DNA from: Akkermansiaceae bacterium
Lineage (GTDB): Bacteria; Verrucomicrobiota; Verrucomicrobiia; Verrucomicrobiales; Akkermansiaceae
Direction of reading: 5' to 3'
DNA length: 64,000 nucleotides
Assembly: GCA_013041925.1 (NCBI GenBank)
Contig: JABDRB010000018.1
Coordinates: forward strand, 1 to 64,000
Shown: piece after piece, positions 1 to 64,000 of the stretch
Layout: every line of letters begins with the position of its first letter
Numbering within the stretch: the stretch's first letter is position 1
Made by a program: the position numbers and the translations under genes
The notes under the pieces: model-generated
Database searches by the model: none
Told to the model about the DNA's origin: nothing
The model's input: only the letters and a program-made list of their open reading frames with translations

Positions 1-2
1 TG

Positions 3-197
3 AGTTACTTTACCGCTGGGATCGCGCTCGGCAGTCGTGGGTTTGTTGATGCTTTGTTTCACCAGAACCGAGGGAAATTTGGTCCACAAAGGAAGCGTGG
101 CGCAAAACCGGTGGCTGATAGCCCGAAAGCCCGAATCGAAAATGGCCAGCAGGGCACGGAGGGCGGTGATGATTCCGGCCTGTATGTTTTGAAGTGA
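3..197 (+). CDS. C-terminal fragment of a REP-associated tyrosine transposase (RAYT-like)
   Basis: The window opens inside an ORF in frame 3 that ends at TGA 195-197; its start lies outside. The visible 64 residues contain a stretch of the form ALGSRGFVDALF followed by NRGKFGPQRKRGAKPV, which I recognise as the C-terminal end of Y1/REP-associated transposases common in Verrucomicrobiota and Planctomycetota. The catalytic HUH motif and Tyr would lie upstream and cannot be checked. RAYT proteins act on short palindromic REP repeats in the same genome. The last 25 residues are low-complexity and Gly/Asp-rich. Identification rests on this short tail only. Confidence 0.5.
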   Translation, partial: SYFTAGIALGSRGFVDALFHQNRGKFGPQRKRGAKPVADSPKARIENGQQGTEGGDDSGLYVLK

Positions 198-296
198 TGG
201 ATCAATGAATGAGGCGGGGTGAGGGCGAGCTAGCAGCCGTCGCCGTCAGGGGGGCTATGCGGCTCGATGGCTCGATACGCCTGCAGGGGAGGCATC

Positions 297-333
297 AAAA
301 AAAGCCCCGCGGTATAAACCGGCGGGGCTTTTT
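297..333. terminator. Bidirectional intrinsic terminator
   Basis: A GC-rich hairpin (GCCCCGC / GCGGGGC arms, about 10-nt loop) is flanked by an A-run on the left and a T-run on the right, so it can work in both directions. It lies 38 bp past the rpmA stop on the minus strand and about 100 bp past the transposase fragment on the plus strand. Confidence 0.85.
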
Positions 334-370
334 GATGTGAGAGCGATGTCTCGTTGAGCTTTGTGTGTGA

Positions 371-625
371 TTAGCTGGCTTGAGCGAGCTTCACATTGAC
401 GCGGCGGCCCTCTTTATCGAAGTAGACGTTGCCTTCGACTGCGGCGTGGATGGTGTAATCTTTACCCATGTAGACGTTATCGCCGGGGTGCCACTTGGTG
501 CCACGTTGACGGATGATGATGTTACCTGGGATAACAACCTCGCCACCGAATTTTTTAACACCGAGACGCTTGCCACGTGAATCGCGACCGTTCTTAACGG
601 AACCTTGTCCTTTCTTATGAGCCAT
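371..625 (-). CDS. rpmA: 50S ribosomal protein L27
   Basis: L27 is a large-subunit protein whose N-terminus reaches towards the peptidyl-transferase centre. The 84-residue product starts [16 protein letters not shown] and carries the family pattern [18 protein letters not shown] and the DYTIHA segment, so length and motifs are typical. The N-terminus begins directly with AHKKG, with no cleavable extension of the Firmicutes type. It lies 33 bp downstream of rplU on the same strand, the usual rplU-rpmA pair, and is followed by an intrinsic terminator. Confidence 0.97.
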
Positions 626-658
626 TGTAGTGAGTAGTTGAGATTAAATTGAGCTGAT

Positions 659-970
659 TTAGCTGATGCTGGTGATTTCCAGCTTGGTGAGACTGCGGCG
701 GTATCCCTTGGTCTTGTGGTAACCTTGGCGACGCTTGAACTTGAATGCCACGCCTTTTTTGCCGCGGAATTGGTCGACCACTTTAGCGGTGACGGTGGCA
801 CCATCTACGGTAGGGGTGCCCACGGTTGTGGCTGTGCCGTCGTTGACGAGCAGCACGGTATCGAATTTAGCTTCGGAACCAACTTCAGCGTCGATTTTTT
901 CGACGTCGAGTGTTTCACCTTCTTGAACGCGGTATTGTTTACCACCTGTTTTAAAAACTGCGTAGGCCAT
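659..970 (-). CDS. rplU: 50S ribosomal protein L21
   Basis: A 103-residue L21 that binds 23S rRNA and is made together with L27. The start MAYAVFKTGGKQYRV at 970 is chosen over an in-frame upstream start because it matches the family N-terminus and has a GGAG ribosome-binding site about 9 nt upstream, one of few clear ones in this window. The basic KRRQGYHKTKGYRR segment near residues 80-93 is the L21 signature. First gene of the rplU-rpmA operon. Confidence 0.96.
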   Translation of the reverse strand: MAYAVFKTGGKQYRVQEGETLDVEKIDAEVGSEAKFDTVLLVNDGTATTVGTPTVDGATVTAKVVDQFRGKKGVAFKFKRRQGYHKTKGYRRSLTKLEITSIS

Positions 971-1323
971 GGGATTGTTCTCCTTGGAGTGCTTAGATTT
1001 GGGCGCCGGAACACACTGTGTGTGCCGTGCGGGGGCGGAATTCACCACATTCCAGCACGACGGGCAAGTAAATTTTTTTAATAAAATTTTCTGAGCCATG
1101 CAAGGAATCAGGGAATGAGGTGGATTTCAGGGGTGGAAATCCTCAAAAGATGTCGATGACGCCTGATAATCCGATGCATTTTCATGTCTGTGTGCACGCT
1201 GACGCAACCTGATTTCCCTTCAAAAGGCGCGGGTATAATTCCGAGGGAGGATTGTAATTGCGGACCGTGATACATTCTGTGAGGATGTGAGCGCGTTGAC
1301 TGACGCACAACCCCTCACAACCA
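971..1323. promoter_or_regulatory. Divergent intergenic region between rplU and the NfeD gene
   Basis: This 353-bp stretch has no convincing gene. It must hold the leftward promoter of rplU-rpmA and the rightward promoter of the NfeD/SPFH pair. An A/T-rich block (about 1070-1092) lies where an UP-element for the leftward promoter could be. Within the rplU leader, 1011-1023 is a perfect small inverted repeat (ACACAC-T-GTGTGT) that could form a hairpin in the mRNA; a role in L21 control is only a guess. Confidence 0.4.
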
Positions 1324-1779
1324 ATGATGCCCATGGAACTTGATACAAAGATGCTCTGGTTTATCGCAGGCCTTGCGATGATCCTTCTGGAATTTGTCGC
1401 CCCTGGTGTGATTATTATCTTTTTTGGAATGGGTGCTTGGGTGGTGGCGATGGGGATGTGGATCGGTTGGATCGAGTCGGTTCCTGCACAATGTTATACC
1501 TTTGCGATTGCGTCCTTGGTGATGCTTTTTGCATTGCGTCGTTTCGTTACCTCCTGGTTTGTCGGAGGGTCGTTAAATGGTGGCGCAGCGATCGACGATG
1601 AATTTGTCGGTAAAACCGTCCGTGTCGTTCGTGCCATTGGTGGCGGGGGGGAGACGGGCAAGGTCGAGCTCAAAGGCGCTGAGTGGAATGCACGGTGCGA
1701 GGTAGCGTTAGCGGTCGGTTCCTCCGCCGTCGTGGTTCAACGTGATGGAATACAGCTTATTGTAAAACCTAGCAGCTAG
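1324..1779 (+). CDS. NfeD-like membrane protein
   Basis: A 151-residue protein with two to three hydrophobic segments in the first 75 residues and a soluble C-terminal domain (about residues 90-150) of beta-strand character with VGKTVRVVRAI and DGIQLIVK patterns, fitting the OB-fold of short NfeD proteins. NfeD proteins work with SPFH/stomatin proteins in membrane microdomains; the next gene encodes such a partner 52 bp downstream, which supports the call. Three in-frame ATGs lie at 1324, 1327 and 1333 with no Shine-Dalgarno to choose between them. Confidence 0.8.
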   Translation: MMPMELDTKMLWFIAGLAMILLEFVAPGVIIIFFGMGAWVVAMGMWIGWIESVPAQCYTFAIASLVMLFALRRFVTSWFVGGSLNGGAAIDDEFVGKTVRVVRAIGGGGETGKVELKGAEWNARCEVALAVGSSAVVVQRDGIQLIVKPSS

Positions 1780-1831
1780 GAGCCAGCAATTTTTTTCGAA
1801 TCCAATAACCAAAACAACAACCTATAAAATT

Positions 1832-2749
1832 ATGGAATACATAGTATCAGTCGGACTCGTCATCTTGGTCGTCGTCACCCTTGTTAAAACGGCACGGATT
1901 GTGCCCCAACGCCAAGCCTTCGTCATCGAGCGCTTGGGTAAGTATAGCCGCACGCTGACCGCGGGATTTCACGTGCTCCTTCCGTTTATTGATCGGGTCG
2001 CCTACAAACACTCGCTCAAGGAGGTCGCTGTGGATGTGCCGCCGCAGATGTGTATCACCAAGGATAACATCGCGATCGAGGTCGATGGCGTGCTTTACAT
2101 GCAGGTGCTCGACGCCAAGAAAGCGAGTTACGGCATTGAGAACTACCACTTTGCCTCTGCCCAGTTGGCGCAGACGACGTTGCGCTCTGAGATCGGTAAA
2201 CTCGAGCTGGATAAAACCTTTGAGGAGCGTGACTCGATCAATGCCAACATCATTGACGCGCTGGATAAGGCGAGTGACCCGTGGGGGTTAAAAATCACAC
2301 GTTATGAGATCGCCAACATCACACCGCCTCGATCCGTGCAGGATGCCTTGGAAAAGCAGATGCGGGCTGAGCGTGAACGTCGGTCCCAGATTGCGCTCTC
2401 TGAGGGTGAGCGTGAGGCGGCCATCAACGTGGCGGAGGGTCACAAACAGCAGGTGATCAAGGAGTCGGAGGCGCAGAAGCTTCGCCAGATCAACGAGGCC
2501 GAAGGTAAAGCGCAGGAAATCACCCTGCTGGCTACGGCGACCTCAGAAGGATTACGTAATATTGCGTTAGCGATCAATGAGCCCGGTGGATCGGATGCCG
2601 TGAACCTTCGCGTTGCCGAGCAGTATGTGAAGGAGTTTGGTAACTTGGCAAAGGAAACGAATACCATGATTTTACCCGGCAACTTGACTGATATTGGAGG
2701 CACCGTTGCCGCTCTCGGAAAGGTGCTGTCATCAGCGAAGCAGAGCTAA
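1832..2749 (+). CDS. qmcA: SPFH/Band-7 membrane protein (QmcA-like)
   Basis: A 305-residue stomatin/prohibitin-type protein. An N-terminal membrane anchor (residues 3-20) is followed by the SPFH domain (VPQRQAFVIERLGKYSR, then GFHVLLPFIDRVAYKHSLKE) to about residue 185 and a charged Ala/Glu-rich coiled coil (about 190-245) typical of QmcA/YbbK. Such proteins oligomerise in the inner membrane and organise lipid or protease microdomains. It pairs with the NfeD-like gene upstream. The methyltransferase start is 13 bp downstream, so the three may share a transcript. Confidence 0.88.
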   Translation: MEYIVSVGLVILVVVTLVKTARIVPQRQAFVIERLGKYSRTLTAGFHVLLPFIDRVAYKHSLKEVAVDVPPQMCITKDNIAIEVDGVLYMQVLDAKKASYGIENYHFASAQLAQTTLRSEIGKLELDKTFEERDSINANIIDALDKASDPWGLKITRYEIANITPPRSVQDALEKQMRAERERRSQIALSEGEREAAINVAEGHKQQVIKESEAQKLRQINEAEGKAQEITLLATATSEGLRNIALAINEPGGSDAVNLRVAEQYVKEFGNLAKETNTMILPGNLTDIGGTVAALGKVLSSAKQS

Positions 2750-2762
2750 GAGGGCACGCGTA

Positions 2763-3362
2763 ATGACGGATTGGAATGATCGCTACTTGAAGGACGATTG
2801 CCCGTGGGATAAAGGGGCGGCTGCTCCAGCCTTGGTGGAAATATTGCACCAGGGCACGATCCCGAGTCACGCTCAGGTTTTGGTGCCGGGCTGTGGGTTG
2901 GGTCATGATGTGCGCGCGATGGGATCCGCAGGGTATCGGGCGACGGGGATGGATATTGCGCCGCGAGCCGTGGAAACAGCACGGGCCATGGCCGATGACA
3001 TCGGTGGCGATATGCGTGTTGATTTTATTCAGGGGGATTTTTTTGACCCGTCATGGGCAGAAAAAAAACGTTACGACGTGATCTGGGAGCATACCTGCTA
3101 CTGCGCCATCCTTCCCGAGCAACGGGCGGCATATGTTGAGGCCGCCTACCGCCTGCTCAAGCCAAACGGTTTATTGCTGGGCGTATTTTTTGCCTTTGGT
3201 GAGGATGAGAGTGGGCCACCGTATAAAACCAGGGTCAATGCGCTGCATCGCCAATTTGGCACCCATTTCACCCTTGAGTGGGAGCGCGCACCTGCGCAGT
3301 TTTTTCCAAGCAGGAAAGGGGCAGAGTGGCTGATGTGCTTGCGACGTAAGGAGTCGGCCTAG
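2763..3362 (+). CDS. SAM-dependent methyltransferase, thiopurine-methyltransferase-like
   Basis: A 199-residue class I methyltransferase. Motif I is VLVPGCGLGHDV at about residues 39-50, the acidic motif GMDIAP follows, and a DVIWEHTCYCAILPEQR segment matches the TPMT-family pattern in which a Cys-Ala-Leu/Ile-Pro stretch follows the core. The first residues MTDWNDRYLKDDCPWDKG are also usual for this family (aromatic and DxPWD-type substrate pocket). Known relatives methylate thiols, halides or tellurite; the substrate here is not predictable. The start at 2763 is preferred to an upstream one overlapping qmcA. The stop codon lies within a tandem duplication. Confidence 0.8.
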   Translation: MTDWNDRYLKDDCPWDKGAAAPALVEILHQGTIPSHAQVLVPGCGLGHDVRAMGSAGYRATGMDIAPRAVETARAMADDIGGDMRVDFIQGDFFDPSWAEKKRYDVIWEHTCYCAILPEQRAAYVEAAYRLLKPNGLLLGVFFAFGEDESGPPYKTRVNALHRQFGTHFTLEWERAPAQFFPSRKGAEWLMCLRRKESA

Positions 3363-3417
3363 ATGTCGGGCCTAGATGTCGGGCATCTTTTCGCCACACG
3401 GCATCTTTTCGCCATTG
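3356..3417. repeat. Two consecutive short tandem duplications
   Basis: A 13-bp unit (GGCCTAGATGTCG) occurs twice at 3356-3368 and 3369-3381 and is followed at once by an about 18-bp unit beginning GGCATCTTTTCGCCA that also occurs twice (3382-3399, 3400-3417). The first duplication contains the stop codon of the methyltransferase gene. Probably slippage products. Confidence 0.85.
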
Positions 3418-3432
3418 CATCACGCTCGCCGA

Positions 3433-4245
3433 ATGTATATGGCATTTTCAAGCCCCGTGTTACAACGTCTGACATTATTACTACTGACTATGCTTCTCGC
3501 AAGTTGCCATAGCAGTTTGCGTTGTAATCTGGGTGCGCCACGATGGATCAAGCCGACTCACGGTGAGGTAAGCGCCTCCAAGCTCCCTGAAGAAAAACGG
3601 GCGAAGTTCGAGATGGTCCGAAGTTTTACCAAGGGGGAAAAAGGCTTTGAGCAAGTGCGCAGGGGGATCCAAGAAGGTGACGTGGTTGCCTTCCGGATGA
3701 CGGGCAGGGAAAAGCGGCATGGGATCCTTCACGGAGATGTGAGGACGGTGAGTTATATGCTGCTCAAGTATGCCCATCTGGCCATTGCGGTGAGGGATCC
3801 AGACGACCCGAGCCAGTTACGTTTGTTTACGAGCCAGGGGGCCAGAGGGCCCAACACCAGAGACGGACTGGATGAACTTAAACATCACACCATTGATATT
3901 TTCCGGCTGAACCAATGGCAGCAGTTGGATCTGGTGAGGCTGCGCGAATTTGTGGCCACCGTCAAAAGGAAGGCGAACAAGGTATTTGCCTATAACTTTG
4001 TCGGTATGGTGGGGATATGGAGCAATTGCCTTGAGCCGCATTCTCCGAGTGAGATTGGTGATGATTACCTTTGCTCGACGGCGGTTGCGGCGGCGCTGCA
4101 CTATGCGGGATTGGATCTCGATGCTGTCCGTTGTTGTGAGGCATTAAATATGATTAGCCCGTGGCGCGTCGTGACCAGCACGGGACGCATGATTTCGCCA
4201 GCAGAGAGGGCGGCTCAATCACGCCTAGTGGCATCGGCGCGCTGA
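3433..4245 (+). CDS. YiiX/NlpC-P60-like lipoprotein (permuted papain fold)
   Basis: About 270 residues. The N-terminus MYMAFSSPVLQRL has a hydrophobic stretch and lipobox LLASC, so it is likely an outer-membrane or periplasmic lipoprotein. The body shows the permuted NlpC/P60 (YiiX/YebB) arrangement: EGDVVAF, then KYAHLAIAV with the catalytic-type His, and DDYLCSTAVAAAL with the likely nucleophilic Cys near the C-terminus. Members are amidase- or acyltransferase-type enzymes of unknown substrate. ATGs at 3433 and 3439 are both possible; the start at 3376 lies within the tandem repeats and lacks a signal. A second YiiX-like protein without signal peptide is encoded at 27727. Confidence 0.7.
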   Translation: MYMAFSSPVLQRLTLLLLTMLLASCHSSLRCNLGAPRWIKPTHGEVSASKLPEEKRAKFEMVRSFTKGEKGFEQVRRGIQEGDVVAFRMTGREKRHGILHGDVRTVSYMLLKYAHLAIAVRDPDDPSQLRLFTSQGARGPNTRDGLDELKHHTIDIFRLNQWQQLDLVRLREFVATVKRKANKVFAYNFVGMVGIWSNCLEPHSPSEIGDDYLCSTAVAAALHYAGLDLDAVRCCEALNMISPWRVVTSTGRMISPAERAAQSRLVASAR

Positions 4246-4322
4246 GCCCAACGTGGGTAATCCGAGATTGCATGTTTGCATTAATTTCTCTATGTTCACC
4301 GATGGGACTTACTTAGAATCTT

Positions 4323-5930
4323 GTGTTTAAAAAACGAACAAATATGCTGATTGGGTTGGCGGGATTATTCTGTGTGCTGGTCAATAGTTGTCACACACTC
4401 CCGCCGCCAGTGGCACCTGTGCCGTCTCCGATTCGGCCCGCTCCTACGTCGGGGGCATTGGTTGAGGTGGCAGCGAAGGTGCGCGCGAGGATAGGCCCGA
4501 GCCGCTCTGGCTTATTGTCGGTTCCAGGTAACCGCGAGGCCTTGGATTATCGACTCGCCTTGATCGATAGTGCGAGGAGCACATTGGATATCCGGATTTT
4601 TTTCTGGATGAAAGACCTGACGGGTCGCGTGCTCCTTGAGCGTGTGCTTCAGGCGGCTGACCGCGGGGTGCGGGTGCGCCTGCTTCTTGATGATCTTGTG
4701 TTAGGCTTGACCTTTACCGATAAGGAGCTGGCGATGATCCATACACATCCATGTGTGGAGGTGAGGATTTACAATCCCTTTTTTGTCCGGGGCAGGCTCC
4801 CGGCGCATGTTTTGGAAATGATGATCAAACCGGCCGAGACGAATCAGAGGATGCACAATAAAAGTATCATTGCCGACCAATCTCTCGCCATCATTAGCGG
4901 TCGCAATGTGGGCGATCATTGTTTTGGTCTGGGCCGGCGTTATAACTTAATTGATCTTGGCGTGATGGTATCGGGTCCCGTGGTCGGTGAGATATGCGCG
5001 GGATTTGACCGCTACTGGGAAAGTGAGCCAAGCTATGATGTGGCGGCATTTTATCCACACAGGACGGATCTAGGGCTCGATCCATGGAGGGCGAAGTCGA
5101 AGGCCCAAATAATCCGTAAAAATCGCAAACTCGGAAATCGTATCCCGATTGGGAAACAGGACTGGAGTCATGTGCTTACGAAGCTAGCAAGTAGGATGCA
5201 CGCGGGTCATGCCCGATTTGTCGAAGACGCGCCAGAGGTGCCTAGTCCGTCGCGCCCCGTCATCGACGCGTCTCTTCGTCTAGCGGCGATGGCGAGGAAG
5301 GATCTGATCCTCGTCACTCCCTACATCGTGCCAGACCAAAGGATGATGGATCTGATTGCGAAAGTCAGGATGCGTGGCGTGCGCGTGCGATTGTTATTGC
5401 CGTCGATTGGGTCGAACAACCACCTTGTCGTCCATAACCAATACCAGAAATACCGGAAAATGCTTCTGCGTCGCGGGGTGGAAATCTATGAGTTTAAGCA
5501 TCGGCCGGGTCAATCGGCACTTCGATATCTTAATGAAGCCACTCGGCCAGCACGCAAGGTCGGGCTGCATTCCAAAGCGGTGGTGGTGGACACCCGATTC
5601 TGTTACATTGGCAGCTTGAACTTTGATGGCCGGGCGATGTTTGTTAATACGGAGGAAGGGTTGATCATCGATAGCCCATCGCTTGTGCGCGACCTCAGGC
5701 ATGACGTGGAAACGTTGATGCAACCAGAGAATACCTGGCGGCTTACGCTCAGTAGGCAGGGGGATTACCTTTGGACATCAGCGGGCAAGGTAAGAAAAAG
5801 AGAGCCGACCCTGAGCCTGTTTCAGTCCGTGCTGGAGTCGGTGCTCCGTCCGTTTTCTTTGTGCAGCGCCATCTTCCCTGATCAGCAGCTTTTTCTTGGT
5901 TTTGACCCAAGTCATAGGGACGCTATGTGA
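4323..5930 (+). CDS. Phospholipase D-like / cardiolipin synthase-like lipoprotein
   Basis: A 535-residue protein with two HKD motifs, HNKSIIAD near residue 178 and HSKAVVVD near residue 416, the signature of the PLD superfamily. These enzymes hydrolyse or transfer phosphatidyl groups through a covalent phospho-His intermediate. The N-terminus has a signal with lipobox LVNSC, so it is probably anchored in the envelope, unlike cytoplasmic-face ClsA. The start is GTG at 4323 or ATG at 4344; both keep the signal peptide. The preceding gene is another lipoprotein, 77 bp away. Confidence 0.85.
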   Translation: MFKKRTNMLIGLAGLFCVLVNSCHTLPPPVAPVPSPIRPAPTSGALVEVAAKVRARIGPSRSGLLSVPGNREALDYRLALIDSARSTLDIRIFFWMKDLTGRVLLERVLQAADRGVRVRLLLDDLVLGLTFTDKELAMIHTHPCVEVRIYNPFFVRGRLPAHVLEMMIKPAETNQRMHNKSIIADQSLAIISGRNVGDHCFGLGRRYNLIDLGVMVSGPVVGEICAGFDRYWESEPSYDVAAFYPHRTDLGLDPWRAKSKAQIIRKNRKLGNRIPIGKQDWSHVLTKLASRMHAGHARFVEDAPEVPSPSRPVIDASLRLAAMARKDLILVTPYIVPDQRMMDLIAKVRMRGVRVRLLLPSIGSNNHLVVHNQYQKYRKMLLRRGVEIYEFKHRPGQSALRYLNEATRPARKVGLHSKAVVVDTRFCYIGSLNFDGRAMFVNTEEGLIIDSPSLVRDLRHDVETLMQPENTWRLTLSRQGDYLWTSAGKVRKREPTLSLFQSVLESVLRPFSLCSAIFPDQQLFLGFDPSHRDAM

Positions 5931-6035
5931 ACCTGACGTTCTTCGTGAGTCACCTGATGGTTCGGGTCAGTGAGCTCACTGGGCGGTCGCGCACCAGGGG
6001 CGCCGTGGTGATACGATGCCTACCGGCGATCACGA

Positions 6036-7196
6036 TCATTCATGGGCATTTCTGGTCGCGGCAATTTTTTTAAACAGGAAGAACAGCCCGACGCCAGCAA
6101 GCAGCAGGAGAGGCACGCCAATCAGGGGCCGGTAGAAAATCCAAGCGACGGAAATGGTGATCAACGATAAGGGGGCGGCGAGTAAGAAGGCGACGATACC
6201 CGTTCCGACACCGACGATGTCCCCCGCGAGGGGAAGCACGTCAGCGACCACGGAGAGAGGTCTAAAGATGAGGTTAAAGCCGATGAACATGACGACAAAT
6301 CCGACAACCCGCAAAATCCACGTCAGCGTTTGATTGCTTTCTTGCGCGCTATCAAACATGGAGCCTGCTGTGTGGGTTCCGATTTTGAGCATGTTGATGG
6401 TGGTGCCCGAATCCCCTTTGAATCGGCTGAAGCTGTTACCTGCCTGCTGGGCAATGATGCTCACCTCGGTAGGCATCGCGGTGAGGAAAGAGACTTTCAG
6501 GTCACCGACGGCGGGTGATGCTGGGTTGGGGCCGATGTAATACTGGCCGTTGCTGAGCTGGACTTTCCTGCCATCGATGTCTGCCATGTCGCCCGGAGAT
6601 GATGGCACCGTGTGGGGGGAAAAATTGTTAATCTTGGCGACGAGTCCGGCGCTTAGTGTGTAGGCTCCGGCCGTGATAGGATCGGCGGTCCACGTTTGAG
6701 AACTTAGCGTGGTCGACGGGTTGCTATGATCGCTGGATTTTTTGAACTTACCCGAGTCAATCCGTCCCTCTGCCCAAACTTTTTCATACGTGTAGCGGGT
6801 GGTTTTCTCCTCCTTGCCGCCGAGTTTTTTCTTCGTTTCCGTGGATGTGTTTTCCTTCCATTGATACATCTGGACGTGGCGTTTGAGCTTGAGCGCATCC
6901 TTGGCCGTGATGCCAAACTGGCTGTCTGTGAGGGTCCCTTCGGCTTGGGTCGTCCCGATGAGGTGGATCAGTTTGCCATCATGGGAGCTGTCCACGGTGG
7001 CCGCATCGGCGGACACGCATTCCTTGGCGCCTTGGTTGAGGTCTTTACGGGTTTTGACGGCCCGGCCTTCGTTGATAAACAGCACAGGGAAGGCAATCAC
7101 AATGAGGATGATCCCTACAAGGATACCCTTGATCGAGGAGCCTATCCGGCTGAGCCAGCCGGTGGTCACGGTTTCGGTAAAACTATCTTCAGCCAT
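6036..7196 (-). CDS. TMEM43 (LUMA) family membrane protein
   Basis: A 386-residue integral membrane protein. There is one membrane segment near residues 23-42 (GILVGIILIVIAFPVLFINEG), a large extracytoplasmic domain with the family hallmark RHVQMYQWKE, and a C-terminal cluster of four membrane segments with FNLIFRPLSVVADVLPLAGD. This layout fits the TMEM43 family known from eukaryotic nuclear envelopes and scattered bacteria, whose bacterial function is not known. It is the last gene of a leftward group, 71 bp after a methyltransferase. Confidence 0.82.
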   Translation of the reverse strand: MAEDSFTETVTTGWLSRIGSSIKGILVGIILIVIAFPVLFINEGRAVKTRKDLNQGAKECVSADAATVDSSHDGKLIHLIGTTQAEGTLTDSQFGITAKDALKLKRHVQMYQWKENTSTETKKKLGGKEEKTTRYTYEKVWAEGRIDSGKFKKSSDHSNPSTTLSSQTWTADPITAGAYTLSAGLVAKINNFSPHTVPSSPGDMADIDGRKVQLSNGQYYIGPNPASPAVGDLKVSFLTAMPTEVSIIAQQAGNSFSRFKGDSGTTINMLKIGTHTAGSMFDSAQESNQTLTWILRVVGFVVMFIGFNLIFRPLSVVADVLPLAGDIVGVGTGIVAFLLAAPLSLITISVAWIFYRPLIGVPLLLLAGVGLFFLFKKIAATRNAHE

Positions 7197-7267
7197 AGAG
7201 TCACCTTAAAGGATTCCGGGGATGCTTAGCAAACTTAAAACCCACGATGCTGAGGGGCCGCAGCGCA

Positions 7268-7882
7268 TTAAGGTTTTTTGAAGATGGCAACGTGTCGGTC
7301 TACGGATTTATTTCGGGCGTCGGTGAGCACGCGGGATGCGTGGTTTCGCTGGGAACAGACAAGTTGGGCACCGAGCCCCTGGATGGCATCAAGCGCGAGC
7401 TGGTGTTCACGGTCAAAGTAGGAGGTGATGACCAAGAGGCCATCGTGATCGAGTCGGTGTAGTGCCTCATCGTAAATCTTGGACCACGTGGTATCGCCGT
7501 TCCAGAAATTCTGATGACGCATGAAGGCGACATCGAAGTGGTTGTCGAGTTCGCGGAGGTCGGAGAGTTTGGAGGCATCTTGCACGAGGAAATCGGCCTG
7601 GGTATTTCCTTGGAGGTGCTTCCATCGTTCCTGGGCTTCACCAATTTCTCGCGCCCTGATATCGACCCCGGTGAGGTGGATATTCTCCGCCCCCTGACCA
7701 AAAACATCCGCTAACACCGCGGTCTCATCGGCCCTGCCACAGGCGAGGTTCAGTAGGTTGCGGAACCTCTTGGTGGATCCATTAGGCAGAGGGACACCGG
7801 ATTGCTCGAGTGTCCCAGCAAGCAGCTCGCGCAGTTGCGTGAGGTCGCCATCAGTATGAACGTTGCTGAACTTCGGGGGCAT
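7268..7882 (-). CDS. Class I SAM-dependent methyltransferase
   Basis: 204 residues with motif I as LLNLACGRADETAVLAD (about residues 43-59), an acidic loop GVDIRAREI, and a D/FDVAFMRHQNFWNG segment in place of motif IV. The fold is a Rossmann-like methyltransferase; the substrate cannot be told. It sits 33 bp after the adenylate-kinase-like gene on the same strand and 71 bp before the TMEM43 gene, so the three are probably co-transcribed. Confidence 0.75.
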   Translation of the reverse strand: MPPKFSNVHTDGDLTQLRELLAGTLEQSGVPLPNGSTKRFRNLLNLACGRADETAVLADVFGQGAENIHLTGVDIRAREIGEAQERWKHLQGNTQADFLVQDASKLSDLRELDNHFDVAFMRHQNFWNGDTTWSKIYDEALHRLDHDGLLVITSYFDREHQLALDAIQGLGAQLVCSQRNHASRVLTDARNKSVDRHVAIFKKP

Positions 7883-7915
7883 CGATGGTTGAAAGTCTAC
7901 TTTTCAAGCCCTCCT

Positions 7916-9118
7916 CTAGCCTCTGCGGATTTCAGATCCTTTGAAGCGGATCATGATGCGGAACACCTTTTTCTCGCGGCATTCGATCTTACCGGTTTTG
8001 AGATCAAACCGAGACGGGATCTCCTTGCGGTGGATATCGACGGAGGCAAAAAATCCACGCTCGGAAAAAACATCGATGAGCATAGTGATGGCTTTCGGTT
8101 TGCCTAGCAGGCTGTCCTCGGTATTGACGTGTGCGCGGCCGGAGATGGCGTGCGGCACAATGATGGGCATGATTTTATCCTGAATCAGCTCCACCACATC
8201 GCGGAATAATTCCTGCTCTTCGAGGTGATACCGGTCGAGTCGATAAACGAGGTCGCGCCGAGCGTGATTGATGATGTCAGCGGCTTCGGGGAGGTTGCGC
8301 AGCACATCGTATGTGCGCGGGTCGAGTTCCAATGAGCTCTGGTATTCCAGTTCCTTAAAGATATTAGCCTGCACCGCATTGAGGGGAAGCTGAGCGTTAA
8401 TTAAGTGGTAGTGGAAGATTTGTTTTAACGAGATCAAGGCATCGTAGGTTTGCTCCTTAAACGTCCGATAGCGGTTACGGGCAAGCTCTTCGTTGGTATC
8501 CGTCGGGCGTTCTTCAAAAAGTTGTCCGCTGCCGGTGCGTTTGACTTCCTCGTTGTGGGCGATGACTTCACGGCCGCGTTTTAACTGACGGGCAATACTT
8601 TCTGCCTCATCGATAAAGAGGACCATGATATGGTAGATGGGCTGTTTGAAGTGCACCTTGAGCGGGGTATCTTGGAACTCGCGGCGCAAGGTGACCATTT
8701 GATCGTAAAGCATTTTGATGCACTCGACCTGCACCTTGGTGCGCGGAAAGCCATCGAGGACAACCCCTTCGCGGTATGTGGGGTCGAGCATTTTACGAAA
8801 CAGGATGTCCACCACATCACGATCGTTGATCATGTGGCCTCCGTCCTTGAGTGCTTTCATCTCGGGTGAATCAAGCAATGAGCTGATAACGATGGGGTCG
8901 CTTGTGATATCGCGGACCTTGCAGATGTAATCCGTGTTGGTTCCTTTACCGGAGCCAGGTGCTCCACCGAGTAAAATAAGCTCCTTCGGGAAGCGCATCC
9001 TATCCCGTCCTCTCTCAGCCTCCAGCTTGTCCCAGACCGCATTAAAAATCATCAGGGCGTCTTTGATTTCAAGGTCGGGATTTTGCGCGGGTGTTGAATC
9101 TGGCGTGCTCACGGGCAT
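7916..9118 (-). CDS. Adenylate kinase-like NMP kinase with a long C-terminal extension
   Basis: 400 residues, about twice the size of an adenylate kinase. The kinase part has a Walker A loop GGAPGSGKGT at residues 51-60, VVLDGFPRT near 118-126 and a RQLKRGREV lid-type segment, so it should bind ATP and a nucleoside monophosphate. Residues about 245-400 form an extension with a DPRTYDVLRNLPEAADIINHARRD region and a beta-rich end; I recognise no domain there. A canonical adk elsewhere in the genome is likely. First gene of a leftward group; divergent from the Gfo/Idh gene. Confidence 0.75.
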   Translation of the reverse strand: MPVSTPDSTPAQNPDLEIKDALMIFNAVWDKLEAERGRDRMRFPKELILLGGAPGSGKGTNTDYICKVRDITSDPIVISSLLDSPEMKALKDGGHMINDRDVVDILFRKMLDPTYREGVVLDGFPRTKVQVECIKMLYDQMVTLRREFQDTPLKVHFKQPIYHIMVLFIDEAESIARQLKRGREVIAHNEEVKRTGSGQLFEERPTDTNEELARNRYRTFKEQTYDALISLKQIFHYHLINAQLPLNAVQANIFKELEYQSSLELDPRTYDVLRNLPEAADIINHARRDLVYRLDRYHLEEQELFRDVVELIQDKIMPIIVPHAISGRAHVNTEDSLLGKPKAITMLIDVFSERGFFASVDIHRKEIPSRFDLKTGKIECREKKVFRIMIRFKGSEIRRG

Positions 9119-9289
9119 CTAGGTAGAGGAAATGGGGGAGAAAGTCGAGCCTATTGCGGTAGTTTGGCGGGCTTATCGTGTGGCCCTGTCATCATGGGAA
9201 AAACGAGGGAGGAAGTGATCAGCAAAATAATGGAAATTGATCGAGATAGGTTGATAAATTCGGAGAAATCCATCCGTATAGCATGTGCT

Positions 9290-10648
9290 ATGAACAATCA
9301 GTTTGATCGAAGAAAATTTATCACGACGATGGGGTTGGCTGCGGCCAGCACGGCGATTCCAAGCCTTGGGGCATCCTTGAACACAAACAGTAAGCTGCGC
9401 ATCCTTCAAATAGGCGTGGGTGGAATCGGCGGGCTGGACAGAGGGCAACTTGCCAAAAATCCCAAAGTAGAAATCGCCGGTCTTTGTGATGTGAACCAGA
9501 ACAACCTTGATAAGGTTGCCCAAGAGTTTCCCAAGGCATTGACCTACAATGATAGCCGTCAAGCGTTTGAAAAGGACATGGATAAATACGACGCGGTGCT
9601 TGTCTGTACCCCAGATCACACCCACGCGGTGATGGCGTTGCATGCTTTGGCCCATGACAAACACCTCTATCTCCAAAAGCCTGTGGTACATCAACTCGAT
9701 GAAGTCAGAATGCTTAAGAAGGCACTTGCCGCAAAACCCAGATTGGCCACTCAGATGGGTAATCAGCGATCTGCAATTCAGGGCCGTAACCAAGCGATTG
9801 AGATCATTAAGTCCGGAGCTCTTGGAAAAACTCTCTCTGCTTGGGCATGGACGGGAAAAGTCGCTAATAACTCCTACTTTACAGATCCATGGATGGAAAA
9901 ATACATCGAGGGTGGAGCTGCTCCCGCTCACATCAAGTGGGATCTCTGGAAGCATTGCTGCACGGAAGATGTGCCCTACCACAGTCATCTTGCCACGAGG
10001 AAGTGGCGGACCTACTGGGAATTTGGTGGTGGTCAGTTGGCTGACTGGTGTTGCCACCTCCTCGACGCGGTTTATCATGCCTTGGATCTGGATGTTCCCA
10101 TCGCGGTGCAGACGGAGACGCCGAAGCCCTCCACCTCAGTCGGGCATTCCGCCTATAACCAATCTCGGATCACCTTTAACAAAACCGCCCACACGGTGGG
10201 GGATCATTTTGTCCTGCACTATAATGATCACGGCATTCATCCGCCGTGTGCGGAAACGGGTCTGCCATTTGGCGCGCGGTTCGGAACGAACAGCACGATG
10301 TTTGTTTGCGAAAACGGAACCTTGGTCCTTGCCGCCAACGGCAAAATGTCCATCTATCAAAATAGGAAAAAAGTGGATAACTTCCCCATGCCCCAAGTCG
10401 CTCGACGGAGTCACTGGGACGAGTGGGTCGATAACTGTTTCGGTGGGAAGCATGCCTTGCTTGGCGATCTTAACATAGGGTCACGCGTCACCGAAGCCGG
10501 GCTCCTTGCTGTCAAGGCGACACACTACCCGAACAGGAGCCTCGCTTGGGATTCCAAAGCCTCTCGCTTTGAAGTCGATGCCGTTAACAAAAAAATCCTC
10601 AAAAGAGAATACCGGAAGGGCTTTGAACCTCCCGCGCAATTCAGCTAA
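9290..10648 (+). CDS. Gfo/Idh/MocA-family oxidoreductase with Tat signal
   Basis: A 452-residue NAD(P)-dependent sugar oxidoreductase. The N-terminus DRRKFITTMGLAAAS is a twin-arginine signal, so the folded enzyme is exported. The Rossmann fold starts at LRILQIGVGGIGG, and CTPDHTHAVMALHAL is the usual family signature; the conserved EKP is QKP here (LYLQKPVVH). The C-terminal half (WDEWVDNCFGG, DLNIGSRVTEAGLLAVKA) matches the large secreted Planctomycetota/Verrucomicrobiota branch. The start at 9290 is chosen because the Tat motif follows at once; in-frame codons upstream add nothing family-like. Substrate unknown, presumably a glycan-derived sugar. Confidence 0.85.
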   Translation: MNNQFDRRKFITTMGLAAASTAIPSLGASLNTNSKLRILQIGVGGIGGLDRGQLAKNPKVEIAGLCDVNQNNLDKVAQEFPKALTYNDSRQAFEKDMDKYDAVLVCTPDHTHAVMALHALAHDKHLYLQKPVVHQLDEVRMLKKALAAKPRLATQMGNQRSAIQGRNQAIEIIKSGALGKTLSAWAWTGKVANNSYFTDPWMEKYIEGGAAPAHIKWDLWKHCCTEDVPYHSHLATRKWRTYWEFGGGQLADWCCHLLDAVYHALDLDVPIAVQTETPKPSTSVGHSAYNQSRITFNKTAHTVGDHFVLHYNDHGIHPPCAETGLPFGARFGTNSTMFVCENGTLVLAANGKMSIYQNRKKVDNFPMPQVARRSHWDEWVDNCFGGKHALLGDLNIGSRVTEAGLLAVKATHYPNRSLAWDSKASRFEVDAVNKKILKREYRKGFEPPAQFS

Positions 10649-10655
10649 AACACGC

Positions 10656-11243
10656 TTAAGAAAGCGCTTGATCAAGAACCCCTGCCGCCAGCTCTGAATA
10701 ATCGAGCTGCGCGGCAGCCTCTTGCCCCCGCGCACTCATTTTCGCCCAGGTTTTCTGGACGATACGTTGCATTTTTTCTTCTTCGGTATTCTCAATCAAA
10801 TCATCAAATTGGTGTTTGAGAAATACCAAGCAAAGCGCGTCCTCGAGCGTTTGGCAGTCGGGATCTGTTTTCAGGTTTTGTTTTTGATTCAGTGCCTGCA
10901 CCCGCTCGATCGTTGATTCAGGATAGCCGATGTCACGCAGGATGGCGGCTGACTTTTCCGCGTGAAATTTTTTTAATCCGGCGCGCCACTTGAGGTATCC
11001 GGCGCGCCCCATCGGCTGAGTGTTACGCGGGACTTCCCACCGGCAGATATGCTGGCATCGGGATGCGAGGCGCAATGGTTCTGAGGCATGGGGGTCGAGC
11101 GTGAGCACGGCATCGGTCAGACGTTTGGCAAAGACAAGCTCCTTGGCTTGTTCGGTGCCATCGCTGATCAAGGTGTTGGGGTCTTGGGCGTTAGCGGCAT
11201 CGAAGTGCTCGAACGCCTTCTGGAGTGCTGATTCATCATGCAT
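10656..11243 (-). CDS. DUF4202 family protein
   Basis: A 195-residue cytoplasmic protein with FEHFDAANAQDPN at the N-terminus, RCQHICRWEVPR and MGRAGYLKWRAGLKKFHA, patterns I associate with DUF4202. The spaced His residues (HICRW, KFHAEKS, FLKHQFD) look like an HD-type metal site, but the family's activity is not established. It faces the Gfo/Idh gene tail to tail with 7 bp between stops. Confidence 0.75.
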   Translation of the reverse strand: MHDESALQKAFEHFDAANAQDPNTLISDGTEQAKELVFAKRLTDAVLTLDPHASEPLRLASRCQHICRWEVPRNTQPMGRAGYLKWRAGLKKFHAEKSAAILRDIGYPESTIERVQALNQKQNLKTDPDCQTLEDALCLVFLKHQFDDLIENTEEEKMQRIVQKTWAKMSARGQEAAAQLDYSELAAGVLDQALS

Positions 11244-11441
11244 GCATCAAGATTGCTTCGCTGGACGCCGATGGGCAACCACGATTTTTTACAACGCCTG
11301 TCATCCTTGTGATGCCACCCAGACGCCCCCCCGTCCGTTTTCATGGCGGGCAATTACGTTGGTTCGATGACAACATGATAAGATTGGACATTACATGGTC
11401 GGCATGTGATCGTTGTTGTTCATATTCATTCAAATTAAACC

Positions 11442-12359
11442 GTGTCTATCATCAATCGAACGTTTTCATTTTTACTTTCTATTTTTCTTTCCCTTCCCCT
11501 TGTCGGGGCTGCTGCTGCGGGCTTGCTTGAGGATCAACAAAGGATCCTGTTTCTAGGGGACAGCATTACTCAAGGAGGAAGCTATGTGGCGAACTTCGAT
11601 GCTTGGCTGGTGAAGAAATTTCCCGACCGCCGGTTTACGGTGATCAATGCCGGTTTAAGCAGTGAAACGGTTTCGGGCCTGAGCGAAGAAAACCATGCCG
11701 GTGGTAGATTTCCACGTCCCTGCTTATTTGAACGTTTGGAGAGAGTTCTCGCTAAAACCAAGCCCGATCTCATTGTTGCGTGTTATGGTATGAACTGTGG
11801 TATCTATAAGGAGTTAGAAAATGAGAGATACGCCCGCTACCGCAATGGCATTCTACGCCTACGTGCCGCCGCCCGACAATACGGGGCTGAGGTCCTTCAC
11901 GTGACGCCACCAATTTTCGACAACCATGGCAAGGCTGGGTTTAATTACGACAGCGTGCTTACAAAATACGCTGAGTGGCTTGTAAAGCAGAGGGAGCAAG
12001 GATGGAACGTGGTCGACCTTCACTCTGACATGCGAGCCAAGGTTGACGAGCGAAGGAAGCAACATCCTAGGTTCACCGTGCAAAAAGATCAAATCCATCC
12101 AAACGGCGACGGGCACTGGATCATGGCCCAATGTCTCATCCATTATTTTGGAGACTCAGTGTCTGCTCAATTGACCTCTGCGCAAAAACTCCTTGATGGC
12201 CCGAGGCTCAATGCCATCACCCAGCGAATGCGGAGTTATCAAAAAGCGATCCACGCAGAAACGAAACCCCTGCGCCCCAATGTGCCCCAAGGCGGCACCC
12301 TCGAGTCGGCTGCGGCTGAAGCTAAGCAGCTCGAGGGTCGTATTTATGGCGGCATGTGA
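11442..12359 (+). CDS. Secreted SGNH/GDSL-type esterase
   Basis: 305 residues with an N-terminal signal peptide (hydrophobic segment to about residue 26). Block I is ILFLGDSITQGG with the nucleophilic Ser, block III is the CYGMNCGIY stretch, and block V is DQIHPNGDGH with the catalytic Asp and His. SGNH hydrolases of this type remove acyl groups from sugars or lipids. It precedes a secreted GH2 enzyme by about 140 bp, suggesting joint work on a substituted polysaccharide. GTG start at 11442. Confidence 0.83.
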   Translation: MSIINRTFSFLLSIFLSLPLVGAAAAGLLEDQQRILFLGDSITQGGSYVANFDAWLVKKFPDRRFTVINAGLSSETVSGLSEENHAGGRFPRPCLFERLERVLAKTKPDLIVACYGMNCGIYKELENERYARYRNGILRLRAAARQYGAEVLHVTPPIFDNHGKAGFNYDSVLTKYAEWLVKQREQGWNVVDLHSDMRAKVDERRKQHPRFTVQKDQIHPNGDGHWIMAQCLIHYFGDSVSAQLTSAQKLLDGPRLNAITQRMRSYQKAIHAETKPLRPNVPQGGTLESAAAEAKQLEGRIYGGM

Positions 12360-12497
12360 TGCAGACGGTTTAGTCATCTCTTGAGATCTCTCCAGAAGAT
12401 TCTAGCAGGATCTTCCGGCCGCTCTCTGTCTGGTATTTCCCTCCTCCCCCTAGCATTGCACGGCAATGTGGACTCGACTTTATCACGACTTTGCCCC

Positions 12498-14600
12498 ATG
12501 AGTTTCTCCGCCATGAATCGTTCGTATATCCTCCTCTTGATCCTCGCATTGTTCGCCAACTTTTCTCAGCCATTGCGCGCACAGCGCAGTCTCATCACGC
12601 TGACGGAAGGCTGGAACTTTAAACATGGTGACATCGTAAAAGCAGAGACAATCGCATTCGATGACAGCCGTTGGGAACCGATCACGATCCCGCACACCTG
12701 GAATGACCCGAAAGAACCTCAGATGGTAACCAAGGGGGCACGATACTTGCGTGGCCCTGGTTGGTACCGCAGAATACTGGACTTTCCAGAAGTCTCACCG
12801 GATCAACGCACATTTCTCCGTTTCGAAGCCGCCGCAGTGGTTGCTGATATCTATCTCAACGGAACCAAGCTCGGCCAGCACCGTGGCGGTTTCACGGCTT
12901 TCACTTACGAAATTTCCGAAGCGATCAAACCCGGCAACAATCTGCTCTCGGTGCGCGTCGATAATTCACGCTTCAATGATGTGCCCCCTCTCAGCGGTGA
13001 CTTCACTGTCTTCGGCGGTCTTTACCGCCCAGTGCACCTGATCCAGACCGGTTCTCTTTGTATCAGTCCGCTGATCCACGGTAGCAGCGGTGTCAGCTTG
13101 CGGCAATCCAACGTCAGCGCCCATGAGGCTACGGTGACGGTGACCACCCATCTATCGAATCAGGGCAGCAAGCTGAAAACCTTCACCCTTCGCACCACCG
13201 TTAGCGATGCCAATGGTAAAACCGTCACTCAGCAAGAAACAGAACACAATGCGGACAGTTCATCCGTGAATCAATCGCTGAAGGTAAGTGAACCCCATCT
13301 TTGGCATGGCACCGAGGACCCTTACCTCTATGCCGTCCATGTCGAACTGATCGCCGATGGTAAAGTCGTCGATAGGAAGTCCGAGCCACTGGGCCTGCGC
13401 TTTTTCAACTTCGACAAGGATAAGGGCTTTAGCCTCAACGGACAGCCATTGCGCCTGCGCGGTGTCTGTCGCCATCAGGACCGTGCTGAAAAAGGCTGGG
13501 CCATCAGCAATGAGGACATGGAAGAGGATATGGCTCTCATCCGCGAAATGGGTGCCAATGCCGTCCGCCTTGCGCATTATCCACATTCCGATTACTTCTT
13601 GCAACTTTGCGACCGCAGTGGACTGCTCGTATGGTCTGAGATCCCACTGGTCAACGAAATCCGCGAACCGGAACCCTATCTCAAAAATTCCATCCAACAG
13701 CTTGAAGAAATGATCGCCCAGCTTGGTAATCACCCATCGATTGTCACTTGGGGCCTCTGGAACGAACTGCAGGGCGGCGCACCTGCCTTGCCGGTCATCC
13801 AAAATCTCCACAATCGAGCTCACCAGCTCGACCCCACCCGACCGACAACCGGTGCCTCTTTCAAGGGGTCACGAAAATGGTGCCCTGAAGCCCATAAGGT
13901 GACCGACTTGCTGGCCCTCAACGCCTACCCTGGGTGGTATAGTGGCCACCCTGATGACATGGGCGACATCCTCGACGACTTTCGGAGATTTGCGCCCAAC
14001 CAGCCGATCAGCGTCAGTGAATACGGGTCCGGAGCCAGCCTGTTTCATCACCAGCAGAATATGGAGCAAGGTCCCAACCCCCGCGGTTGGTGGCACCCAG
14101 AAGAATGGCAGGCGCTCTCGCATGAGAAACACTGGAAACACATCGAAAGCCGACCTTATGTCTGGGGGTCCTTCATCTGGAACATGTTTGACTTCTCTAG
14201 CGCCGGACGCCGCGAGGGACAGGTGATCGGTATGAATGATAAAGGCCTCGTGACCCACGACCGCAAACGTCGCAAGGACACGTTTTTCTTCTACAAGGCT
14301 GCGTGGTCGAAGCATCCGGTGCTTCACATCACGAGCCGCCGACACACCCTGCGGATGGAGCCCGATACCTCGCTTAAGATCTACGGCAACGGCAAAAACC
14401 TCAAGCTCACCCTCAACGGTGAAGCGCTGCGGGCCGACAAGCAGGACGGGGTAATTTACATCTGGGACAAAATCACCTTGGAAATGGGCTCCAACATTCT
14501 CGTTGCCACGTCCGAGCACAACGGGAAGACTATTTCCGATTGGGTGAACTGGACCTACGCTCCGGACGGCAAACCGGAACGAAAATCGACCAAAAGATGA
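12498..14600 (+). CDS. Secreted glycoside hydrolase family 2 (beta-galactosidase-type)
   Basis: About 700 residues: signal peptide (NRSYILLLILALF... to LRAQ), jelly-roll sugar-binding domain (WNFKHGD, ITIPHTWND), an immunoglobulin-like domain, and a TIM barrel with RLRGVCRHQD, the acid/base in GLWNELQGG and the likely nucleophile Glu in SVSEYGSG. GH2 members cleave beta-galactosides, beta-glucuronides or beta-mannosides; which one is not clear. The C-terminal 90 residues look like an Ig-like module (LKIYGNGKNLKLTLNGE). Starts at 12498 or 12513 both leave a good signal peptide; neither has a Shine-Dalgarno. Confidence 0.87.
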   Translation: MSFSAMNRSYILLLILALFANFSQPLRAQRSLITLTEGWNFKHGDIVKAETIAFDDSRWEPITIPHTWNDPKEPQMVTKGARYLRGPGWYRRILDFPEVSPDQRTFLRFEAAAVVADIYLNGTKLGQHRGGFTAFTYEISEAIKPGNNLLSVRVDNSRFNDVPPLSGDFTVFGGLYRPVHLIQTGSLCISPLIHGSSGVSLRQSNVSAHEATVTVTTHLSNQGSKLKTFTLRTTVSDANGKTVTQQETEHNADSSSVNQSLKVSEPHLWHGTEDPYLYAVHVELIADGKVVDRKSEPLGLRFFNFDKDKGFSLNGQPLRLRGVCRHQDRAEKGWAISNEDMEEDMALIREMGANAVRLAHYPHSDYFLQLCDRSGLLVWSEIPLVNEIREPEPYLKNSIQQLEEMIAQLGNHPSIVTWGLWNELQGGAPALPVIQNLHNRAHQLDPTRPTTGASFKGSRKWCPEAHKVTDLLALNAYPGWYSGHPDDMGDILDDFRRFAPNQPISVSEYGSGASLFHHQQNMEQGPNPRGWWHPEEWQALSHEKHWKHIESRPYVWGSFIWNMFDFSSAGRREGQVIGMNDKGLVTHDRKRRKDTFFFYKAAWSKHPVLHITSRRHTLRMEPDTSLKIYGNGKNLKLTLNGEALRADKQDGVIYIWDKITLEMGSNILVATSEHNGKTISDWVNWTYAPDGKPERKSTKR

Positions 14601-14684
14601 ATGCTGGATAATGAGGCAGGGCGTAGACAAAAACCAACAAGAAGGATGAGATTTTAATTAAGACACAGAGCAGAAAGACAAAGC

Positions 14685-15509
14685 ATGAAGATTTTCAAAA
14701 TAGCATCTATGATGATGCTCGCCTGCGTTTCGATCGATGCAGAGGAGCCCATGATCGTTGCTCATCGAGGCGCCTCACGGGTTGCACCAGAGAATACCAT
14801 CCCTGCCTTTAAGCGGGCATGGCAACAGGGGGCCGATGCCATTGAAGCCGATTTCCACCTAACAAAAGATGGCCATATAGTTTGTATTCATGATCGAAAT
14901 ACCCAAAAGGTATCAGGTGTGAACCTTGTTGTCAGGAGTGTTGCCTTAGCTGAATTGAGGCGACTGGATGTAGGTTTGAGTCATAGTAAAGCATACAGGG
15001 GCACCGTTATGCCAACGATTGAAGAGGTTTTTGCGATCATCCCCGAGCAGAAATCCATCTACATCGAAATCAAGTGTGGTTCAGAGATCATTCCTGTGTT
15101 GCTCGAAGAAATCGAGAAATCCAACCTCAAGTACGAGCAGGTTGTCGTTATTTGCTTCAACAAGAAAATTGTCCAAGAACTGAAAGCAAAAGCCCCTGAG
15201 ATAAAGGTCTTATGGCTGTCTGGATTCAAGAAGGATAAATCGGGAAATATACACCCATCTCCCGAAACGGTTCTGACAACCTTAAAGCAAATCAAGGCGG
15301 ATGGTTTTAGCTCCACCCACGAAATGATTGACGAGGATTTGATCAAAAAAATAACAAATCATGGGTATGAATATCATGTTTGGACGGTTGACGAGGCAAA
15401 GGTCGCAAGGCGATTCAAGAGGTGGGGAGCGAAGTCAATCTCTACCAATGTTCCTGGCTACATAAGAAAAAATCTTGTCGAACAAGATGCGGTGATAAAA
15501 AGCCGATAG
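14685..15509 (+). CDS. Glycerophosphodiester phosphodiesterase
   Basis: 274 residues with a signal peptide (first 19 or 20 residues, ending ...SIDA). The GDPD barrel starts with IVAHRGASRVAPENT, where His27 and Arg28 are catalytic-type residues, followed by DAIEADFHLTKDGHIVCIHD with the metal-binding Glu/Asp and second His, and IEIKCG. It ends with VWTVDEAKVARRFKRWGAKSISTNVPG, as in the UgpQ-like group. The enzyme would release sn-glycerol-3-phosphate from deacylated phospholipids in the periplasm. Confidence 0.9.
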   Translation: MKIFKIASMMMLACVSIDAEEPMIVAHRGASRVAPENTIPAFKRAWQQGADAIEADFHLTKDGHIVCIHDRNTQKVSGVNLVVRSVALAELRRLDVGLSHSKAYRGTVMPTIEEVFAIIPEQKSIYIEIKCGSEIIPVLLEEIEKSNLKYEQVVVICFNKKIVQELKAKAPEIKVLWLSGFKKDKSGNIHPSPETVLTTLKQIKADGFSSTHEMIDEDLIKKITNHGYEYHVWTVDEAKVARRFKRWGAKSISTNVPGYIRKNLVEQDAVIKSR

Positions 15510-15606
15510 TGATTGGGCGGGTAAAATTGCCAGATAAAATTGCCAGGCATCGAGCGTCAGTTTTCGTGGCTTGCGGTGTTTTGGCGGCTGGGTATCATTC
15601 CTTGCA

Positions 15607-15903
15607 ATGGATAGAACGAAGCTCAAGAGAGAGTCATTAGAGTTATGCCAAATACTGATGACCATGGCATTGGTGACTCTGCCGGTCATCATCGCTTACT
15701 ACTTTTGCCGTGATTATCCAGGTAAGGATAATGGACCAGAGAATGCACCTTTGGCCGCTTGCGTCGTTGCGCTAGTATGGACACCTCTCTACCTGGGTGT
15801 GAGAGACCTCTTTTCCGAGCATCAGCATAAGCTGAACGCGGGACTGCTTGTTATCTTTGTGCTTCTGGCCCTTCAAGTGACCATCGGTAACCCGAAGTTT
15901 TAG
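15607..15903 (+). CDS. Small membrane protein of unknown function
   Basis: 98 residues with three hydrophobic segments (about residues 14-33, 47-64 and 76-93) and short charged loops. I do not recognise a family. The start at 15607 is chosen because the upstream in-frame extension is not membrane-like and because a charged MDRTKLKRES N-terminus precedes the first helix. It stands alone, 97 bp after the GDPD gene. Confidence 0.5.
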   Translation: MDRTKLKRESLELCQILMTMALVTLPVIIAYYFCRDYPGKDNGPENAPLAACVVALVWTPLYLGVRDLFSEHQHKLNAGLLVIFVLLALQVTIGNPKF

Positions 15904-15969
15904 ATTATTCTAGCTGATAGCCATGCAGACGAAGCGTCAACGGGTGCGGCATGGTTGGGGTAGGGTGGC

Positions 15970-17052
15970 TTACTTGAACTGAAGTTCTGAAAATGGGATC
16001 TTGTGGGATATCACAGATTTTCCCTTGTGATCAATCACGCGAAGCTCAACGTATTGGTCCTTCCAGTTGAGGTCGATCACGCCGGCATTGAGTTGAGCAT
16101 AGGCCTTGCCGATACGGAATGAGTTTTTCGTCTTCGCCCATCCGGGGTGGGCGTGAGTCATTCCGCTACTGGTAAAGTCGTAGAGCGGGTAGCCACCGAT
16201 GTCCACCTTGGACAATTCTGCAAAGTGAACGTCACCAGAGATGACGATCGTCTGGTGGGCTTTGAATTGCTTAAGCAGGCGAAATAGCCGTTGTTGCTCA
16301 TGCGGGACATGTCCCCAATTCTCCATACCCTTCTCCACGGCAAGCATCTGGATGCTGCTGGCGATGATGCGGAAGTCCGCGGGCACCTGAAGTTGCTGCT
16401 CGAGCCACTTCCACTGGGCATCACCGAGCAGGGTCATGCTGGTGTCATCAGTGGGACGATACCAGCCGACAATGTTGTCAGGGCGTTCGCCTTTTTTGTA
16501 CTGGGTTCGCGGTAACTTGTCGCGGAAATAGCGGGTGTCTAATAAGATGATCTGACAGACCTGTCCTTGTTGGCCGAACGTGTGAGAGCTGTAGATGCCT
16601 GGGCGTTGCCGGCGGATAGACCCTTCTGGCTCTTTAAAGAAATCGAGGAAGATTTTTTCAGATTCTTTCCTCATCGGGTAATCATTTCCGCCATCATTGT
16701 CACCGTAATCGTGATCGTCCCATGTGGCGAGCATTGTGCATTTTTCCTGCAATTCTTTGAATCCCTTTTGTTCGCGAAGCTCATCGTATTTTTTTTGAAG
16801 GACATTCATGTCCTTCGTGTCGCCATAGATGTTATCGCCTAAAAAGACAAAGACATCGGGGCGCTCACCAAGAAGTGCTTGATACATTCCGTCCGTGCTA
16901 TTTCGCGGATTGTTGCAGGCACCGAAGGCGATACGAGACAGGGTGAGATCGAGATGGTTTTCGCTTTTGACGGGATCGGATTGACCGTGGATGAACGGAC
17001 CACATGCCACAAAGACAATCGTTAGAGTGAGAAGGGTATGATGACGTTTCAT
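15970..17052 (-). CDS. PhoD-like alkaline phosphatase/phosphodiesterase (secreted)
   Basis: A 360-residue metallophosphatase with a signal peptide. Motifs in order: RIAFGACNN, VFVFLGDNIYGDT (metal-binding Asp/Asn), ATWDDHDYGDNDGG (the PhoD hallmark), IILLDTRYFRD and IVISGDVHFAEL (His-metal ligand). PhoD-type enzymes use Fe/Ca to cleave phosphodi- and monoesters. The start at 17052 (MKRHHTLL) is preferred to the in-frame one 39 bp upstream because the signal peptide begins there. Confidence 0.88.
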   Translation of the reverse strand: MKRHHTLLTLTIVFVACGPFIHGQSDPVKSENHLDLTLSRIAFGACNNPRNSTDGMYQALLGERPDVFVFLGDNIYGDTKDMNVLQKKYDELREQKGFKELQEKCTMLATWDDHDYGDNDGGNDYPMRKESEKIFLDFFKEPEGSIRRQRPGIYSSHTFGQQGQVCQIILLDTRYFRDKLPRTQYKKGERPDNIVGWYRPTDDTSMTLLGDAQWKWLEQQLQVPADFRIIASSIQMLAVEKGMENWGHVPHEQQRLFRLLKQFKAHQTIVISGDVHFAELSKVDIGGYPLYDFTSSGMTHAHPGWAKTKNSFRIGKAYAQLNAGVIDLNWKDQYVELRVIDHKGKSVISHKIPFSELQFK

Positions 17053-17123
17053 AGATGATAGGCTGTTGACGCCTCTCATGCTGGTCCGCATTCATCGACC
17101 GTTCAAGGTTTTCTTATTTGATC

Positions 17124-17606
17124 CTAGGAGGCGTCTTTCTTGCTTGGGTGACGGGTGTCATCGTCCTGCATGTTGAGCGGGTCTTCTGGGGTATCATGCC
17201 AGAGAAGCAGTCCACGGAAGAAGTTTTTAAAGGATGAGGTTCCGGCGTCCATCTCGCGTTGGATTTCTTGTGCGGCTTGTTCATCGGAGTCACATTCTTC
17301 GATGCGTTGCCGTATCTCTGGGATGCGGGTTTTGATTTCTTTTCCCAGTTCGTTGATCAGTTGCTCATCGCCGTCGCCCTTGAGCGCCTCGAGTCGACCG
17401 CGTAATAACCGCTGGGTATTACGGAAGCCAACACTCAGGTGGGCCAGTTGCCGGATATCGAGGTCTTCGGGGTGTCGCAGGAGCAGGTTTTCGACATGCG
17501 ATGACATTTCTTTTTCCAATCGTCTGAGCCGTTGGTCACAGGCGTCTAGGTGGTGGTCAAATTGGTGCTCGAGATCAGCACAGAGGGAGGTTAGTTCATC
17601 TTTCAT
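17124..17606 (-). CDS. Coiled-coil protein of unknown function
   Basis: 160 residues, strongly helical and charged; heptad-like patterns run from residue 5 to about 115, followed by a short FKNFFRGLLLWHD segment and an acidic tail. No family is recognised. It overlaps the stop of an upstream 81-residue ORF by 11 bp on the same strand, which suggests translational coupling. Confidence 0.6.
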   Translation of the reverse strand: MKDELTSLCADLEHQFDHHLDACDQRLRRLEKEMSSHVENLLLRHPEDLDIRQLAHLSVGFRNTQRLLRGRLEALKGDGDEQLINELGKEIKTRIPEIRQRIEECDSDEQAAQEIQREMDAGTSSFKNFFRGLLLWHDTPEDPLNMQDDDTRHPSKKDAS

Positions 17607-17841
17607 AGCGATTGATCATCGCATAAAGGCGGCTAGGACGCAAGTCGGCAATGATGCCTTGAATCATTGGATCGGTCATGGCGCGCCGATGTAAAAACTG
17701 GTGAATCCATCGCCAGTTTCTTCCTCCACAACTGAACGCGAGGGCTGAGGCTCCGTCCAGAATCACCGCGTCCTTGACAGCGGTGCCACGGGCGGCCAGT
17801 TCTGTGGCGTGCCGATTACGGCGTGAGATAATGATGCCCAC
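17596..17841 (-). CDS. Small hypothetical protein overlapping the rluA-type gene start
   Basis: An 81-residue ORF rich in Arg and Trp (GGRNWRWIHQFLHRR). Its 3' end overlaps the following coiled-coil gene by 11 bp, a usual operon arrangement; its 5' end overlaps the start of the divergent RluA-type gene by up to 11 bp. No family is recognised. The operonic overlap is the main reason to consider it real. Confidence 0.45.
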   Translation of the reverse strand: MGIIISRRNRHATELAARGTAVKDAVILDGASALAFSCGGRNWRWIHQFLHRRAMTDPMIQGIIADLRPSRLYAMINRYER

Positions 17842-18478
17842 CGACCCTTTACTTGATATTCTTTATTGTGATCCCGCGTTTGTGGTGGTCAACAAGATGA
17901 GCGGTATGCTTTCGGTGCCAGGGCGTGGGCCAGACAGGGTGGATAGTGTGGTGGATCGCGTTAAAAGAATGTTTCCTGGGTGTATCGAGCATCCTGCGCC
18001 GCACCGGCTTGATATGGATACCTCTGGCTTGATGGTTGTTGCGCTGACCGCTGAGGCCCACAGGCATTTATCAATTCAGTTTCAGGATCGGCTGACGAAG
18101 AAGCGCTATGTGGCTTTGTTAGAGGGGGTTCTGGACGGGAAAATGGGAACGATTGAGCTGCCATTCCGACTGGATGTGGAAAATCGTCCCCTTCAGATAT
18201 ACGATGAGGTTCACGGCAAGATGGGCACGACGCATTGGGAGAAAGTGGCGGTGGAGGGGTCGGATACACGTGTTTCCTTTGTTCCGGTGACCGGGAGAAC
18301 CCACCAGCTACGTCTGCATGCTTCCCATGAAAAGGGTTTGGGGATCCCGATTGTGGGTGATCCGTTTTATGGAAATGGCACAGGTCCTGGGCTGATGAAA
18401 CTTCACGCCTGTGAGCTGAGCTTCGCACACCCAGTGACGGGTGAGCCGATGGCGTTCGAGTCGGCACCCGATTTTTAA
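17831..18478 (+). CDS. RluA-family RNA pseudouridine synthase
   Basis: 215 residues without an S4 domain, the RluA/RluE-like short form. The catalytic motif HRLDMDTSGLMVVAL (Asp near residue 61) is clear, as are VVVNKMSGMLSVPGRG at the N-terminus and GRTHQLRLHASHEKGLGIPIVGDPFYG at the C-terminus. It isomerises specific uridines in rRNA or tRNA; the exact site is not predictable. ATGs at 17831 and 17834 are adjacent; the longer in-frame start at 17774 would overlap the minus-strand gene further. Confidence 0.9.
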   Translation: MMPTDPLLDILYCDPAFVVVNKMSGMLSVPGRGPDRVDSVVDRVKRMFPGCIEHPAPHRLDMDTSGLMVVALTAEAHRHLSIQFQDRLTKKRYVALLEGVLDGKMGTIELPFRLDVENRPLQIYDEVHGKMGTTHWEKVAVEGSDTRVSFVPVTGRTHQLRLHASHEKGLGIPIVGDPFYGNGTGPGLMKLHACELSFAHPVTGEPMAFESAPDF

Positions 18479-18577
18479 TTTTATGACGAAATCGGGGTAT
18501 GTTTTTATTGCCAATGGCGGAATCACAACTTAGTAACTCTCCACGTCGCACGATCTGCGATCAGAAATAGATCATTT

Positions 18578-18651
18578 GCGGGTATAGCATAGTGGTAATG
18601 CTCCAGCCTTCCAAGCTGATTAGGAGAGTTCGATTCTCTCTACCCGCTCCA
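18578..18651 (+). tRNA. tRNA-Gly (anticodon UCC)
   Basis: The acceptor arms GCGGGTA and TACCCGC pair fully; the anticodon loop CTTCCAA gives UCC, reading GGA/GGG. The T-arm contains GTTCGATTC and the 3' CCA is encoded. One mismatch at the top of the anticodon stem is seen. 74 nt in all; it stands alone 12 bp before the convergent arsJ end. Confidence 0.93.
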
Positions 18652-18663
18652 TCTATACAATAT

Positions 18664-19848
18664 CTACTCGGGGTCTTGACGCCTGAGTGGCAGGGTGCAG
18701 AGTCCGGCCGCGACAAGCATCCCGGCACTGGTCCAAAGGCAAGCGGGCAGCCCACCGACGAGAAACATGACACCGGACAGGAGTGTGCCGACGAGTCGAC
18801 CCCACGCATTGGCCATGTAGTAAAATCCGACGTTGATGGCAACGTCATCGTGGCTTGTGAATGAGAGGATCAGGTAGGAATGCACGGCGGAATTGACGGC
18901 AAAGATGACGCCAAAGATCGCTAGGCCAGTCAGCAGTGATACGATGGGGTAGAGTTCGATCTGCACCGCTGCGGCAAGGGCGGTGGTGGTCAGGGTGAGC
19001 AGTCCAACCCAGCGAAGCGCCGAGCTGCCCGGATGCTTTGCTTGGATGAATTTGGGCGCGCTCGCCTGCACAATGCCGTAGCCGACCACCCAGGCGGCCA
19101 TCAACGCGCCCACTTGATTGAAACTCCAGTCGAGGCTCGATTTAAGAAACACAGGCAGTGCTACGACAAACCAAACATCACGTGAGGCAAAGAGAAAGAA
19201 CCGAGCGGCGGAGAGCCAGTTGATCTCGCGACTTTTTGAAAAGAGCTGAGTGAACTTCACCTTGCGTTTGCTTTTCCCCATGTCCTGTTTCAGAAAAACG
19301 ACAGCGGCCATCAGCACCATCCCGAGCGCCCCCGCCATGCACCAGAGTGCTTGGGAAAAGCTGAGCCAGCTCAGGAGCAATCCACCGAGCAGAAACCCGA
19401 CACCTTTGAGGGCATTTTTCGATCCTGTCAGGAGGGCAACCCACCGAAAGAGCGTGCCTTGATGGACAAGGAGTTTAACGGCACTTTTTGAGCTCATTTT
19501 GGTCAGGTCCTTGGCGATGCCGGAGAGTGCTTGTGAGGTCATGACATAGGTCACGGACCATGCCGCGGCCCAAGAGGGGTCCATGAGTGAGAGCATCAGC
19601 AGCGCGACCACCTGCAGGGTTAGCCCAGCAAAGAGGGTGGATTTTAGCCCAACACGTGAGCCGATCCAGCCGCCTAACAAATTAGTGAGGACCCCGCAAA
19701 ATTCATAGAGGAGAAACAGGAATGCCAGGCTGACGGGTGAGTAGCCGAGTGTGTGAAAATGCAATAAGACCAGCATTCTCAATGCCCCATCCGTGAGGGT
19801 AAACCCCCAGTAGGATGCGGTGACGGCGGCATAGCTTTTGATGTTCAT
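18664..19848 (-). CDS. arsJ: Organoarsenical efflux MFS transporter ArsJ
   Basis: A 394-residue, about 12-helix major-facilitator protein. The start MNIKSYAAVTASYWGFTLTDGALRMLVLLHF and the central SGIAKDLTKMSSKSAVK stretch are as I know them from ArsJ. ArsJ exports 1-arseno-3-phosphoglycerate made by a dedicated GAPDH; the gene order arsR-gapdh-arsJ here is the standard one and makes the call secure. Only 10 bp separate it from the GAPDH gene. Confidence 0.9.
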   Translation of the reverse strand: MNIKSYAAVTASYWGFTLTDGALRMLVLLHFHTLGYSPVSLAFLFLLYEFCGVLTNLLGGWIGSRVGLKSTLFAGLTLQVVALLMLSLMDPSWAAAWSVTYVMTSQALSGIAKDLTKMSSKSAVKLLVHQGTLFRWVALLTGSKNALKGVGFLLGGLLLSWLSFSQALWCMAGALGMVLMAAVVFLKQDMGKSKRKVKFTQLFSKSREINWLSAARFFLFASRDVWFVVALPVFLKSSLDWSFNQVGALMAAWVVGYGIVQASAPKFIQAKHPGSSALRWVGLLTLTTTALAAAVQIELYPIVSLLTGLAIFGVIFAVNSAVHSYLILSFTSHDDVAINVGFYYMANAWGRLVGTLLSGVMFLVGGLPACLWTSAGMLVAAGLCTLPLRRQDPE

Positions 19849-19858
19849 CGGGCAGGCG

Positions 19859-20857
19859 TCAGGAACAGCTTCGAGCCACTTTTTGAGCCAACTCCATCAT
19901 CCGGCTCGCATACCCCCATTCGTTGTCATACCAGACGAGGAGTTTGAGCTGCGTGCCATCCGTCACCATGGTGGATAGGGCATCGACGATTCCAGAGCGT
20001 GGATCGTTGGTGTAATCGGCGGAGACCAGTGGCCTCTCCTCATATCCGAGGATGCCTTGGAGTTCACCTTGTGATGCTTGTTTGAGTAAAGCGTTGACCT
20101 CATCGACGGTGGTCGGGTTGGGCAGTTCAAAAACGCAGTCGGTTAACGAGGCATTGAGCAGGGGGATGCGGACGGCGACGCCATCGAGTTTGCCTTGGAG
20201 ATCGGGATAAATCATGGTGATGGCGGTGGCGGATCCAGTGGAGGTAGGGATCAGGGAGTTCAGGCACGAGCGGGCGCGGCGGAGGTCACTATGCGGTGCA
20301 TCCACGATGACCTGGGTGTTGGTGACATCATGCATGGTGGTGATCATGCCGTGGACGATGCCAAGGTTTTCATGAATCACCTTGATGACTGGGGCAATGC
20401 AGTTGGTGGTGCATGAGGCGGCGGTGAGCAGGTGGTGGCGGGTCGGGTCGTAGAGGTGATCGTTGCATCCCATGACAACGTTGAGGGCACCCTCTTTGAC
20501 GGGGGCCGCCACGATGACTTTTTTGACACCGGCATCGAAGTAAGGTTGCAGGTCTTCGGGTGTGCGATAGGCCCCGGTGGCATCGATGACGATATCGACC
20601 TCGGTGAGATCCATAGCCGCTGGGGTGGGTGCGTTGCTGAAGGCGACACGCTGGTCGCCGACTGAAAGGCTATGGGCATCGTGGCTGATGTCACGATCCC
20701 AGTGACCATGCACGGTGTCGAACTCGAGTAAATGGGCGGCCGTCTCTGGGCCGCCGTGGAGTTCATTGATCCGGGTGATGGTGTAGGCGGGGTCATCCCA
20801 GCCGGCGCGGAAACCGAGGCGGCCCATACGGCCAAATCCATTGATTGCGATGTTCAT
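19859..20857 (-). CDS. ArsJ-associated glyceraldehyde-3-phosphate dehydrogenase
   Basis: A 332-residue GAPDH with [14 protein letters not shown] (NAD-binding), the active-site motif SCTTNC near residue 150, and [13 protein letters not shown] near the end. Arsenate can replace phosphate in the GAPDH reaction, giving unstable 1-arseno-3-phosphoglycerate, which ArsJ expels; position between arsR and arsJ indicates this role rather than glycolysis. The [17 protein letters not shown] segment differs from the typical glycolytic sequence. The start at 20857 is preferred to the ORF start that overlaps arsR. Confidence 0.92.
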
Positions 20858-20886
20858 ATTGATAGGTGGTGCGTTGAAATAAATGC

Positions 20887-21207
20887 TTAACAGCAGGCTT
20901 GCGTAGGAGTGCAGAGTTCGGGTCGACCCTGACAACAGTCGTCAGAAAGAAAGGCCATGAGGTCACGCATCCCGCTGATGCGGAGTCGGTAAGTGATCGA
21001 CCTGCCAACACGGTCGGACTCGATGAGCCCCGCGTGACTCAGCTCTTTGAGATGAAATGAGAGTGTCGGCTTCGGGGTCTCGAGTTGTTGGGAGATATCA
21101 CCCGCGCAGAGCCCGCGCTCGCCATGGCGAACCAAGAGGCGAAATATGTCAAGGCGCGTCGGCTGTGCTAACGCGGAGAGTGCGGTCACTGCTTCGTTTG
21201 GTTTCAT
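20887..21207 (-). CDS. arsR: ArsR-family arsenic-responsive repressor
   Basis: A 106-residue winged-helix repressor: [17 protein letters not shown], then recognition helix [21 protein letters not shown]. The classical CxCxxC of the alpha-3 helix is absent; instead Cys residues cluster at the C-terminus ([11 protein letters not shown] and a final ACC), the pattern of the Acidithiobacillus-type ArsR whose As(III) site is built from C-terminal cysteines. It heads the operon, 29 bp before the GAPDH gene, and presumably represses it. Confidence 0.9.
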
Positions 21208-21353
21208 GTTTATGAAAATGACAAAGGATGGGGTGTTGGTCAAGGATTCGCTGAGTGACGAAGTCGTCACTTAAGGGGAGCAAGGAAGGGAGCATCCCGG
21301 TGTGTGGGAGGAAATTTTTGACAATTCGCTGGTCGGATATCGGAGTATCATCC

Positions 21354-22037
21354 ATGGATATAGTCATGACGACTTCTGGACATACCGAGGCTACGGGCCT
21401 GAGTGATCGGCTTGAAGCCTGTTACACGGGTGCAGTATATGATGTGTTGCGGGCCAAGGGTTACCCGAATCAAGTTTTGCCGCAGACGATTCGACCCTTG
21501 CTTCCTGAGCGAAAACTTGCGGGGAAAATTTATACCATCAGCGGGTCAGCAAAACCTAATCTCGACGGGCATCAGACGCTGCTTTCTTGGACGGAAATGT
21601 TGTCACGTGCGCCCAGTGGCTCGGTGGTGATGGTGCAGCCCAATGACTCGACCATGGCCCACATGGGTGAGCTCTCGAGTGAGACCATGACCCTGCGTGG
21701 GGTGCGCGGTTATATTGTCGATGGTGGATGCCGTGATTCGGCATTCATCCGCAACATCGGATTCCGCGTATTTTGCCGTTATTACACGCCGGTTGACGTG
21801 GTTGGCCGCTGGGAGGCGGAGACATTTGGTGAGCCTATTGTGATAGGGGGGGTGACCATTCACTCTGGTGATTATGTATTGGCTGATGATGATGGGATTG
21901 TTGTTATTCCTGGCGCCATGATCGAGGAGGTGGTCACGGAAGTGGAAACCGTACTCAACACGGAAAGCCTCGTTCGTAAGGCGATCTTGGATGGAATGGA
22001 CCCGAAAGAAGCCTACCTTAAATATGGAAAATTCTAA
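21354..22037 (+). CDS. RraA-like aldolase/decarboxylase
   Basis: About 227 residues of the RraA/HMG-aldolase fold. Family marks are YTGAVYDVL near the start, GSVVMVQPND, GYIVDGGCRDSAFIR (metal and substrate loop, with Arg and Asp), and DYVLADDDGIVVIP. Class II RraA-like enzymes cleave 4-hydroxy-2-oxo acids to pyruvate plus an aldehyde. In this operon it could split 2-keto-3-deoxy-L-fuconate. ATG 21354 or 21366; it overlaps the next gene by 14 bp, indicating coupled translation. Confidence 0.82.
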   Translation: MDIVMTTSGHTEATGLSDRLEACYTGAVYDVLRAKGYPNQVLPQTIRPLLPERKLAGKIYTISGSAKPNLDGHQTLLSWTEMLSRAPSGSVVMVQPNDSTMAHMGELSSETMTLRGVRGYIVDGGCRDSAFIRNIGFRVFCRYYTPVDVVGRWEAETFGEPIVIGGVTIHSGDYVLADDDGIVVIPGAMIEEVVTEVETVLNTESLVRKAILDGMDPKEAYLKYGKF

Positions 22038-22353
22038 CGATCAGGAAGTATATGAGGCCCGACAAGGTGGTGGGCTATTGCGCTTGTCGCCCGATGATAA
22101 CGTGCTGATTGCGACCCGTGTAATTTCGGCGGGCAGTCGCGTCGAAATAGATGCGGCGTCATGGATCTTGAAAAACCAGATTGGTCTGGGGCACAAGATC
22201 GCTGCGCGGGCGATTGCGCAGGGGGAAAAGATTATCAAATGCCACGTTGCGATTGGATCCGCGACTGAGCCGATCGCGCCTGGGCAGCACATTCACTTAC
22301 ACAATATGAAGAGCGACTACCTGCCGACCTATGACCGGGGTGGGTTGGTCTAA
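22024..22353 (+). CDS. UxaA-family dehydratase, N-terminal (SAF) subunit
   Basis: 109 residues with LRLSPDDNVLIATRVISAGSRVEID and AIAQGEKIIKCHVAIGSATEPI, the SAF-type N-terminal module of altronate/galactarate dehydratases, here as a separate protein. It ends in a HIHLHNM stretch typical of the module. It overlaps the RraA-like gene by 14 bp and is followed 15 bp later by the large subunit, so the two halves should assemble to one sugar-acid dehydratase. Confidence 0.85.
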   Translation: MENSNDQEVYEARQGGGLLRLSPDDNVLIATRVISAGSRVEIDAASWILKNQIGLGHKIAARAIAQGEKIIKCHVAIGSATEPIAPGQHIHLHNMKSDYLPTYDRGGLV

Positions 22354-22368
22354 ACCGATGACGACACG

Positions 22369-23574
22369 ATGAAACAAAACTTCAATGGCTACCTCCGCGG
22401 TGACGGACGCAAAGGGATACGTAACCAACTGCTGGTCGTCTATCTTGTCGAGTGCGCCCATCATGTGGCGCGTGAGATCGCAACGACTTATCGTGATCAA
22501 GGGGCGCAGGTTGTCGGCTTTAGCGGCTGCTACCCCAATGCCTACGCCGATCGCATGATGAGTGCATTGTGCACCCACCCGAATGTGGGAGGGGTGTTGT
22601 TGGTTTCGCTTGGTTGTGAGAGCTTCGACCGTAAAAAACTTGCGGCCACTGTGGCGGAGAGTGGTCGGCCGGTAAACACGCTCGTGATTCAACAGCATGG
22701 TGGAACGAGGACAACCATTGAGCAAGGGAAGGCATGGGCTGAGCAAACGCTCGCTATCATGAAAAACTCGCCGAGGGTGCCGATGTCGGTGGACGAATTA
22801 GTGATTGGCACCATTTGTGGGGGGTCGGATGCGACCAGTGGCATCACAGCAAACCCAGCGATCGGCCGAGCATTTGATCGCTTTGTGGCCGAGGGTGCCT
22901 CTGCCATTTTTGAGGAAACGGGGGAACTCATCGGATGTGAAGATATCCTGGAACAGCGCGCCGTGACCCCAGAGTTGGCTAAGATCCTACGTGGATCGGT
23001 TGAGAAAGCCGCGCGGTATTACACGACCTTAGGCCATGGAAGTTTTGCTCCAGGAAACTCCGAGGGTGGCTTGACCACGCAGGAGGAAAAATCATTAGGG
23101 GCCTACAGCAAGAGCGGAGACTCGATGATTTCGGGTCTGTTGAAACCAGGCGACCGCCCGGCATCGGGCGGGCTTTACCTGCTCGACGTCGTCCCTGATG
23201 GTGCGGTGCGGTTTGGGTTCCCGAATATCAACGACAATGCTGAAATCGCGGAGCTCGCGGCCTGCGGTGCGCACCTTATTTTATTTTCGACTGGGCGTGG
23301 TTCCGTGGTGGGCTCCGCCGTATCTCCCGTGATCAAAGTCTGTGCCAACCCAGAAACCTATCGCAACTTAAGCGACGATATGGATATTGATTCCGGAAGA
23401 ATCCTCGAGGGGAAAGCAACCCTCGAGGAGGTGGGAAAAGAAATTTTTGATCTGTCCATTGAGGTTGCCGATGGTAGGCTAACGGCGTCTGAATCACTTG
23501 GACACCAGGAATTTGTGCTCGGATATAAAACATTTGAGCCCACGGGGCCGGCTTGCCACCCGACATCTGGCTAA
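22369..23574 (+). CDS. UxaA-family dehydratase, C-terminal catalytic subunit
   Basis: 401 residues with FNGYLRGDGRKGIRNQLLVV (family N-terminus), GFSGCYPN, LLVSLGCESFD, CGGSDATSGITANPAIG and LFSTGRGSVVG. The conserved Cys residues are likely Fe ligands. UxaA-type enzymes dehydrate aldonic acids to 2-keto-3-deoxy acids. A split UxaA pair in the oxidative L-fucose locus of Campylobacter jejuni sits beside an SDR fucose dehydrogenase, as here, which favours L-fuconate as substrate; altronate-like acids are alternatives. Confidence 0.85.
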   Translation: MKQNFNGYLRGDGRKGIRNQLLVVYLVECAHHVAREIATTYRDQGAQVVGFSGCYPNAYADRMMSALCTHPNVGGVLLVSLGCESFDRKKLAATVAESGRPVNTLVIQQHGGTRTTIEQGKAWAEQTLAIMKNSPRVPMSVDELVIGTICGGSDATSGITANPAIGRAFDRFVAEGASAIFEETGELIGCEDILEQRAVTPELAKILRGSVEKAARYYTTLGHGSFAPGNSEGGLTTQEEKSLGAYSKSGDSMISGLLKPGDRPASGGLYLLDVVPDGAVRFGFPNINDNAEIAELAACGAHLILFSTGRGSVVGSAVSPVIKVCANPETYRNLSDDMDIDSGRILEGKATLEEVGKEIFDLSIEVADGRLTASESLGHQEFVLGYKTFEPTGPACHPTSG

Positions 23575-23592
23575 CTTTTTCCCTCTTTTCCC

Positions 23593-24390
23593 ATGAACCT
23601 TGAACTCGATAACAAAGTGGCCATCATCACCGGTGGAGCCAAAGGGATAGGCGAGGGGATTACCCGCGCCTTTGCCGCTGAAGGCGCTGTCGCCGTTATC
23701 CTCGGTCGGAACGCCGATGAAGCGCAGGCAATCATCGATGACCTTGCCGCGCAGGGGCAGCGTGCCGACGCTTTTCACGCGGAAATGACCTGTGAAAATG
23801 ATATCAAAACGGCTGTTTCCGCCATCCTCTCTCAATACGGACGGATCGATGTCATTGTCAACAATGCTGGTGGCAATGATGCTGTGGGGTTGCGGGCGAC
23901 ACCTGACCAATTTGCCACGTCACTGGAGCGTAATGTCGTGCACTACTTCACACTGGCCCATTATGCGCTCGATGCCCTGATCGAGAGCGGAGGCAACATC
24001 GTCAATATTGGCTCAAAAACGGCCGAGACAGGACAAGGAAATACCTCTGGATATGCTGCCGCCAAGGGAGCTATCAACGCGCTGACCCGTGAGTGGGCGT
24101 TGGATTTGGCCACCGTTGGAGTGCGTGTTAATTGCGTGGTTCCTGCCGAAGTCATGACCCCGCTCTATGAACGCTGGCTGGAAAAAGCACCCGACCCCGT
24201 GCGGGCGCGCGAGCAGCTTGATCGCACCGTGCCATTGGGGCATCGCACCACCACCATCGCTGAAATAGCAGATACCGTGGCTTTTATCGCTTCAGCACGG
24301 TCGTCTCATACCACGGGACAGATTATTTATCCAGATGGTGGCTATGTGCACCTGGACCGAGCATGCACAGCGGATACCTCCCACCTTTGA
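23593..24390 (+). CDS. SDR oxidoreductase, L-fucose dehydrogenase-like
   Basis: A 265-residue classical short-chain dehydrogenase: NAD-binding TGGAKGIGEG at about residues 14-23, NNAGG, and the catalytic Tyr-Lys pair in SGYAAAKG. The N-terminus LELDNKVAIITGGAKGIGEGI matches sugar dehydrogenases of the L-fucose type. It is the last gene of a four-gene operon with the RraA-like aldolase and split dehydratase, fitting oxidation of the free sugar to its lactone as first step. No lactonase or transporter gene is beside it. Confidence 0.8.
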   Translation: MNLELDNKVAIITGGAKGIGEGITRAFAAEGAVAVILGRNADEAQAIIDDLAAQGQRADAFHAEMTCENDIKTAVSAILSQYGRIDVIVNNAGGNDAVGLRATPDQFATSLERNVVHYFTLAHYALDALIESGGNIVNIGSKTAETGQGNTSGYAAAKGAINALTREWALDLATVGVRVNCVVPAEVMTPLYERWLEKAPDPVRAREQLDRTVPLGHRTTTIAEIADTVAFIASARSSHTTGQIIYPDGGYVHLDRACTADTSHL

Positions 24391-24445
24391 TGCGGCGCAG
24401 CTGTGGAGGACGTGCCACGCGAGAGCGGCGGGCATCTTAGGATAC

Positions 24446-25534
24446 TTAGCTGTCTGATTTTTTGGGAGTGGGTTTGCTTATCGCTATTTTACCATCCGTG
24501 CGCATGATCTGGGTTTTTGTCGGCCGCAAAATGGGAGCGGGAGAGGCATGCAGATCTTGAGTGGATATCGGGCTGGGGGGGACGCTCATGACCTGAGTCG
24601 GCGCTGGCTGAGGCACGGGGATCGGCTCATGGGCAGGAGCTGCCGGCGGTGTAAAGGCAACGGGTGTAGGCGGAGCAACGGGTGTAGGCTGTGCGATGGG
24701 GGCCGGCTGTGTGATGGCGGCCGGCTGTGTGATGGGGGCCGGTTGTGGCGTGGGGGGGAGGGGTTGTCCGCTGCTGGAACCTGTTGCGGGTGCGGCTTGA
24801 GTGGCCTGCTGGGGTGTGAGTTGTTGGCCAGCACCCCGTAATGGATCTACCAATACATCCTTAGGGTTGACGCGGTCCATGGGGATGGTGACGGCGGGTG
24901 GTGGGGTGGGTTCGGCGTTCACTCGGCTCGACTGCAGATACATATCGTGCACCACGCTTTCTGCGGTTACCTCTTCAAGGTTGGGTATTTTGATCGGTGT
25001 TGTGTGCCCTGCCATGGCTTTTTTGAGCTGCTCGGCTTCGTGGGCATCGCGTTTGATCCATGGAAGCTCTCCGAGATGTGGTTTCTCCTCATTGAAGTCG
25101 CCCCAGATTTTTTCTTTATCGTCCGTCCACATGAGGAAGTGCTCCAGATCGGAGTTGGCGAGGCTATCATCCTCCGTCATGCACGCACCGTAGAATCGAG
25201 CGGCTTGCATGACCATGCCGTAGTGCATCAGGGCGTTGGCGATGCCCAAATTTTGCACAGGTTTGCCTTTGTTGTGTTTTTGGAGAGCATTGATGAGACG
25301 GATGGCTCTGTGGGGTGTGCCTTTTCCTAAAATTTTAATGGCAAACCCGAGTTCCAAGTCGATGGAGGGGATTTCAGGGGCGTCCCAGATGATGTCCGCG
25401 GCTTCAGCGGTTTTCCCATCGTTATAGAGTAACTGGGCGAGTTTTTTGCGGTTTTCCCAATCATTGGCATTGTTTGCGAGTAATGATCGCAGGTGGGATT
25501 CTGCCATTTCTTGTGGATTGGGGGTGTCAGTCAT
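24446..25534 (-). CDS. TPR-like protein with long Pro/Gln-rich tail
   Basis: 362 residues. The first about 190 are helical and TPR-like (LRSLLANNANDWENRKKLAQLLYNDGKTAEAA...), with charged segments. From about residue 215 the protein is a disordered Pro/Ala/Thr/Gln-rich tail built partly from hexapeptides of the type PAPITQ/PTPVAP. No signal peptide or membrane segment is seen. Function unknown; the tail may be a flexible spacer for protein contacts. It lies 73 bp downstream of the msrB stop in the leftward direction. Confidence 0.65.
   Translation of the reverse strand: MTDTPNPQEMAESHLRSLLANNANDWENRKKLAQLLYNDGKTAEAADIIWDAPEIPSIDLELGFAIKILGKGTPHRAIRLINALQKHNKGKPVQNLGIANALMHYGMVMQAARFYGACMTEDDSLANSDLEHFLMWTDDKEKIWGDFNEEKPHLGELPWIKRDAHEAEQLKKAMAGHTTPIKIPNLEEVTAESVVHDMYLQSSRVNAEPTPPPAVTIPMDRVNPKDVLVDPLRGAGQQLTPQQATQAAPATGSSSGQPLPPTPQPAPITQPAAITQPAPIAQPTPVAPPTPVAFTPPAAPAHEPIPVPQPAPTQVMSVPPSPISTQDLHASPAPILRPTKTQIMRTDGKIAISKPTPKKSDS
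24657..24758. repeat. 18-bp tandem repeats encoding Pro-rich hexapeptides
   Basis: Three near-identical 18-bp units (24687-24704, 24705-24722, 24723-24740) of the form GGCTGTGTGATGGGGGCC are flanked by two diverged groups (GGTGTAGGC-type to the left, a degenerate unit to the right). They encode PAxI(T/A)Q hexapeptides of the preceding gene's tail on the minus strand. Copy number may vary between strains. Confidence 0.8.
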
Positions 25535-25607
25535 GGAAACGTGGGGGGGATGGATGATTGATTGGCCGTGATGGGAGGAATGATGACAATGGCATCATTC
25601 TTTGCCG

Positions 25608-26168
25608 TCACTTCTTTTGTGGATCTTTTTCGGGAGTGGGCGCAGGGACAAATTTCAGCACAGTGCCGTTGATGCAGTAGCGTTTGTCGGTGGGGGTGTT
25701 AAAGCCTTCACCGAGGAAGACGTGACCGAGGTGGGCGTCGCAGACGGCGCATTTCACCTCGGTTCGCGACCCGTCGGGGTCTGGGAGAGCTTTGACATTT
25801 TGAGCATGGGACGGGTCGTAAAAGGACGGCCAGCCGCAGTGGGAGTCGAATTTGACCTTGGATGAAAAGAGCTCGGCGTCACAGCCGGCGCAGAAATAGG
25901 TGCCGGCGCCCTGTTTTTTAAATTGTTGGTAAACCTGGCCATTTGGCCGTTCGGTGCCGCCTTTCCGTGCGATGCGGTATTGCTCGGGTGTCAGTTGTTT
26001 GCGCCACGCGTCGTCACTTTTTTTGACAGGTTTTTCGGGTTGGGCGGGTGTCTGAGTGGAGGTTTCCATCGGTTGTTGAGGTGACTTGGCTGTTTGGGCA
26101 TGGATCAGGAGGCTAGCGAGCAAGCCGCTTGCCAAGAGAACGAGGAGGACGCGGAATGAGGGTTTCAT
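25608..26168 (-). CDS. msrB: Peptide-methionine (R)-S-oxide reductase, exported
   Basis: 186 residues with a signal peptide and an about 35-residue Pro/Gln/Lys linker before the MsrB domain (WRKQLTPEQYRIARKGGTERP). Zn-binding CxxC pairs are CAGC and CAVC, and the catalytic Cys lies in RYCINGTVLKF. It repairs methionine-R-sulfoxide; the signal indicates a periplasmic role. The second resolving Cys is not obvious. Confidence 0.93.
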   Translation of the reverse strand: MKPSFRVLLVLLASGLLASLLIHAQTAKSPQQPMETSTQTPAQPEKPVKKSDDAWRKQLTPEQYRIARKGGTERPNGQVYQQFKKQGAGTYFCAGCDAELFSSKVKFDSHCGWPSFYDPSHAQNVKALPDPDGSRTEVKCAVCDAHLGHVFLGEGFNTPTDKRYCINGTVLKFVPAPTPEKDPQKK

Positions 26169-26264
26169 GATGCCTATAAGATGATCGGTAAGGGGGCATT
26201 ATTCCCTGAGACGGCGATTTTGTCAAATGCCCACGTTGTGATGGAGGCCGGACGCGACTTGCCG

Positions 26265-27056
26265 TTATCCCGCCAGCCCGATAGGGAAAAAGATATTAAG
26301 CAGCATGGTCAGAAAAAAATTCGTGATCAGGATGGCGAGTGACGAGTAGACCATGGCGCGGGTAGTCCCCTGACCGACGCCCACCGCGCCGTGTGAAGCT
26401 TTCAACCCTTGGTGACAAGAAATCAATACAATCAGAATACCGAACACCAGCCCCTTAATCAGCGAGATATAGATATCCGATAAGTCGGTATGACCTCGCG
26501 TGTGATGCACCCACCAAGCTTCTGAGACGCCAAATGTTTGGGTGCCTACGACCCACGACGCAGCAATACCAAAGGCGGCCGCTTCGGTGATCAGCAAGGG
26601 AACGGAGACCATCATGGCGATAAACCGTGGCGTCACGAGGTAGTCGATCGGGTTGACACTCATCGACCGCAGCGCGTCCACCTGTTCGGTTACTTCCATG
26701 GTGCCGATCTCCGCGGCCATGGAGGCGCCGACTCTGCCGGAAAGCATGATGCCCGTGAGCACTGGGCCCAGTTCACGTAGCATACCCACGCTGACCAGGG
26801 CACCGCCCATGGACTCCATCTTCAATCCACTCAACTGAAATAACCCTTGCGCGGCAAGGACGGCGCCGACAAAGGCACCGGTGATAATCACCACGGGCTG
26901 CGAGTTGAAACCAATCTCCACAATTTGCTGAAAGAAGAGCCGCCAACGTTTTTTTCCCACGGTGAGGGATTCGGCGATTTTGAGAGCGAGCTGCGCCAGT
27001 TGACCCAGATAGTCAAGAAAGCCCAACATGGGGCGACCTAGTGCGCGGAGAAACAT
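26265..27056 (-). CDS. mlaE: MlaE-type ABC transporter permease
   Basis: 263 residues with about five to six membrane segments and the family core GGALVSVGMLRELGPVLTGIMLSGRVGASMAAEIGTM followed by EQVDALRSMSVNPIDYLVTPR. MlaE is the inner-membrane permease of the phospholipid transport system that keeps the outer membrane asymmetric. The mlaF/mlaD genes expected beside it are not found downstream (msrB follows), so it is detached from the rest here. Confidence 0.9.
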   Translation of the reverse strand: MFLRALGRPMLGFLDYLGQLAQLALKIAESLTVGKKRWRLFFQQIVEIGFNSQPVVIITGAFVGAVLAAQGLFQLSGLKMESMGGALVSVGMLRELGPVLTGIMLSGRVGASMAAEIGTMEVTEQVDALRSMSVNPIDYLVTPRFIAMMVSVPLLITEAAAFGIAASWVVGTQTFGVSEAWWVHHTRGHTDLSDIYISLIKGLVFGILIVLISCHQGLKASHGAVGVGQGTTRAMVYSSLAILITNFFLTMLLNIFFPIGLAG

Positions 27057-27145
27057 GGGAGGATTCTACGTTCTCAAGTGGCAATACCCAATCTCCAAAT
27101 GAAATAACCTCACGATGGTACGTGGATCTAGCCCCATGAACACAC

Positions 27146-27184
27146 AAAAAAAGCCCCGCGCCACTGGAGGTGGCACGGGGCTTT
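27146..27184. terminator. Intrinsic terminator downstream of the HU gene
   Basis: A strong hairpin with AAAGCCCCG and CGGGGCTTT arms continued by GCCAC/GTGGC, loop about 4 nt, with A and T runs on the outer sides. It ends leftward transcription of the HU gene, whose stop is 36 bp away. Confidence 0.88.
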
Positions 27185-27219
27185 CGGTTATTGTTTTAGA
27201 TTGGATTCTCTAATCGGGA

Positions 27220-27495
27220 TTAGAGGGATGCTTTAAGATTGGAGGAAGCTTTGAAGCCAACGGTCTTGGAGGCCTTGATTTTCATGGCTTCGCCAGTCTT
27301 TGGATTGCGTCCCATGCGGGCAGCGCGTTTTTTAACTTCAAAAGTACCAAAGCCAATGAGTTGGACTTTACCATCTTTTTTTACACCTTTGGCAATGCTC
27401 TCAAGGACAGCGGCAAGTGAGTCTTCAGCGCAACGCTTGGTTGCATCTTTCCCTAGGGTTTTTTGAACGGCTTCGACGAGTTCGGATTTATTCAT
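27220..27495 (-). CDS. hup: HU-family DNA-binding protein
   Basis: 91 residues: MNKSELVEAVQKTLGKDATK, the dimer core GKVQLIGFGTFEVKKRAARMGRNPKTGEAMKI and the arm-tip Pro. It is a small DNA-bending nucleoid protein working as a dimer. Monocistronic, with an A/T-rich upstream region and its own terminator. Confidence 0.95.
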   Translation of the reverse strand: MNKSELVEAVQKTLGKDATKRCAEDSLAAVLESIAKGVKKDGKVQLIGFGTFEVKKRAARMGRNPKTGEAMKIKASKTVGFKASSNLKASL

Positions 27496-27726
27496 AACGG
27501 GGATTTTTTGCCACTTATGAAACCTTATGTAAAGTTAAATAATTACCTATTTTTTCCTAGGCAGTGCTTGACTTAGAGCGTTTTTTTGCTTGCCAAGTTG
27601 CGGGTCGGTTGTATCGGCAATGCTTTATTTATGGGCGATCCGAGGTGTTAGGTGTTGTTAGTTTGTGTCTACTGCGTTGTTCAGTGGGTGATTGACGCAG
27701 CTTGGTGCCTATGCGATAACGCTGTC

Positions 27727-29046
27727 ATGGAGGAACGAGCAGCTTTGACGGTCATGCGTGCCGCGAGGTCGGTTCGGTCGGTGGCGCCGGCCATGCCGAT
27801 GAGGGGAGAAATGGGTTCCGAGTTGAGGGTTGCCCAAGACGCGGCGCGGCGGGGGTATTTTTTCCCAGATGAAGACGAACAGGTCCGTGAGGTGTTTGCG
27901 CGTTACTTATCGGTCCGTGCGGTATTGCTTGAGGTGGTAGGATCCATCGAGCCGGTGATGATGGAGCTTGAGGCATCGGAGGATGACGACTGGGCGTTGC
28001 GGCTGCAGGCATTTGTGGTCGGGTTCGCGGCGGCCACGATGCTGGTTAGGGCGGCAAGTTTCATGGTGGACCTTGCCGCAGACCGTCCGGTGGTTTGGAA
28101 AAAGCTCGATGAGGCGGAGCCGCGATATGGAATACCTGAGAAAAGTTTTACCCGAGTCTATAAAGGTCTGAGTTCGTCACGGAGGATGTGGCGGTTTCAT
28201 GAGGCGATCATGTTTTACGAGATGCATCATGAGGATGTGACAGCCTTTTCGGATGACCCTGTGGTGGGGGAGCTGGTGCGGCTTCTCCGGGATGAGGCGC
28301 CATTTTTGGAATATAGAAAGCGGGATTATCTTAAACGGAAGTGGAATTACCGTCTTCACTCGTTTAGGCGGCGGCATGTTTCAGGATATAAGAAGGTGAT
28401 GTTTCACCTGTTAAAGCTCAGTGGCAGTGCGATTGCGGAGATGAGGCAGCCGTTTATCAAGGGGCTGGGGCAGGGGCATCGGGTGACGAACGAGGTGATC
28501 GCGTCCGTGGAACCGATGCTGAGGGCGGGTGATGTGTTTGTGACGCGTCATGATGATGCGATGAGTAATCTGTTTTTACCCGGATTTTGGCCTCACGCGG
28601 CACTCTATCTAGGGAGCCAGCACGAGTGGGACGATCTGGGGCTCCAGAGCCAAGGGGTGGGGCCGCAGGGGGGTCGATTCCTTGAGGCCAAAAAAGACGG
28701 CGTCATGTTTCGGCCAATCCGAGAGACGTTGGAGGTGGATGCCTTTATGGTTTTGCGACCCAAGCTGGAGGCGGAGCAGCTGGCTGAGGCGCTGATGCGG
28801 GCGATCAGCCACGAAGGGAAACTCTACGATTTCATGTTTGATTTTCGTAAGGCAGACCGCTTGGCGTGCACGGAGGTGGTTTACCGGAGCTATCACGGCA
28901 TCGGCCCGGTGTCGTTTGAGTTGGAGCGTCACAGTGGCCGGTCTTGTCTCTCCGCTGAGGACTTGATTGCGCAGGCGTTGGGGTCGGGGCAATTTGTGAA
29001 GATTGCCGACTATGGAGTTGATGAAGATATCATAAGGGTTTTTTGA
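27727..29046 (+). CDS. YiiX-like permuted NlpC/P60 protein
   Basis: 439 residues without a signal peptide. The N-terminal about 230 residues are helical; the C-terminal part shows RAGDVFVTRHDDAMSNLFLPGFWPHAALYLG (with His as likely catalytic residue) and DRLACTEVVYRSYHG (Cys as likely nucleophile), the permuted papain order of YiiX-type proteins. Substrate unknown. The start at 27727 is preferred because the upstream in-frame 25 residues are Cys/Trp-rich and unlike a protein N-terminus. Related in its catalytic half to the lipoprotein at 3433. Confidence 0.7.
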   Translation: MEERAALTVMRAARSVRSVAPAMPMRGEMGSELRVAQDAARRGYFFPDEDEQVREVFARYLSVRAVLLEVVGSIEPVMMELEASEDDDWALRLQAFVVGFAAATMLVRAASFMVDLAADRPVVWKKLDEAEPRYGIPEKSFTRVYKGLSSSRRMWRFHEAIMFYEMHHEDVTAFSDDPVVGELVRLLRDEAPFLEYRKRDYLKRKWNYRLHSFRRRHVSGYKKVMFHLLKLSGSAIAEMRQPFIKGLGQGHRVTNEVIASVEPMLRAGDVFVTRHDDAMSNLFLPGFWPHAALYLGSQHEWDDLGLQSQGVGPQGGRFLEAKKDGVMFRPIRETLEVDAFMVLRPKLEAEQLAEALMRAISHEGKLYDFMFDFRKADRLACTEVVYRSYHGIGPVSFELERHSGRSCLSAEDLIAQALGSGQFVKIADYGVDEDIIRVF

Positions 29047-29136
29047 AGTCGACCCCGCTGTATTGGGTCAGGTGGCTCGGTCTATGTGGCTTCGATGCAG
29101 TCACTTAAGTTCCATCCATGCGTGCAGGTGAAAATT

Positions 29137-29164
29137 TTTACAAATTGACTTGCACGGATATGGT
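29137..29164 (+). promoter_or_regulatory. Candidate promoter of the ATP synthase operon
   Basis: TTTACA at 29137-29142 and TATGGT at 29159-29164 are 16 bp apart, 46 bp before atpB. A TTGACT at 29145-29150 offers an alternative -35 box with a poorly spaced GATATA. Judged by eye only. Confidence 0.25.
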
Positions 29165-29209
29165 CTGCGCGATATAGCCGCGGCCTGCCGACGGTGTCGG
29201 CTCCGCATT

Positions 29210-30082
29210 ATGGCCCGTTTTTTGTCATCACGCACACTCACAATCGTTTTCTCCCTGTTCATGTTTGCACTGGGGACCGGTGCTGCCTCTGCGGCTGGGG
29301 GGCATCAGCTGCCGCTCTACCCGCACTCGCCATTTGAAGGCACGATGCTTTCCTGGGTGACAAACTCCATGATTATGGTGTGGATGGCGGCCGGACTGAT
29401 TATTCTCTTTTGCCGCGCGGCCACAAAGAAAATGGCGATGGTGCCCAGTGGTTTCCAGAACTTCGCCGAGTGGCTCATTGAAGGGCTTTATACGTTTTTT
29501 GGGAACATCCTCGGTGAGCATCTGGTCAAGCGGACGTTCTGGTTTTTTGGTGGCACTTTTCTGTTGATCCTCACCGTTAACTACCTGGCGCTGATCCCCG
29601 GCGTGGGAACCATTACCTACAATGATAGCGAAGGCCATGTGCAGGGGCTTCTCCGTGGAGGTAATGCTGACTTGAATATGACGGCCGCCATGTCGCTCAC
29701 ATTTGCATTGCTCTGGTTCTACTGGGCGGTGACGGAAAACGGCATCAAAAACTTCCTGGCTCACATTTTTGCTCCCAAGGGCGATTTCAAAGGCCCCATG
29801 CTCATGGGCATGATTGTTATTTTCTTCCTTGTCGGTATTCTCGAAGTGATCTCTATCATGATCCGGCCTGTGGCTCTCAGCTTCCGTCTCTTCGGAAACA
29901 TTTACGGAGGTGAGCAGACACTGGGCGGGCTTATGGCTCTCGTGCCTAAATACCTCGCCTTTCTTCCAGCGCTGCCGTTCTACTTCATGGAGTTGCTGGT
30001 TGGTCTGATTCAAGCGCTCGTTTTCACCCTTCTTTCTGCGGTCTTCCTGAAGCTCATCTGCACCCACGGAGAAGATCACTAA
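29210..30082 (+). CDS. atpB: ATP synthase F0 subunit a
   Basis: 290 residues with a signal-like N-terminus and about five to six membrane helices. The essential Arg lies in ALSFRLFGNIYGGE, and a GGLMALVP stretch follows. Subunit a forms the proton half-channels next to the c-ring. It opens the operon atpB-E-F-H-A-G-D-C; no atpI is seen upstream. The start at 29210 is chosen because the hydrophobic N-terminus begins there. Confidence 0.95.
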   Translation: MARFLSSRTLTIVFSLFMFALGTGAASAAGGHQLPLYPHSPFEGTMLSWVTNSMIMVWMAAGLIILFCRAATKKMAMVPSGFQNFAEWLIEGLYTFFGNILGEHLVKRTFWFFGGTFLLILTVNYLALIPGVGTITYNDSEGHVQGLLRGGNADLNMTAAMSLTFALLWFYWAVTENGIKNFLAHIFAPKGDFKGPMLMGMIVIFFLVGILEVISIMIRPVALSFRLFGNIYGGEQTLGGLMALVPKYLAFLPALPFYFMELLVGLIQALVFTLLSAVFLKLICTHGEDH

Positions 30083-30174
30083 GATTTACCCACTTTTGGA
30101 TGTCGGACCATAGGCAAACCGTGGAGGCACCCGGAAACAACACAAACCAACAAACCAACAAACCATATAATACC

Positions 30175-30372
30175 ATGGCAACAAAAGCATTCGCAGTAGC
30201 ACTCGCCGCACTTGGTGGCGGAATCGGAATCGGAATTCTCGGCTCAAAAGCAGCTGAAGCAACAGGGCGCAACCCTGGTGCAGCGACTCCCGTCCTTACC
30301 ATCGCAATTATTCTTGCCGCACTTATCGAGGGTATCTTCATCCTCACAGCATTCGCTGTTAACTTCGGTTAA
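30175..30372 (+). CDS. atpE: ATP synthase F0 subunit c
   Basis: 65 residues, shorter than the usual 75-85, forming one hairpin: GGGIGIGILGSKAAEATGRNPGA loop and LAALIEGIFILTAF with the ion-carrying Glu. The residue after that Glu is Gly rather than Ser, so the ring looks proton- rather than sodium-coupled. The start at 30175 follows an unusual leader of repeated ACAAACCAAC-type A/C-rich sequence without Shine-Dalgarno. Confidence 0.96.
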   Translation: MATKAFAVALAALGGGIGIGILGSKAAEATGRNPGAATPVLTIAIILAALIEGIFILTAFAVNFG

Positions 30373-30476
30373 TCCGCGGATTAAACATATCCTACTGGGT
30401 GCCGTAGAAATTCAATCTTTTTACGGCACCCAACTTCCCTTTCCCACCTCCTCTTTTTTAACCTCACCACAAGATC

Positions 30477-31025
30477 ATGTTTCCCATCTATTTAGCAGCC
30501 GCCGAAGCAGGTGCTGACGCAGCCAAATCAGGTCTGCTTGAAACTTTCCGTGTGGACTGGCCATATTTCGCCGCCCAGTTCATCAATTTCATCATTGTGA
30601 TCATTGTGTTGAAGAAATTCGCCTTTGGTCCGATCCAGAACATGCTGGAGCAGCGACGTAAGCGCATCGCGGAGGGTGAGGAGAAGCTCAAGCGCATTGA
30701 GCAGCAGCTTGCCGATTCTGAGCAACGCACCCAGGAGGCGATCGATAAGGCGAATGCAGACGCCCAACGTCTCATCACGGAGGCGAAAGAGAGCGCTGCC
30801 TCTCTGTCGGAGAAAAAAGCCCAGGAGGCCGTGGCCTCAGCGCAGCAAATCCTGGCTAAGGCCGAGGAGGCAGCCAAGGCAGAGAGAAAGACAATGGCCA
30901 ACGAGCTCAAGAAGGAGTTTGGTCGTCTCGTCACCGCCACCACTGCGGCGGTCACTGGTAAAGAGCTCAACGATGCGGATCAAAAACGCATCAACGAAGA
31001 GGCTCTCAAGAGCGTTGAGGGTTAA
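30477..31025 (+). CDS. atpF: ATP synthase F0 subunit b
   Basis: 182 residues with a membrane segment at about 33-50 (FINFIIVIIVLKKFAFGP) and a long charged coiled coil rich in Ala, Glu, Lys and Arg up to the C-terminus. It is the peripheral stalk that links subunit a to the F1 head through delta. Only one b-type gene is present. Confidence 0.94.
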   Translation: MFPIYLAAAEAGADAAKSGLLETFRVDWPYFAAQFINFIIVIIVLKKFAFGPIQNMLEQRRKRIAEGEEKLKRIEQQLADSEQRTQEAIDKANADAQRLITEAKESAASLSEKKAQEAVASAQQILAKAEEAAKAERKTMANELKKEFGRLVTATTAAVTGKELNDADQKRINEEALKSVEG

Positions 31026-31064
31026 CCTCCCTGATCATTTTTTCACCGATCATTAATTATTTCC

Positions 31065-31457
31065 ATGAAAGTCTCCAAGGATGCAGCCAGTGCCGCCCGC
31101 CGGATCTATCGTCTCTGCTCGGCGGATGGTCGGCTCGATCAGGACAAGGTGCGCACCGCTTTTCGCAAGGTCGCTGCGGCCAAGCCGCGCGATTACCGCG
31201 CTATCCTGCACGCCTTGCTCCGTCTCGTCCGTCTTGATGAAGAAAGCCGACAGGCCGTCATCGAGAGTGCTGTTGATCTCGACAGCCCAAGCCGCGTGCG
31301 TATTGAGCAAAGCCTCAACAATCAATACGGTGGTGGACTTTCATTTTCCTATAGCACGGATCCCGAGCTTCTCGGTGGTGTTAAAATCCGCGTCGGTAAC
31401 GACGTCTGGGACGGCAGCGTCCAGTCCCGCCTCGAGCGCCTTACCAGCGCCTTTTAA
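31065..31457 (+). CDS. atpH: ATP synthase F1 subunit delta (short form)
   Basis: 130 residues against about 175-180 usual for delta. The C-terminal part DPELLGGVKIRVGNDVWDGSVQSRLERL is well conserved; the N-terminal helical domain that binds alpha is shortened to about 70 residues. Position between atpF and atpA confirms identity. It joins the peripheral stalk to the F1 crown. Confidence 0.9.
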   Translation: MKVSKDAASAARRIYRLCSADGRLDQDKVRTAFRKVAAAKPRDYRAILHALLRLVRLDEESRQAVIESAVDLDSPSRVRIEQSLNNQYGGGLSFSYSTDPELLGGVKIRVGNDVWDGSVQSRLERLTSAF

Positions 31458-31502
31458 GCCTCTTCAAATTTTCAACTAACAACTCTTCAAACTACAAACG
31501 CT

Positions 31503-33035
31503 ATGAGCAGTATCCTCCAGGAACTTGAACAAGAAATCGCCAACGTTTCGTCGTCGGTGCAGAAAAGCAACGTCGGCACAGTCCGCACCATTGGTGACGG
31601 TGTCGCCAAGGTCGAAGGCCTCAGTGACGTCGCCCTCAACGAGATGATCGAATTCCCCGGCGGACTCGTTGGGCTCGCGCTCAACCTTGAGGAAGCCGAG
31701 GTCGGTGTCGTCCTTCTTGGTGACTCCCTTCACATTAAGGAGGGTGACGAGTGCAAGACCACCGGTAAGCTCCTTTCCGTCCCTGTTGGCGAGAACATGC
31801 TCGGTCGTGTCGTCGATAACCTCGGTCGTCCTCTCGATGGCAAAGGTGATATCGAAGCCGCTGACACCTACCCGGTTGAAAAGATCGCCCCCGGCATCAT
31901 TAAGCGGAAGTCAGTTTCCGTTCCTGTGCAAACAGGTATTATGTCGGTGGATGCCATGATCCCAATTGGTCGTGGTCAGCGTGAGCTCATCATTGGTGAC
32001 CGTTCCACGGGTAAGACCACCATCGCCGTGGATACCATCATCGCCCAAGCCCAGCAGAACAAAGCTGCTGCGGAAGGTCGCCTCAAGGACCACTCACCTC
32101 TCTACTGCATTTATGTGGCCGTCGGTCAAAAACGCTCCAACATTGCGCGGACCGTTCAGACTCTGGAAGCCGCGGGTGCCATGGAAAACACCTGCATCGT
32201 TGCAGCATCCGCTTCTGACTCAGCCGCTAACCAATACCTCGCACCTTACACCGGTTGCGCGATTGGTGAGTATCTCATGGATCAGGGTAAGGACGTGCTG
32301 ATCGTGTTTGATGACCTTTCCAAACACGCTGTTGCCTACCGTCAGGTTTCCCTCATTCTTGGCCGCCCATCCGGTCGTGAGGCATTCCCCGGTGATGTTT
32401 TCTACCTCCACTCCCGCTTGCTCGAGCGCTCCGCCCGTCTTTCCGACGACGCAGGTGGTGGATCAATGACCGCACTTCCAATCATTGAAACCCAGGCTGG
32501 TGATGTGTCCGCCTACATTCCTACCAACGTGATTTCCATCACCGACGGTCAGATTTTCCTCGAAACCGACCTCTTCTACCAGGGCATCCGTCCTGCGATC
32601 TCGGTGGGTCTTTCCGTATCCCGTGTGGGGTCCGCAGCTCAGACCAAGGCGATTAAGAAAGTATCTGGAACTACCAAGCTCGACCTCGCTCAGTTCCGTG
32701 AACTTCAGGCGTTTGCCGCATTCGGATCCGACCTTGATGAAGCTACCCAAGGTAAAATCGACCGTGGTCAGCGCATTGTTGAGCTCTTTAAGCAAAACCA
32801 ATACAGCCCCAAGTCTCTCGAGATCGAGGTTGCTGTCCTCTGGTCCATGCAGAACGGCCACTTTGACGACGTCGCTGTCGAGCGCGTCAAGGAATGCCAG
32901 ACCGCGCTTGAAGAATACCTCACCAACCGCAAGGCAGACCTCCTCCAGCTCATCGCTGACGAGAAAGCCCTCACCGATGGCGTCACCGAAGGTCTTAATC
33001 AAGCCCTCACCGACTTCAAAGCTAGCTGGAAGTAA
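31503..33035 (+). CDS. atpA: ATP synthase F1 subunit alpha
   Basis: 510 residues, normal length. The P-loop is GDRSTGKTT (most bacteria have GDRQTGKT), followed by [14 protein letters not shown] and the conserved [15 protein letters not shown] with the alpha Arg finger. It is the non-catalytic nucleotide-binding subunit of F1. The 45-bp spacer before it is A/C-rich with repeated TTCAAA/ACAACT words and no Shine-Dalgarno. Confidence 0.97.
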
Positions 33036-33083
33036 GCGTAGCTTACCTCTGCACACTGATCACTGTTCACTGCACACTAAATC

Positions 33084-33968
33084 ATGGCCAACCTTCGCGA
33101 CATCCGCCGACGTATCAAGTCGGTAAAAAGCACCTCGCAAATCACCAAGGCGATGCAGCTCGTTGCTGCCGCCAAGATGAAAAAAGCGCAGGACCAGGCA
33201 CTCGCAGGCCGTGAATACGCGGATGAACTCAACAAGGTGCTGATCAACCTCGAAGCCAGTGTGGGCGATGAGACGCACCCGTTGTTGGAAGAGCGTGAGG
33301 GTGGTAAAACACTCATGCTTGTCATCAGCACGGACAAAGGTCTCTGCGGCGGCCTCAATACCAACCTTCTCAAAAAGGTGCGTGAGGAATCCGACGAAAA
33401 CACCCACTTTGTCACCGTCGGGCGCAAGCTGCGCACTTCACTAGCCAAGACCAAGGAAACATTGGTGGCTGACTTCGAAGTCAGTGATCCACTGCCATTT
33501 TCTGAAGCTCGCCCCATTGCCAAGTTCCTGACCGACAAATTTCTCAGCGGTGATTACAACCGTATTCAGGTCGCCTTTACCAAGTTTGTCACCACCCTGC
33601 GCCAAGACCCGTGGGTTAGCCAGTTACTGACTATCGAAGCTGATACTCTAGCTGAAAAGCGCTCCTACGAGACGTATGGTGAAGAGACCGATAAAGAAGC
33701 GGCCCTTGCGCACGACTACATATTTGAACCTAGCCCAGAAGCTGTTTTCGATAAGTTGCTCCCACTTTACATCAACTTCCAGGTCTATCAAATGCTGGTC
33801 GAGGCTCTCGCCTCCGAGCATTCATCCCGTATGGTGGCCATGAAGTCTGCTACCGACAACGCAGAGCAGATGGTCAAGGACCTCACACTCGAATACAACA
33901 AAGCCCGTCAGGCCGCCATTACCTCCGAGCTCCTCGAAATCACGACAGCCCAGAAAGCGATGGAGTAG
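33084..33968 (+). CDS. atpG: ATP synthase F1 subunit gamma
   Basis: 294 residues: N-terminal helix MANLRDIRRRIKSVKSTSQITKAMQLVAAAKM, GLCGGLNTNLLKK, and C-terminal helix HSSRMVAMKSATDNAEQM, the standard antiparallel rotor coiled coil. Normal length. It couples c-ring rotation to catalysis. Confidence 0.96.
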   Translation: MANLRDIRRRIKSVKSTSQITKAMQLVAAAKMKKAQDQALAGREYADELNKVLINLEASVGDETHPLLEEREGGKTLMLVISTDKGLCGGLNTNLLKKVREESDENTHFVTVGRKLRTSLAKTKETLVADFEVSDPLPFSEARPIAKFLTDKFLSGDYNRIQVAFTKFVTTLRQDPWVSQLLTIEADTLAEKRSYETYGEETDKEAALAHDYIFEPSPEAVFDKLLPLYINFQVYQMLVEALASEHSSRMVAMKSATDNAEQMVKDLTLEYNKARQAAITSELLEITTAQKAME

Positions 33969-34052
33969 GGCGAGTTTGCAAATCGCCGACAACCCAAGGA
34001 ACTCACATCCCAAGCCTTACTTCAAACTTCCAAACTGAAAACTTCAAACTAA

Positions 34053-35477
<1,425 letters not shown>

Positions 35478-35521
35478 TCTCCCCACAGATCACTGCTCAC
35501 TTCACACCGATCACTTCTACC

Positions 35522-35938
35522 ATGCTTCACCTCGAAATCGTCACCCCCGAGAAAAAAATCTTCTCGGACACCGTCGAAGACGTTTACCTCCCCGGTGAGG
35601 AAGGTGAGATGGGTGTGCTAGAACTGCACGCCGCCCTTGTCACTTCCCTGAAGTCAGGCGAGCTTCGCTACCACAAGGATGGTCAAGTGAATGAACTCGC
35701 CATCGGCAACGGCTTTGCCGAAGTCACCCAAGAAAAAGTCACCGTCCTGACCGACATGGCGATGGGTGAGGAGGAAATTGATGAAGCGGCTGTTGAGGCC
35801 GCAATCAAGAGTGCGCAGGATGCACTCCACGGTCTTAAACACGACCACAATGCCGAGGAGGTTGCCCGCCTACAGTCGATGATCGGCCAGTCACTGGCCA
35901 AGCTCAACCTCAAGCGTAAGCGCAGGAAGCAGATTTGA
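35522..35938 (+). CDS. atpC: ATP synthase F1 subunit epsilon, copy 1
   Basis: 138 residues: beta-sandwich MLHLEIVTPEKKIFSDTVEDVYLPGEEGEMGVLELHAALV, then a helical hairpin with a KLNLKRKRRK end. Epsilon is the rotor subunit that also inhibits ATP hydrolysis. It closes the canonical operon and is followed by an intrinsic terminator. A second copy lies 191 bp downstream. Confidence 0.95.
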   Translation: MLHLEIVTPEKKIFSDTVEDVYLPGEEGEMGVLELHAALVTSLKSGELRYHKDGQVNELAIGNGFAEVTQEKVTVLTDMAMGEEEIDEAAVEAAIKSAQDALHGLKHDHNAEEVARLQSMIGQSLAKLNLKRKRRKQI

Positions 35939-35962
35939 TTTATCTGCAAACTCGACCCTTTA

Positions 35963-36000
35963 CAACCCCCAAGGAGCTTCCCAGCTCTTGGGGGTTTTGC
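35963..36000 (+). terminator. Intrinsic terminator between the two atpC copies
   Basis: Arms AACCCCCAAGGAGCT and AGCTCTTGGGGGTTTT with a small mismatch and 4-nt loop, ending in a T-run. It should end the atpB-atpC transcript and separates copy 2 from the operon. Confidence 0.82.
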
Positions 36001-36048
36001 TGAGTTATTGGGGCGATTGATTTGAAATCGATGACAGAAATGACTGTA

Positions 36049-36128
36049 ACAACCCGTCATTTTATGGTGAAACCGCGACGCAGCAGTGGCACTGACCACT
36101 GATCACTTCACACCCATCACTTCTACCG
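36049..36128 (+). repeat. Intergenic repeat, copy A (before second atpC)
   Basis: The stretch starting near ACTGTAACAACC and running through ATTTTATGGTGAAACCGCG, CGCAGCAGTGGC and TGATCACTTC resembles, at roughly 70 percent by eye, the segment before pheT at about 36836-36915. Its last about 40 bp also match the spacer before atpC copy 1, as expected from the duplication of that gene with its leader. Confidence 0.55.
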
Positions 36129-36539
36129 ATGCTTCACCTCGAAATTGTTACTCCAGAGAAGAAGATATTCTCAGATACCGTTGAAGATGTTTACCTCCCC
36201 GGCGAGGAGGGTGAGCTAGGTATTCTGGAATTGCACGCCGCACTCGTAAGCTCACTGAAAGCCGGTGAACTTCGCTACCTCAAAGACGGCACCGTCAACG
36301 AGCTCGCTATCGGTAACGGCTTTGCCGAAGTCACTCAGAAAAAAGTCACCGTGCTAACAGATATGGCGGTTGGCGAGGAGGAAATAGATGAAGCAAGCGC
36401 CGAGGAAGCGATGAAGCGCGCAGAGAAAGCTCTTGCCGGCCTTCCGGTAGGTCACGACCCTGATGTTGTGGCAAGATTGGAGGTTGCTCTCAAACAATCC
36501 ATTGCCCAACTCAATCTCAAGCGTAAGAAGCAAATGTAA
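36129..36539 (+). CDS. ATP synthase F1 subunit epsilon, copy 2
   Basis: 136 residues, nearly identical to copy 1 in the N-terminal beta domain (first about 95 residues; changes such as EMGV to ELGI) but clearly diverged in the C-terminal helical hairpin (EEAMKRAEKALAGLPVGHDPDVVARLE). Codons differ at many synonymous sites, so the duplication is not recent, or the N-terminal half is under strong constraint. It lies beyond a terminator, so it needs its own promoter or read-through. The C-terminal hairpin is the regulatory part, so the copies may differ in ATPase inhibition. Confidence 0.93.
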   Translation: MLHLEIVTPEKKIFSDTVEDVYLPGEEGELGILELHAALVSSLKAGELRYLKDGTVNELAIGNGFAEVTQKKVTVLTDMAVGEEEIDEASAEEAMKRAEKALAGLPVGHDPDVVARLEVALKQSIAQLNLKRKKQM

Positions 36540-36920
36540 TTTTGTCTCTGACTCATCTCTTTACATTCTCCTGCCTTTACCGAGATCGATGAGTTCAAAA
36601 TCACTCATCTCAGGTGATCAGTCGAATTCCTTGTAGATGCCTTTTTTCGTGATTTTAAGCATATAGTCCATTGGGTAGCTCGCCCTACTATGGTTGGGGT
36701 CTCGCTCGTTCCATGGGTCTTGTTGTTCAGGGAGCTTCCCCGCAGCCTGTTCCAGCATTCTGCAAGTTCTGCATCGATTTACCCCGTTCATCAGTCTAGA
36801 TATGGCTATTTTCAAGAGGACGCCCCTATTTTTCACTGTAAAAAACAACCATTCTATGGTCAAACCCCCGCGCCGCAGTGGCCATTGATCACTGTCCTCC
36901 TTTACTGATCACTTAAAACA
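36540..36920. other. Gene-poor spacer between atpC copy 2 and pheT, with repeat copy B
   Basis: 381 bp. An 81-codon minus-strand ORF (36618-36863) has no recognisable family and is doubtful. From about 36836 to 36915 the sequence repeats the pattern found before atpC copy 2 (ACTGTAAAAAACAACC, ATTCTATGGTCAAACCC, CGCCGCAGTGGCC, TGATCACT). A Thr/Pro-free leader with two TGATCACT words immediately precedes pheT. No tRNA or terminator is evident. Confidence 0.5.
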
Positions 36921-39323
36921 ATGAACGTCTCACTCAACTGGCTAAACGACCACCTCGACCTCTCCCACATGTCCCTGCAGGAAATTGATGACCTGCTTAC
37001 CTTTGCAGGCGTTGAGGTGGAGGGGATCTCTCAGAAAGGTGTGCCGTCGGATCACATTGTGGTTGCCCAGGTTAAATCGGCTGAGAAGCATCCGGACGCG
37101 GATAAGCTCAATGTTTGCCAAGTGGACGCGGGAGAAGGTGATCTGCGCCAGATCGTCTGTGGGGCTCAGAATTACAAGGTGGGGGATAAAGTCCCCTGCG
37201 CATTGCCTGGAGCGGATCTTGGGGGTGGATTTGTGATCAAGGAAGGAAAACTACGCGGAGTGGCCTCGTTGGGGATGCTGTGTGGAGCTGGGGAGATTGG
37301 CCTCGTTGATGAGGAGGACGGCCTGATGATCCTGCCCGAGGACATGAAGGTGGGCACCCCGCTGCGGGGAATTTTTAATGCTGATACCATCATTGAAGTG
37401 GAAGTCACCCCCAACCGGCCGGACTTGCTGTCGCACACCGGGATGGCGCGCGAACTGAGTGCGCTTGCTGGGATGGCCCGCAAACCGCTGGATCTTTCGG
37501 TCGCCGAAACCGTTTCCTGTAACCACGTTGTTAAGATTTCTGCGGCTGCATCCTGCCCGTTTTACACTGCGGTAAAAATCTCTGACGTCACCGTCGCGGA
37601 CTCCCCGGCATGGCTCAAGACAAAGCTCGAAGCCATTGGCCTGCGCCCGATCAATAATATCGTTGATGTCACCAACTACGTGTTGCATGAGCTTGGCCAC
37701 CCGCTGCATGCGTTTGACGATTCCAAGGTTTCCGTCCCCATCGATATCCGCATGGCGACCGAGGGCGAAACATTTAACGCGCTCGACGAAGTCGAATACG
37801 CGCTGACGCCCGAGGATGTCGTGATCTCGGATGCCTCTGGGGCCGCTCTTGCCTTGGGCGGGATCATGGGGGGGCTCACCAGCGGCGTCACAGAAACCAC
37901 GACCGACGTCATCCTCGAATCGGCATATTTCACCCCATCAAACATCCGCCGCACGTCACGCCGACTTAACCTGAGCTCGGACTCATCCTATCGCTTCGAG
38001 CGCGGCACAGACCCCCAAGCGGTTCTCGCCGCCTCTGCCTATGCGGCTAAGCTTATCACGGAAATTGCCGGTGGGCGGGTCGAACATGAAACCTGCACCG
38101 CTGGGGCGGCGCCCGAGCTCAATGGACAGGTTGAGCTCGACCCCGACAAGTTGGACCAACTCATGGGCGGCGCGATCTCCCACGAGGGCGCCGAGGATAT
38201 CCTCACCCGCCTCGGACTCGAAAAACTCGATGGCAAGCTCTGGAGCGTGCCAAGCTACCGGCTCGACCTGCACCGCCACATTGACCTCGTCGAGGAAATT
38301 GCGCGTGTGCACGGGCTCGATAATGTGCCGTCGCGTTTCACCGGGACCTATGCACATGAAAGCGAGGTTGATGCGGCATACGACTACCAGATGACTCTGC
38401 GCCGGAAGTTAGCGGCACTGGGTTTTCATGAGACCCAGACGATCAAGCTGATTGCTGAGAGCTCGACGGATGCGACGGTGGCGCAGATGGATACGGCTTT
38501 GCCGCTGCGCCCGTTGCAAGACGGTGACGTCATCCGGGTGGCCCTTCCATTGAGTGAAGATCACGCGATTATGCGCCCTTCGCTCACACCTGGACTTGTC
38601 GCCACGGCCGCGCGCAATATCCGTCAAGGGGCTAAGTCGTTGCTCTTTTTTGAGCTCGGCAGGCAGTTCCGCAACGTCGGCGGGGGAAAGGCTAATGACC
38701 TCGAAGCCGACTCGCTCGCTATGTTGTTAGGAGGCGAAAATAAGCCGTCGACATGGTCGAACCGGTCGTCTGCGATCGATGGATTTGACGTCAAAGCCGC
38801 CATCGAGGCCCTACTTCCTCACCGGGGTATCCAGTTCAATCGCCGCGAGCGTGACGGGTTTATCCTCTCTGCCGATGTCCAGTGCGATGGGAAACCGATC
38901 GGAGCTTTTGCTCAACTCAGCCCGAAAAAATGCCGTGAGCTCGGTAGTGACACTCCGATTTACCTTGTCGAACTTGATGTGAAAAAGTGCCAGCAACTCG
39001 GCACGGGCACCATCCAGGTGGATGAGCTCCCTCAATTCCCTGGATCGAGTCGAGACGCCGCCATGGAGGCGCCGATAGACCTTCCCAATGCGGATATCGA
39101 GAAAGTCATCAAGAAGCACAACGAGAACTTGCTGGTAGCTTTCAGCTGTTTTGACCTATTCACCGACCCCACAGGCGAGAAGCTTCCCGCCGATAAAAAA
39201 TCCATCGCATACACGTTCCACTACCGCTCACCTGAGCGCACGTTAAAGGCGAAGGAGGTCGACCTGGCACACCAGAAATTGCTCGACCAGCTCAGCAAGG
39301 TGCTGCCGGTGACCTATCGCTAA
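36921..39323 (+). CDS. pheT: Phenylalanyl-tRNA synthetase beta subunit
   Basis: 800 residues with full domain set: EMAP-like tRNA-binding domain (residues about 40-150, HPDADKLNVCQVDAG), B3/B4 editing domain (VEVTPNRPDLLSHTGMARELSAL), B5 domain, class II-like core and C-terminal FDX-ACB domain (FPGSSRDAAMEAPIDLPN, YTFHYRSPERTLKAKEVD). It charges tRNA-Phe with PheS, whose gene is not adjacent. Its stop overlaps the end of the convergent apbE gene by 4 bp. Confidence 0.96.
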   Translation: MNVSLNWLNDHLDLSHMSLQEIDDLLTFAGVEVEGISQKGVPSDHIVVAQVKSAEKHPDADKLNVCQVDAGEGDLRQIVCGAQNYKVGDKVPCALPGADLGGGFVIKEGKLRGVASLGMLCGAGEIGLVDEEDGLMILPEDMKVGTPLRGIFNADTIIEVEVTPNRPDLLSHTGMARELSALAGMARKPLDLSVAETVSCNHVVKISAAASCPFYTAVKISDVTVADSPAWLKTKLEAIGLRPINNIVDVTNYVLHELGHPLHAFDDSKVSVPIDIRMATEGETFNALDEVEYALTPEDVVISDASGAALALGGIMGGLTSGVTETTTDVILESAYFTPSNIRRTSRRLNLSSDSSYRFERGTDPQAVLAASAYAAKLITEIAGGRVEHETCTAGAAPELNGQVELDPDKLDQLMGGAISHEGAEDILTRLGLEKLDGKLWSVPSYRLDLHRHIDLVEEIARVHGLDNVPSRFTGTYAHESEVDAAYDYQMTLRRKLAALGFHETQTIKLIAESSTDATVAQMDTALPLRPLQDGDVIRVALPLSEDHAIMRPSLTPGLVATAARNIRQGAKSLLFFELGRQFRNVGGGKANDLEADSLAMLLGGENKPSTWSNRSSAIDGFDVKAAIEALLPHRGIQFNRRERDGFILSADVQCDGKPIGAFAQLSPKKCRELGSDTPIYLVELDVKKCQQLGTGTIQVDELPQFPGSSRDAAMEAPIDLPNADIEKVIKKHNENLLVAFSCFDLFTDPTGEKLPADKKSIAYTFHYRSPERTLKAKEVDLAHQKLLDQLSKVLPVTYR

Positions 39324-40363
39324 TCGGCCCCGGTCTGATGGCTCGGTGCAGACCCATTTTCTGAGGAAATGGATGTGAGGGTGCCGTCGGGTTGGGCGAT
39401 GATGACGAGTGATCGTGCCTGAGGGATACTGAGGTGGGGGTTCACACAGTAGGCGGTGGCGAGTGCGTCGCTGAGGGTGGCATGATCGGCAATGATGGTG
39501 GCGGAGACGCGGGCAGTGAGACCAAGCCCTGTGACCGGATTGACGATGTGTGAATACGATTGCCCACCGATGGTGATCGACTGATGGAGGTCGCCGGATG
39601 TCGAGATGCCGCAGTTGGCAAGGCTAAGGGTAGCGGGACTTAGCTGGTGCTGTGCATCGAGCGTTTTTAGGCGGACCTGCCAGCCGAGCTTCCCTGGCGG
39701 TGGCTCACCGAGACGGACCTCTCCGCCTGCCGTGATGGATGCCCGGGTGATGCCATGGTTGTTGAGAATGTTGAGCATTCCATCGGCGGCGTAGCCTTTG
39801 GCAATCCCACCGAGGTCGAGGCGCATCTCGGGGATGCGTTTGGTGACTGAGTGCGTGGCGGCATCGACGACGAGGTGGCTCCACCCGCTGGCGGCCTTGG
39901 CTTGGCTGATTTGCTCGGGTGATGGAAGTCTACCCGATGTGCGGGCCACGCGCCAGTTTTGTGCATGGTGGCCGAGGGTTGGATCGTAGGCGCCGCCGGA
40001 TTGCTGGGCCAATTCAAGCCCGTGGCGAAGCACATCAAACAGATGATGCGAGACTGGGACAGGTTGGTTGGGTGCCGCGGCATTGAGCTTCATGAGCTCG
40101 CTGGTGGCATCGTAGTCTGAGCAGGCGCTGTTGATCTCAGCGGCGTATTGGAAGGCCGCCTTGGCCGCGGCGTCTGCCATGGCCTGATCCTCGGCATAGA
40201 GTGTGATGGTGAAACGCGTTCCCATCATCGACTGCAGGTAGGTCCGTCGATCCAGCTGGGGGGCAGGAGTGTGTTCTGCTGGTCGCGGTCGGCAGTGGGA
40301 CAAGCAGTGGGTCAGGCAGGATGCCAGCAGGAGTGCCTGCCATGTGAGACGGTAATAGCGCAT
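39320..40363 (-). CDS. apbE: FAD:protein FMN transferase (lipoprotein)
   Basis: 347 residues with a lipoprotein signal (lipobox LLASC). ApbE motifs: MGTRFTITLYAED, SACSDYDATSELMKLN, GGAYDPTLGHH, RLDLGGIAKGYAAD and SHIVNPVTG with metal-binding Asp/Thr region. The enzyme attaches FMN covalently to Thr residues of exported redox proteins such as Rnf/Nqr subunits. Convergent with pheT, overlapping by 4 bp. Confidence 0.9.
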   Translation of the reverse strand: MRYYRLTWQALLLASCLTHCLSHCRPRPAEHTPAPQLDRRTYLQSMMGTRFTITLYAEDQAMADAAAKAAFQYAAEINSACSDYDATSELMKLNAAAPNQPVPVSHHLFDVLRHGLELAQQSGGAYDPTLGHHAQNWRVARTSGRLPSPEQISQAKAASGWSHLVVDAATHSVTKRIPEMRLDLGGIAKGYAADGMLNILNNHGITRASITAGGEVRLGEPPPGKLGWQVRLKTLDAQHQLSPATLSLANCGISTSGDLHQSITIGGQSYSHIVNPVTGLGLTARVSATIIADHATLSDALATAYCVNPHLSIPQARSLVIIAQPDGTLTSISSENGSAPSHQTGAD

Positions 40364-40408
40364 GGTCGGCGGCAGCTGACTGAGGAATTCCCCCGTTGTG
40401 GGGCAGGG

Positions 40409-41035
40409 TTATGGGCGGACGGTGCCAAAGATGCGGTCGCCGGCGTCACCGAGTCCTGGGAGGATGTAGCCTTGCTGGTTGAGTTGGGTATCGAGGGCGG
40501 CGTAATACACCGGCACATCGGGGTGCTCGGCGTGGAGGTTTTTCAGCCCCTCTGGGGCGGCGACGAGGCAGGCGAAGTGGATGTGTTGGGCACCGTGATT
40601 TTTGAGCTTGGACATGGTGGTGCTGGCTGAGCCGCCGGTGGCGAGCATGGGATCCAGGATGATAATTTGGGCATCCTGGATGTTGGCGGGAGCATTGAAG
40701 TAGTAGCTTTCGGGGATGAGTGTATCCTCGTTGCGCGCCACGCCGACGTGGGCGACGGAGGCTTCCGGCAGGAGCCGATGAAAACCTTCCAACATGCCCA
40801 GGCCAGCACGGAGAATAGGAACTAGCACGATTTCCCGTGCAAGCATCTGCCCAGTGGTTATTTCCAAGGGGGTTTCAATTTCGACCGGGAGGGTCGGAAA
40901 GTTGGCCGTGACGGCGGGCACCATCAGCTGCGCGATTTCTTGCACGAAACGGCGGAAATCCGATGACGGGCAATCCCGCTGGCGTAGGCGCGCCATGCGG
41001 TCGTCGATGACCGGGTGCTGGATCGGGTGGTTCAT
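40409..41035 (-). CDS. upp: Uracil phosphoribosyltransferase
   Basis: 208 residues: VPILRAGLGMLEGFHRLLP, the PRPP-binding loop IILDPMLATGGSAS, and the uracil-binding C-terminus YILPGLGDAGDRIFGT. It salvages uracil to UMP. Normal length; start at 41035 is supported by the family length. It lies 45 bp upstream of apbE on the same strand. Confidence 0.95.
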   Translation of the reverse strand: MNHPIQHPVIDDRMARLRQRDCPSSDFRRFVQEIAQLMVPAVTANFPTLPVEIETPLEITTGQMLAREIVLVPILRAGLGMLEGFHRLLPEASVAHVGVARNEDTLIPESYYFNAPANIQDAQIIILDPMLATGGSASTTMSKLKNHGAQHIHFACLVAAPEGLKNLHAEHPDVPVYYAALDTQLNQQGYILPGLGDAGDRIFGTVRP

Positions 41036-41269
41036 GGCTTGCAGTGTGCCGTGTGGCGGAGGAAAAGCGAAGGTTCAAATGCATCTTCGTTGGGACGAGC
41101 ATCCCGTCACCGTGGCGGGACCTGTCGGGGGGGGACGGAGGATGATGAGGGTAAAAAATCGAGGGGAATGAGGATCTTTTGATTGATGCGGGCGGGTTTG
41201 GGGATAAAACGCACAGGGCAGGAAGTGCGCGTGGTTCATCCCGCAGCACGATGAGCCGAATTAAATCAG

Positions 41270-43828
41270 ATGATCTACGTATTAGTTTTTTTGTCAGGGT
41301 TGGCGGGGCTGACCTATGAAATATTATGGATGAAGCAGCTTGGTTTGCTTTTTGGTAGCACCGCCCATGCGGCGTCGGCGACCTTGGCGGCATTTTTTGC
41401 TGGGTTGGCAGCGGGGAGTTGGTTTTGGGGGAGGCGCTCGGCTAGGGCGGGCAATGCGCTGCGCACCTATGCCTGGCTTGAGGTGGCGATTGCCGTGACC
41501 GCGCTGCTCTACTTTGCGATCCTTCGTTTTTACCATCACATTTACCCATCGGTTTACCAGAGTATTGACTCTGATGCGGTGCTTTTGCTGATCAAGTTTG
41601 CGCTCGCCCTGATGCTGATTTTTCCACCTGCCTTTTGCATGGGGGGCACGATTCCTGTCATCGGCCAATACATGATCCGGCGGCAGTCATCCTTTGGGTC
41701 GATGTCGGCGTTGTTATACGGGATCAACACACTGGGTGCGGCGACAGGGGCCACGCTGGCGGGGTTCTTTTTACCGTTGTGGATCGGGTTTACGGCGACC
41801 TGTGCCGCGGCGATGTCCATCACCGGATTGATTGCCCTATCCGCCTTTTACCTATCGCGTAACCCACCGGCACCTGAGGAATGGATGCCTGTGGATGAAA
41901 AAAAGGCGAAGAAGAAGGCGAAGAAGAAGGGCGGGAAAAAGAAAACACAACAAGGGGCGCAGCAAGTAGGAGCGACCACGACGCGGGCGGTCAAGGGGCT
42001 CTGTTTTTTATCGGGTTTTGGGGTGTTGGCGCTTGAGGTGCTCTGGACGCGGATGTTTGCCCAGGTGCTGGAAAATTCCGTGTATACCTTTGCGGCGATT
42101 CTGGTGGTTGTCTTAATCTGCCTTGCCGCTGGCTCGCTGATCAGCTCCCGGCTAGCGCGACTCAAGGCCGACCCCTACTCCGTATTGGCTGTATTGGTTG
42201 TTTCAGGTGGCATCGCTGTGTTGCTGACACCCTTTGTGTTTATGCGTTTGACCGATTCATTCCAGATCCTGACGTCCAAAGGGTCATGGCTGGCTTATGT
42301 CGGGTTGATCTTTAAGACGGGTTTCTTGACCGTCGGTCCGCCTGCTCTGATCCTTGGCACCCTCTTCCCGTTCCTGATGAAGGTCGAAGAAAAACAGGCG
42401 GCATGCGCAGGCCAAAGCTTGGGGCGTTTGGCAATGTTTAATACCGTTGGAGCCATCGTTGGAGCCACCGTGTGTGGGTTTTTCTTTCTCGAGACGCTGG
42501 GCATGTGGCGGACGATGCAGTGGATCTCGGTGATCTACTTGGCCGCCGCTCTCCTCATACCCATCGATTGGGATGGGAAAGGATTTACCATCAAAATGGC
42601 CAGCGTTCTTGCTCTCTTGCTTGTTTTCTCCGTGCTGAATCCCACGCGCTTACCCGTGGTCAGCGTCGATCAAGTGCGCCACCAGGAAAAGATCCTCGAG
42701 ACCTGGGAGGGCAGCGACTGCACGGTGGCCGCGACTCAGGATAAGTATGGGATCTCCCTGAAAATTAACTCGCACTATAACCTGGGATCGACCGGTGCCT
42801 ACATGCAGGAAAAGCTCCAGGCTGATATTCCACTGATGGTTTACCCTGAAACGGAAGACGTATTTTTTCTTGGTATGGGCACGGGCATTACGGCGGGCAG
42901 CGCACTCAGTGAGCAATTTAATGTCAAACGCACGGTGACCTGTGAACTTGTGCCGGAAGTGGTGACTGCGGCTAAAAAATACATGACGGACATCGACGGG
43001 TTTGATTGCACCGGCGGACTGTTTTCCGACCCGCGCTCGACGATTCACGTTGAGGATGGCCGCCACTACTTGATGGCGTCCGGTGATCAGTTTGAGATGA
43101 TTAATGCGGACCTGTTTGTCCCGTATCGCAGTGGCGCGGGGAGTTTGTATAGCAAAGAACATTTTGCCTCAGTAGAAAAAAGTCTCAAGCCGGGCGGCGT
43201 GTTTTTCCAGTGGATTCCCTTATACCAGGTGACAGAAAATGAATTTTCGATCATCGCCAAGACCATGCTGGATGTGTTCGATCAGGTCTCGCTCTGGCGC
43301 AATAATTTTCAACCGGGTGACGAGGTGTTTGCCTTTGTGGGTCACAAGGGGATGGAGCCGCTACCCGCTTGTGATACGGATAGTAGCGCGGATAAGATCA
43401 TGGCCATTGCGGGTAAGTATCACTATGATTTGCAGCGGCTGGCCTTGCCCTTTGACCCTCAAACCATCCTCTTTTTCTACTGTGGAAACCTGACGGAAAA
43501 CAAGGAGCTGTTTGCCGACTACCCCGTCAATACGGATGATCAACCGGTGATTGAATACATGGCTCCGCGCAGCTATCGCAACAAGTCGGGAGCATCGTCC
43601 CCTTGGTTCACTGGGACAAAAATCGCGGGTCTGGTCGAGGAGTTGCAACGCCGATGCCCGCCCGATCAAGATCCACTGCTGGTGAATCGGTCGGCGGCTA
43701 ATCGCAGACTTCCCGTCGCTGGAACCCACTTTCACCGCGCCCGCCTAGCGGAGATGGATCGCGATGAAGAGACATGCATCAAGGCATGGCAACGGTTCGT
43801 CAAGGAATGGACGAACCGCGACGAGTGA
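41270..43828 (+). CDS. Membrane-fused spermidine synthase-like protein
   Basis: 852 residues. Two blocks of membrane helices (about residues 1-200 and 245-460), each beginning with a FLSGxxxLxxExLWxK/R-type motif (FLSGLAGLTYEILWMKQLG; FLSGFGVLALEVLWTRMFA), are joined by a Lys-rich cytoplasmic loop (KKAKKKAKKKGGKKK). The C-terminal spermidine-synthase-like domain contains VFFLGMGTGITAGSAL, a CELVPEVV segment, HVEDGRHYLM and ADLFVPYRSGAGSLYSKEHF. Polyamine substrate residues cannot be verified, so activity may have changed. Such fusions are frequent in Verrucomicrobiota and Planctomycetota. Confidence 0.82.
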   Translation: MIYVLVFLSGLAGLTYEILWMKQLGLLFGSTAHAASATLAAFFAGLAAGSWFWGRRSARAGNALRTYAWLEVAIAVTALLYFAILRFYHHIYPSVYQSIDSDAVLLLIKFALALMLIFPPAFCMGGTIPVIGQYMIRRQSSFGSMSALLYGINTLGAATGATLAGFFLPLWIGFTATCAAAMSITGLIALSAFYLSRNPPAPEEWMPVDEKKAKKKAKKKGGKKKTQQGAQQVGATTTRAVKGLCFLSGFGVLALEVLWTRMFAQVLENSVYTFAAILVVVLICLAAGSLISSRLARLKADPYSVLAVLVVSGGIAVLLTPFVFMRLTDSFQILTSKGSWLAYVGLIFKTGFLTVGPPALILGTLFPFLMKVEEKQAACAGQSLGRLAMFNTVGAIVGATVCGFFFLETLGMWRTMQWISVIYLAAALLIPIDWDGKGFTIKMASVLALLLVFSVLNPTRLPVVSVDQVRHQEKILETWEGSDCTVAATQDKYGISLKINSHYNLGSTGAYMQEKLQADIPLMVYPETEDVFFLGMGTGITAGSALSEQFNVKRTVTCELVPEVVTAAKKYMTDIDGFDCTGGLFSDPRSTIHVEDGRHYLMASGDQFEMINADLFVPYRSGAGSLYSKEHFASVEKSLKPGGVFFQWIPLYQVTENEFSIIAKTMLDVFDQVSLWRNNFQPGDEVFAFVGHKGMEPLPACDTDSSADKIMAIAGKYHYDLQRLALPFDPQTILFFYCGNLTENKELFADYPVNTDDQPVIEYMAPRSYRNKSGASSPWFTGTKIAGLVEELQRRCPPDQDPLLVNRSAANRRLPVAGTHFHRARLAEMDRDEETCIKAWQRFVKEWTNRDE

Positions 43829-43883
43829 CCCGACTAACAATTGCGACCTGGGCAAATTTTTGAATCACCCAGGCTGCGTGATG

Positions 43884-44984
43884 TTAGTAATTCAGTTTAG
43901 CGATCGACTTGGGCAGGAAGATGCCGTCCTTGCGGATGAGTTTACCATCGAAGTAGATCTCACCACCGCCATAGTCCTTACGCTGGATGGAAACTAAGTC
44001 CCAGTGCACCTGTGAGCGGTTTCCGTTATCGGCATCTTCATACGCTTGCCCGGGAGTGAAGTGGAACGATCCAGCGATTTTTTCGTCAAACAGGATATCG
44101 CGCATCGGCTCCATGATCTCGGGATGGAAGCCAAGGGCGAACTCGCCGATGTAGCGGGCACCAGGATCGGCATTGAGGATACGGTTGAGCTCCTTGGTTT
44201 TGCTGCCGGCGTCTGCCTTGACGATTTTGCCTTGCTTGAACTCAAGGCGGATGTTGTCAAAGGGGATGCCTTGGTAAAGCGTTGGGGTGTTGTAAGTGAT
44301 GTGGCCCTCAACGCTGTTCTTGACGGGGGACGTAAAGACTTCGCCGTCAGGCACATTGTAGTTTCCTCCTGAAACAAGGGCCGGGATGTCTTTGATCGAG
44401 AACCGGAGGTCCGTGCCAGGGCCTTTGATGTGCACCTGATCAGTTTGATTCATCAGTCGGCTCAGATTGTTCATCGCAGGCAGCAGGCTCTTGTAGTCGA
44501 GCAGGCAGGCGCGAAAGTAAAAGTCCTCGAATGCCTCGGTGCTCATGCCTGCTTGTTGGGCCATGGACGGGCTGGGCCAGCGGAGCACACACCATTTGGT
44601 TTTTTTGACCCGATAGTTCAACACCTTACGCATGTGGGTCATCATGGTTTTCATCTTGGCCGTTGGGACGTCGCTGTTTTCACAGATGTTATCTGACCCT
44701 CGGATGGCGATATAGGCATCCATGTCCTTCATCTCGGCGAGTTGGTGTTTGGCGATGAGTTGGTATTGTGCGTCGGTGGATTTCATCGCCATTTCGCGGG
44801 TGATGGGCCCGTGTTCGATTTTGACGACGGGGGTGGCTTTTTTGGCGCGGACCTCACGGATCAATGCGACCCCCATGGCATCGGGGACATCATAGAGGTG
44901 GATGAGAACGTTTTCCCCTTTTTTAACGGCGGCGGAGTAATGGACGAGTTGACGGGCGAGTTGGGAAATGCGTGGATCTTGCAT
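43884..44984 (-). CDS. M29-family aminopeptidase
   Basis: 366 residues of the thermophilic-aminopeptidase (AmpS/AmpT) family: [28 protein letters not shown] at the start, [20 protein letters not shown] with a metal-binding Glu, [11 protein letters not shown], and [24 protein letters not shown] carrying His, Tyr and Asp ligands. Cytosolic metallopeptidase that removes N-terminal residues. The start at 44984 fits the family; the longer ORF overlaps purN. Confidence 0.88.
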
Positions 44985-45092
44985 GGCTTCAAGAAGTAGG
45001 AGATCACAGGGAAGAAGCAAGATTTCAATTGAAATTCGTTGGGGGTTCGTTGGGAATTCAGTTGGCATGGGCAAGGATTTTGTGCATAGCCA

Positions 45093-45704
45093 ATGGCCAT
45101 GTCCACTGGCCATCAAACGTTAAAGCTCGGGGTGCTCGGCTCCGGCTCCGGCTCGAATATGCAGGCGATTCTTGATGCCATTGGTAACGGGACGTTGGAC
45201 GCAGAGATTGTTTTGGTGCTTTCTGATAACCCAGAGGCCTACATCCTGAAGCGGGCCGAGATGGCGGGGATCGCTACCGAGGTGATCGATTGTGATGGCT
45301 ATGTGACCCGCTTCCCCGATGACTCTCAGGTGGCCGTGGGTCAAATGCTGCGTGATGCCGGCGTTGATCTCGTCTGTCTCGCGGGATTTATGCGTATCGT
45401 TAAAGCCCCACTGCTCGAGATGTTTCCAGAGCGTCTTCTCAACATCCATCCGTCACTCCTCCCTGCCTACCCTGGGTTGAGGGCATGGGGGCAGGCCGTA
45501 AGCGATGGAGCCAACGAGTCAGGCTGCACCGTCCATTATGTGGATGCCGGCATGGATACGGGACCGATTATTTTACAATCATCCGTGCCTGTGTTAGCAG
45601 GGGACAGCGCGGAAACGTTGCATGCCCGTATTCAGCTGGAGGAACATCAACTCTACCCCGCTGCGATCAGAAAAGTCTGGGCGAAACTTCAATCCGAATC
45701 CTAA
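45093..45704 (+). CDS. purN: Phosphoribosylglycinamide formyltransferase
   Basis: 203 residues: [48 protein letters not shown] (with the catalytic Asn-His pair) and [14 protein letters not shown] with the catalytic Asp. It transfers a formyl group from 10-formyl-THF to GAR in purine synthesis. Followed 15 bp later by an M42 peptidase gene. Confidence 0.95.
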
Positions 45705-45719
45705 TTAAAAATCATTATC

Positions 45720-46964
45720 ATGGCTCAAAAAACGACCTCAAAAAAATCCACGAATACCCCAGCTTGGGGGGAATCCATGCCTAAGGCGCAATTTGAATTC
45801 ATGCGTGAGGTGCTTGCCGCTCCCAGCCCAGTGGGAATGGAGGCGGCCATGTCCTATGGGGTGTTAAAGCCATATTTTGAGAAGTTCATTCCTAAGACCT
45901 GGGCGATTCATCAGTTTAAGGGCAATGCGGGCATTGTGATCGACACCCATCCCGGCCGCGAGGATCTTACCTCGGCCATGATCATTGGTCATGCCGATAA
46001 GATCCGTATGCAGGTTCGCCATATTGATAAGGATGGAAAAATTTGGGTGAACACGGACTCCTTCCTCCCATGCACCCTGATTGGGCACGAAGTAAAACTC
46101 TTTAGTCAGGATCCTAAAAAGCCCGGAAACTACCGGTGTATTGAGGGGGGGACAATCGAAGCACTTGGCGCAATCCATTTCTCAGAACCGGCTCAGCGAA
46201 CAGGTGATAAAGGTCTGAAACCTGAGATGATGTACTTGGAGCTGCAAATGCACGGTGATAGGTGCAAGGAAAGGATCGAGGCGCTCGGTATCCGTCCTGG
46301 CGATCCGATTATCTTGGATCGTCCGATCAGAAAAGGTTTCTCCGACGATACGTTTTATGGTGCTTACCTCGATAATGGTCTGGGGTGTTTTGTCGTGGCG
46401 GAAATTGCTAAGATCCTAGCTAAGGCGCCGCTTAAGAATTTACGTGTCTTGTATACGATTGCCACCCATGAAGAAATCGGTCGCTTTGGTGCCACGGCCA
46501 TTGCGGGTGAGTTGAAGCCGGATATCTTGATTGGCTCAGACGTCAACCACGATTATGATGCGGCTCCAGGGATCGGTGCCAAACGCATGAATCCACTTAC
46601 GATGGGTAAGGGGTTCACCCTGACAAGCGGCTCCGTTACCAGTGAGTTCCTGAACACACTGATTGAAAAATCATGCCGAAAAATGAGCATCCCTTACCAG
46701 ATCGACTTCGCCGGACGCGATACCGGCACCGATGCCATGGCTGCGGCATTGGCTGGGTTTGATAGCGCCTCCACGTCGATCGGCTTCCCGATCCGGAACA
46801 TGCATACCATTTCTGAAACAGGGCACACCGCCGATGTGATGGCGGCGATCCATGGGATGGTCGAGACCTTCCGCACCATGGACAAGATGAACCGAGGTAA
46901 GGGCATTACCCGCGACGACTTGAAGAATGGTCACCCGAGATTGGATGATGCCAAGCGGCTCTAG
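45720..46964 (+). CDS. M42-family aminopeptidase
   Basis: 414 residues of the glutamyl/deblocking aminopeptidase group. Metal ligands are visible in IIGHADKI, GAYLDNGLGC, THEEIGRFGATA (catalytic Glu-Glu), GSDVNHD and NMHTISETGHTADV. These form large tetrahedral cytosolic peptidases. It starts 15 bp after purN and probably shares its transcript. Confidence 0.88.
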   Translation: MAQKTTSKKSTNTPAWGESMPKAQFEFMREVLAAPSPVGMEAAMSYGVLKPYFEKFIPKTWAIHQFKGNAGIVIDTHPGREDLTSAMIIGHADKIRMQVRHIDKDGKIWVNTDSFLPCTLIGHEVKLFSQDPKKPGNYRCIEGGTIEALGAIHFSEPAQRTGDKGLKPEMMYLELQMHGDRCKERIEALGIRPGDPIILDRPIRKGFSDDTFYGAYLDNGLGCFVVAEIAKILAKAPLKNLRVLYTIATHEEIGRFGATAIAGELKPDILIGSDVNHDYDAAPGIGAKRMNPLTMGKGFTLTSGSVTSEFLNTLIEKSCRKMSIPYQIDFAGRDTGTDAMAAALAGFDSASTSIGFPIRNMHTISETGHTADVMAAIHGMVETFRTMDKMNRGKGITRDDLKNGHPRLDDAKRL

Positions 46965-47200
46965 CTCTGCGTGCAACGTCAACGACGATGCCGCTGGCTG
47001 TCGAAATCTGAACGAGAGAAGGCTGAAAGAAGCACCTCGTGTGCGTATTGTCATCTGTGTCCCCTTTCCGTTTTGTGATCGGAAGGCATATAATCCCTAC
47101 TCCGCTCTTGCTGAAAAATTGGCGGGTGAATTTATTCACACGCGGGTATCATGTTAGAAAACTTTTAGCCCCTTGTGGGGGTCTGATTTACCAGAATAGA

Positions 47201-48235
47201 TCAGAGCGATTCGTCTGTCCTCGACTTGTCGACCCACTGACCTGGTATATGAAGTCGGAATGGCATGTTCTGTTGTTCAATGAGCGAGTGCTGCATTTCC
47301 ATGTAGAGCAGTTGGATCGCGCTGCTTAGGAGTTGGTCGACGTTCAGGTCGATGCCTTGCTGCCCGGGTCGGCAGACCCGGAGGAACGCTAGATCAGGTG
47401 GGTGGGGGAGCTCGCGGTTCCAGTCTTCGACTTCACTAACACTGCTGATCACAGCATCGTAATGATCACGGCAAAACCAGTCGAGATAGGCGGCCTTGTC
47501 CTTCAGTTCGTCGGAGCTCCCCACCAATAACGGCATCATTTTTCCAGGCGTGCAGCCAGCATCCAGCTTTTCAATATGAAAAGCTGCGCGCCATGCCTGA
47601 CCTGTCCGCCAGCCCTGAAGTTCCTGATAGACGAGGCCGATGCGGCGATGGCCTTTTGCCCATAGCCTGGACCAAGCCAAACGTAAGTTTTCGTAATAGT
47701 CGAACTGCACGGTATGGTGTTTCGGGTAGATATGTTCTGGCCCGAAAGTTACGATTTGAAAGCCAACGCGTGGCAAGGGGAGACTGCTTGGTTCAGAAGT
47801 AAGGGCTGGCGGGGCGACCATGACGCCGGTAATCCCCCGGTGGCGCAACCTACGAAAAACAGCCCGCATATTCGCCCCCTTAACGCCGAGCCAGTGCTCC
47901 TCAATCTTAATCCCTCGGTCAGCGGCAAACACTGCCAGACGGTTACACCAATCACCGTAAAATTCATGTTCATGAAAGGCATCCTCCGTTGGCCAGTCAT
48001 GTAGCAGCGCGATCTTGTCCCAGCGGCGCCCCGCAGACCGCTGCTGCGTTCGGTAGTCGGCTAAGGCCCGCATCGCCGCATCCGGACGATAGCCCAGTTC
48101 CGCTGCCTTTGCCTGTACACGCTCGCGGGTTTTTACGGCGATCTCTCGGTGGTTACGCATCGCCATGGAAACCGTTGCTATACTGAGATCCAAGGCCGCT
48201 GCAATGTCCTTCAAAGTCACACGAGAGTTCTCCAT
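47201..48235 (-). CDS. LacI-family transcriptional regulator
   Basis: 344 residues. The N-terminal HTH is VTLKDIAAALDLSIATVSMAMRNHREIAVKTRERVQAKAAELGYRPD; the ligand-binding domain follows with MVAPPAL, HHTVQFDYYENLRLAW and GLVYQE segments. It is divergent from the large GH16 gene across a 130-bp spacer with a candidate operator, so it probably controls that gene in answer to the released sugar. Confidence 0.9.
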   Translation of the reverse strand: MENSRVTLKDIAAALDLSIATVSMAMRNHREIAVKTRERVQAKAAELGYRPDAAMRALADYRTQQRSAGRRWDKIALLHDWPTEDAFHEHEFYGDWCNRLAVFAADRGIKIEEHWLGVKGANMRAVFRRLRHRGITGVMVAPPALTSEPSSLPLPRVGFQIVTFGPEHIYPKHHTVQFDYYENLRLAWSRLWAKGHRRIGLVYQELQGWRTGQAWRAAFHIEKLDAGCTPGKMMPLLVGSSDELKDKAAYLDWFCRDHYDAVISSVSEVEDWNRELPHPPDLAFLRVCRPGQQGIDLNVDQLLSSAIQLLYMEMQHSLIEQQNMPFRLHIPGQWVDKSRTDESL

Positions 48236-48342
48236 GCTGAGAACAATGTCAGGGCGAGCAGCAGCGTCAAGGGGTTATTTGAACTGATTAAAATAAGATG
48301 GCGGTTGCACTTTTCTCCTTAATCGTTTTTATAGATCGTCGT

Positions 48343-48354
48343 TTAACTCGTTAA
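48343..48354. promoter_or_regulatory. Candidate LacI-type operator
   Basis: A perfect inverted repeat TTAAC-TC-GTTAA stands 12 bp before the GH16 start and about 110 bp before the LacI-type gene. The central CG-containing palindrome is in the style of LacI-family sites, but no second copy was found to confirm it. Confidence 0.4.
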
Positions 48355-48365
48355 CAATAAGCCAC

Positions 48366-51317
48366 ATGAATCCAATGCATTATTTATATTCCACACGAAT
48401 GAATATGATTAAAGCAACCTCCAGCAAAGTGGGTTGGCTAGGAAGCGTAATTTTTATGCTGCTGAGCCCAGTATTCGCGACTCCCCCTACTTGGTCCGAT
48501 GAGTTCAATGGCACGGGTGCCCCAGACCCGAATACATGGTCGTTTGAGTCGGGTTACATCCGAAACAACGAGCTGCAGTATTATCAGGCAGACAATGCCT
48601 GGCAGGAGGGTGGCAACCTTATCATTGAAGCGCGGCGCAATGACAATGGCCATGATTACACATCTTCAAGTATTCGGAGTGATGATAAGTATTCCTTCAA
48701 GTATGGTCGTATGCAGGTTCGGGCTAAAATTCCCGTCGTGCCAGGATCTTGGCCAGCGATTTGGACCCTAGGTGATGTCGGACAATGGCCGCACAATGGT
48801 GAGTGTGATGTTTTGGAATACAAAGGTACCGCCACCTCACCTATTTTTGCGAATTGCGCTCGAGGTACGAATGAGCAATGGGTTGCCGCATGGGATGCCG
48901 TGCAACGCCCCACTGCTGATTTTAGGGCATGGGATCCTCATTGGGATTCGGAGTATCACATTTGGACGATGCAGTGGGATGAGGACTACGTCAGGCTTTA
49001 TGTCGATAATGTGCTGATGAATGAAACGGCGCAGACGTGGTTGGTCAATACGACCACGACATGGGGGCCTTTGGAGCCGTTCAAGCAGCCACACAAAATT
49101 CTTCTCAATCTCGCGATTGGTGCCGGTGGTGGTGACCCGACCAATACGCCATTCCCAATTCGTTATCTCGTCGACTACGTTAGGGTGTGGGAGAACTACA
49201 CCAGCAATGCCACGCCAACCGATATCGCGCTCACCAGCAGCAATGTGGTCTCCGCAAAGCCGGTGGGGGAAGTGGTTGGTTATTTGTCTGCAACAGATGC
49301 AGACCCTGCCGAGGTGATCCGGTATGAATTGGTCAGCGGGACAGGGGATACGGACAATGCTGATTTTGATGTGCACTTTGTGTCCGATAGCACCACCACA
49401 TCGGTCCTGAAAACAAAGAGTATTCTCGACTATGCAGATGGGGCAACGCGCAGCATTCGAGTGCGTGCCATCGACATCGAGGGCGCAAGCTATGACGAAG
49501 TCGTGACCATCAATGTTGAGCAGGCGAAGTTGATTGAAGTGCAGTCGTCACCGATTGCAGTTGCGGAGGGTGGTTCCAGCACGTTCTCGGTACGTCTTAG
49601 CAGGCTACCCGCGGCGGATGTGACGGTAAACGTCTCCAGAACCTCGGGGGATAGCGATCTGTCGATTACTTCGGCAACTGCCTTAACATTTACCACGACG
49701 AATGCCACGGATTGGCAGCACGTTACCATTTCCGCTGCGGATGATGTGGATCATTTGGATGGGGTGGCCACATTTAGCTTCGATGATCCGAGCTCAACCT
49801 ATAATAGCCTAAGTGTGGACGCGGCGGAGGTGGATGATGATAACGATTCACCCTTGGTTGATGCTGGTGCAGACTTAGCGGTTGTGATGTCCGGGAGCAG
49901 TGCTTGGACACCTGCAAAAATTGCGACGAGGGCGTGGTATGATGCGTCCGACTCTGCTACCATCACGGCGAGCAATGGCAAGGTGAGCCAGTGGAACGAT
50001 AAGAGCGGAAACGGCTTCCATATCGTACAAGACACGACCTCGGAGATGCCGAGCACAGGCACTCGGACGATGAATAGCTTGAACTCTTTAGACTTTGACG
50101 GTGGTGATTTCCTCAACGGCACGCACGCCGTTGTCACGGGTAATCCCAACCTAATGGTGATCGTGGTGAGAACATTGGACGTGAACGTGGATGGCAATGA
50201 TATGATCACCCTGCTGGGGTCGGGCGCAGGAGGTGCGACCGCGGCAATTACCGGCGGCAACGGCGGTTACTCATGGCGCTTCTTCAATGGCTATGAAGCC
50301 TACGGGGCCACAAACCTCGGTTCAGCGGGCATCCAAATCGGAGTGAGGAGCGCGGGCGCCAATTATGCGGCTTCCGAGATGTGGTTGAATGGAACGCAAT
50401 TATCGAGAGCGGGAGGGACAGGCGATGCGAACACTTCTAGCATCGTGGCCGGCATTCATGTGGGCGGTGGCGTCGGAGGATCGATGAACGGGGCGATCTC
50501 CGAGGTGATCGTGCTGGAGGATGCGACTACCGAGACACGGCAACTGGTGGAAGGATATCTCGCGCACAAGTGGGGCCTGGCAGATAGCCTGCCCACGCAC
50601 CCTCACAAAAGCGCATCACCGACCTTGCCGACTGCCACAGCTACTCTCGATGGCACCGTGAGTGACCCTAACGCAGACTCATTGACGACAATCTGGACGG
50701 TTGTCAGCGGTCCTGATCCGTATGCGATCTCGATCACTGATTCCTCGCTCGTTGACACATCGGCATTGATGACGACTTCGGGAGTCTACACCCTGCGCTT
50801 AACCGCTGACGATGGCCGCCTGCAGTCCTCTGATGATATCGTGATCACGGTGTATGACTCGACGCCATACAACAACTGGGTGGTTGGCGGTTTTTCAGAC
50901 TCCTTTACCAATACCGATTCCGTCAGCAACCCAGATGGCGATATGTTTAACAATCTTCAGGAGTATGCATTTGGCATGGACCCCACAGACCCTCACATGG
51001 CCCCCTTGAGTTATGTTGAAGGTGGTGAGCTCACTCAAGCTGGTGCGCCCATCGCCATTGAGGACGGGAGTAGTTATTTGTTTGTCTATGGGCGACGTAA
51101 GGATTATGCCGCAGCAGGGCTTACCTATGTGGCGCAATTCAGTGCGGACCTGCAACTTTGGACCGATAGTGTAGCCACGCCGACGCTTCGGACCTCAAGT
51201 GGGAGCTCGGGTGGGATTGAGGTCGTCAGTGTGCCTTTTCCTGAAAGTGTTCCGGTTACGGGTGGTGGTGCTGACCAAGTGCCAGAATTCGTTCGAGTTT
51301 CGGTTGACGATAACTAA
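48366..51317 (+). CDS. Secreted multidomain GH16 glucanase (laminarinase-like)
   Basis: 983 residues. Signal peptide to ...VFA, then GH16 (about residues 40-280) with TWSDEFNG at the start and the catalytic motif GECDVLEYKG (ExDxxE nucleophile and acid/base), WHIYTMQW-like EYHIWTMQWDEDYVRLYVDN, and LLNLAIGAG. Next come a cadherin-like module, a Calx-beta module (VAEGGSSTFSVRLSR), a LamG/ConA-like domain (about 520-740), a PKD-like module and a C-terminal NNLQEYAFGMDPTDP stretch of verrucomicrobial style. GH16 acts on beta-1,3-glucans such as laminarin, or on agar/carrageenan types. Starts at 48366, 48402 or 48405 are possible. Confidence 0.88.
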   Translation: MNPMHYLYSTRMNMIKATSSKVGWLGSVIFMLLSPVFATPPTWSDEFNGTGAPDPNTWSFESGYIRNNELQYYQADNAWQEGGNLIIEARRNDNGHDYTSSSIRSDDKYSFKYGRMQVRAKIPVVPGSWPAIWTLGDVGQWPHNGECDVLEYKGTATSPIFANCARGTNEQWVAAWDAVQRPTADFRAWDPHWDSEYHIWTMQWDEDYVRLYVDNVLMNETAQTWLVNTTTTWGPLEPFKQPHKILLNLAIGAGGGDPTNTPFPIRYLVDYVRVWENYTSNATPTDIALTSSNVVSAKPVGEVVGYLSATDADPAEVIRYELVSGTGDTDNADFDVHFVSDSTTTSVLKTKSILDYADGATRSIRVRAIDIEGASYDEVVTINVEQAKLIEVQSSPIAVAEGGSSTFSVRLSRLPAADVTVNVSRTSGDSDLSITSATALTFTTTNATDWQHVTISAADDVDHLDGVATFSFDDPSSTYNSLSVDAAEVDDDNDSPLVDAGADLAVVMSGSSAWTPAKIATRAWYDASDSATITASNGKVSQWNDKSGNGFHIVQDTTSEMPSTGTRTMNSLNSLDFDGGDFLNGTHAVVTGNPNLMVIVVRTLDVNVDGNDMITLLGSGAGGATAAITGGNGGYSWRFFNGYEAYGATNLGSAGIQIGVRSAGANYAASEMWLNGTQLSRAGGTGDANTSSIVAGIHVGGGVGGSMNGAISEVIVLEDATTETRQLVEGYLAHKWGLADSLPTHPHKSASPTLPTATATLDGTVSDPNADSLTTIWTVVSGPDPYAISITDSSLVDTSALMTTSGVYTLRLTADDGRLQSSDDIVITVYDSTPYNNWVVGGFSDSFTNTDSVSNPDGDMFNNLQEYAFGMDPTDPHMAPLSYVEGGELTQAGAPIAIEDGSSYLFVYGRRKDYAAAGLTYVAQFSADLQLWTDSVATPTLRTSSGSSGGIEVVSVPFPESVPVTGGGADQVPEFVRVSVDDN

Positions 51318-51370
51318 CTGACCGATCCCCCTCCCTTCTCAGGGGTGAAAATGAGGACGCCCATGTGGAT

Positions 51371-52576
51371 TTATCGCCCTGCCTCTGCCCTCAACTCTGG
51401 GATAAGCAGGAGCGACGAGAGCAGAATCAATCCCGCCCCGACAATGGCGACAGCCCCTGGCCCCATCGTGCCTGCGACAGAAAATGCGATCACTGGGGCA
51501 AGGACACCTCGAAACCCAGTGAGGCAGCTGTGCACACTCATGTATTCACCGACATGATCCTCGGTTGAGAAACGTGTGACCCAAAGGCTCCAGAGGACAT
51601 TACCGCCCGATCGCCCAATACCATGAAGGGCAATGCCCACACATAGGCTGAGATAGGTTCCACCGAGGTAATACACGAGAATACCGGCAAAGAAAAAAAT
51701 ATTGACCATCACCCGCACACGATAAAATGGCAATCGGTCAAATACCATCCCCCACGGCAGCACACAGATGATAGATGCCAGCATGGGAATGGTGCTGGTG
51801 ATCAAGCCTGCCCTGCCAGCATCCAATTCGAACCCATAGATCGGATTACTGATATATTCCACAAATAAGGCAAAGCTCAGGAGGTTCCCCATGCCTAACA
51901 GCATCCAGCAAATCAACAGCTTCCTAAATGCCTTGTCGCGTGAAACATGGCGAAAGGCATTAAATAACTTCAGTCGGCTCGTCTGTCTTAGTTTCACCGG
52001 AGCCATTGCAAACACACAGCCGGCCATGGCGATAGAACACCCCGCATAAAACCAAAATAAACCGTGGAAGTCATCCCCCTGATGTGCCAGCCACGCCCCG
52101 CCGCCCACGCCCGCGGCGGCTCCGGTGGTAGCGCGCACAACACCAGCCAAGGAAAACAGCCGGCCTCTCACACGGTTCGAGTAATGCTTGCGATAAATCT
52201 GCGAAATTAAAGGGGTTCCGACTGTTAACATCACCGCGGCCAAACAAATGCCAACTAAATAGATCCACGCCGAATCCCCCGCCAGCGCAGCGGCGGCAAA
52301 CCCGAGTGCGGCCATACACCAGACAAAGACGGATGCCGTATTCACTGTGCAGCCGAGCCGGCGGACAATCTGCACGGTGAATAAGCTCAATAATAAACCA
52401 ACACTGGCCGCCGCCGCAATGGTCATCTTCATCCACACAGGCGCACCAAACACGCGGATCGCCACATACATCGCAAAAGTCGTTCCCGCCGTCTCGATCA
52501 ACCCCTGCGGCACAGATCGGATCAACTCCAGACCAAAGGTCCTGCGTTGTTGCCCAATGTCCGCACTCTCATTCAT
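51371..52576 (-). CDS. MFS transporter
   Basis: 401 residues with about 12 membrane helices. The N-terminal FGLELIRSVPQGLIETAGTTFAMYVAIRVF and the GTPLISQIYRKHYSNRVRGRLFS loop are family features of an uncharacterised verrucomicrobial/planctomycete MFS group. Substrate unknown; the location next to the GH16 gene allows an oligosaccharide, but this is only inferred. Start at 52576 gives a normal short cytoplasmic N-terminus. Confidence 0.78.
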   Translation of the reverse strand: MNESADIGQQRRTFGLELIRSVPQGLIETAGTTFAMYVAIRVFGAPVWMKMTIAAAASVGLLLSLFTVQIVRRLGCTVNTASVFVWCMAALGFAAAALAGDSAWIYLVGICLAAVMLTVGTPLISQIYRKHYSNRVRGRLFSLAGVVRATTGAAAGVGGGAWLAHQGDDFHGLFWFYAGCSIAMAGCVFAMAPVKLRQTSRLKLFNAFRHVSRDKAFRKLLICWMLLGMGNLLSFALFVEYISNPIYGFELDAGRAGLITSTIPMLASIICVLPWGMVFDRLPFYRVRVMVNIFFFAGILVYYLGGTYLSLCVGIALHGIGRSGGNVLWSLWVTRFSTEDHVGEYMSVHSCLTGFRGVLAPVIAFSVAGTMGPGAVAIVGAGLILLSSLLLIPELRAEAGR

Positions 52577-52758
52577 AAACCCCGATTCTCGGCGGGGAAG
52601 AAAAGCGTAACAGCAGCGAGAGCACAAGACCGAACCCTCGGGTCATCGCACACCCAGCCACAGAGAAGGTCGGCTCAACCCATGGATACCCAGAATCCAT
52701 GCCTCCCTCACTTTTCTTCACGCTTGCTTCTCCGCCGCCAATTTTTAATTCTTCTAGC

Positions 52759-53487
52759 ATGCAGACCACCTACGAATCCGACCAACTACTCAGCGAATAC
52801 CTACTTATGCACTATGGCACCGAGCAGCAACTCATGCCGTGGGGGTTTGGGCCGAAGGAGGCGATCGGGTTTCCAGTAAGAACCGTTTCCCACTTCCCTG
52901 GCGGGACATGCCAGCGTGCGCTTGATCTCGGTTGTGCCGTGGGCCGATCCAGCTTTGAACTGAGCAAAAATGCGGACTCCGTCACCGGGGTGGACTTTTC
53001 TGCCAACTTCATTGCCGCCGCCAATCACCTGCGCACGGTGGGGTCGCTTGATTATCCGCTCCGCGAAACGGGGCACCAAATCACCACGGCCACAGCCAGC
53101 CTTCCCACCGGCTCCCATCCGGAAATCTGTCAGTTCCTCCAAGGTGATGCCATGCATCTGCCCAATAACCTCGGCCGCTTCGATCGCGTCCACGCCGCCA
53201 ACCTAATCTGCCGATTGACCGAGCCGGAAAAATTACTCCGTCGGCTACCCGAGCTTGTCCGGCCCGGGGGTCACCTTGTGCTTGCCACCCCATGCACCTG
53301 GCTGGACGCGTTTACCCCGCGCGATTGCCAGCCAGCGGGCGATACCTTCGATTGGCTCATCAGCCAACTCACGCCAGCATTTGACCTCCAGCGCCAGTGC
53401 GATGAGCCGTTTTTGATCCGAGAAACGGCAAGGAAATTTCAATGGACCGTATCCCTCGTTACCCTGTGGGAGCGCCGCGCGCATTAG
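52759..53487 (+). CDS. Putative 4-mercaptohistidine N1-methyltransferase (OvoA C-terminal type)
   Basis: 242 residues. The N-terminus YESDQLLSEYLLMHYG, the SAM site RALDLGCAVGRSSFELS, then VHAANLICRL, LVLATPCTWLDAFTPRD and FLIRETARKFQW match the C-terminal methyltransferase domain of OvoA, which makes ovothiol from 5-thiohistidine. Here it is a free-standing protein; the sulfoxide synthase/FGE part is not in the window. A related methyltransferase with another thiol-imidazole substrate is possible. Confidence 0.8.
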   Translation: MQTTYESDQLLSEYLLMHYGTEQQLMPWGFGPKEAIGFPVRTVSHFPGGTCQRALDLGCAVGRSSFELSKNADSVTGVDFSANFIAAANHLRTVGSLDYPLRETGHQITTATASLPTGSHPEICQFLQGDAMHLPNNLGRFDRVHAANLICRLTEPEKLLRRLPELVRPGGHLVLATPCTWLDAFTPRDCQPAGDTFDWLISQLTPAFDLQRQCDEPFLIRETARKFQWTVSLVTLWERRAH

Positions 53488-53669
53488 CCTCGATCATCCA
53501 ATCCACGACAACCCTGCGGATAGCACACACCGAGCAAGTTTCACTTCCGCCGAGGGGGGAAATTTTAGCTTCCCTGAATATCTATTTTGAGTAAAGTTTT
53601 CCCACGCACGCCTCACCCATCTCCCTTGGATGAGGCTGAAAAATCAACGAAGACATCGACGACTCCGTC

Positions 53670-54455
53670 ATGAAATACGCGATTTTATCAGACATTCACG
53701 CAAACCTCGAGGCATTGACCAGTGTGTTGGAGGACGCCCGTGCGCATGGGGTGACACATTTTATCTGTCTGGGTGATGTGGTTGGCTACAATGCGAATCC
53801 GAGCGAGTGTGTGGATATTATCCGTGCGCTGGACTGCCCAGTGTTGATGGGGAATCATGATGCTTATATGGTTGCGGATGAAATCCCGGAAATCGTGAAT
53901 GATCGGGCGCGGAAGTCCCTAGAGTGGACACGCACGCAGATGACGCCCGACCAGCATGAGTGGCTTGCCCAGTTACCGCTGCAGCGGCGGGTGGGTGCCT
54001 TTGAGATTGTCCATGCAAGTCTGCACGACCCCGAAATGTGGAATTATGTCGTGAATGCCACCGAGGCTATTGTGCATTTTCATTTTCAGGAGACACCATT
54101 ATGTTTTTACGGTCACACCCACCATCCGATGTATTTCTCCATCAAGGAGCGGGTTACCCACAAGGGGTTTGATCGGATTGAGCTGAAGGATGATGACCAG
54201 TATCTCGTGAATGTCGGCTCGGTCGGGCAACCACGCGGAGAGGATAAACGCGCACAGTATGTCATTTACGATTCGGTAGAGCGGGTGGTGGAGATGCGTT
54301 TCGTCGATTATGATGTGGCTCTCACATGTCAAAAAATCCGCGAGGCGGGATTGCCAGAGCATAACGCGATTCGATTGGAAAAATCCGACATCGACGCGGC
54401 TGCGGCACTCAAGCAGATTGAGGAAGCGGAAAAATTAGTCGACCATTTAACCTAA
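53670..54455 (+). CDS. Metallophosphoesterase (YfcE/DUF2437-like phosphodiesterase)
   Basis: 261 residues with all calcineurin-type motifs: ILSDIHANLEAL, FICLGDVVGYNANPSE, VLMGNHDAYM and FYGHTHHPMYF, then VNVGSVGQPRG. Two-metal phosphoesterases of this short cytosolic class often act on cyclic nucleotides or protein phosphates; substrate unknown. Followed 2 bp later by a small gene, so three genes (53670-55085) seem to form an operon. Confidence 0.87.
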   Translation: MKYAILSDIHANLEALTSVLEDARAHGVTHFICLGDVVGYNANPSECVDIIRALDCPVLMGNHDAYMVADEIPEIVNDRARKSLEWTRTQMTPDQHEWLAQLPLQRRVGAFEIVHASLHDPEMWNYVVNATEAIVHFHFQETPLCFYGHTHHPMYFSIKERVTHKGFDRIELKDDDQYLVNVGSVGQPRGEDKRAQYVIYDSVERVVEMRFVDYDVALTCQKIREAGLPEHNAIRLEKSDIDAAAALKQIEEAEKLVDHLT

Positions 54456-54457
54456 GG

Positions 54458-54727
54458 ATGTCAGCCCAAACGGATAAAATCAAAGAGAGCAGCAGGGAGT
54501 TTCTTGCTACGAATGCCGTATTTTTTGCGCAGATGTGTGAGCCGCTCAACGCGCTGTTTCAGAGCTCTGGGCCAATGCAGATTCTCAGCGATGAGTCGGA
54601 GATGACTCTGGTGGTCGCGGTCAGGGCGACCGAAGAAACCGATGAGGCCGGGGCGATGGATGTCGATTGTGTCATGCTAGAGCCGAACCATGAGAGTCTG
54701 CGCACCTGCGTGAACTCGATTCTTTAG
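54458..54727 (+). CDS. Small protein of unknown function
   Basis: 89 residues, acidic, starting MSAQTDKIKESSREF. Predicted helix then strands (MTLVVAVRATEETDE...). No family recognised. It starts 2 bp after the phosphoesterase stop and is followed by a roadblock-like gene, so it is likely translated in the same operon and may work with it. Confidence 0.6.
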   Translation: MSAQTDKIKESSREFLATNAVFFAQMCEPLNALFQSSGPMQILSDESEMTLVVAVRATEETDEAGAMDVDCVMLEPNHESLRTCVNSIL

Positions 54728-54746
54728 TGAAGAAGAGAGAAGTGAG

Positions 54747-55085
54747 ATGATCAAGGATATCAGAGAAAGGATAAAGCCGCTCTACGACATGGGAGCCCTA
54801 CTCGGGTTTTCTCTGTGTGGCGATGATGGCGAGGTAATTCATAATGAGTCGTTTTTGAGTGATCAGGCTGCGGCCAAGGCGACCCAGCTTTTTATCGAGG
54901 GCGTCAAGGAATTGGTGGCTGCCCAGCGGGTGGTAAACCGTTTGATTGTGGAGCTTGATGATGTGATTTTGATCTACGGACGTATTGCCGAGGCACATGC
55001 CCTGTTTACTCTAGAAAGGGGATGTGATTTGGATGCCGTTGCGGCAGTCATCCCCCTGCAGCAGCCCATTCCTGAGGGGCTCTGA
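54747..55085 (+). CDS. Roadblock/LC7-like small protein
   Basis: 112 residues. The order helix (DIRERIKPLYDM), strands (GALLGFSLCGDDGEVIHNESF), long helix (AAKATQLFIEGVKELVAAQR) and strands (RLIVELDDVILIYGRI) suits the roadblock/LC7 fold of GTPase-activating MglB-type proteins. No Ras-like GTPase gene is nearby. The call is from pattern alone. A short GGAG-like sequence lies before the start. Confidence 0.5.
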   Translation: MIKDIRERIKPLYDMGALLGFSLCGDDGEVIHNESFLSDQAAAKATQLFIEGVKELVAAQRVVNRLIVELDDVILIYGRIAEAHALFTLERGCDLDAVAAVIPLQQPIPEGL

Positions 55086-55235
55086 TTCTCCCAGATCACT
55101 CTGGCAGGCGATGCCGTGTCCGGCGCTTTTGAATAAAAAATGCCAGACATATCGTCACATTGCGACCATGCCATCATCTCTTGATCCACACGAGATTCAG
55201 GGGTTTCATGCACTCAACCCAACAGGGTAAAGTCA

Positions 55236-55562
55236 TTACCCAATCAGAATAGGCCTAGCATTTTTATTTAATTCCATCAGTTCCCGCTGCTTGACGACCC
55301 CTTCTCGCTCAGCCCCCCAGTCCAGCTCGCTCGCCCAGACTTCATGGAGAAGACCTTCATGCGCACTTCGCACCGCAGCGAGAGCTTGCCGCAGCTGCCA
55401 ATCCTCCCAACGTGGATTTCCACCTAATTTTTTGAGCCATTCACGAAAAACCGCAGCTTTTCCGCCCCCTCCACCCCCAGACGTTGGGTTTCCAGATTGC
55501 CGTAAATGAGCTCCCCAGCCTTCTAAATAATGCCAATAATAGGGCACAACCTTCTCGCTCAC
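55236..55562 (-). pseudogene. N-terminal remnant of an integron integrase (tentative)
   Basis: 108 residues. The segment VPYYWHYLEGWGAHL...FREWLKKLGGNPRWEDWQLRQALAAVRSAH fits the N-terminal extension and helical start of verrucomicrobial-type integron tyrosine recombinases as I remember them. The ORF stops after ARPILIG; the core-binding and catalytic parts (R...HxxR...Y) are absent here and no continuation is seen in other frames down to 55086. It is divergent from the cassette array and 134 bp from its first hairpin, exactly where intI should stand. Alternative: an unrelated small protein. Gly-rich run near residue 30. Confidence 0.5.
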
Positions 55563-55695
55563 CCCTCTACCTACAACATAATGCGTATACCTCCGGTGAA
55601 ACTCCTGCTTTTTGTTGGTTATTTTCTTGTCCCTACATTATACACATTTCATGCTCCTTCCAGACTCTAATCTAACTTAAACGACCCCCCTCAAA
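55563..55695. other. Putative attI region / leader between integrase remnant and array
   Basis: 133 bp without an ORF. It lies where attI, the integrase promoter and the cassette promoter are expected. A GTTGGTT-like core occurs near 55614-55620 but no convincing attI structure is visible by eye. The sequence is A/T-rich compared with the genes to the left. Confidence 0.3.
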
Positions 55696-55773
55696 AAACA
55701 ACATCATAATAGTGTATTGTGGAATTCCACACTAGTGACCTATTATGGAATTCCACCTAATACACTGTTAGCC
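55696..55773 (+). other. attC-like hairpin at the head of the array
   Basis: Inverted repeat with arms 55711-55729 and 55746-55766: AGTGTATT plus GTGGAATTCCA pairs with the opposite arm apart from a 2-nt bulge. An AACAAC stands on the left as inverse core and GTTAGCC (55767-55773) on the right as core. The self-palindrome GGAATTCC is present in both arms. At 78 bp it is shorter than the other attC sites; it could be the attC of an ORF-less cassette or part of attI. Confidence 0.6.
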
Positions 55774-55780
55774 AAAAATC

Positions 55781-56215
55781 ATGAAATTCACCCTACTACT
55801 TGTCGCAATATCTAGTTCTATGATTTCGTGCAGTAAGCCGAAGGCTTCAGCTACAACTTCTCCAGCGAAAATGCCATTGAGCGAGATAGCTGTTTGTTTA
55901 GCCGAATTTCTTCCACAGGAGGCTTCCGACGTAGTTCTTAAGGATAAAGACAGTAAAAAGCATCGTGTAAAATTAACAGTAGAGGAGTTTGAACGCCTTA
56001 AGTTCGAATTTGCGAATGAACTATATGATCGTGCTTCTAAGAGTTACGGATTTGGAAGTCGGTCACATCAATCTACAACTTATTCCGAAGGAGATTCGTC
56101 GTTCTCTGTTTCCATGGGAGGAAAGGAGAGTTATGATTTTGTAATAATAGGAGCACATAGCCCAGAGAATGATAATACGGCAACAATATGGATTAAATCA
56201 TTCCATACTAGGTAA
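55781..56215 (+). CDS. Cassette 1: lipoprotein of unknown function
   Basis: 144 residues with a lipoprotein signal (lipobox MISC at residues 14-17). The mature part is polar and Ser/Lys-rich, with a KHRVKLTVEEFERLKFEFANEL helix and a likely beta end (SFSVSMGG...YDFVIIGAH). No family recognised. It starts 7 bp after the core GTTAGCC and ends 7 bp before attC1, so the gene fills the cassette. No Shine-Dalgarno. Confidence 0.75.
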   Translation: MKFTLLLVAISSSMISCSKPKASATTSPAKMPLSEIAVCLAEFLPQEASDVVLKDKDSKKHRVKLTVEEFERLKFEFANELYDRASKSYGFGSRSHQSTTYSEGDSSFSVSMGGKESYDFVIIGAHSPENDNTATIWIKSFHTR

Positions 56216-56222
56216 TTTATAA

Positions 56223-56349
56223 GGCTAACAAGGCAGCGCACACCAATCCACTACCCGCCGAGAGTTGCAAATTTAATGATAATTACAAACCTTAACCTGA
56301 AATCGAAGCTCGCCCTCTGGTAGTGGATGGGTGGCTTTTGACGTTCTGC
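56223..56349 (+). other. attC1
   Basis: Inverse core GGCTAAC 56223-56229, core GTTCTGC 56343-56349; stem arms ATCCACTACC 56246-56255 and GGTAGTGGAT 56319-56328 pair fully. The inverse core is the exact complement of the core before cassette 1 (55767-55773). Length 127 bp. Confidence 0.88.
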
Positions 56350-56354
56350 TAAAT

Positions 56355-56957
56355 ATGTGCAAGTCGATTCTCATACTACTATTCTCAGTATTTTCTATGG
56401 TTGGTTATGCTAATGACCAATCTTCTTATCGAACCTATTTACATAATATCGATAATTTTCAGAATTGGTTTCGAGTAGGTTCATACAATATTAAAGATGA
56501 AAATAAGGTGAGAGAGGTAGATATTTATTATTGGGATTCTGGTCTCAGACCAGATGGTAAGCAGGTGACATCTTGGACCTATCCTAATCTATTCGGTTTA
56601 TATTGTGTCTGGAAGACCGATCAAGGTAAGTGGACTCATAAAGAAATCGCGGGTAGTGCGAGAGTTGGCTTTCATCAAATAGTTTCAGCTAAGGACAACA
56701 GATTAATTTTGGAGCTAAGAGGCCAATTTATCCGTTTTATAGAAGCTGATGAGACAGCAGAAGAATCTAAAGCTGAAGATAAGATGCACAGCGAAGCCAA
56801 TAAGCCATTCAAGAGAGAGGTCATTTTCAAGGATGGAGTCCCTGACTTAATTTCTCTGGCAGAACAAGACGGCGCTGACCAACCCGCTACCGCTCCAGAG
56901 TTGAAGCTGGAGGGCAATTCGAAACCTCAAACAGAAGCGAAGGTGTGCCCCCGGTAG
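56355..56957 (+). CDS. Cassette 2: exported protein with attC-encoded tail
   Basis: 200 residues. A signal peptide (SILILLFSVFSMVGYAND) is followed by a Tyr/Trp-rich, probably beta-stranded domain (REVDIYYWDSGLRPDGKQ, TYPNLFGLYCVWKTDQGKW). It is not recognised. The last about 33 residues from AEQDGADQPATAPELK onward are read from attC2, and the stop is inside the right stem arm. The start at 56355 is taken because it follows the core; the ORF start at 56331 lies within attC1. Confidence 0.75.
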   Translation: MCKSILILLFSVFSMVGYANDQSSYRTYLHNIDNFQNWFRVGSYNIKDENKVREVDIYYWDSGLRPDGKQVTSWTYPNLFGLYCVWKTDQGKWTHKEIAGSARVGFHQIVSAKDNRLILELRGQFIRFIEADETAEESKAEDKMHSEANKPFKREVIFKDGVPDLISLAEQDGADQPATAPELKLEGNSKPQTEAKVCPR

Positions 56958-56983
56958 CGGGTGGCAGGCCTTGGACGTTCGGC
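56859..56983 (+). other. attC2 (overlaps the end of cassette 2 gene)
   Basis: Inverse core GCAGAAC 56859-56865, core GTTCGGC 56977-56983; stem arms CCCGCTACCG 56883-56892 and CGGTAGCGGG 56952-56961. The inverse core complements the core GTTCTGC before cassette 2. It is clearly the same attC type as attC6 (long identical left arm), although the genes differ. 125 bp. Confidence 0.9.
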
Positions 56984-56991
56984 AAAAAATT

Positions 56992-57321
56992 ATGCAATGG
57001 AAGATCATATCACTATGCTGCTTGTTTGCCGCCTGCGTGCAGTGGTATGAAATTTTAGATAGATCTCTTCATCTCAATAGGATGATTAAGAAGTTTGGCG
57101 TTTCTGGAGCTAGCATTTCGGCAGGGTATATAATGATCGTTATTTTCTTCGGAGCGACTGCCATATTCACACATTTGGCTTATGATGCTGTAAGAAGACT
57201 TAAGGGCCAGTCATCTTTGTACAGAACACTTGCATTCACCAGTATTGTGCTTCTTGTTTCTGGTGCGTTGATGTGGTTGGGATTATTATTATCCCCCTTG
57301 GTCTATGTTGAATATCGATAA
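56992..57321 (+). CDS. Cassette 3: small membrane protein
   Basis: 109 residues with three membrane segments (about 3-20, 38-62 and 80-103). Unknown family. ATG 56992 lies 8 bp after the core GTTCGGC; a longer reading from TTG 56971 would start inside attC2. Cytoplasmic loops are Lys/Arg-rich. Confidence 0.7.
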   Translation: MQWKIISLCCLFAACVQWYEILDRSLHLNRMIKKFGVSGASISAGYIMIVIFFGATAIFTHLAYDAVRRLKGQSSLYRTLAFTSIVLLVSGALMWLGLLLSPLVYVEYR

Positions 57322-57323
57322 AA

Positions 57324-57445
57324 GCCGAACAAGTCGCTGCACCCGACGGAGAGTAGCTGCGCAGCCAGATTTTTCTGGTAGTTTGAACCATTAACAACAA
57401 AGTGAAGTTTCCCGCCACTCTCCGCCGGTGAGCTATACGTTCTGC
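57324..57445 (+). other. attC3
   Basis: Inverse core GCCGAAC 57324-57330, core GTTCTGC 57439-57445; stem arms CGGAGAGT 57347-57354 and ACTCTCCG 57417-57424. The inverse core complements the core before cassette 3. 122 bp; it starts 3 bp after the gene's stop. Confidence 0.87.
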
Positions 57446-57450
57446 AAAAA

Positions 57451-57915
57451 ATGAGATTTCTACGTTCGGCTACCCTTATTTCTTTAGTGCTTTGCATATC
57501 AGGATGCGGTTCAATCTTTATGCATATGATGGGAGCGCGCGGGCGTTCTGTGCCTCTCAGTCAAGTATCATCGTTATACTACAAGACGTCTCCTGACCTG
57601 AAGAAGGCATACGTTTTCTATTCCATCCCGGGACGAATTGCCACAGGAATGGCGACATCGTTCGGACCACTTGGTGACGCACGAGCGATTACCATAGACA
57701 TTGGGGCTGTCAATGATACCGCGAAGAATCGAGAAGAGTTTGGCGAGGGGATTCATTCGGCCTACAAGATTGGTGACCACTGGGTTGCTGAGTTTGATCT
57801 AGCTGAATTAAACCCTATGCAACCACACAATGATCAGATTAAAGTTTTTTATGGTTTTGAACGACGGGATCGTAACGAACCGATTCCTTATCGAGGAACG
57901 TGGATTCGTGAATAA
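57451..57915 (+). CDS. Cassette 4: lipoprotein of unknown function
   Basis: 154 residues, lipoprotein signal with lipobox CISGC (Cys19). The mature part has an AYVFYSIPGRIATGMATSFGPLGDARAITIDIG stretch and a C-terminal ELNPMQPHNDQIKVFYGFERRDR; it looks like a compact beta domain. Not recognised. It begins 6 bp after the core and ends 5 bp before attC4. Confidence 0.75.
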   Translation: MRFLRSATLISLVLCISGCGSIFMHMMGARGRSVPLSQVSSLYYKTSPDLKKAYVFYSIPGRIATGMATSFGPLGDARAITIDIGAVNDTAKNREEFGEGIHSAYKIGDHWVAEFDLAELNPMQPHNDQIKVFYGFERRDRNEPIPYRGTWIRE

Positions 57916-57919
57916 ATCA

Positions 57920-58046
57920 GCAGAACAAGACGTTGCACCCGATGGCTAGTAGCTACCGTGTCAGATTTTTGTGACTGTTAATCAGAATTGAAACTTTAAT
58001 CATTTCATCTGCGGTTTGATCGCCACGGGTGAACTTTACGTTCTGC
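57920..58046 (+). other. attC4
   Basis: Inverse core GCAGAAC 57920-57926, core GTTCTGC 58040-58046, exact complements of each other and of the core before cassette 4. The stem (GCACCCG...TGGC with GCCACGGGTG) is less perfect than in attC1-3. 127 bp. Confidence 0.82.
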
Positions 58047-58057
58047 TAAAATTACCA

Positions 58058-58420
58058 ATGAATCAGCCATCGAGAATACTAATACTCTTCATCGCATTTT
58101 TATTCGCTAGCTGTAGGAAATCTGTAGATAGACTAGGGGAAGCTGAGGTTCTTTTGTCGGCATTAAGCAGTAACAACACCCCTAAGAATTTTGGTGGATT
58201 TGAGGGTGAGGCAATAGCAAAGCTAAGAGATAAGCAATCTAGTCAGGTTAATCCAATTACTTTCGATGTTCGTAAGGGCGACGCAGAACCTCCAATTGGT
58301 GACGGGTCGTGTGACTATCATGCGTTTGGTTCAGTTAAGTCTGGTGATGAACCATTCATAGGTATTAGACTACGATACAAAGATAGAGGGTGGCACATTG
58401 TTGGATATTGGACTCCCTAA
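58058..58420 (+). CDS. Cassette 5: lipoprotein of unknown function
   Basis: 120 residues with signal and lipobox LFASC. The mature protein contains AEVLLSALSSNN, a GDGSCDYHAFGSVKSGDEPFIGIRLRYKDRGWHIVGYW end with repeated aromatic residues. Not recognised. The start at 58058 follows the core by 11 bp; the ORF start at 58016 is inside attC4. Confidence 0.72.
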   Translation: MNQPSRILILFIAFLFASCRKSVDRLGEAEVLLSALSSNNTPKNFGGFEGEAIAKLRDKQSSQVNPITFDVRKGDAEPPIGDGSCDYHAFGSVKSGDEPFIGIRLRYKDRGWHIVGYWTP

Positions 58421-58548
58421 GCAGAACAATTCGAGGCACCCAATCACTACCCACGCGGGCAGCAAAGTAAGTTTAATGATTATTAACCATCAACCCACAA
58501 GTCAGAGATCCGCTCACAGGTAGTGATCGGAGCTCTATGACGTTCGCG
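58421..58548 (+). other. attC5
   Basis: Inverse core GCAGAAC 58421-58427 directly after the stop, core GTTCGCG 58542-58548; stem arms ATCACTACC 58443-58451 and GGTAGTGAT 58519-58527. The inverse core complements the core before cassette 5. The core GTTCGCG departs from the classical GTTRRRY. 128 bp. Confidence 0.87.
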
Positions 58549-58553
58549 ATAAA

Positions 58554-59627
58554 ATGAAAATTCCCCAACTAGTCTCAATAGTCTGGCTCATAGTCCAGAT
58601 TGGCCTCCACGCCATGGATCCAACGAAAGTGGATGGAGTTGTTGCTGTAGATGTCGACCGGACCGAGCGAGTGTGGACGGTAGAAGTCACCAACGCTAGT
58701 AAGCAGGCGCTGCGCTACGAGATGATGGGCAAGGTGCCGCGCGGACTCGGGTTGGAAGTGTGGGATCCCGATAAAGCTGAATACGGGGTGAGGGTTCACG
58801 CTGAGAACTTAGCACAGATGAACATGGATGTTTTTCCTGCAGATATTCGCGAGATTGCTCCTGGGACATCGGAGAAGTTTCACCTGAACCCAGCGTCGAT
58901 GTCCACAACTAGTGACTTAACACTAGCGAAGTGGGAAAGAGCGAAACGCTACGGATATTACGAATGTAGGGTTTTCTTTGGTGTTTATGCCTCACGCTTG
59001 CTGAGCGTAGCCCCAAGGGATCGCCTTAATTCCCCAGAGAGAGATAAACCCAAAGAGGATGCACCGCTCTGGTCAAAGACTAAGGATGAAGAAAACGAAA
59101 AGAATGCGATATTTGGCTTCAAGCTGCGGCGCATGTTGAACGAGAAGAGTCTAGCCATCGTTAGCTGGCATCGCGGTTCCGACAGCGGGGATGACTACTA
59201 CATCACATACACGACTTGTCCCAAAGCCGAACTAGAAGCAATGAAGCCGATGGACGAGAACAAGACTATGGAAATTCCTTTGCCGAAGTTGATTGCAAAA
59301 GCCCAGGCAATAGCAAAGAAGAAGCTCAAAGACTGCACTTTCGAAGGGTTGATGATTAATCCATGCGAAGACGATGATAAGAAGCACTATGCTTCAGTTT
59401 ACTTTGTTGATGACCGAGACGACACCGAAATTGACATACTTCTCAATGGTGTCACTACGGAGACCACCAAGCTATCAGTTACCAAAGAGCAATACAAGCA
59501 GTTGAAGGACTACAGAATACCAAAAATACGCGAACAAGACGGCGCTGGACAACCCGCTACCGCTCCGGAGTTGAAGCCGAAGGATCGCTACGAACCTCAA
59601 CCTGAATCGGAGGGGCGCTCCCGGTAG
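58554..59627 (+). CDS. Cassette 6: large exported protein with attC-encoded tail
   Basis: 357 residues, the largest cassette gene. Signal peptide (LVSIVWLIVQIGLHA), then a beta-sandwich-like domain (RVWTVEVTNASKQALRYEMMGKVPRG) and a helical region with AKAQAIAKKKLKDCTFEGLM and KHYASVYFVDDRDDTEIDILLNG. Not recognised. The last about 33 residues from REQDGAGQPATAPELK on are read from attC6 and resemble the tail of cassette 2. It starts 5 bp after the core. Confidence 0.75.
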   Translation: MKIPQLVSIVWLIVQIGLHAMDPTKVDGVVAVDVDRTERVWTVEVTNASKQALRYEMMGKVPRGLGLEVWDPDKAEYGVRVHAENLAQMNMDVFPADIREIAPGTSEKFHLNPASMSTTSDLTLAKWERAKRYGYYECRVFFGVYASRLLSVAPRDRLNSPERDKPKEDAPLWSKTKDEENEKNAIFGFKLRRMLNEKSLAIVSWHRGSDSGDDYYITYTTCPKAELEAMKPMDENKTMEIPLPKLIAKAQAIAKKKLKDCTFEGLMINPCEDDDKKHYASVYFVDDRDDTEIDILLNGVTTETTKLSVTKEQYKQLKDYRIPKIREQDGAGQPATAPELKPKDRYEPQPESEGRSR

Positions 59628-59653
59628 CGGGTATCAGGCCTCGAACGTTCGGC
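59529..59653 (+). other. attC6 (overlaps the end of cassette 6 gene)
   Basis: Inverse core CGCGAAC 59529-59535, which is the exact complement of the unusual core GTTCGCG before cassette 6; core GTTCGGC 59647-59653. Stem arms CCCGCTACCG 59553-59562 and CGGTAGCGGG 59622-59631. 125 bp, same type as attC2. Confidence 0.9.
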
Positions 59654-59722
59654 AAGAAATAATTCCCAGCGAATTCATCGTGCGTTCACACTGGTTTCAC
59701 GAACCGATGCAACTATCCTGCA

Positions 59723-60247
59723 ATGAAACAAGCTAACGCATCTCCAATCACGGGGCAGGAAGAACTAGCCCCTCCACAGTCTAAGTCGCCGCGCCGCAGA
59801 ATTGTCCTCAAGGTATGCGTCGTCATCCTCGCCCTCGCCCTAGTTTTCGCCGGGACTCTCTTCCGAATCTATAGAGTCGATACACACCATGCGAGTAGAG
59901 GTAGTATTTGGTGGCCAGAGAGGGGCCGGAATCTGATCCCGCCTACCGCTGCCGACATCACGCTGCGGCGGGATTTGCTCGATCACTACGCTATCTACAC
60001 TATATCGGAGAAAGACCTCAACGCCTTCCTTGATAGGCGTTTCGCTCGCCCTGGGAAGGTGCTCGATTCCTTCAGTGAGAGGTCGCCGGCGCACGCCGAT
60101 ACTGTTGGAAAACCAATCGGTCCCCTTGGCTGGGTAGTGACAGAGAATACCGTCTCGTATCACTACGCGGCCAGGAACGGAGGTGGTCAACATTACTATC
60201 ACGATACGGAGTCCGGACAGACATATCAGGACTCTGCCTACTGGTAG
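59723..60247 (+). CDS. Cassette 7: single-pass membrane protein
   Basis: 174 residues: a basic cytoplasmic N-terminus (KSPRRR), one membrane segment at about residues 28-48, and an extracytoplasmic domain with a WWPERGRNLIPPTAADITLRRDLLDHYAIYT stretch and a His/Tyr-rich end. Not recognised. It begins 69 bp after the core, the longest leader in the array, leaving room for a promoter. Confidence 0.72.
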   Translation: MKQANASPITGQEELAPPQSKSPRRRIVLKVCVVILALALVFAGTLFRIYRVDTHHASRGSIWWPERGRNLIPPTAADITLRRDLLDHYAIYTISEKDLNAFLDRRFARPGKVLDSFSERSPAHADTVGKPIGPLGWVVTENTVSYHYAARNGGGQHYYHDTESGQTYQDSAYW

Positions 60248-60273
60248 TATATTCCTTCCCCCAAAATCGGAAC

Positions 60274-60400
60274 GCCGAACAAGCGGGTGGACACCAACCG
60301 CCTACACGCTCCGAGTCGACATGACCCTCTTAACTCGAATCCTTAACGCTGTTGCGGAGTGGCGCTGCCTGTAGGCAGCGGGTCACCCTTGACGTTATGT
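60274..60400 (+). other. attC7
   Basis: Inverse core GCCGAAC 60274-60280 complements the core GTTCGGC before cassette 7; core GTTATGT 60394-60400. Arms CCGCCTACA 60298-60306 and TGTAGGCAG 60370-60378 pair with one mismatch. 127 bp. Confidence 0.83.
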
Positions 60401-60476
60401 CTAAAGCACGCTCATACCCTACGGTCACGCAAAATATCCCTTGCCCTCGTCACCATTGCATTCAGAATGAGTTGAT

Positions 60477-61004
60477 ATGAAGACCGCAAAATATTTGGCG
60501 ACACAAGGAGGCTGGCAGAAGTATGAAGCGCCTGGTGACTCTGCGTGGCTGAAGCAATTCGTCGCCGACAAATGGAAGGCGAGTGCAGCGGTGGAACACT
60601 ACGCCGATACGTATTTGCCCAAGTCGTCCGTCGATCTGGGACCGTTCGTTTTACTATCCGCTGAAGACATCAAAAAAGGCAACCACTTCTGGGATGACGG
60701 TGAATTGCTCTCGCGATTCGGACTTCTGCTGATTGGCGATACGGTTGGTTGCGAGTATCTCTTCATGCTGGCTGACACCGGCCGAGTAATCATTCTCGAT
60801 CGCCCCGAGATTCCGGACTCCGAGCATCGAGAATATTTCTATGGCTCGGCCAAGATCGAGGAGTTTGATTTTGCACGATGGCTGAGTGAAGAGAAGGGTG
60901 CCGCCACTGAAGAGTATCCAATTGGGGCTGGGGACTTTGCATCGTTCGCGGAATTCGATGAAGCGCTTCTGGATTGGCATCAGCAAGACTTTGACGGCGA
61001 GTAA
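60477..61004 (+). CDS. Cassette 8: cytoplasmic protein of unknown function
   Basis: 175 residues, acidic, without signal or membrane segment; the only cytosolic product in the array. LLLIGDTVGCEYLFMLADTGRVIILDRPE and EFDFARWLSEE are reminiscent of SMI1/KNR4 (SUKH) immunity proteins, but this is only a resemblance. The first 76 bp of the gene recur, with two changes, at 63018. Confidence 0.68.
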   Translation: MKTAKYLATQGGWQKYEAPGDSAWLKQFVADKWKASAAVEHYADTYLPKSSVDLGPFVLLSAEDIKKGNHFWDDGELLSRFGLLLIGDTVGCEYLFMLADTGRVIILDRPEIPDSEHREYFYGSAKIEEFDFARWLSEEKGAATEEYPIGAGDFASFAEFDEALLDWHQQDFDGE

Positions 61005-61059
61005 GTTGTAATTACCTGTCACGCCAAGCATCTTGCGATGGTAGCCCAATCCAATTGAG

Positions 61060-61170
61060 GCAGAACAAGTGTATGCAGGCCGATTATTCACCCGCGCTTA
61101 GTGTAAGAAAGTCGTTTGAGATCTAATCGTTTAAGGGTTGATCGGCGCGCGTTTTCCGAGTGTAAGACTC
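61060..61170 (+). other. attC8, left part, interrupted by the IS element
   Basis: Inverse core GCAGAAC at 61060-61066 followed by AAGTGTATGCAGGCCGAT. The site continues on the far side of the IS at 62443-62464 (CGGCTGATGCTATACG, then a degenerate core GATATGA). Both parts add up to about 133 bp, like the other sites. Confidence 0.65.
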
Positions 61171-61199
61171 TGGCGTGCCCCCGTTCTTTGAACCAATTG

Positions 61200-62099
61200 T
61201 TATGAGAGCATTGGTTGTTTTTGATTCGTGCTGTGCTTCGGAACGGAGGCCGTAGGCCGAAGTGGAGAGGCGCAGCACGAGGCAAACTCTGCCGGGGTCA
61301 TATCGCCCAACGATGAGTGCGGTCGCTGATGGTTATATTTGTATCGGTGTTCTTCGCCAAGCATTTTCGCCTCCAGTAAACTTGTGAATAATTCAAGGTT
61401 AAGAAATTCATCCCGAAATCGTGAGTTGAAACTTTCGGCGTAAGCATTTTGCCATGGACTCCCTGGCTCGATATAACACGTTTTGAAGCCCTCTTCCTCA
61501 ATCCAATCTTTGATAGCATTCGCTACAAATTCAGGCCCATTGTCGCTTCGAATATACTCAGGCACTCCTCGTTGCTTGACCAAAATCTTTAATTCTTCCA
61601 CTACATCCTCAGCTTTCATCGACCGTTCTACTTCAAGGCCAAGAAGCTCTCGGCTGTATTCATCCAGAATAGGGAGCCATTTCAGGCGACTCCCATCATC
61701 AGTCTGATCATGCACAAAGTCGTAAGTCCAAACATGATTCAGTTTTTCGGCTTTGAGTTTTTGTATCGAATTTTCAGCCGTTCCTCTCGCTCTTTTTCGA
61801 GCTGGGCGGGGATGGATCTTCAACCCTTCTTGCTTCCATAGGCGATGAACTCGCTTTTGATTAACTTTCCAGCCTTCTCGTCGAAGTAGCCTTGTCACGC
61901 TACGGTAACCGGCTCTTGGGTTAGCACATGCTAAACGATGGAGTTCAGCTATCAGCTCTTTGTCCTGTTCAGGCTGTTTAGGTTTATATCGTTGAGTCGA
62001 TCGGGGCTGATTCATGATTCGACATGCCCGACGTTCGCCAACCTCAAAGCTTTGTTGAATATGATCAACTGCTTCGCGGCGGCGTGTCGGGCCTACCAC
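61200..62099 (-). CDS. IS3-family transposase OrfB (DDE integrase core)
   Basis: 299 residues in this frame, with an HTH_21-like part (LHRLACANPRAGYRSVTRLLRREGWKVNQKRVHRLWKQEGL) and rve core: the three acidic residues lie in WTYDFVHD, IRSDNGPEF and NAYAESFNSRFRDEFL. Its GTG at 62099 overlaps orfA; it is probably made mainly as an OrfAB fusion by -1 frameshifting. Its stop lies in the inner part of the terminal repeat. Confidence 0.93.
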   Translation of the reverse strand: MVGPTRRREAVDHIQQSFEVGERRACRIMNQPRSTQRYKPKQPEQDKELIAELHRLACANPRAGYRSVTRLLRREGWKVNQKRVHRLWKQEGLKIHPRPARKRARGTAENSIQKLKAEKLNHVWTYDFVHDQTDDGSRLKWLPILDEYSRELLGLEVERSMKAEDVVEELKILVKQRGVPEYIRSDNGPEFVANAIKDWIEEEGFKTCYIEPGSPWQNAYAESFNSRFRDEFLNLELFTSLLEAKMLGEEHRYKYNHQRPHSSLGDMTPAEFASCCASPLRPTASVPKHSTNQKQPMLS

Positions 62100-62371
62100 T
62101 TTCCCTGGTTAACTTCCTTGAGGATATCCATATCCAGGGCTTGCTCAGCGACTAGTTTTTTGAGTCTGGCGTTTTCCTTTTCAAGCTCCTTGAGTCGCTT
62201 TACTGCTCCTGTTGTAGCGTTTCCATACTCCTTGTTCCATCGGTGGTAGGTTGCTACACTGATAGCCAATTTGCGGCATACTTCGTCTATGCAGGCACCT
62301 CTTGCTAGCTCTTCGCTAGCGGTGTGCAACTTCTTTACTATTTGTTCGGGTGTATGTCTTTTCTTCTTCAT
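62093..62371 (-). CDS. IS3-family transposase OrfA (HTH, leucine zipper)
   Basis: 92 residues: KKKRHTPEQIVKKLHTASEELARG, HTH of the transposase_8 type (DEVCRKLAISVATYHRWNKEYG) and a coiled coil ending ALDMDILKEVNQ, as in the IS407 group. The 3' end contains the slippery heptamer G-GGA-AAG (62099-62105 on the minus strand), in the correct X-XXY-YYZ phase, two codons before the stop; slipping by -1 enters orfB. Confidence 0.93.
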   Translation of the reverse strand: MKKKRHTPEQIVKKLHTASEELARGACIDEVCRKLAISVATYHRWNKEYGNATTGAVKRLKELEKENARLKKLVAEQALDMDILKEVNQGKW

Positions 62372-62548
62372 AAGAGTGGTCTCAGGCTCTCGCCTGACAC
62401 TCTCATAACATATGGTTCAGTTTTTTGGGAGCACGCCAACTCGGCTGATGCTATACGATATGACAAAAAATTAGAAGCGAGTTTTGTGGACAAACCAACA
62501 TCTCCGCACACACTGAACAAACACAAACCAACAATAGAGCAACACCAT

Positions 62549-63004
62549 ATGACGCACTCAATATCTGGAAATTACTTTTTAGTGGGAAAAATAAAAAAAA
62601 CTATTTTCTATTTGATAATATGTCTTTCTTCCATTGGCTATGTAGAAGCGAAGGTGTACAAACCCTTGAACGCCGAAATAGCTAAAAAAAACTTGAATCA
62701 TGCTTGTGTGATGGCTTTCGCTACAGCTCTAAAATCAGGAGATGATGAAAAGGCGGCTTCTTTTTGTGATGAAGCTCTTATGAAAGACGTTAAAGAAAAT
62801 CATTTTAGCTTAAAATCTTATAGGGAAATGTATTTTCGAGATATGGACATGAGCACTTTGGTCTACAGGGCCTCACCTTCAAAGAAAAACGATCATTACG
62901 TATTGAAATACGTATTAAAGTTCTCAAATTTGGAAGGGAAAAAAAGTACCATAACGCTGTATGTGGATACAAAAGACGGCAAAAAAATACTGACGACAAA
63001 ATAA
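62549..63004 (+). CDS. Cassette 9: exported protein
   Basis: 151 residues. The ATG at 62549 is chosen; a basic stretch (GKIKK) is followed by a hydrophobic segment and a probable signal cleavage site (SSIGYVEA-KV). The mature domain (AKKNLNHACVMAFATALKSGDDEKAASFCDEALMK, ... HYVLKYVLKFSN) resembles lumazine-binding/NTF2-like small exported domains, but is not certain. Longer readings start inside the IS element. The gene is distinctly AT-rich, and its leader is A/C-rich. Confidence 0.68.
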   Translation: MTHSISGNYFLVGKIKKTIFYLIICLSSIGYVEAKVYKPLNAEIAKKNLNHACVMAFATALKSGDDEKAASFCDEALMKDVKENHFSLKSYREMYFRDMDMSTLVYRASPSKKNDHYVLKYVLKFSNLEGKKSTITLYVDTKDGKKILTTK

Positions 63005-63009
63005 ATTTT

Positions 63010-63108
63010 AACAACTTATGAAGACCGCAAAATATTTGGCGACACAAGGAGGCTGGCAGAAGTATGAAGCTCCTGGTGACTCTGCGCGGCTGATGCTGAA
63101 CGTTAGGC
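63010..63108 (+). other. Degenerate attC region containing a collapsed cassette-8 copy
   Basis: Begins with an AACAAC inverse-core-like word and ends with a canonical core GTTAGGC at 63102-63108. Between them lies the 76-bp start of cassette 8 instead of normal attC arms. The right 16 bp (GGCTGATGCT..ACG) match the right end of attC8. Confidence 0.55.
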
Positions 63109-63119
63109 TAAGAAAATGA
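63018..63119 (+). pseudogene. Truncated second copy of the cassette 8 gene
   Basis: Positions 63018-63093 match 60477-60552 at 74 of 76 bases, starting exactly at ATG. The match ends in GGCTGA, a word that is both in the cassette 8 gene and at the start of the attC8 right end, so a deletion between two GGCTGA words explains the fusion. The frame stays open for 33 codons, reading through the attC core, and its TGA overlaps the ATG of cassette 10 (ATGA), so it may still be translated and coupled. Confidence 0.85.
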
Positions 63120-63499
63120 AGACTTCGATATTCACCCTGATCTTGCTAATGATAGCTCAAAGTCAGCTGCATGCAGGCAACCTCTTTCGTGAAGTGACGG
63201 TGGGGTCAGACTCTTGGGAGATTATTTTCCATAAACAAGGTGGACGATATCGTATTGAGATTGATGCGGTTAATCGTGGCACTTCAGGTTATTTACAAAG
63301 ACTTAGACTGCTCCCTAAAGAATCACTTAGGCTGATTGATAAGCACTGGTATATGGACATCAAACCAGCGGATCGCGAGGGGAAGAAGGGGTTAGAGATA
63401 ACGAGAACTTATCATGATCGTTTGACTGGAGCGAAGAAGACCCAAACCACATTCGAGCCGAACCATAGAGCGGAACAAAGCGGTGAACCCGACAGCTGA
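63116..63499 (+). CDS. Cassette 10: exported protein with attC-encoded tail
   Basis: 127 residues with a signal peptide (IFTLILLMIAQSQLHAG) and a beta-rich domain (EVTVGSDSWEIIFHKQGGRYRIEID, LRLIDKHWYMDIKPADR). Not recognised. The last nine residues or so (AEQSGEPDS) are encoded by the left end of attC10. It starts 7 bp after the core GTTAGGC. Confidence 0.7.
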   Translation: MKTSIFTLILLMIAQSQLHAGNLFREVTVGSDSWEIIFHKQGGRYRIEIDAVNRGTSGYLQRLRLLPKESLRLIDKHWYMDIKPADREGKKGLEITRTYHDRLTGAKKTQTTFEPNHRAEQSGEPDS

Positions 63500-63595
63500 G
63501 CGCTTGTAAGGTTGAGGGATTTTGGGTAGAAGAGAATTGAGAAAGGAATCGGAGCAGCATGTCAGGTCAGCCGACGGTTACCTTGAACGTTCGAC
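63470..63595 (+). other. attC10
   Basis: Inverse core GCGGAAC 63470-63476, core GTTCGAC 63589-63595, 126 bp. Arms ACCCGACAGCTGA and TCAGCCGACGGTTAC pair partly. The inverse core matches the complement of the core before cassette 10 (GTTAGGC) in only 5 of 7 positions. Confidence 0.7.
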
Positions 63596-63601
63596 AATAA
63601 T

Positions 63602-63970
63602 ATGAAGAAACCATTTCGCATCGGTCTACTTGTAGTCGTCGCTATTTTGATAGCAGCGACATCCGTTCAGGTATATTTGATATTAGATTCTCGCTATACC
63701 GTAACAGTCAAGAACGACACATCTGTGCCGATTAAGCTAGTGCAGATTTCTGGTGGTGGTAGCGAAGTCACGATTGACAGCATCGACGCTGGAGGTAGTG
63801 AGACACGACATTTTTGGATCGAGACAGATGGTCGCCTTGAACTACAGCACGATTCAGACAATCAGAGGCATATTATCGATGGCTATGTGACGGGTTCACT
63901 GGGAGGCGACACAACAGTCACGATTCATCCTGATGGGGCGGTGACATCGATTAACCACCGTAGCGAATAA
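63602..63970 (+). CDS. Cassette 11: single-pass membrane protein
   Basis: 122 residues with an N-terminal membrane anchor (residues 7-27) and a beta-sandwich-like extracytoplasmic part (YTVTVKNDTSVPIKLVQISGGGSEVTIDSIDAGGSETRHFWIETDGRLEL), rich in Thr, Ser and Asp. Not recognised. It starts 6 bp after the core GTTCGAC and ends 3 bp before the next attC. Confidence 0.72.
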   Translation: MKKPFRIGLLVVVAILIAATSVQVYLILDSRYTVTVKNDTSVPIKLVQISGGGSEVTIDSIDAGGSETRHFWIETDGRLELQHDSDNQRHIIDGYVTGSLGGDTTVTIHPDGAVTSINHRSE

Positions 63971-63973
63971 GTG

Positions 63974-64000
63974 GTCTAACAAGCTATGCGCTTGGCAAAA
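63974..64000 (+). other. attC11, cut by the window end
   Basis: Inverse core GTCTAAC at 63974-63980 followed by AAGC; it agrees in 6 of 7 positions with the complement of the core before cassette 11. The array therefore goes on beyond the window. Confidence 0.6.

Follow-up and report, generated by a model that had tools for sequence, protein, structure and literature searches.

Does the row of small genes near the end of a contig from an Akkermansiaceae bacterium represent an integron cassette array, and if so, how did cassettes come to be gathered beside an integrase gene of which only the beginning is left? The window analysed here comes from a genome of 3.28 Mb in 33 contigs and covers the initial 64 kb of one of them, C31 (65381 bp). 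The row of small rightward genes starts at position 55767, is spaced by palindromic attC sites of 122-128 bp, in agreement with the hairpins of about 125 bp in the preliminary description, and ends on C31 0.8 kb past the window.

The cassettes and their R''/core pairs

In cassettes 1-7 (55767-60400; Table 1) the 7-nt core is the exact reverse complement of the R'' behind the cassette's own gene. The preliminary description had reported seven successive exact pairs, and direct reading confirms all of them (7/7) through four core sequences: GTTAGCC, GTTCTGC, GTTCGGC, and GTTCGCG. The match is a prediction of cassette-circle integration, since a 5' core that derives from the cassette's own attC will match its R'', and it supports the reading as an integron cassette array. 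When the cores of cassettes 1-7 are shuffled, a check that had been proposed at the outset, 7/7 pairs arise by chance with p = 0.0024, which taken alone is suggestive and short of overwhelming. A permutation with six further exact pairs from other arrays of the same genome gives about 1e-8, a figure that covers selected exact pairs only, with non-matching cassettes left out, and on which we do not rely. Exact pairs in this genome comprise cassettes 1-7 on C31, the first three cassettes of C33, and the first of C11; the match is lost in the distal cassettes and in much of the C17 cluster.

Table 1. Features of the integron region in the window; the position after each core or R'' is its first base unless a range is given
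Feature	Span	Strand	Core	Gene	R''	attC	Remarks
Repeat motif at intI break	55243-55268	-					C19 has a similar motif at the same break point in intI, C12 at its end
intI 5' fragment	55269-55632	-		frame 55236-55562, 108 aa			N-terminal extension only, without catalytic domain
attI region	55657-55769	+					long imperfect palindrome/hairpin ending at the first core; between intI fragment and first core
Cassette 1	55768-56343	+	GTTAGCC 55767	55781-56215	GGCTAAC 56223	56223-56349	
Cassette 2	56344-56977	+	GTTCTGC 56343		GCAGAAC 56859	56859-56983	
Cassette 3	56978-57439	+	GTTCGGC 56977		GCCGAAC 57324	57324-57445	
Cassette 4	57440-58040	+	GTTCTGC 57439	57451-57915	GCAGAAC 57920	57920-58046	
Cassette 5	58041-58542	+	GTTCTGC 58040		GCAGAAC 58421	58421-58548	
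Cassette 6	58543-59647	+	GTTCGCG 58542	58554-59627	CGCGAAC 59529	59529-59653	
Cassette 7	59648-60394	+	GTTCGGC 59647	59723-60247	GCCGAAC 60274	60274-60400	
Cassette 8	60395-61188	+	GTTATGT 60394	60477-61004	GCAGAAC 61060		R'' unlike own core; attC interrupted
IS3-family insertion sequence	61189-62419	-		two transposase frames			terminal inverted repeats; splits attC of cassette 8
Remnant region	62420-63102	+		about 62540-63004			repeat of cassette 8 gene start from 63019
Distal cassette	63103-63589	+	GTTAGGC 63102	63116-63499	GCGGAAC 63470	63470-63595	R'' does not match core
Last window cassette	63590-64000	+	GTTCGAC 63589	63602-63970	GTCTAAC 63974-63980		R'' does not match core

The R''/core rule is not specific to the window's genome. 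In G029, the complete genome of an order-level relative with two long arrays, 62/63 testable cassettes of one array and 47/48 of the other (109/111 in total) have an R'' that corresponds to their own core, far above the shuffle means of 4.7 and 5.3 per array; since our covariance model for attC does not encode the rule, these match rates are independent support. R''/core identity is thus a simple quantitative marker of intact cassettes. A Pfam search of the cassette proteins returned nothing convincing. One cassette of the C33 array (L027:915-1181) carries a RelE-type toxin gene, probably with an antitoxin; toxin-antitoxin cassettes are typical of integrons.

attC sites and the GTTC cores

The attC sites of C31, 9 to 10 in number, end in AAC/GTT and show the R''-L''/L'-R' anatomy. 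The covariance model, built from ten sites, matches attC-like sites on C31, C11, C33, and C17 of the same genome, and the attC family that it defines is found in 20/23 of the relatives searched. A lack of covariance-model matches had been named beforehand as evidence against an integron; matches instead are clade-wide, though the model was trained on these sites and hence is not independent of them. An independent model, based on class 1 integrons (seven cassettes) and Vibrio (three sites), gives no match in the window even when its filters are disabled; most of the Vibrio sites used to build it escaped it too, so that it has little power and its negative result says little. An Rfam search at gathering thresholds returned no attC family, only a tRNA. 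A generic scan for R''-L''/L'-R' geometry, not fitted to the C31 sites, locates 8 sites on the plus strand of the 8.3-kb array where 1.3 are expected (Poisson p ~7e-5), and 19 further sites in all the remaining sequence of the two strands, the minus strand of the array included.

Single-strand folding, another check proposed in the preliminary description, came out divided: RNA parameters favour the bottom strand in all seven sites, but DNA parameters show little strand bias, with bottom-strand z-scores of about -1 to -3.3 and a bottom strand that is only slightly more stable than the top, and not in every site. Folding alone proves little about attC. Elsewhere in the genome, a cluster at C17:17000-35000 (L061) lacks an integrase and holds about nine attC sites, whose R''/core pairs are mostly degenerate; it carries a PIN-domain-like gene and others.

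The preliminary description had also proposed a distinct attC lineage, from cores that break GTTRRRY at the first R. C occupies core position 4 in 77/113 sites of G029 and 15/20 sites of the window's genome, counts that may be biased by a model trained on C-rich sites; the class 1 and Vibrio attC sites that we read have A or G there. The proposal holds to the extent that C at position 4 is the clade-wide majority, but it loses force in that AAC/GTT only is strictly conserved in attC sites anyway (PMC2727003); GTTRRRY is the general attC motif (PMC7370490), and the clade-wide GTTC cores depart only from this loose consensus. The GTTC core is a taxon-specific variant, with no new mechanism, and strict GTTRRRY filters would overlook most cores of this clade.

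Integrases, attI, and the history of the locus

Two intact integron integrases are encoded elsewhere in the genome, on C7 (438 aa) and C11 (394 aa), and score 401 and 336 bits respectively against TIGR02249 (cut-off 265). Integrases of this clade have extra N-terminal residues before the part that matches the integron integrase model, about 124 in the C7 protein (L016:71-1384) and about 80 in the C11 protein (L017:9562-10743); a Thiodictyon plasmid integrase aligns over the full length. Just left of the C31 array, and divergent from it, lie a truncated intI and an attI, both of which the preliminary description overlooked. The intI fragment is identical to the start of the intact C7 gene at 357/364 nt (98%), with the similarity ending at 55269, at the start of a repeat; an NCBIfam search of the fragment returned no family, and no integrase catalytic domain was found on C31. 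A third intI remnant, of about 150 bp, is located on C19.

The attI of C31 is also the start of C33: 111 bases are identical up to the GTT at 55767-55769, and beyond it the arrays are unrelated, which is what cassette exchange at G-TT predicts. One attI in two copies, identical to the crossover base and followed by unrelated cassettes, amounts to a natural experiment. A stretch of 64 bp at 81% identity to this attI lies upstream of intI, before the first core, in sister G012. We wish to stress that the pairing of array and integrase, that is, whether the C31 or the C33 array goes with the truncated intI, depends on the assembly across a repeat of about 230 bp, the stretch identical in both intI/attI copies. 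C7 and C33 both stop inside this stretch, the C31 path alone crosses it, and overlaps of exactly 127 bases, of the kind left by k-mer graph assembly, occur between other contig ends, all of which would fit an assembly that swapped partners, so that the C31 array goes with the intact integrase on C7 and the truncated intI with the C33 array. We consider such a swap rather unlikely, given that the joined path is the one that the assembler chose and that seven differences between the intI copies make the existence of two real copies secure. Separately, the last 127 bases of C31 (65255-65381) equal the reversed end of C12, and these contigs may be neighbours.

Comparison among relatives points to cassette mobility with G-TT boundaries. 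Sister G010 has a copy of cassette 7 of about 85% identity, with homology bounded at the cores and different neighbours, and G029 repeats near-identical cassettes at various positions across its two arrays. Presence/absence variation bounded at the cores, which the preliminary description had expected of sister genomes, is evident both in cassette 7 and in the unrelated arrays that follow the duplicated attI.

Beyond cassette 7 the R''/core rule fails in the C31 array, a breakdown that had escaped the preliminary description. The insertion sequence within cassette 8 scores 251.9 bits with the NCBIfam IS3 model and matches Pfam rve and HTH_Tnp_1. Positions 63019-63095 are a partial copy (76 nt; 96% over 80 nt in a self-BLAST) of the cassette 8 gene start at 60477, and terminate in an attC-like end, GAACGTTAGGC. 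The GTTCGAC cassette has no attC behind its GTCTAAC and appears to be fused to a downstream FkbM-type methyltransferase gene, after which, past the window, a short attC follows at C31 64723-64794. We read the distal loss of the R''/core match as decay with age, an age order that we infer.

The flanking chromosomal genes (phosphoesterase, two small genes, then typA) keep the same order in all five sisters in which typA was located, and the flanking-gene stretches from seven sisters that we read yielded no attC. The window's genome has the phosphoesterase side on C31 and has typA on C19, each beside an integrase fragment and repeats; thus either an integron inserted here and the site was rearranged afterwards, or contigs were misjoined. 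Several integron arrays have at their ends the motif AAAAATGCCAGGCATATAGTGA, which is the 5' terminus of a RAYT-type (Y1 transposase) element (L027:7088-7112, L017:12676-12701, L017:9525-9550, L013:816-840, and L031:4142-4167). Of its nine near-matches in the genome, four border the arrays of C11, C33, and C31, and another sits beside the integrase remnant of C19; G010 is the sole relative with the motif among those searched.

We conclude, with a probability of about 0.9, that the locus is a sedentary chromosomal integron array which was duplicated and lost most of its intI by truncation, leaving attI and the array, and in which attI-proximal cassettes were then probably exchanged and distal ones have decayed. 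Each cassette would have entered as a circle, through an integron integrase that acts on attC in its folded bottom-strand form, with crossover between G and TT. The locus itself derives from a duplicated integron; the attI-proximal cassettes would have been gained or exchanged since that duplication, with the intact C7 (or C11) integrase probably acting in trans; and the distal cassettes, presumably older, have decayed by the mutation, IS insertion, and partial duplication visible in them.

Two other accounts need to be set against this one. The array could be a dead relic, all of whose cassettes entered before intI was lost and in which nothing has moved since. Its truncated intI, the loss of the R''/core match in the distal cassettes, and the IS3 element inside one attC all point that way; yet the attI is still identical to the C33 copy, the seven attI-proximal cassettes are intact, and the genome encodes two intact integrases, so that we find this account improbable though worth bearing in mind. 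Far less credible is the view that there is no integron at all, only tandem small genes with terminator or REP-like hairpins whose complementarity arose by chance. Intergenic palindromic repeats are common, and the modest p value of the seven-cassette match alone leaves room for coincidence, but the 109/111 matches in G029, the integrases, the attI, and the cassettes bounded at G-TT lead us to reject it. Returning to the duplicated and truncated integron, one could go further and suppose that the clade has an attC/integrase lineage of its own (with mostly GTTC cores, an integrase N-terminal stretch, and a palindromic attI) and that in this genome RAYT-type repeats at the borders of integron units served to copy and rearrange these units between chromosomal sites, such that several attI are served in trans by one integrase; we regard this extension as speculative and on balance doubtful.

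Comparison with known integrons

Integrons are known from many phyla, Verrucomicrobiota included (PMC8618304), and the present locus offers a well-resolved one from a clade that has been little studied and where arrays are common. As expected of a chromosomal integron, the genome encodes an integrase, attI lies at the integrase end, and the sites have attC anatomy; what adjoins the C31 array, with the assembly caveat above, is no functional integrase but a 5' fragment of about 100 codons. The closest likeness is to the sedentary chromosomal integrons exemplified by the Vibrio superintegron, which likewise have an attI, tandem cassettes, attC sites of about 125 bp, a divergent intI, mostly unknown cassette genes, and simple R''/R' sites; the C31 array differs in that its own intI is a 5' fragment, its cores are mostly GTTC rather than GTTA or GTTG, and several integron loci occur in one genome.

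Class 1 mobile integrons share the same recombination logic, and over 315 aa their integrase, IntI1, and the C7 integrase are 47% identical. Unlike them, C31 shows no apparent transposon or plasmid context (the left flank consists of conserved chromosomal genes, but RAYT-type repeats flank the array ends), the attC sites of its array are much longer, and the C7 integrase is extended at its N terminus by about 120 aa. With at least 2 attC sites and no functional integrase adjoining, the C31 array also falls under the definition of a CALIN (cluster of attC sites lacking an integrase), for which loss of intI is one proposed origin (PMC8618304). Judged from its sequence, the array became CALIN-like through integrase truncation; it differs from a CALIN in that attI is still intact and the beginning of intI remains, which leaves its origin visible.
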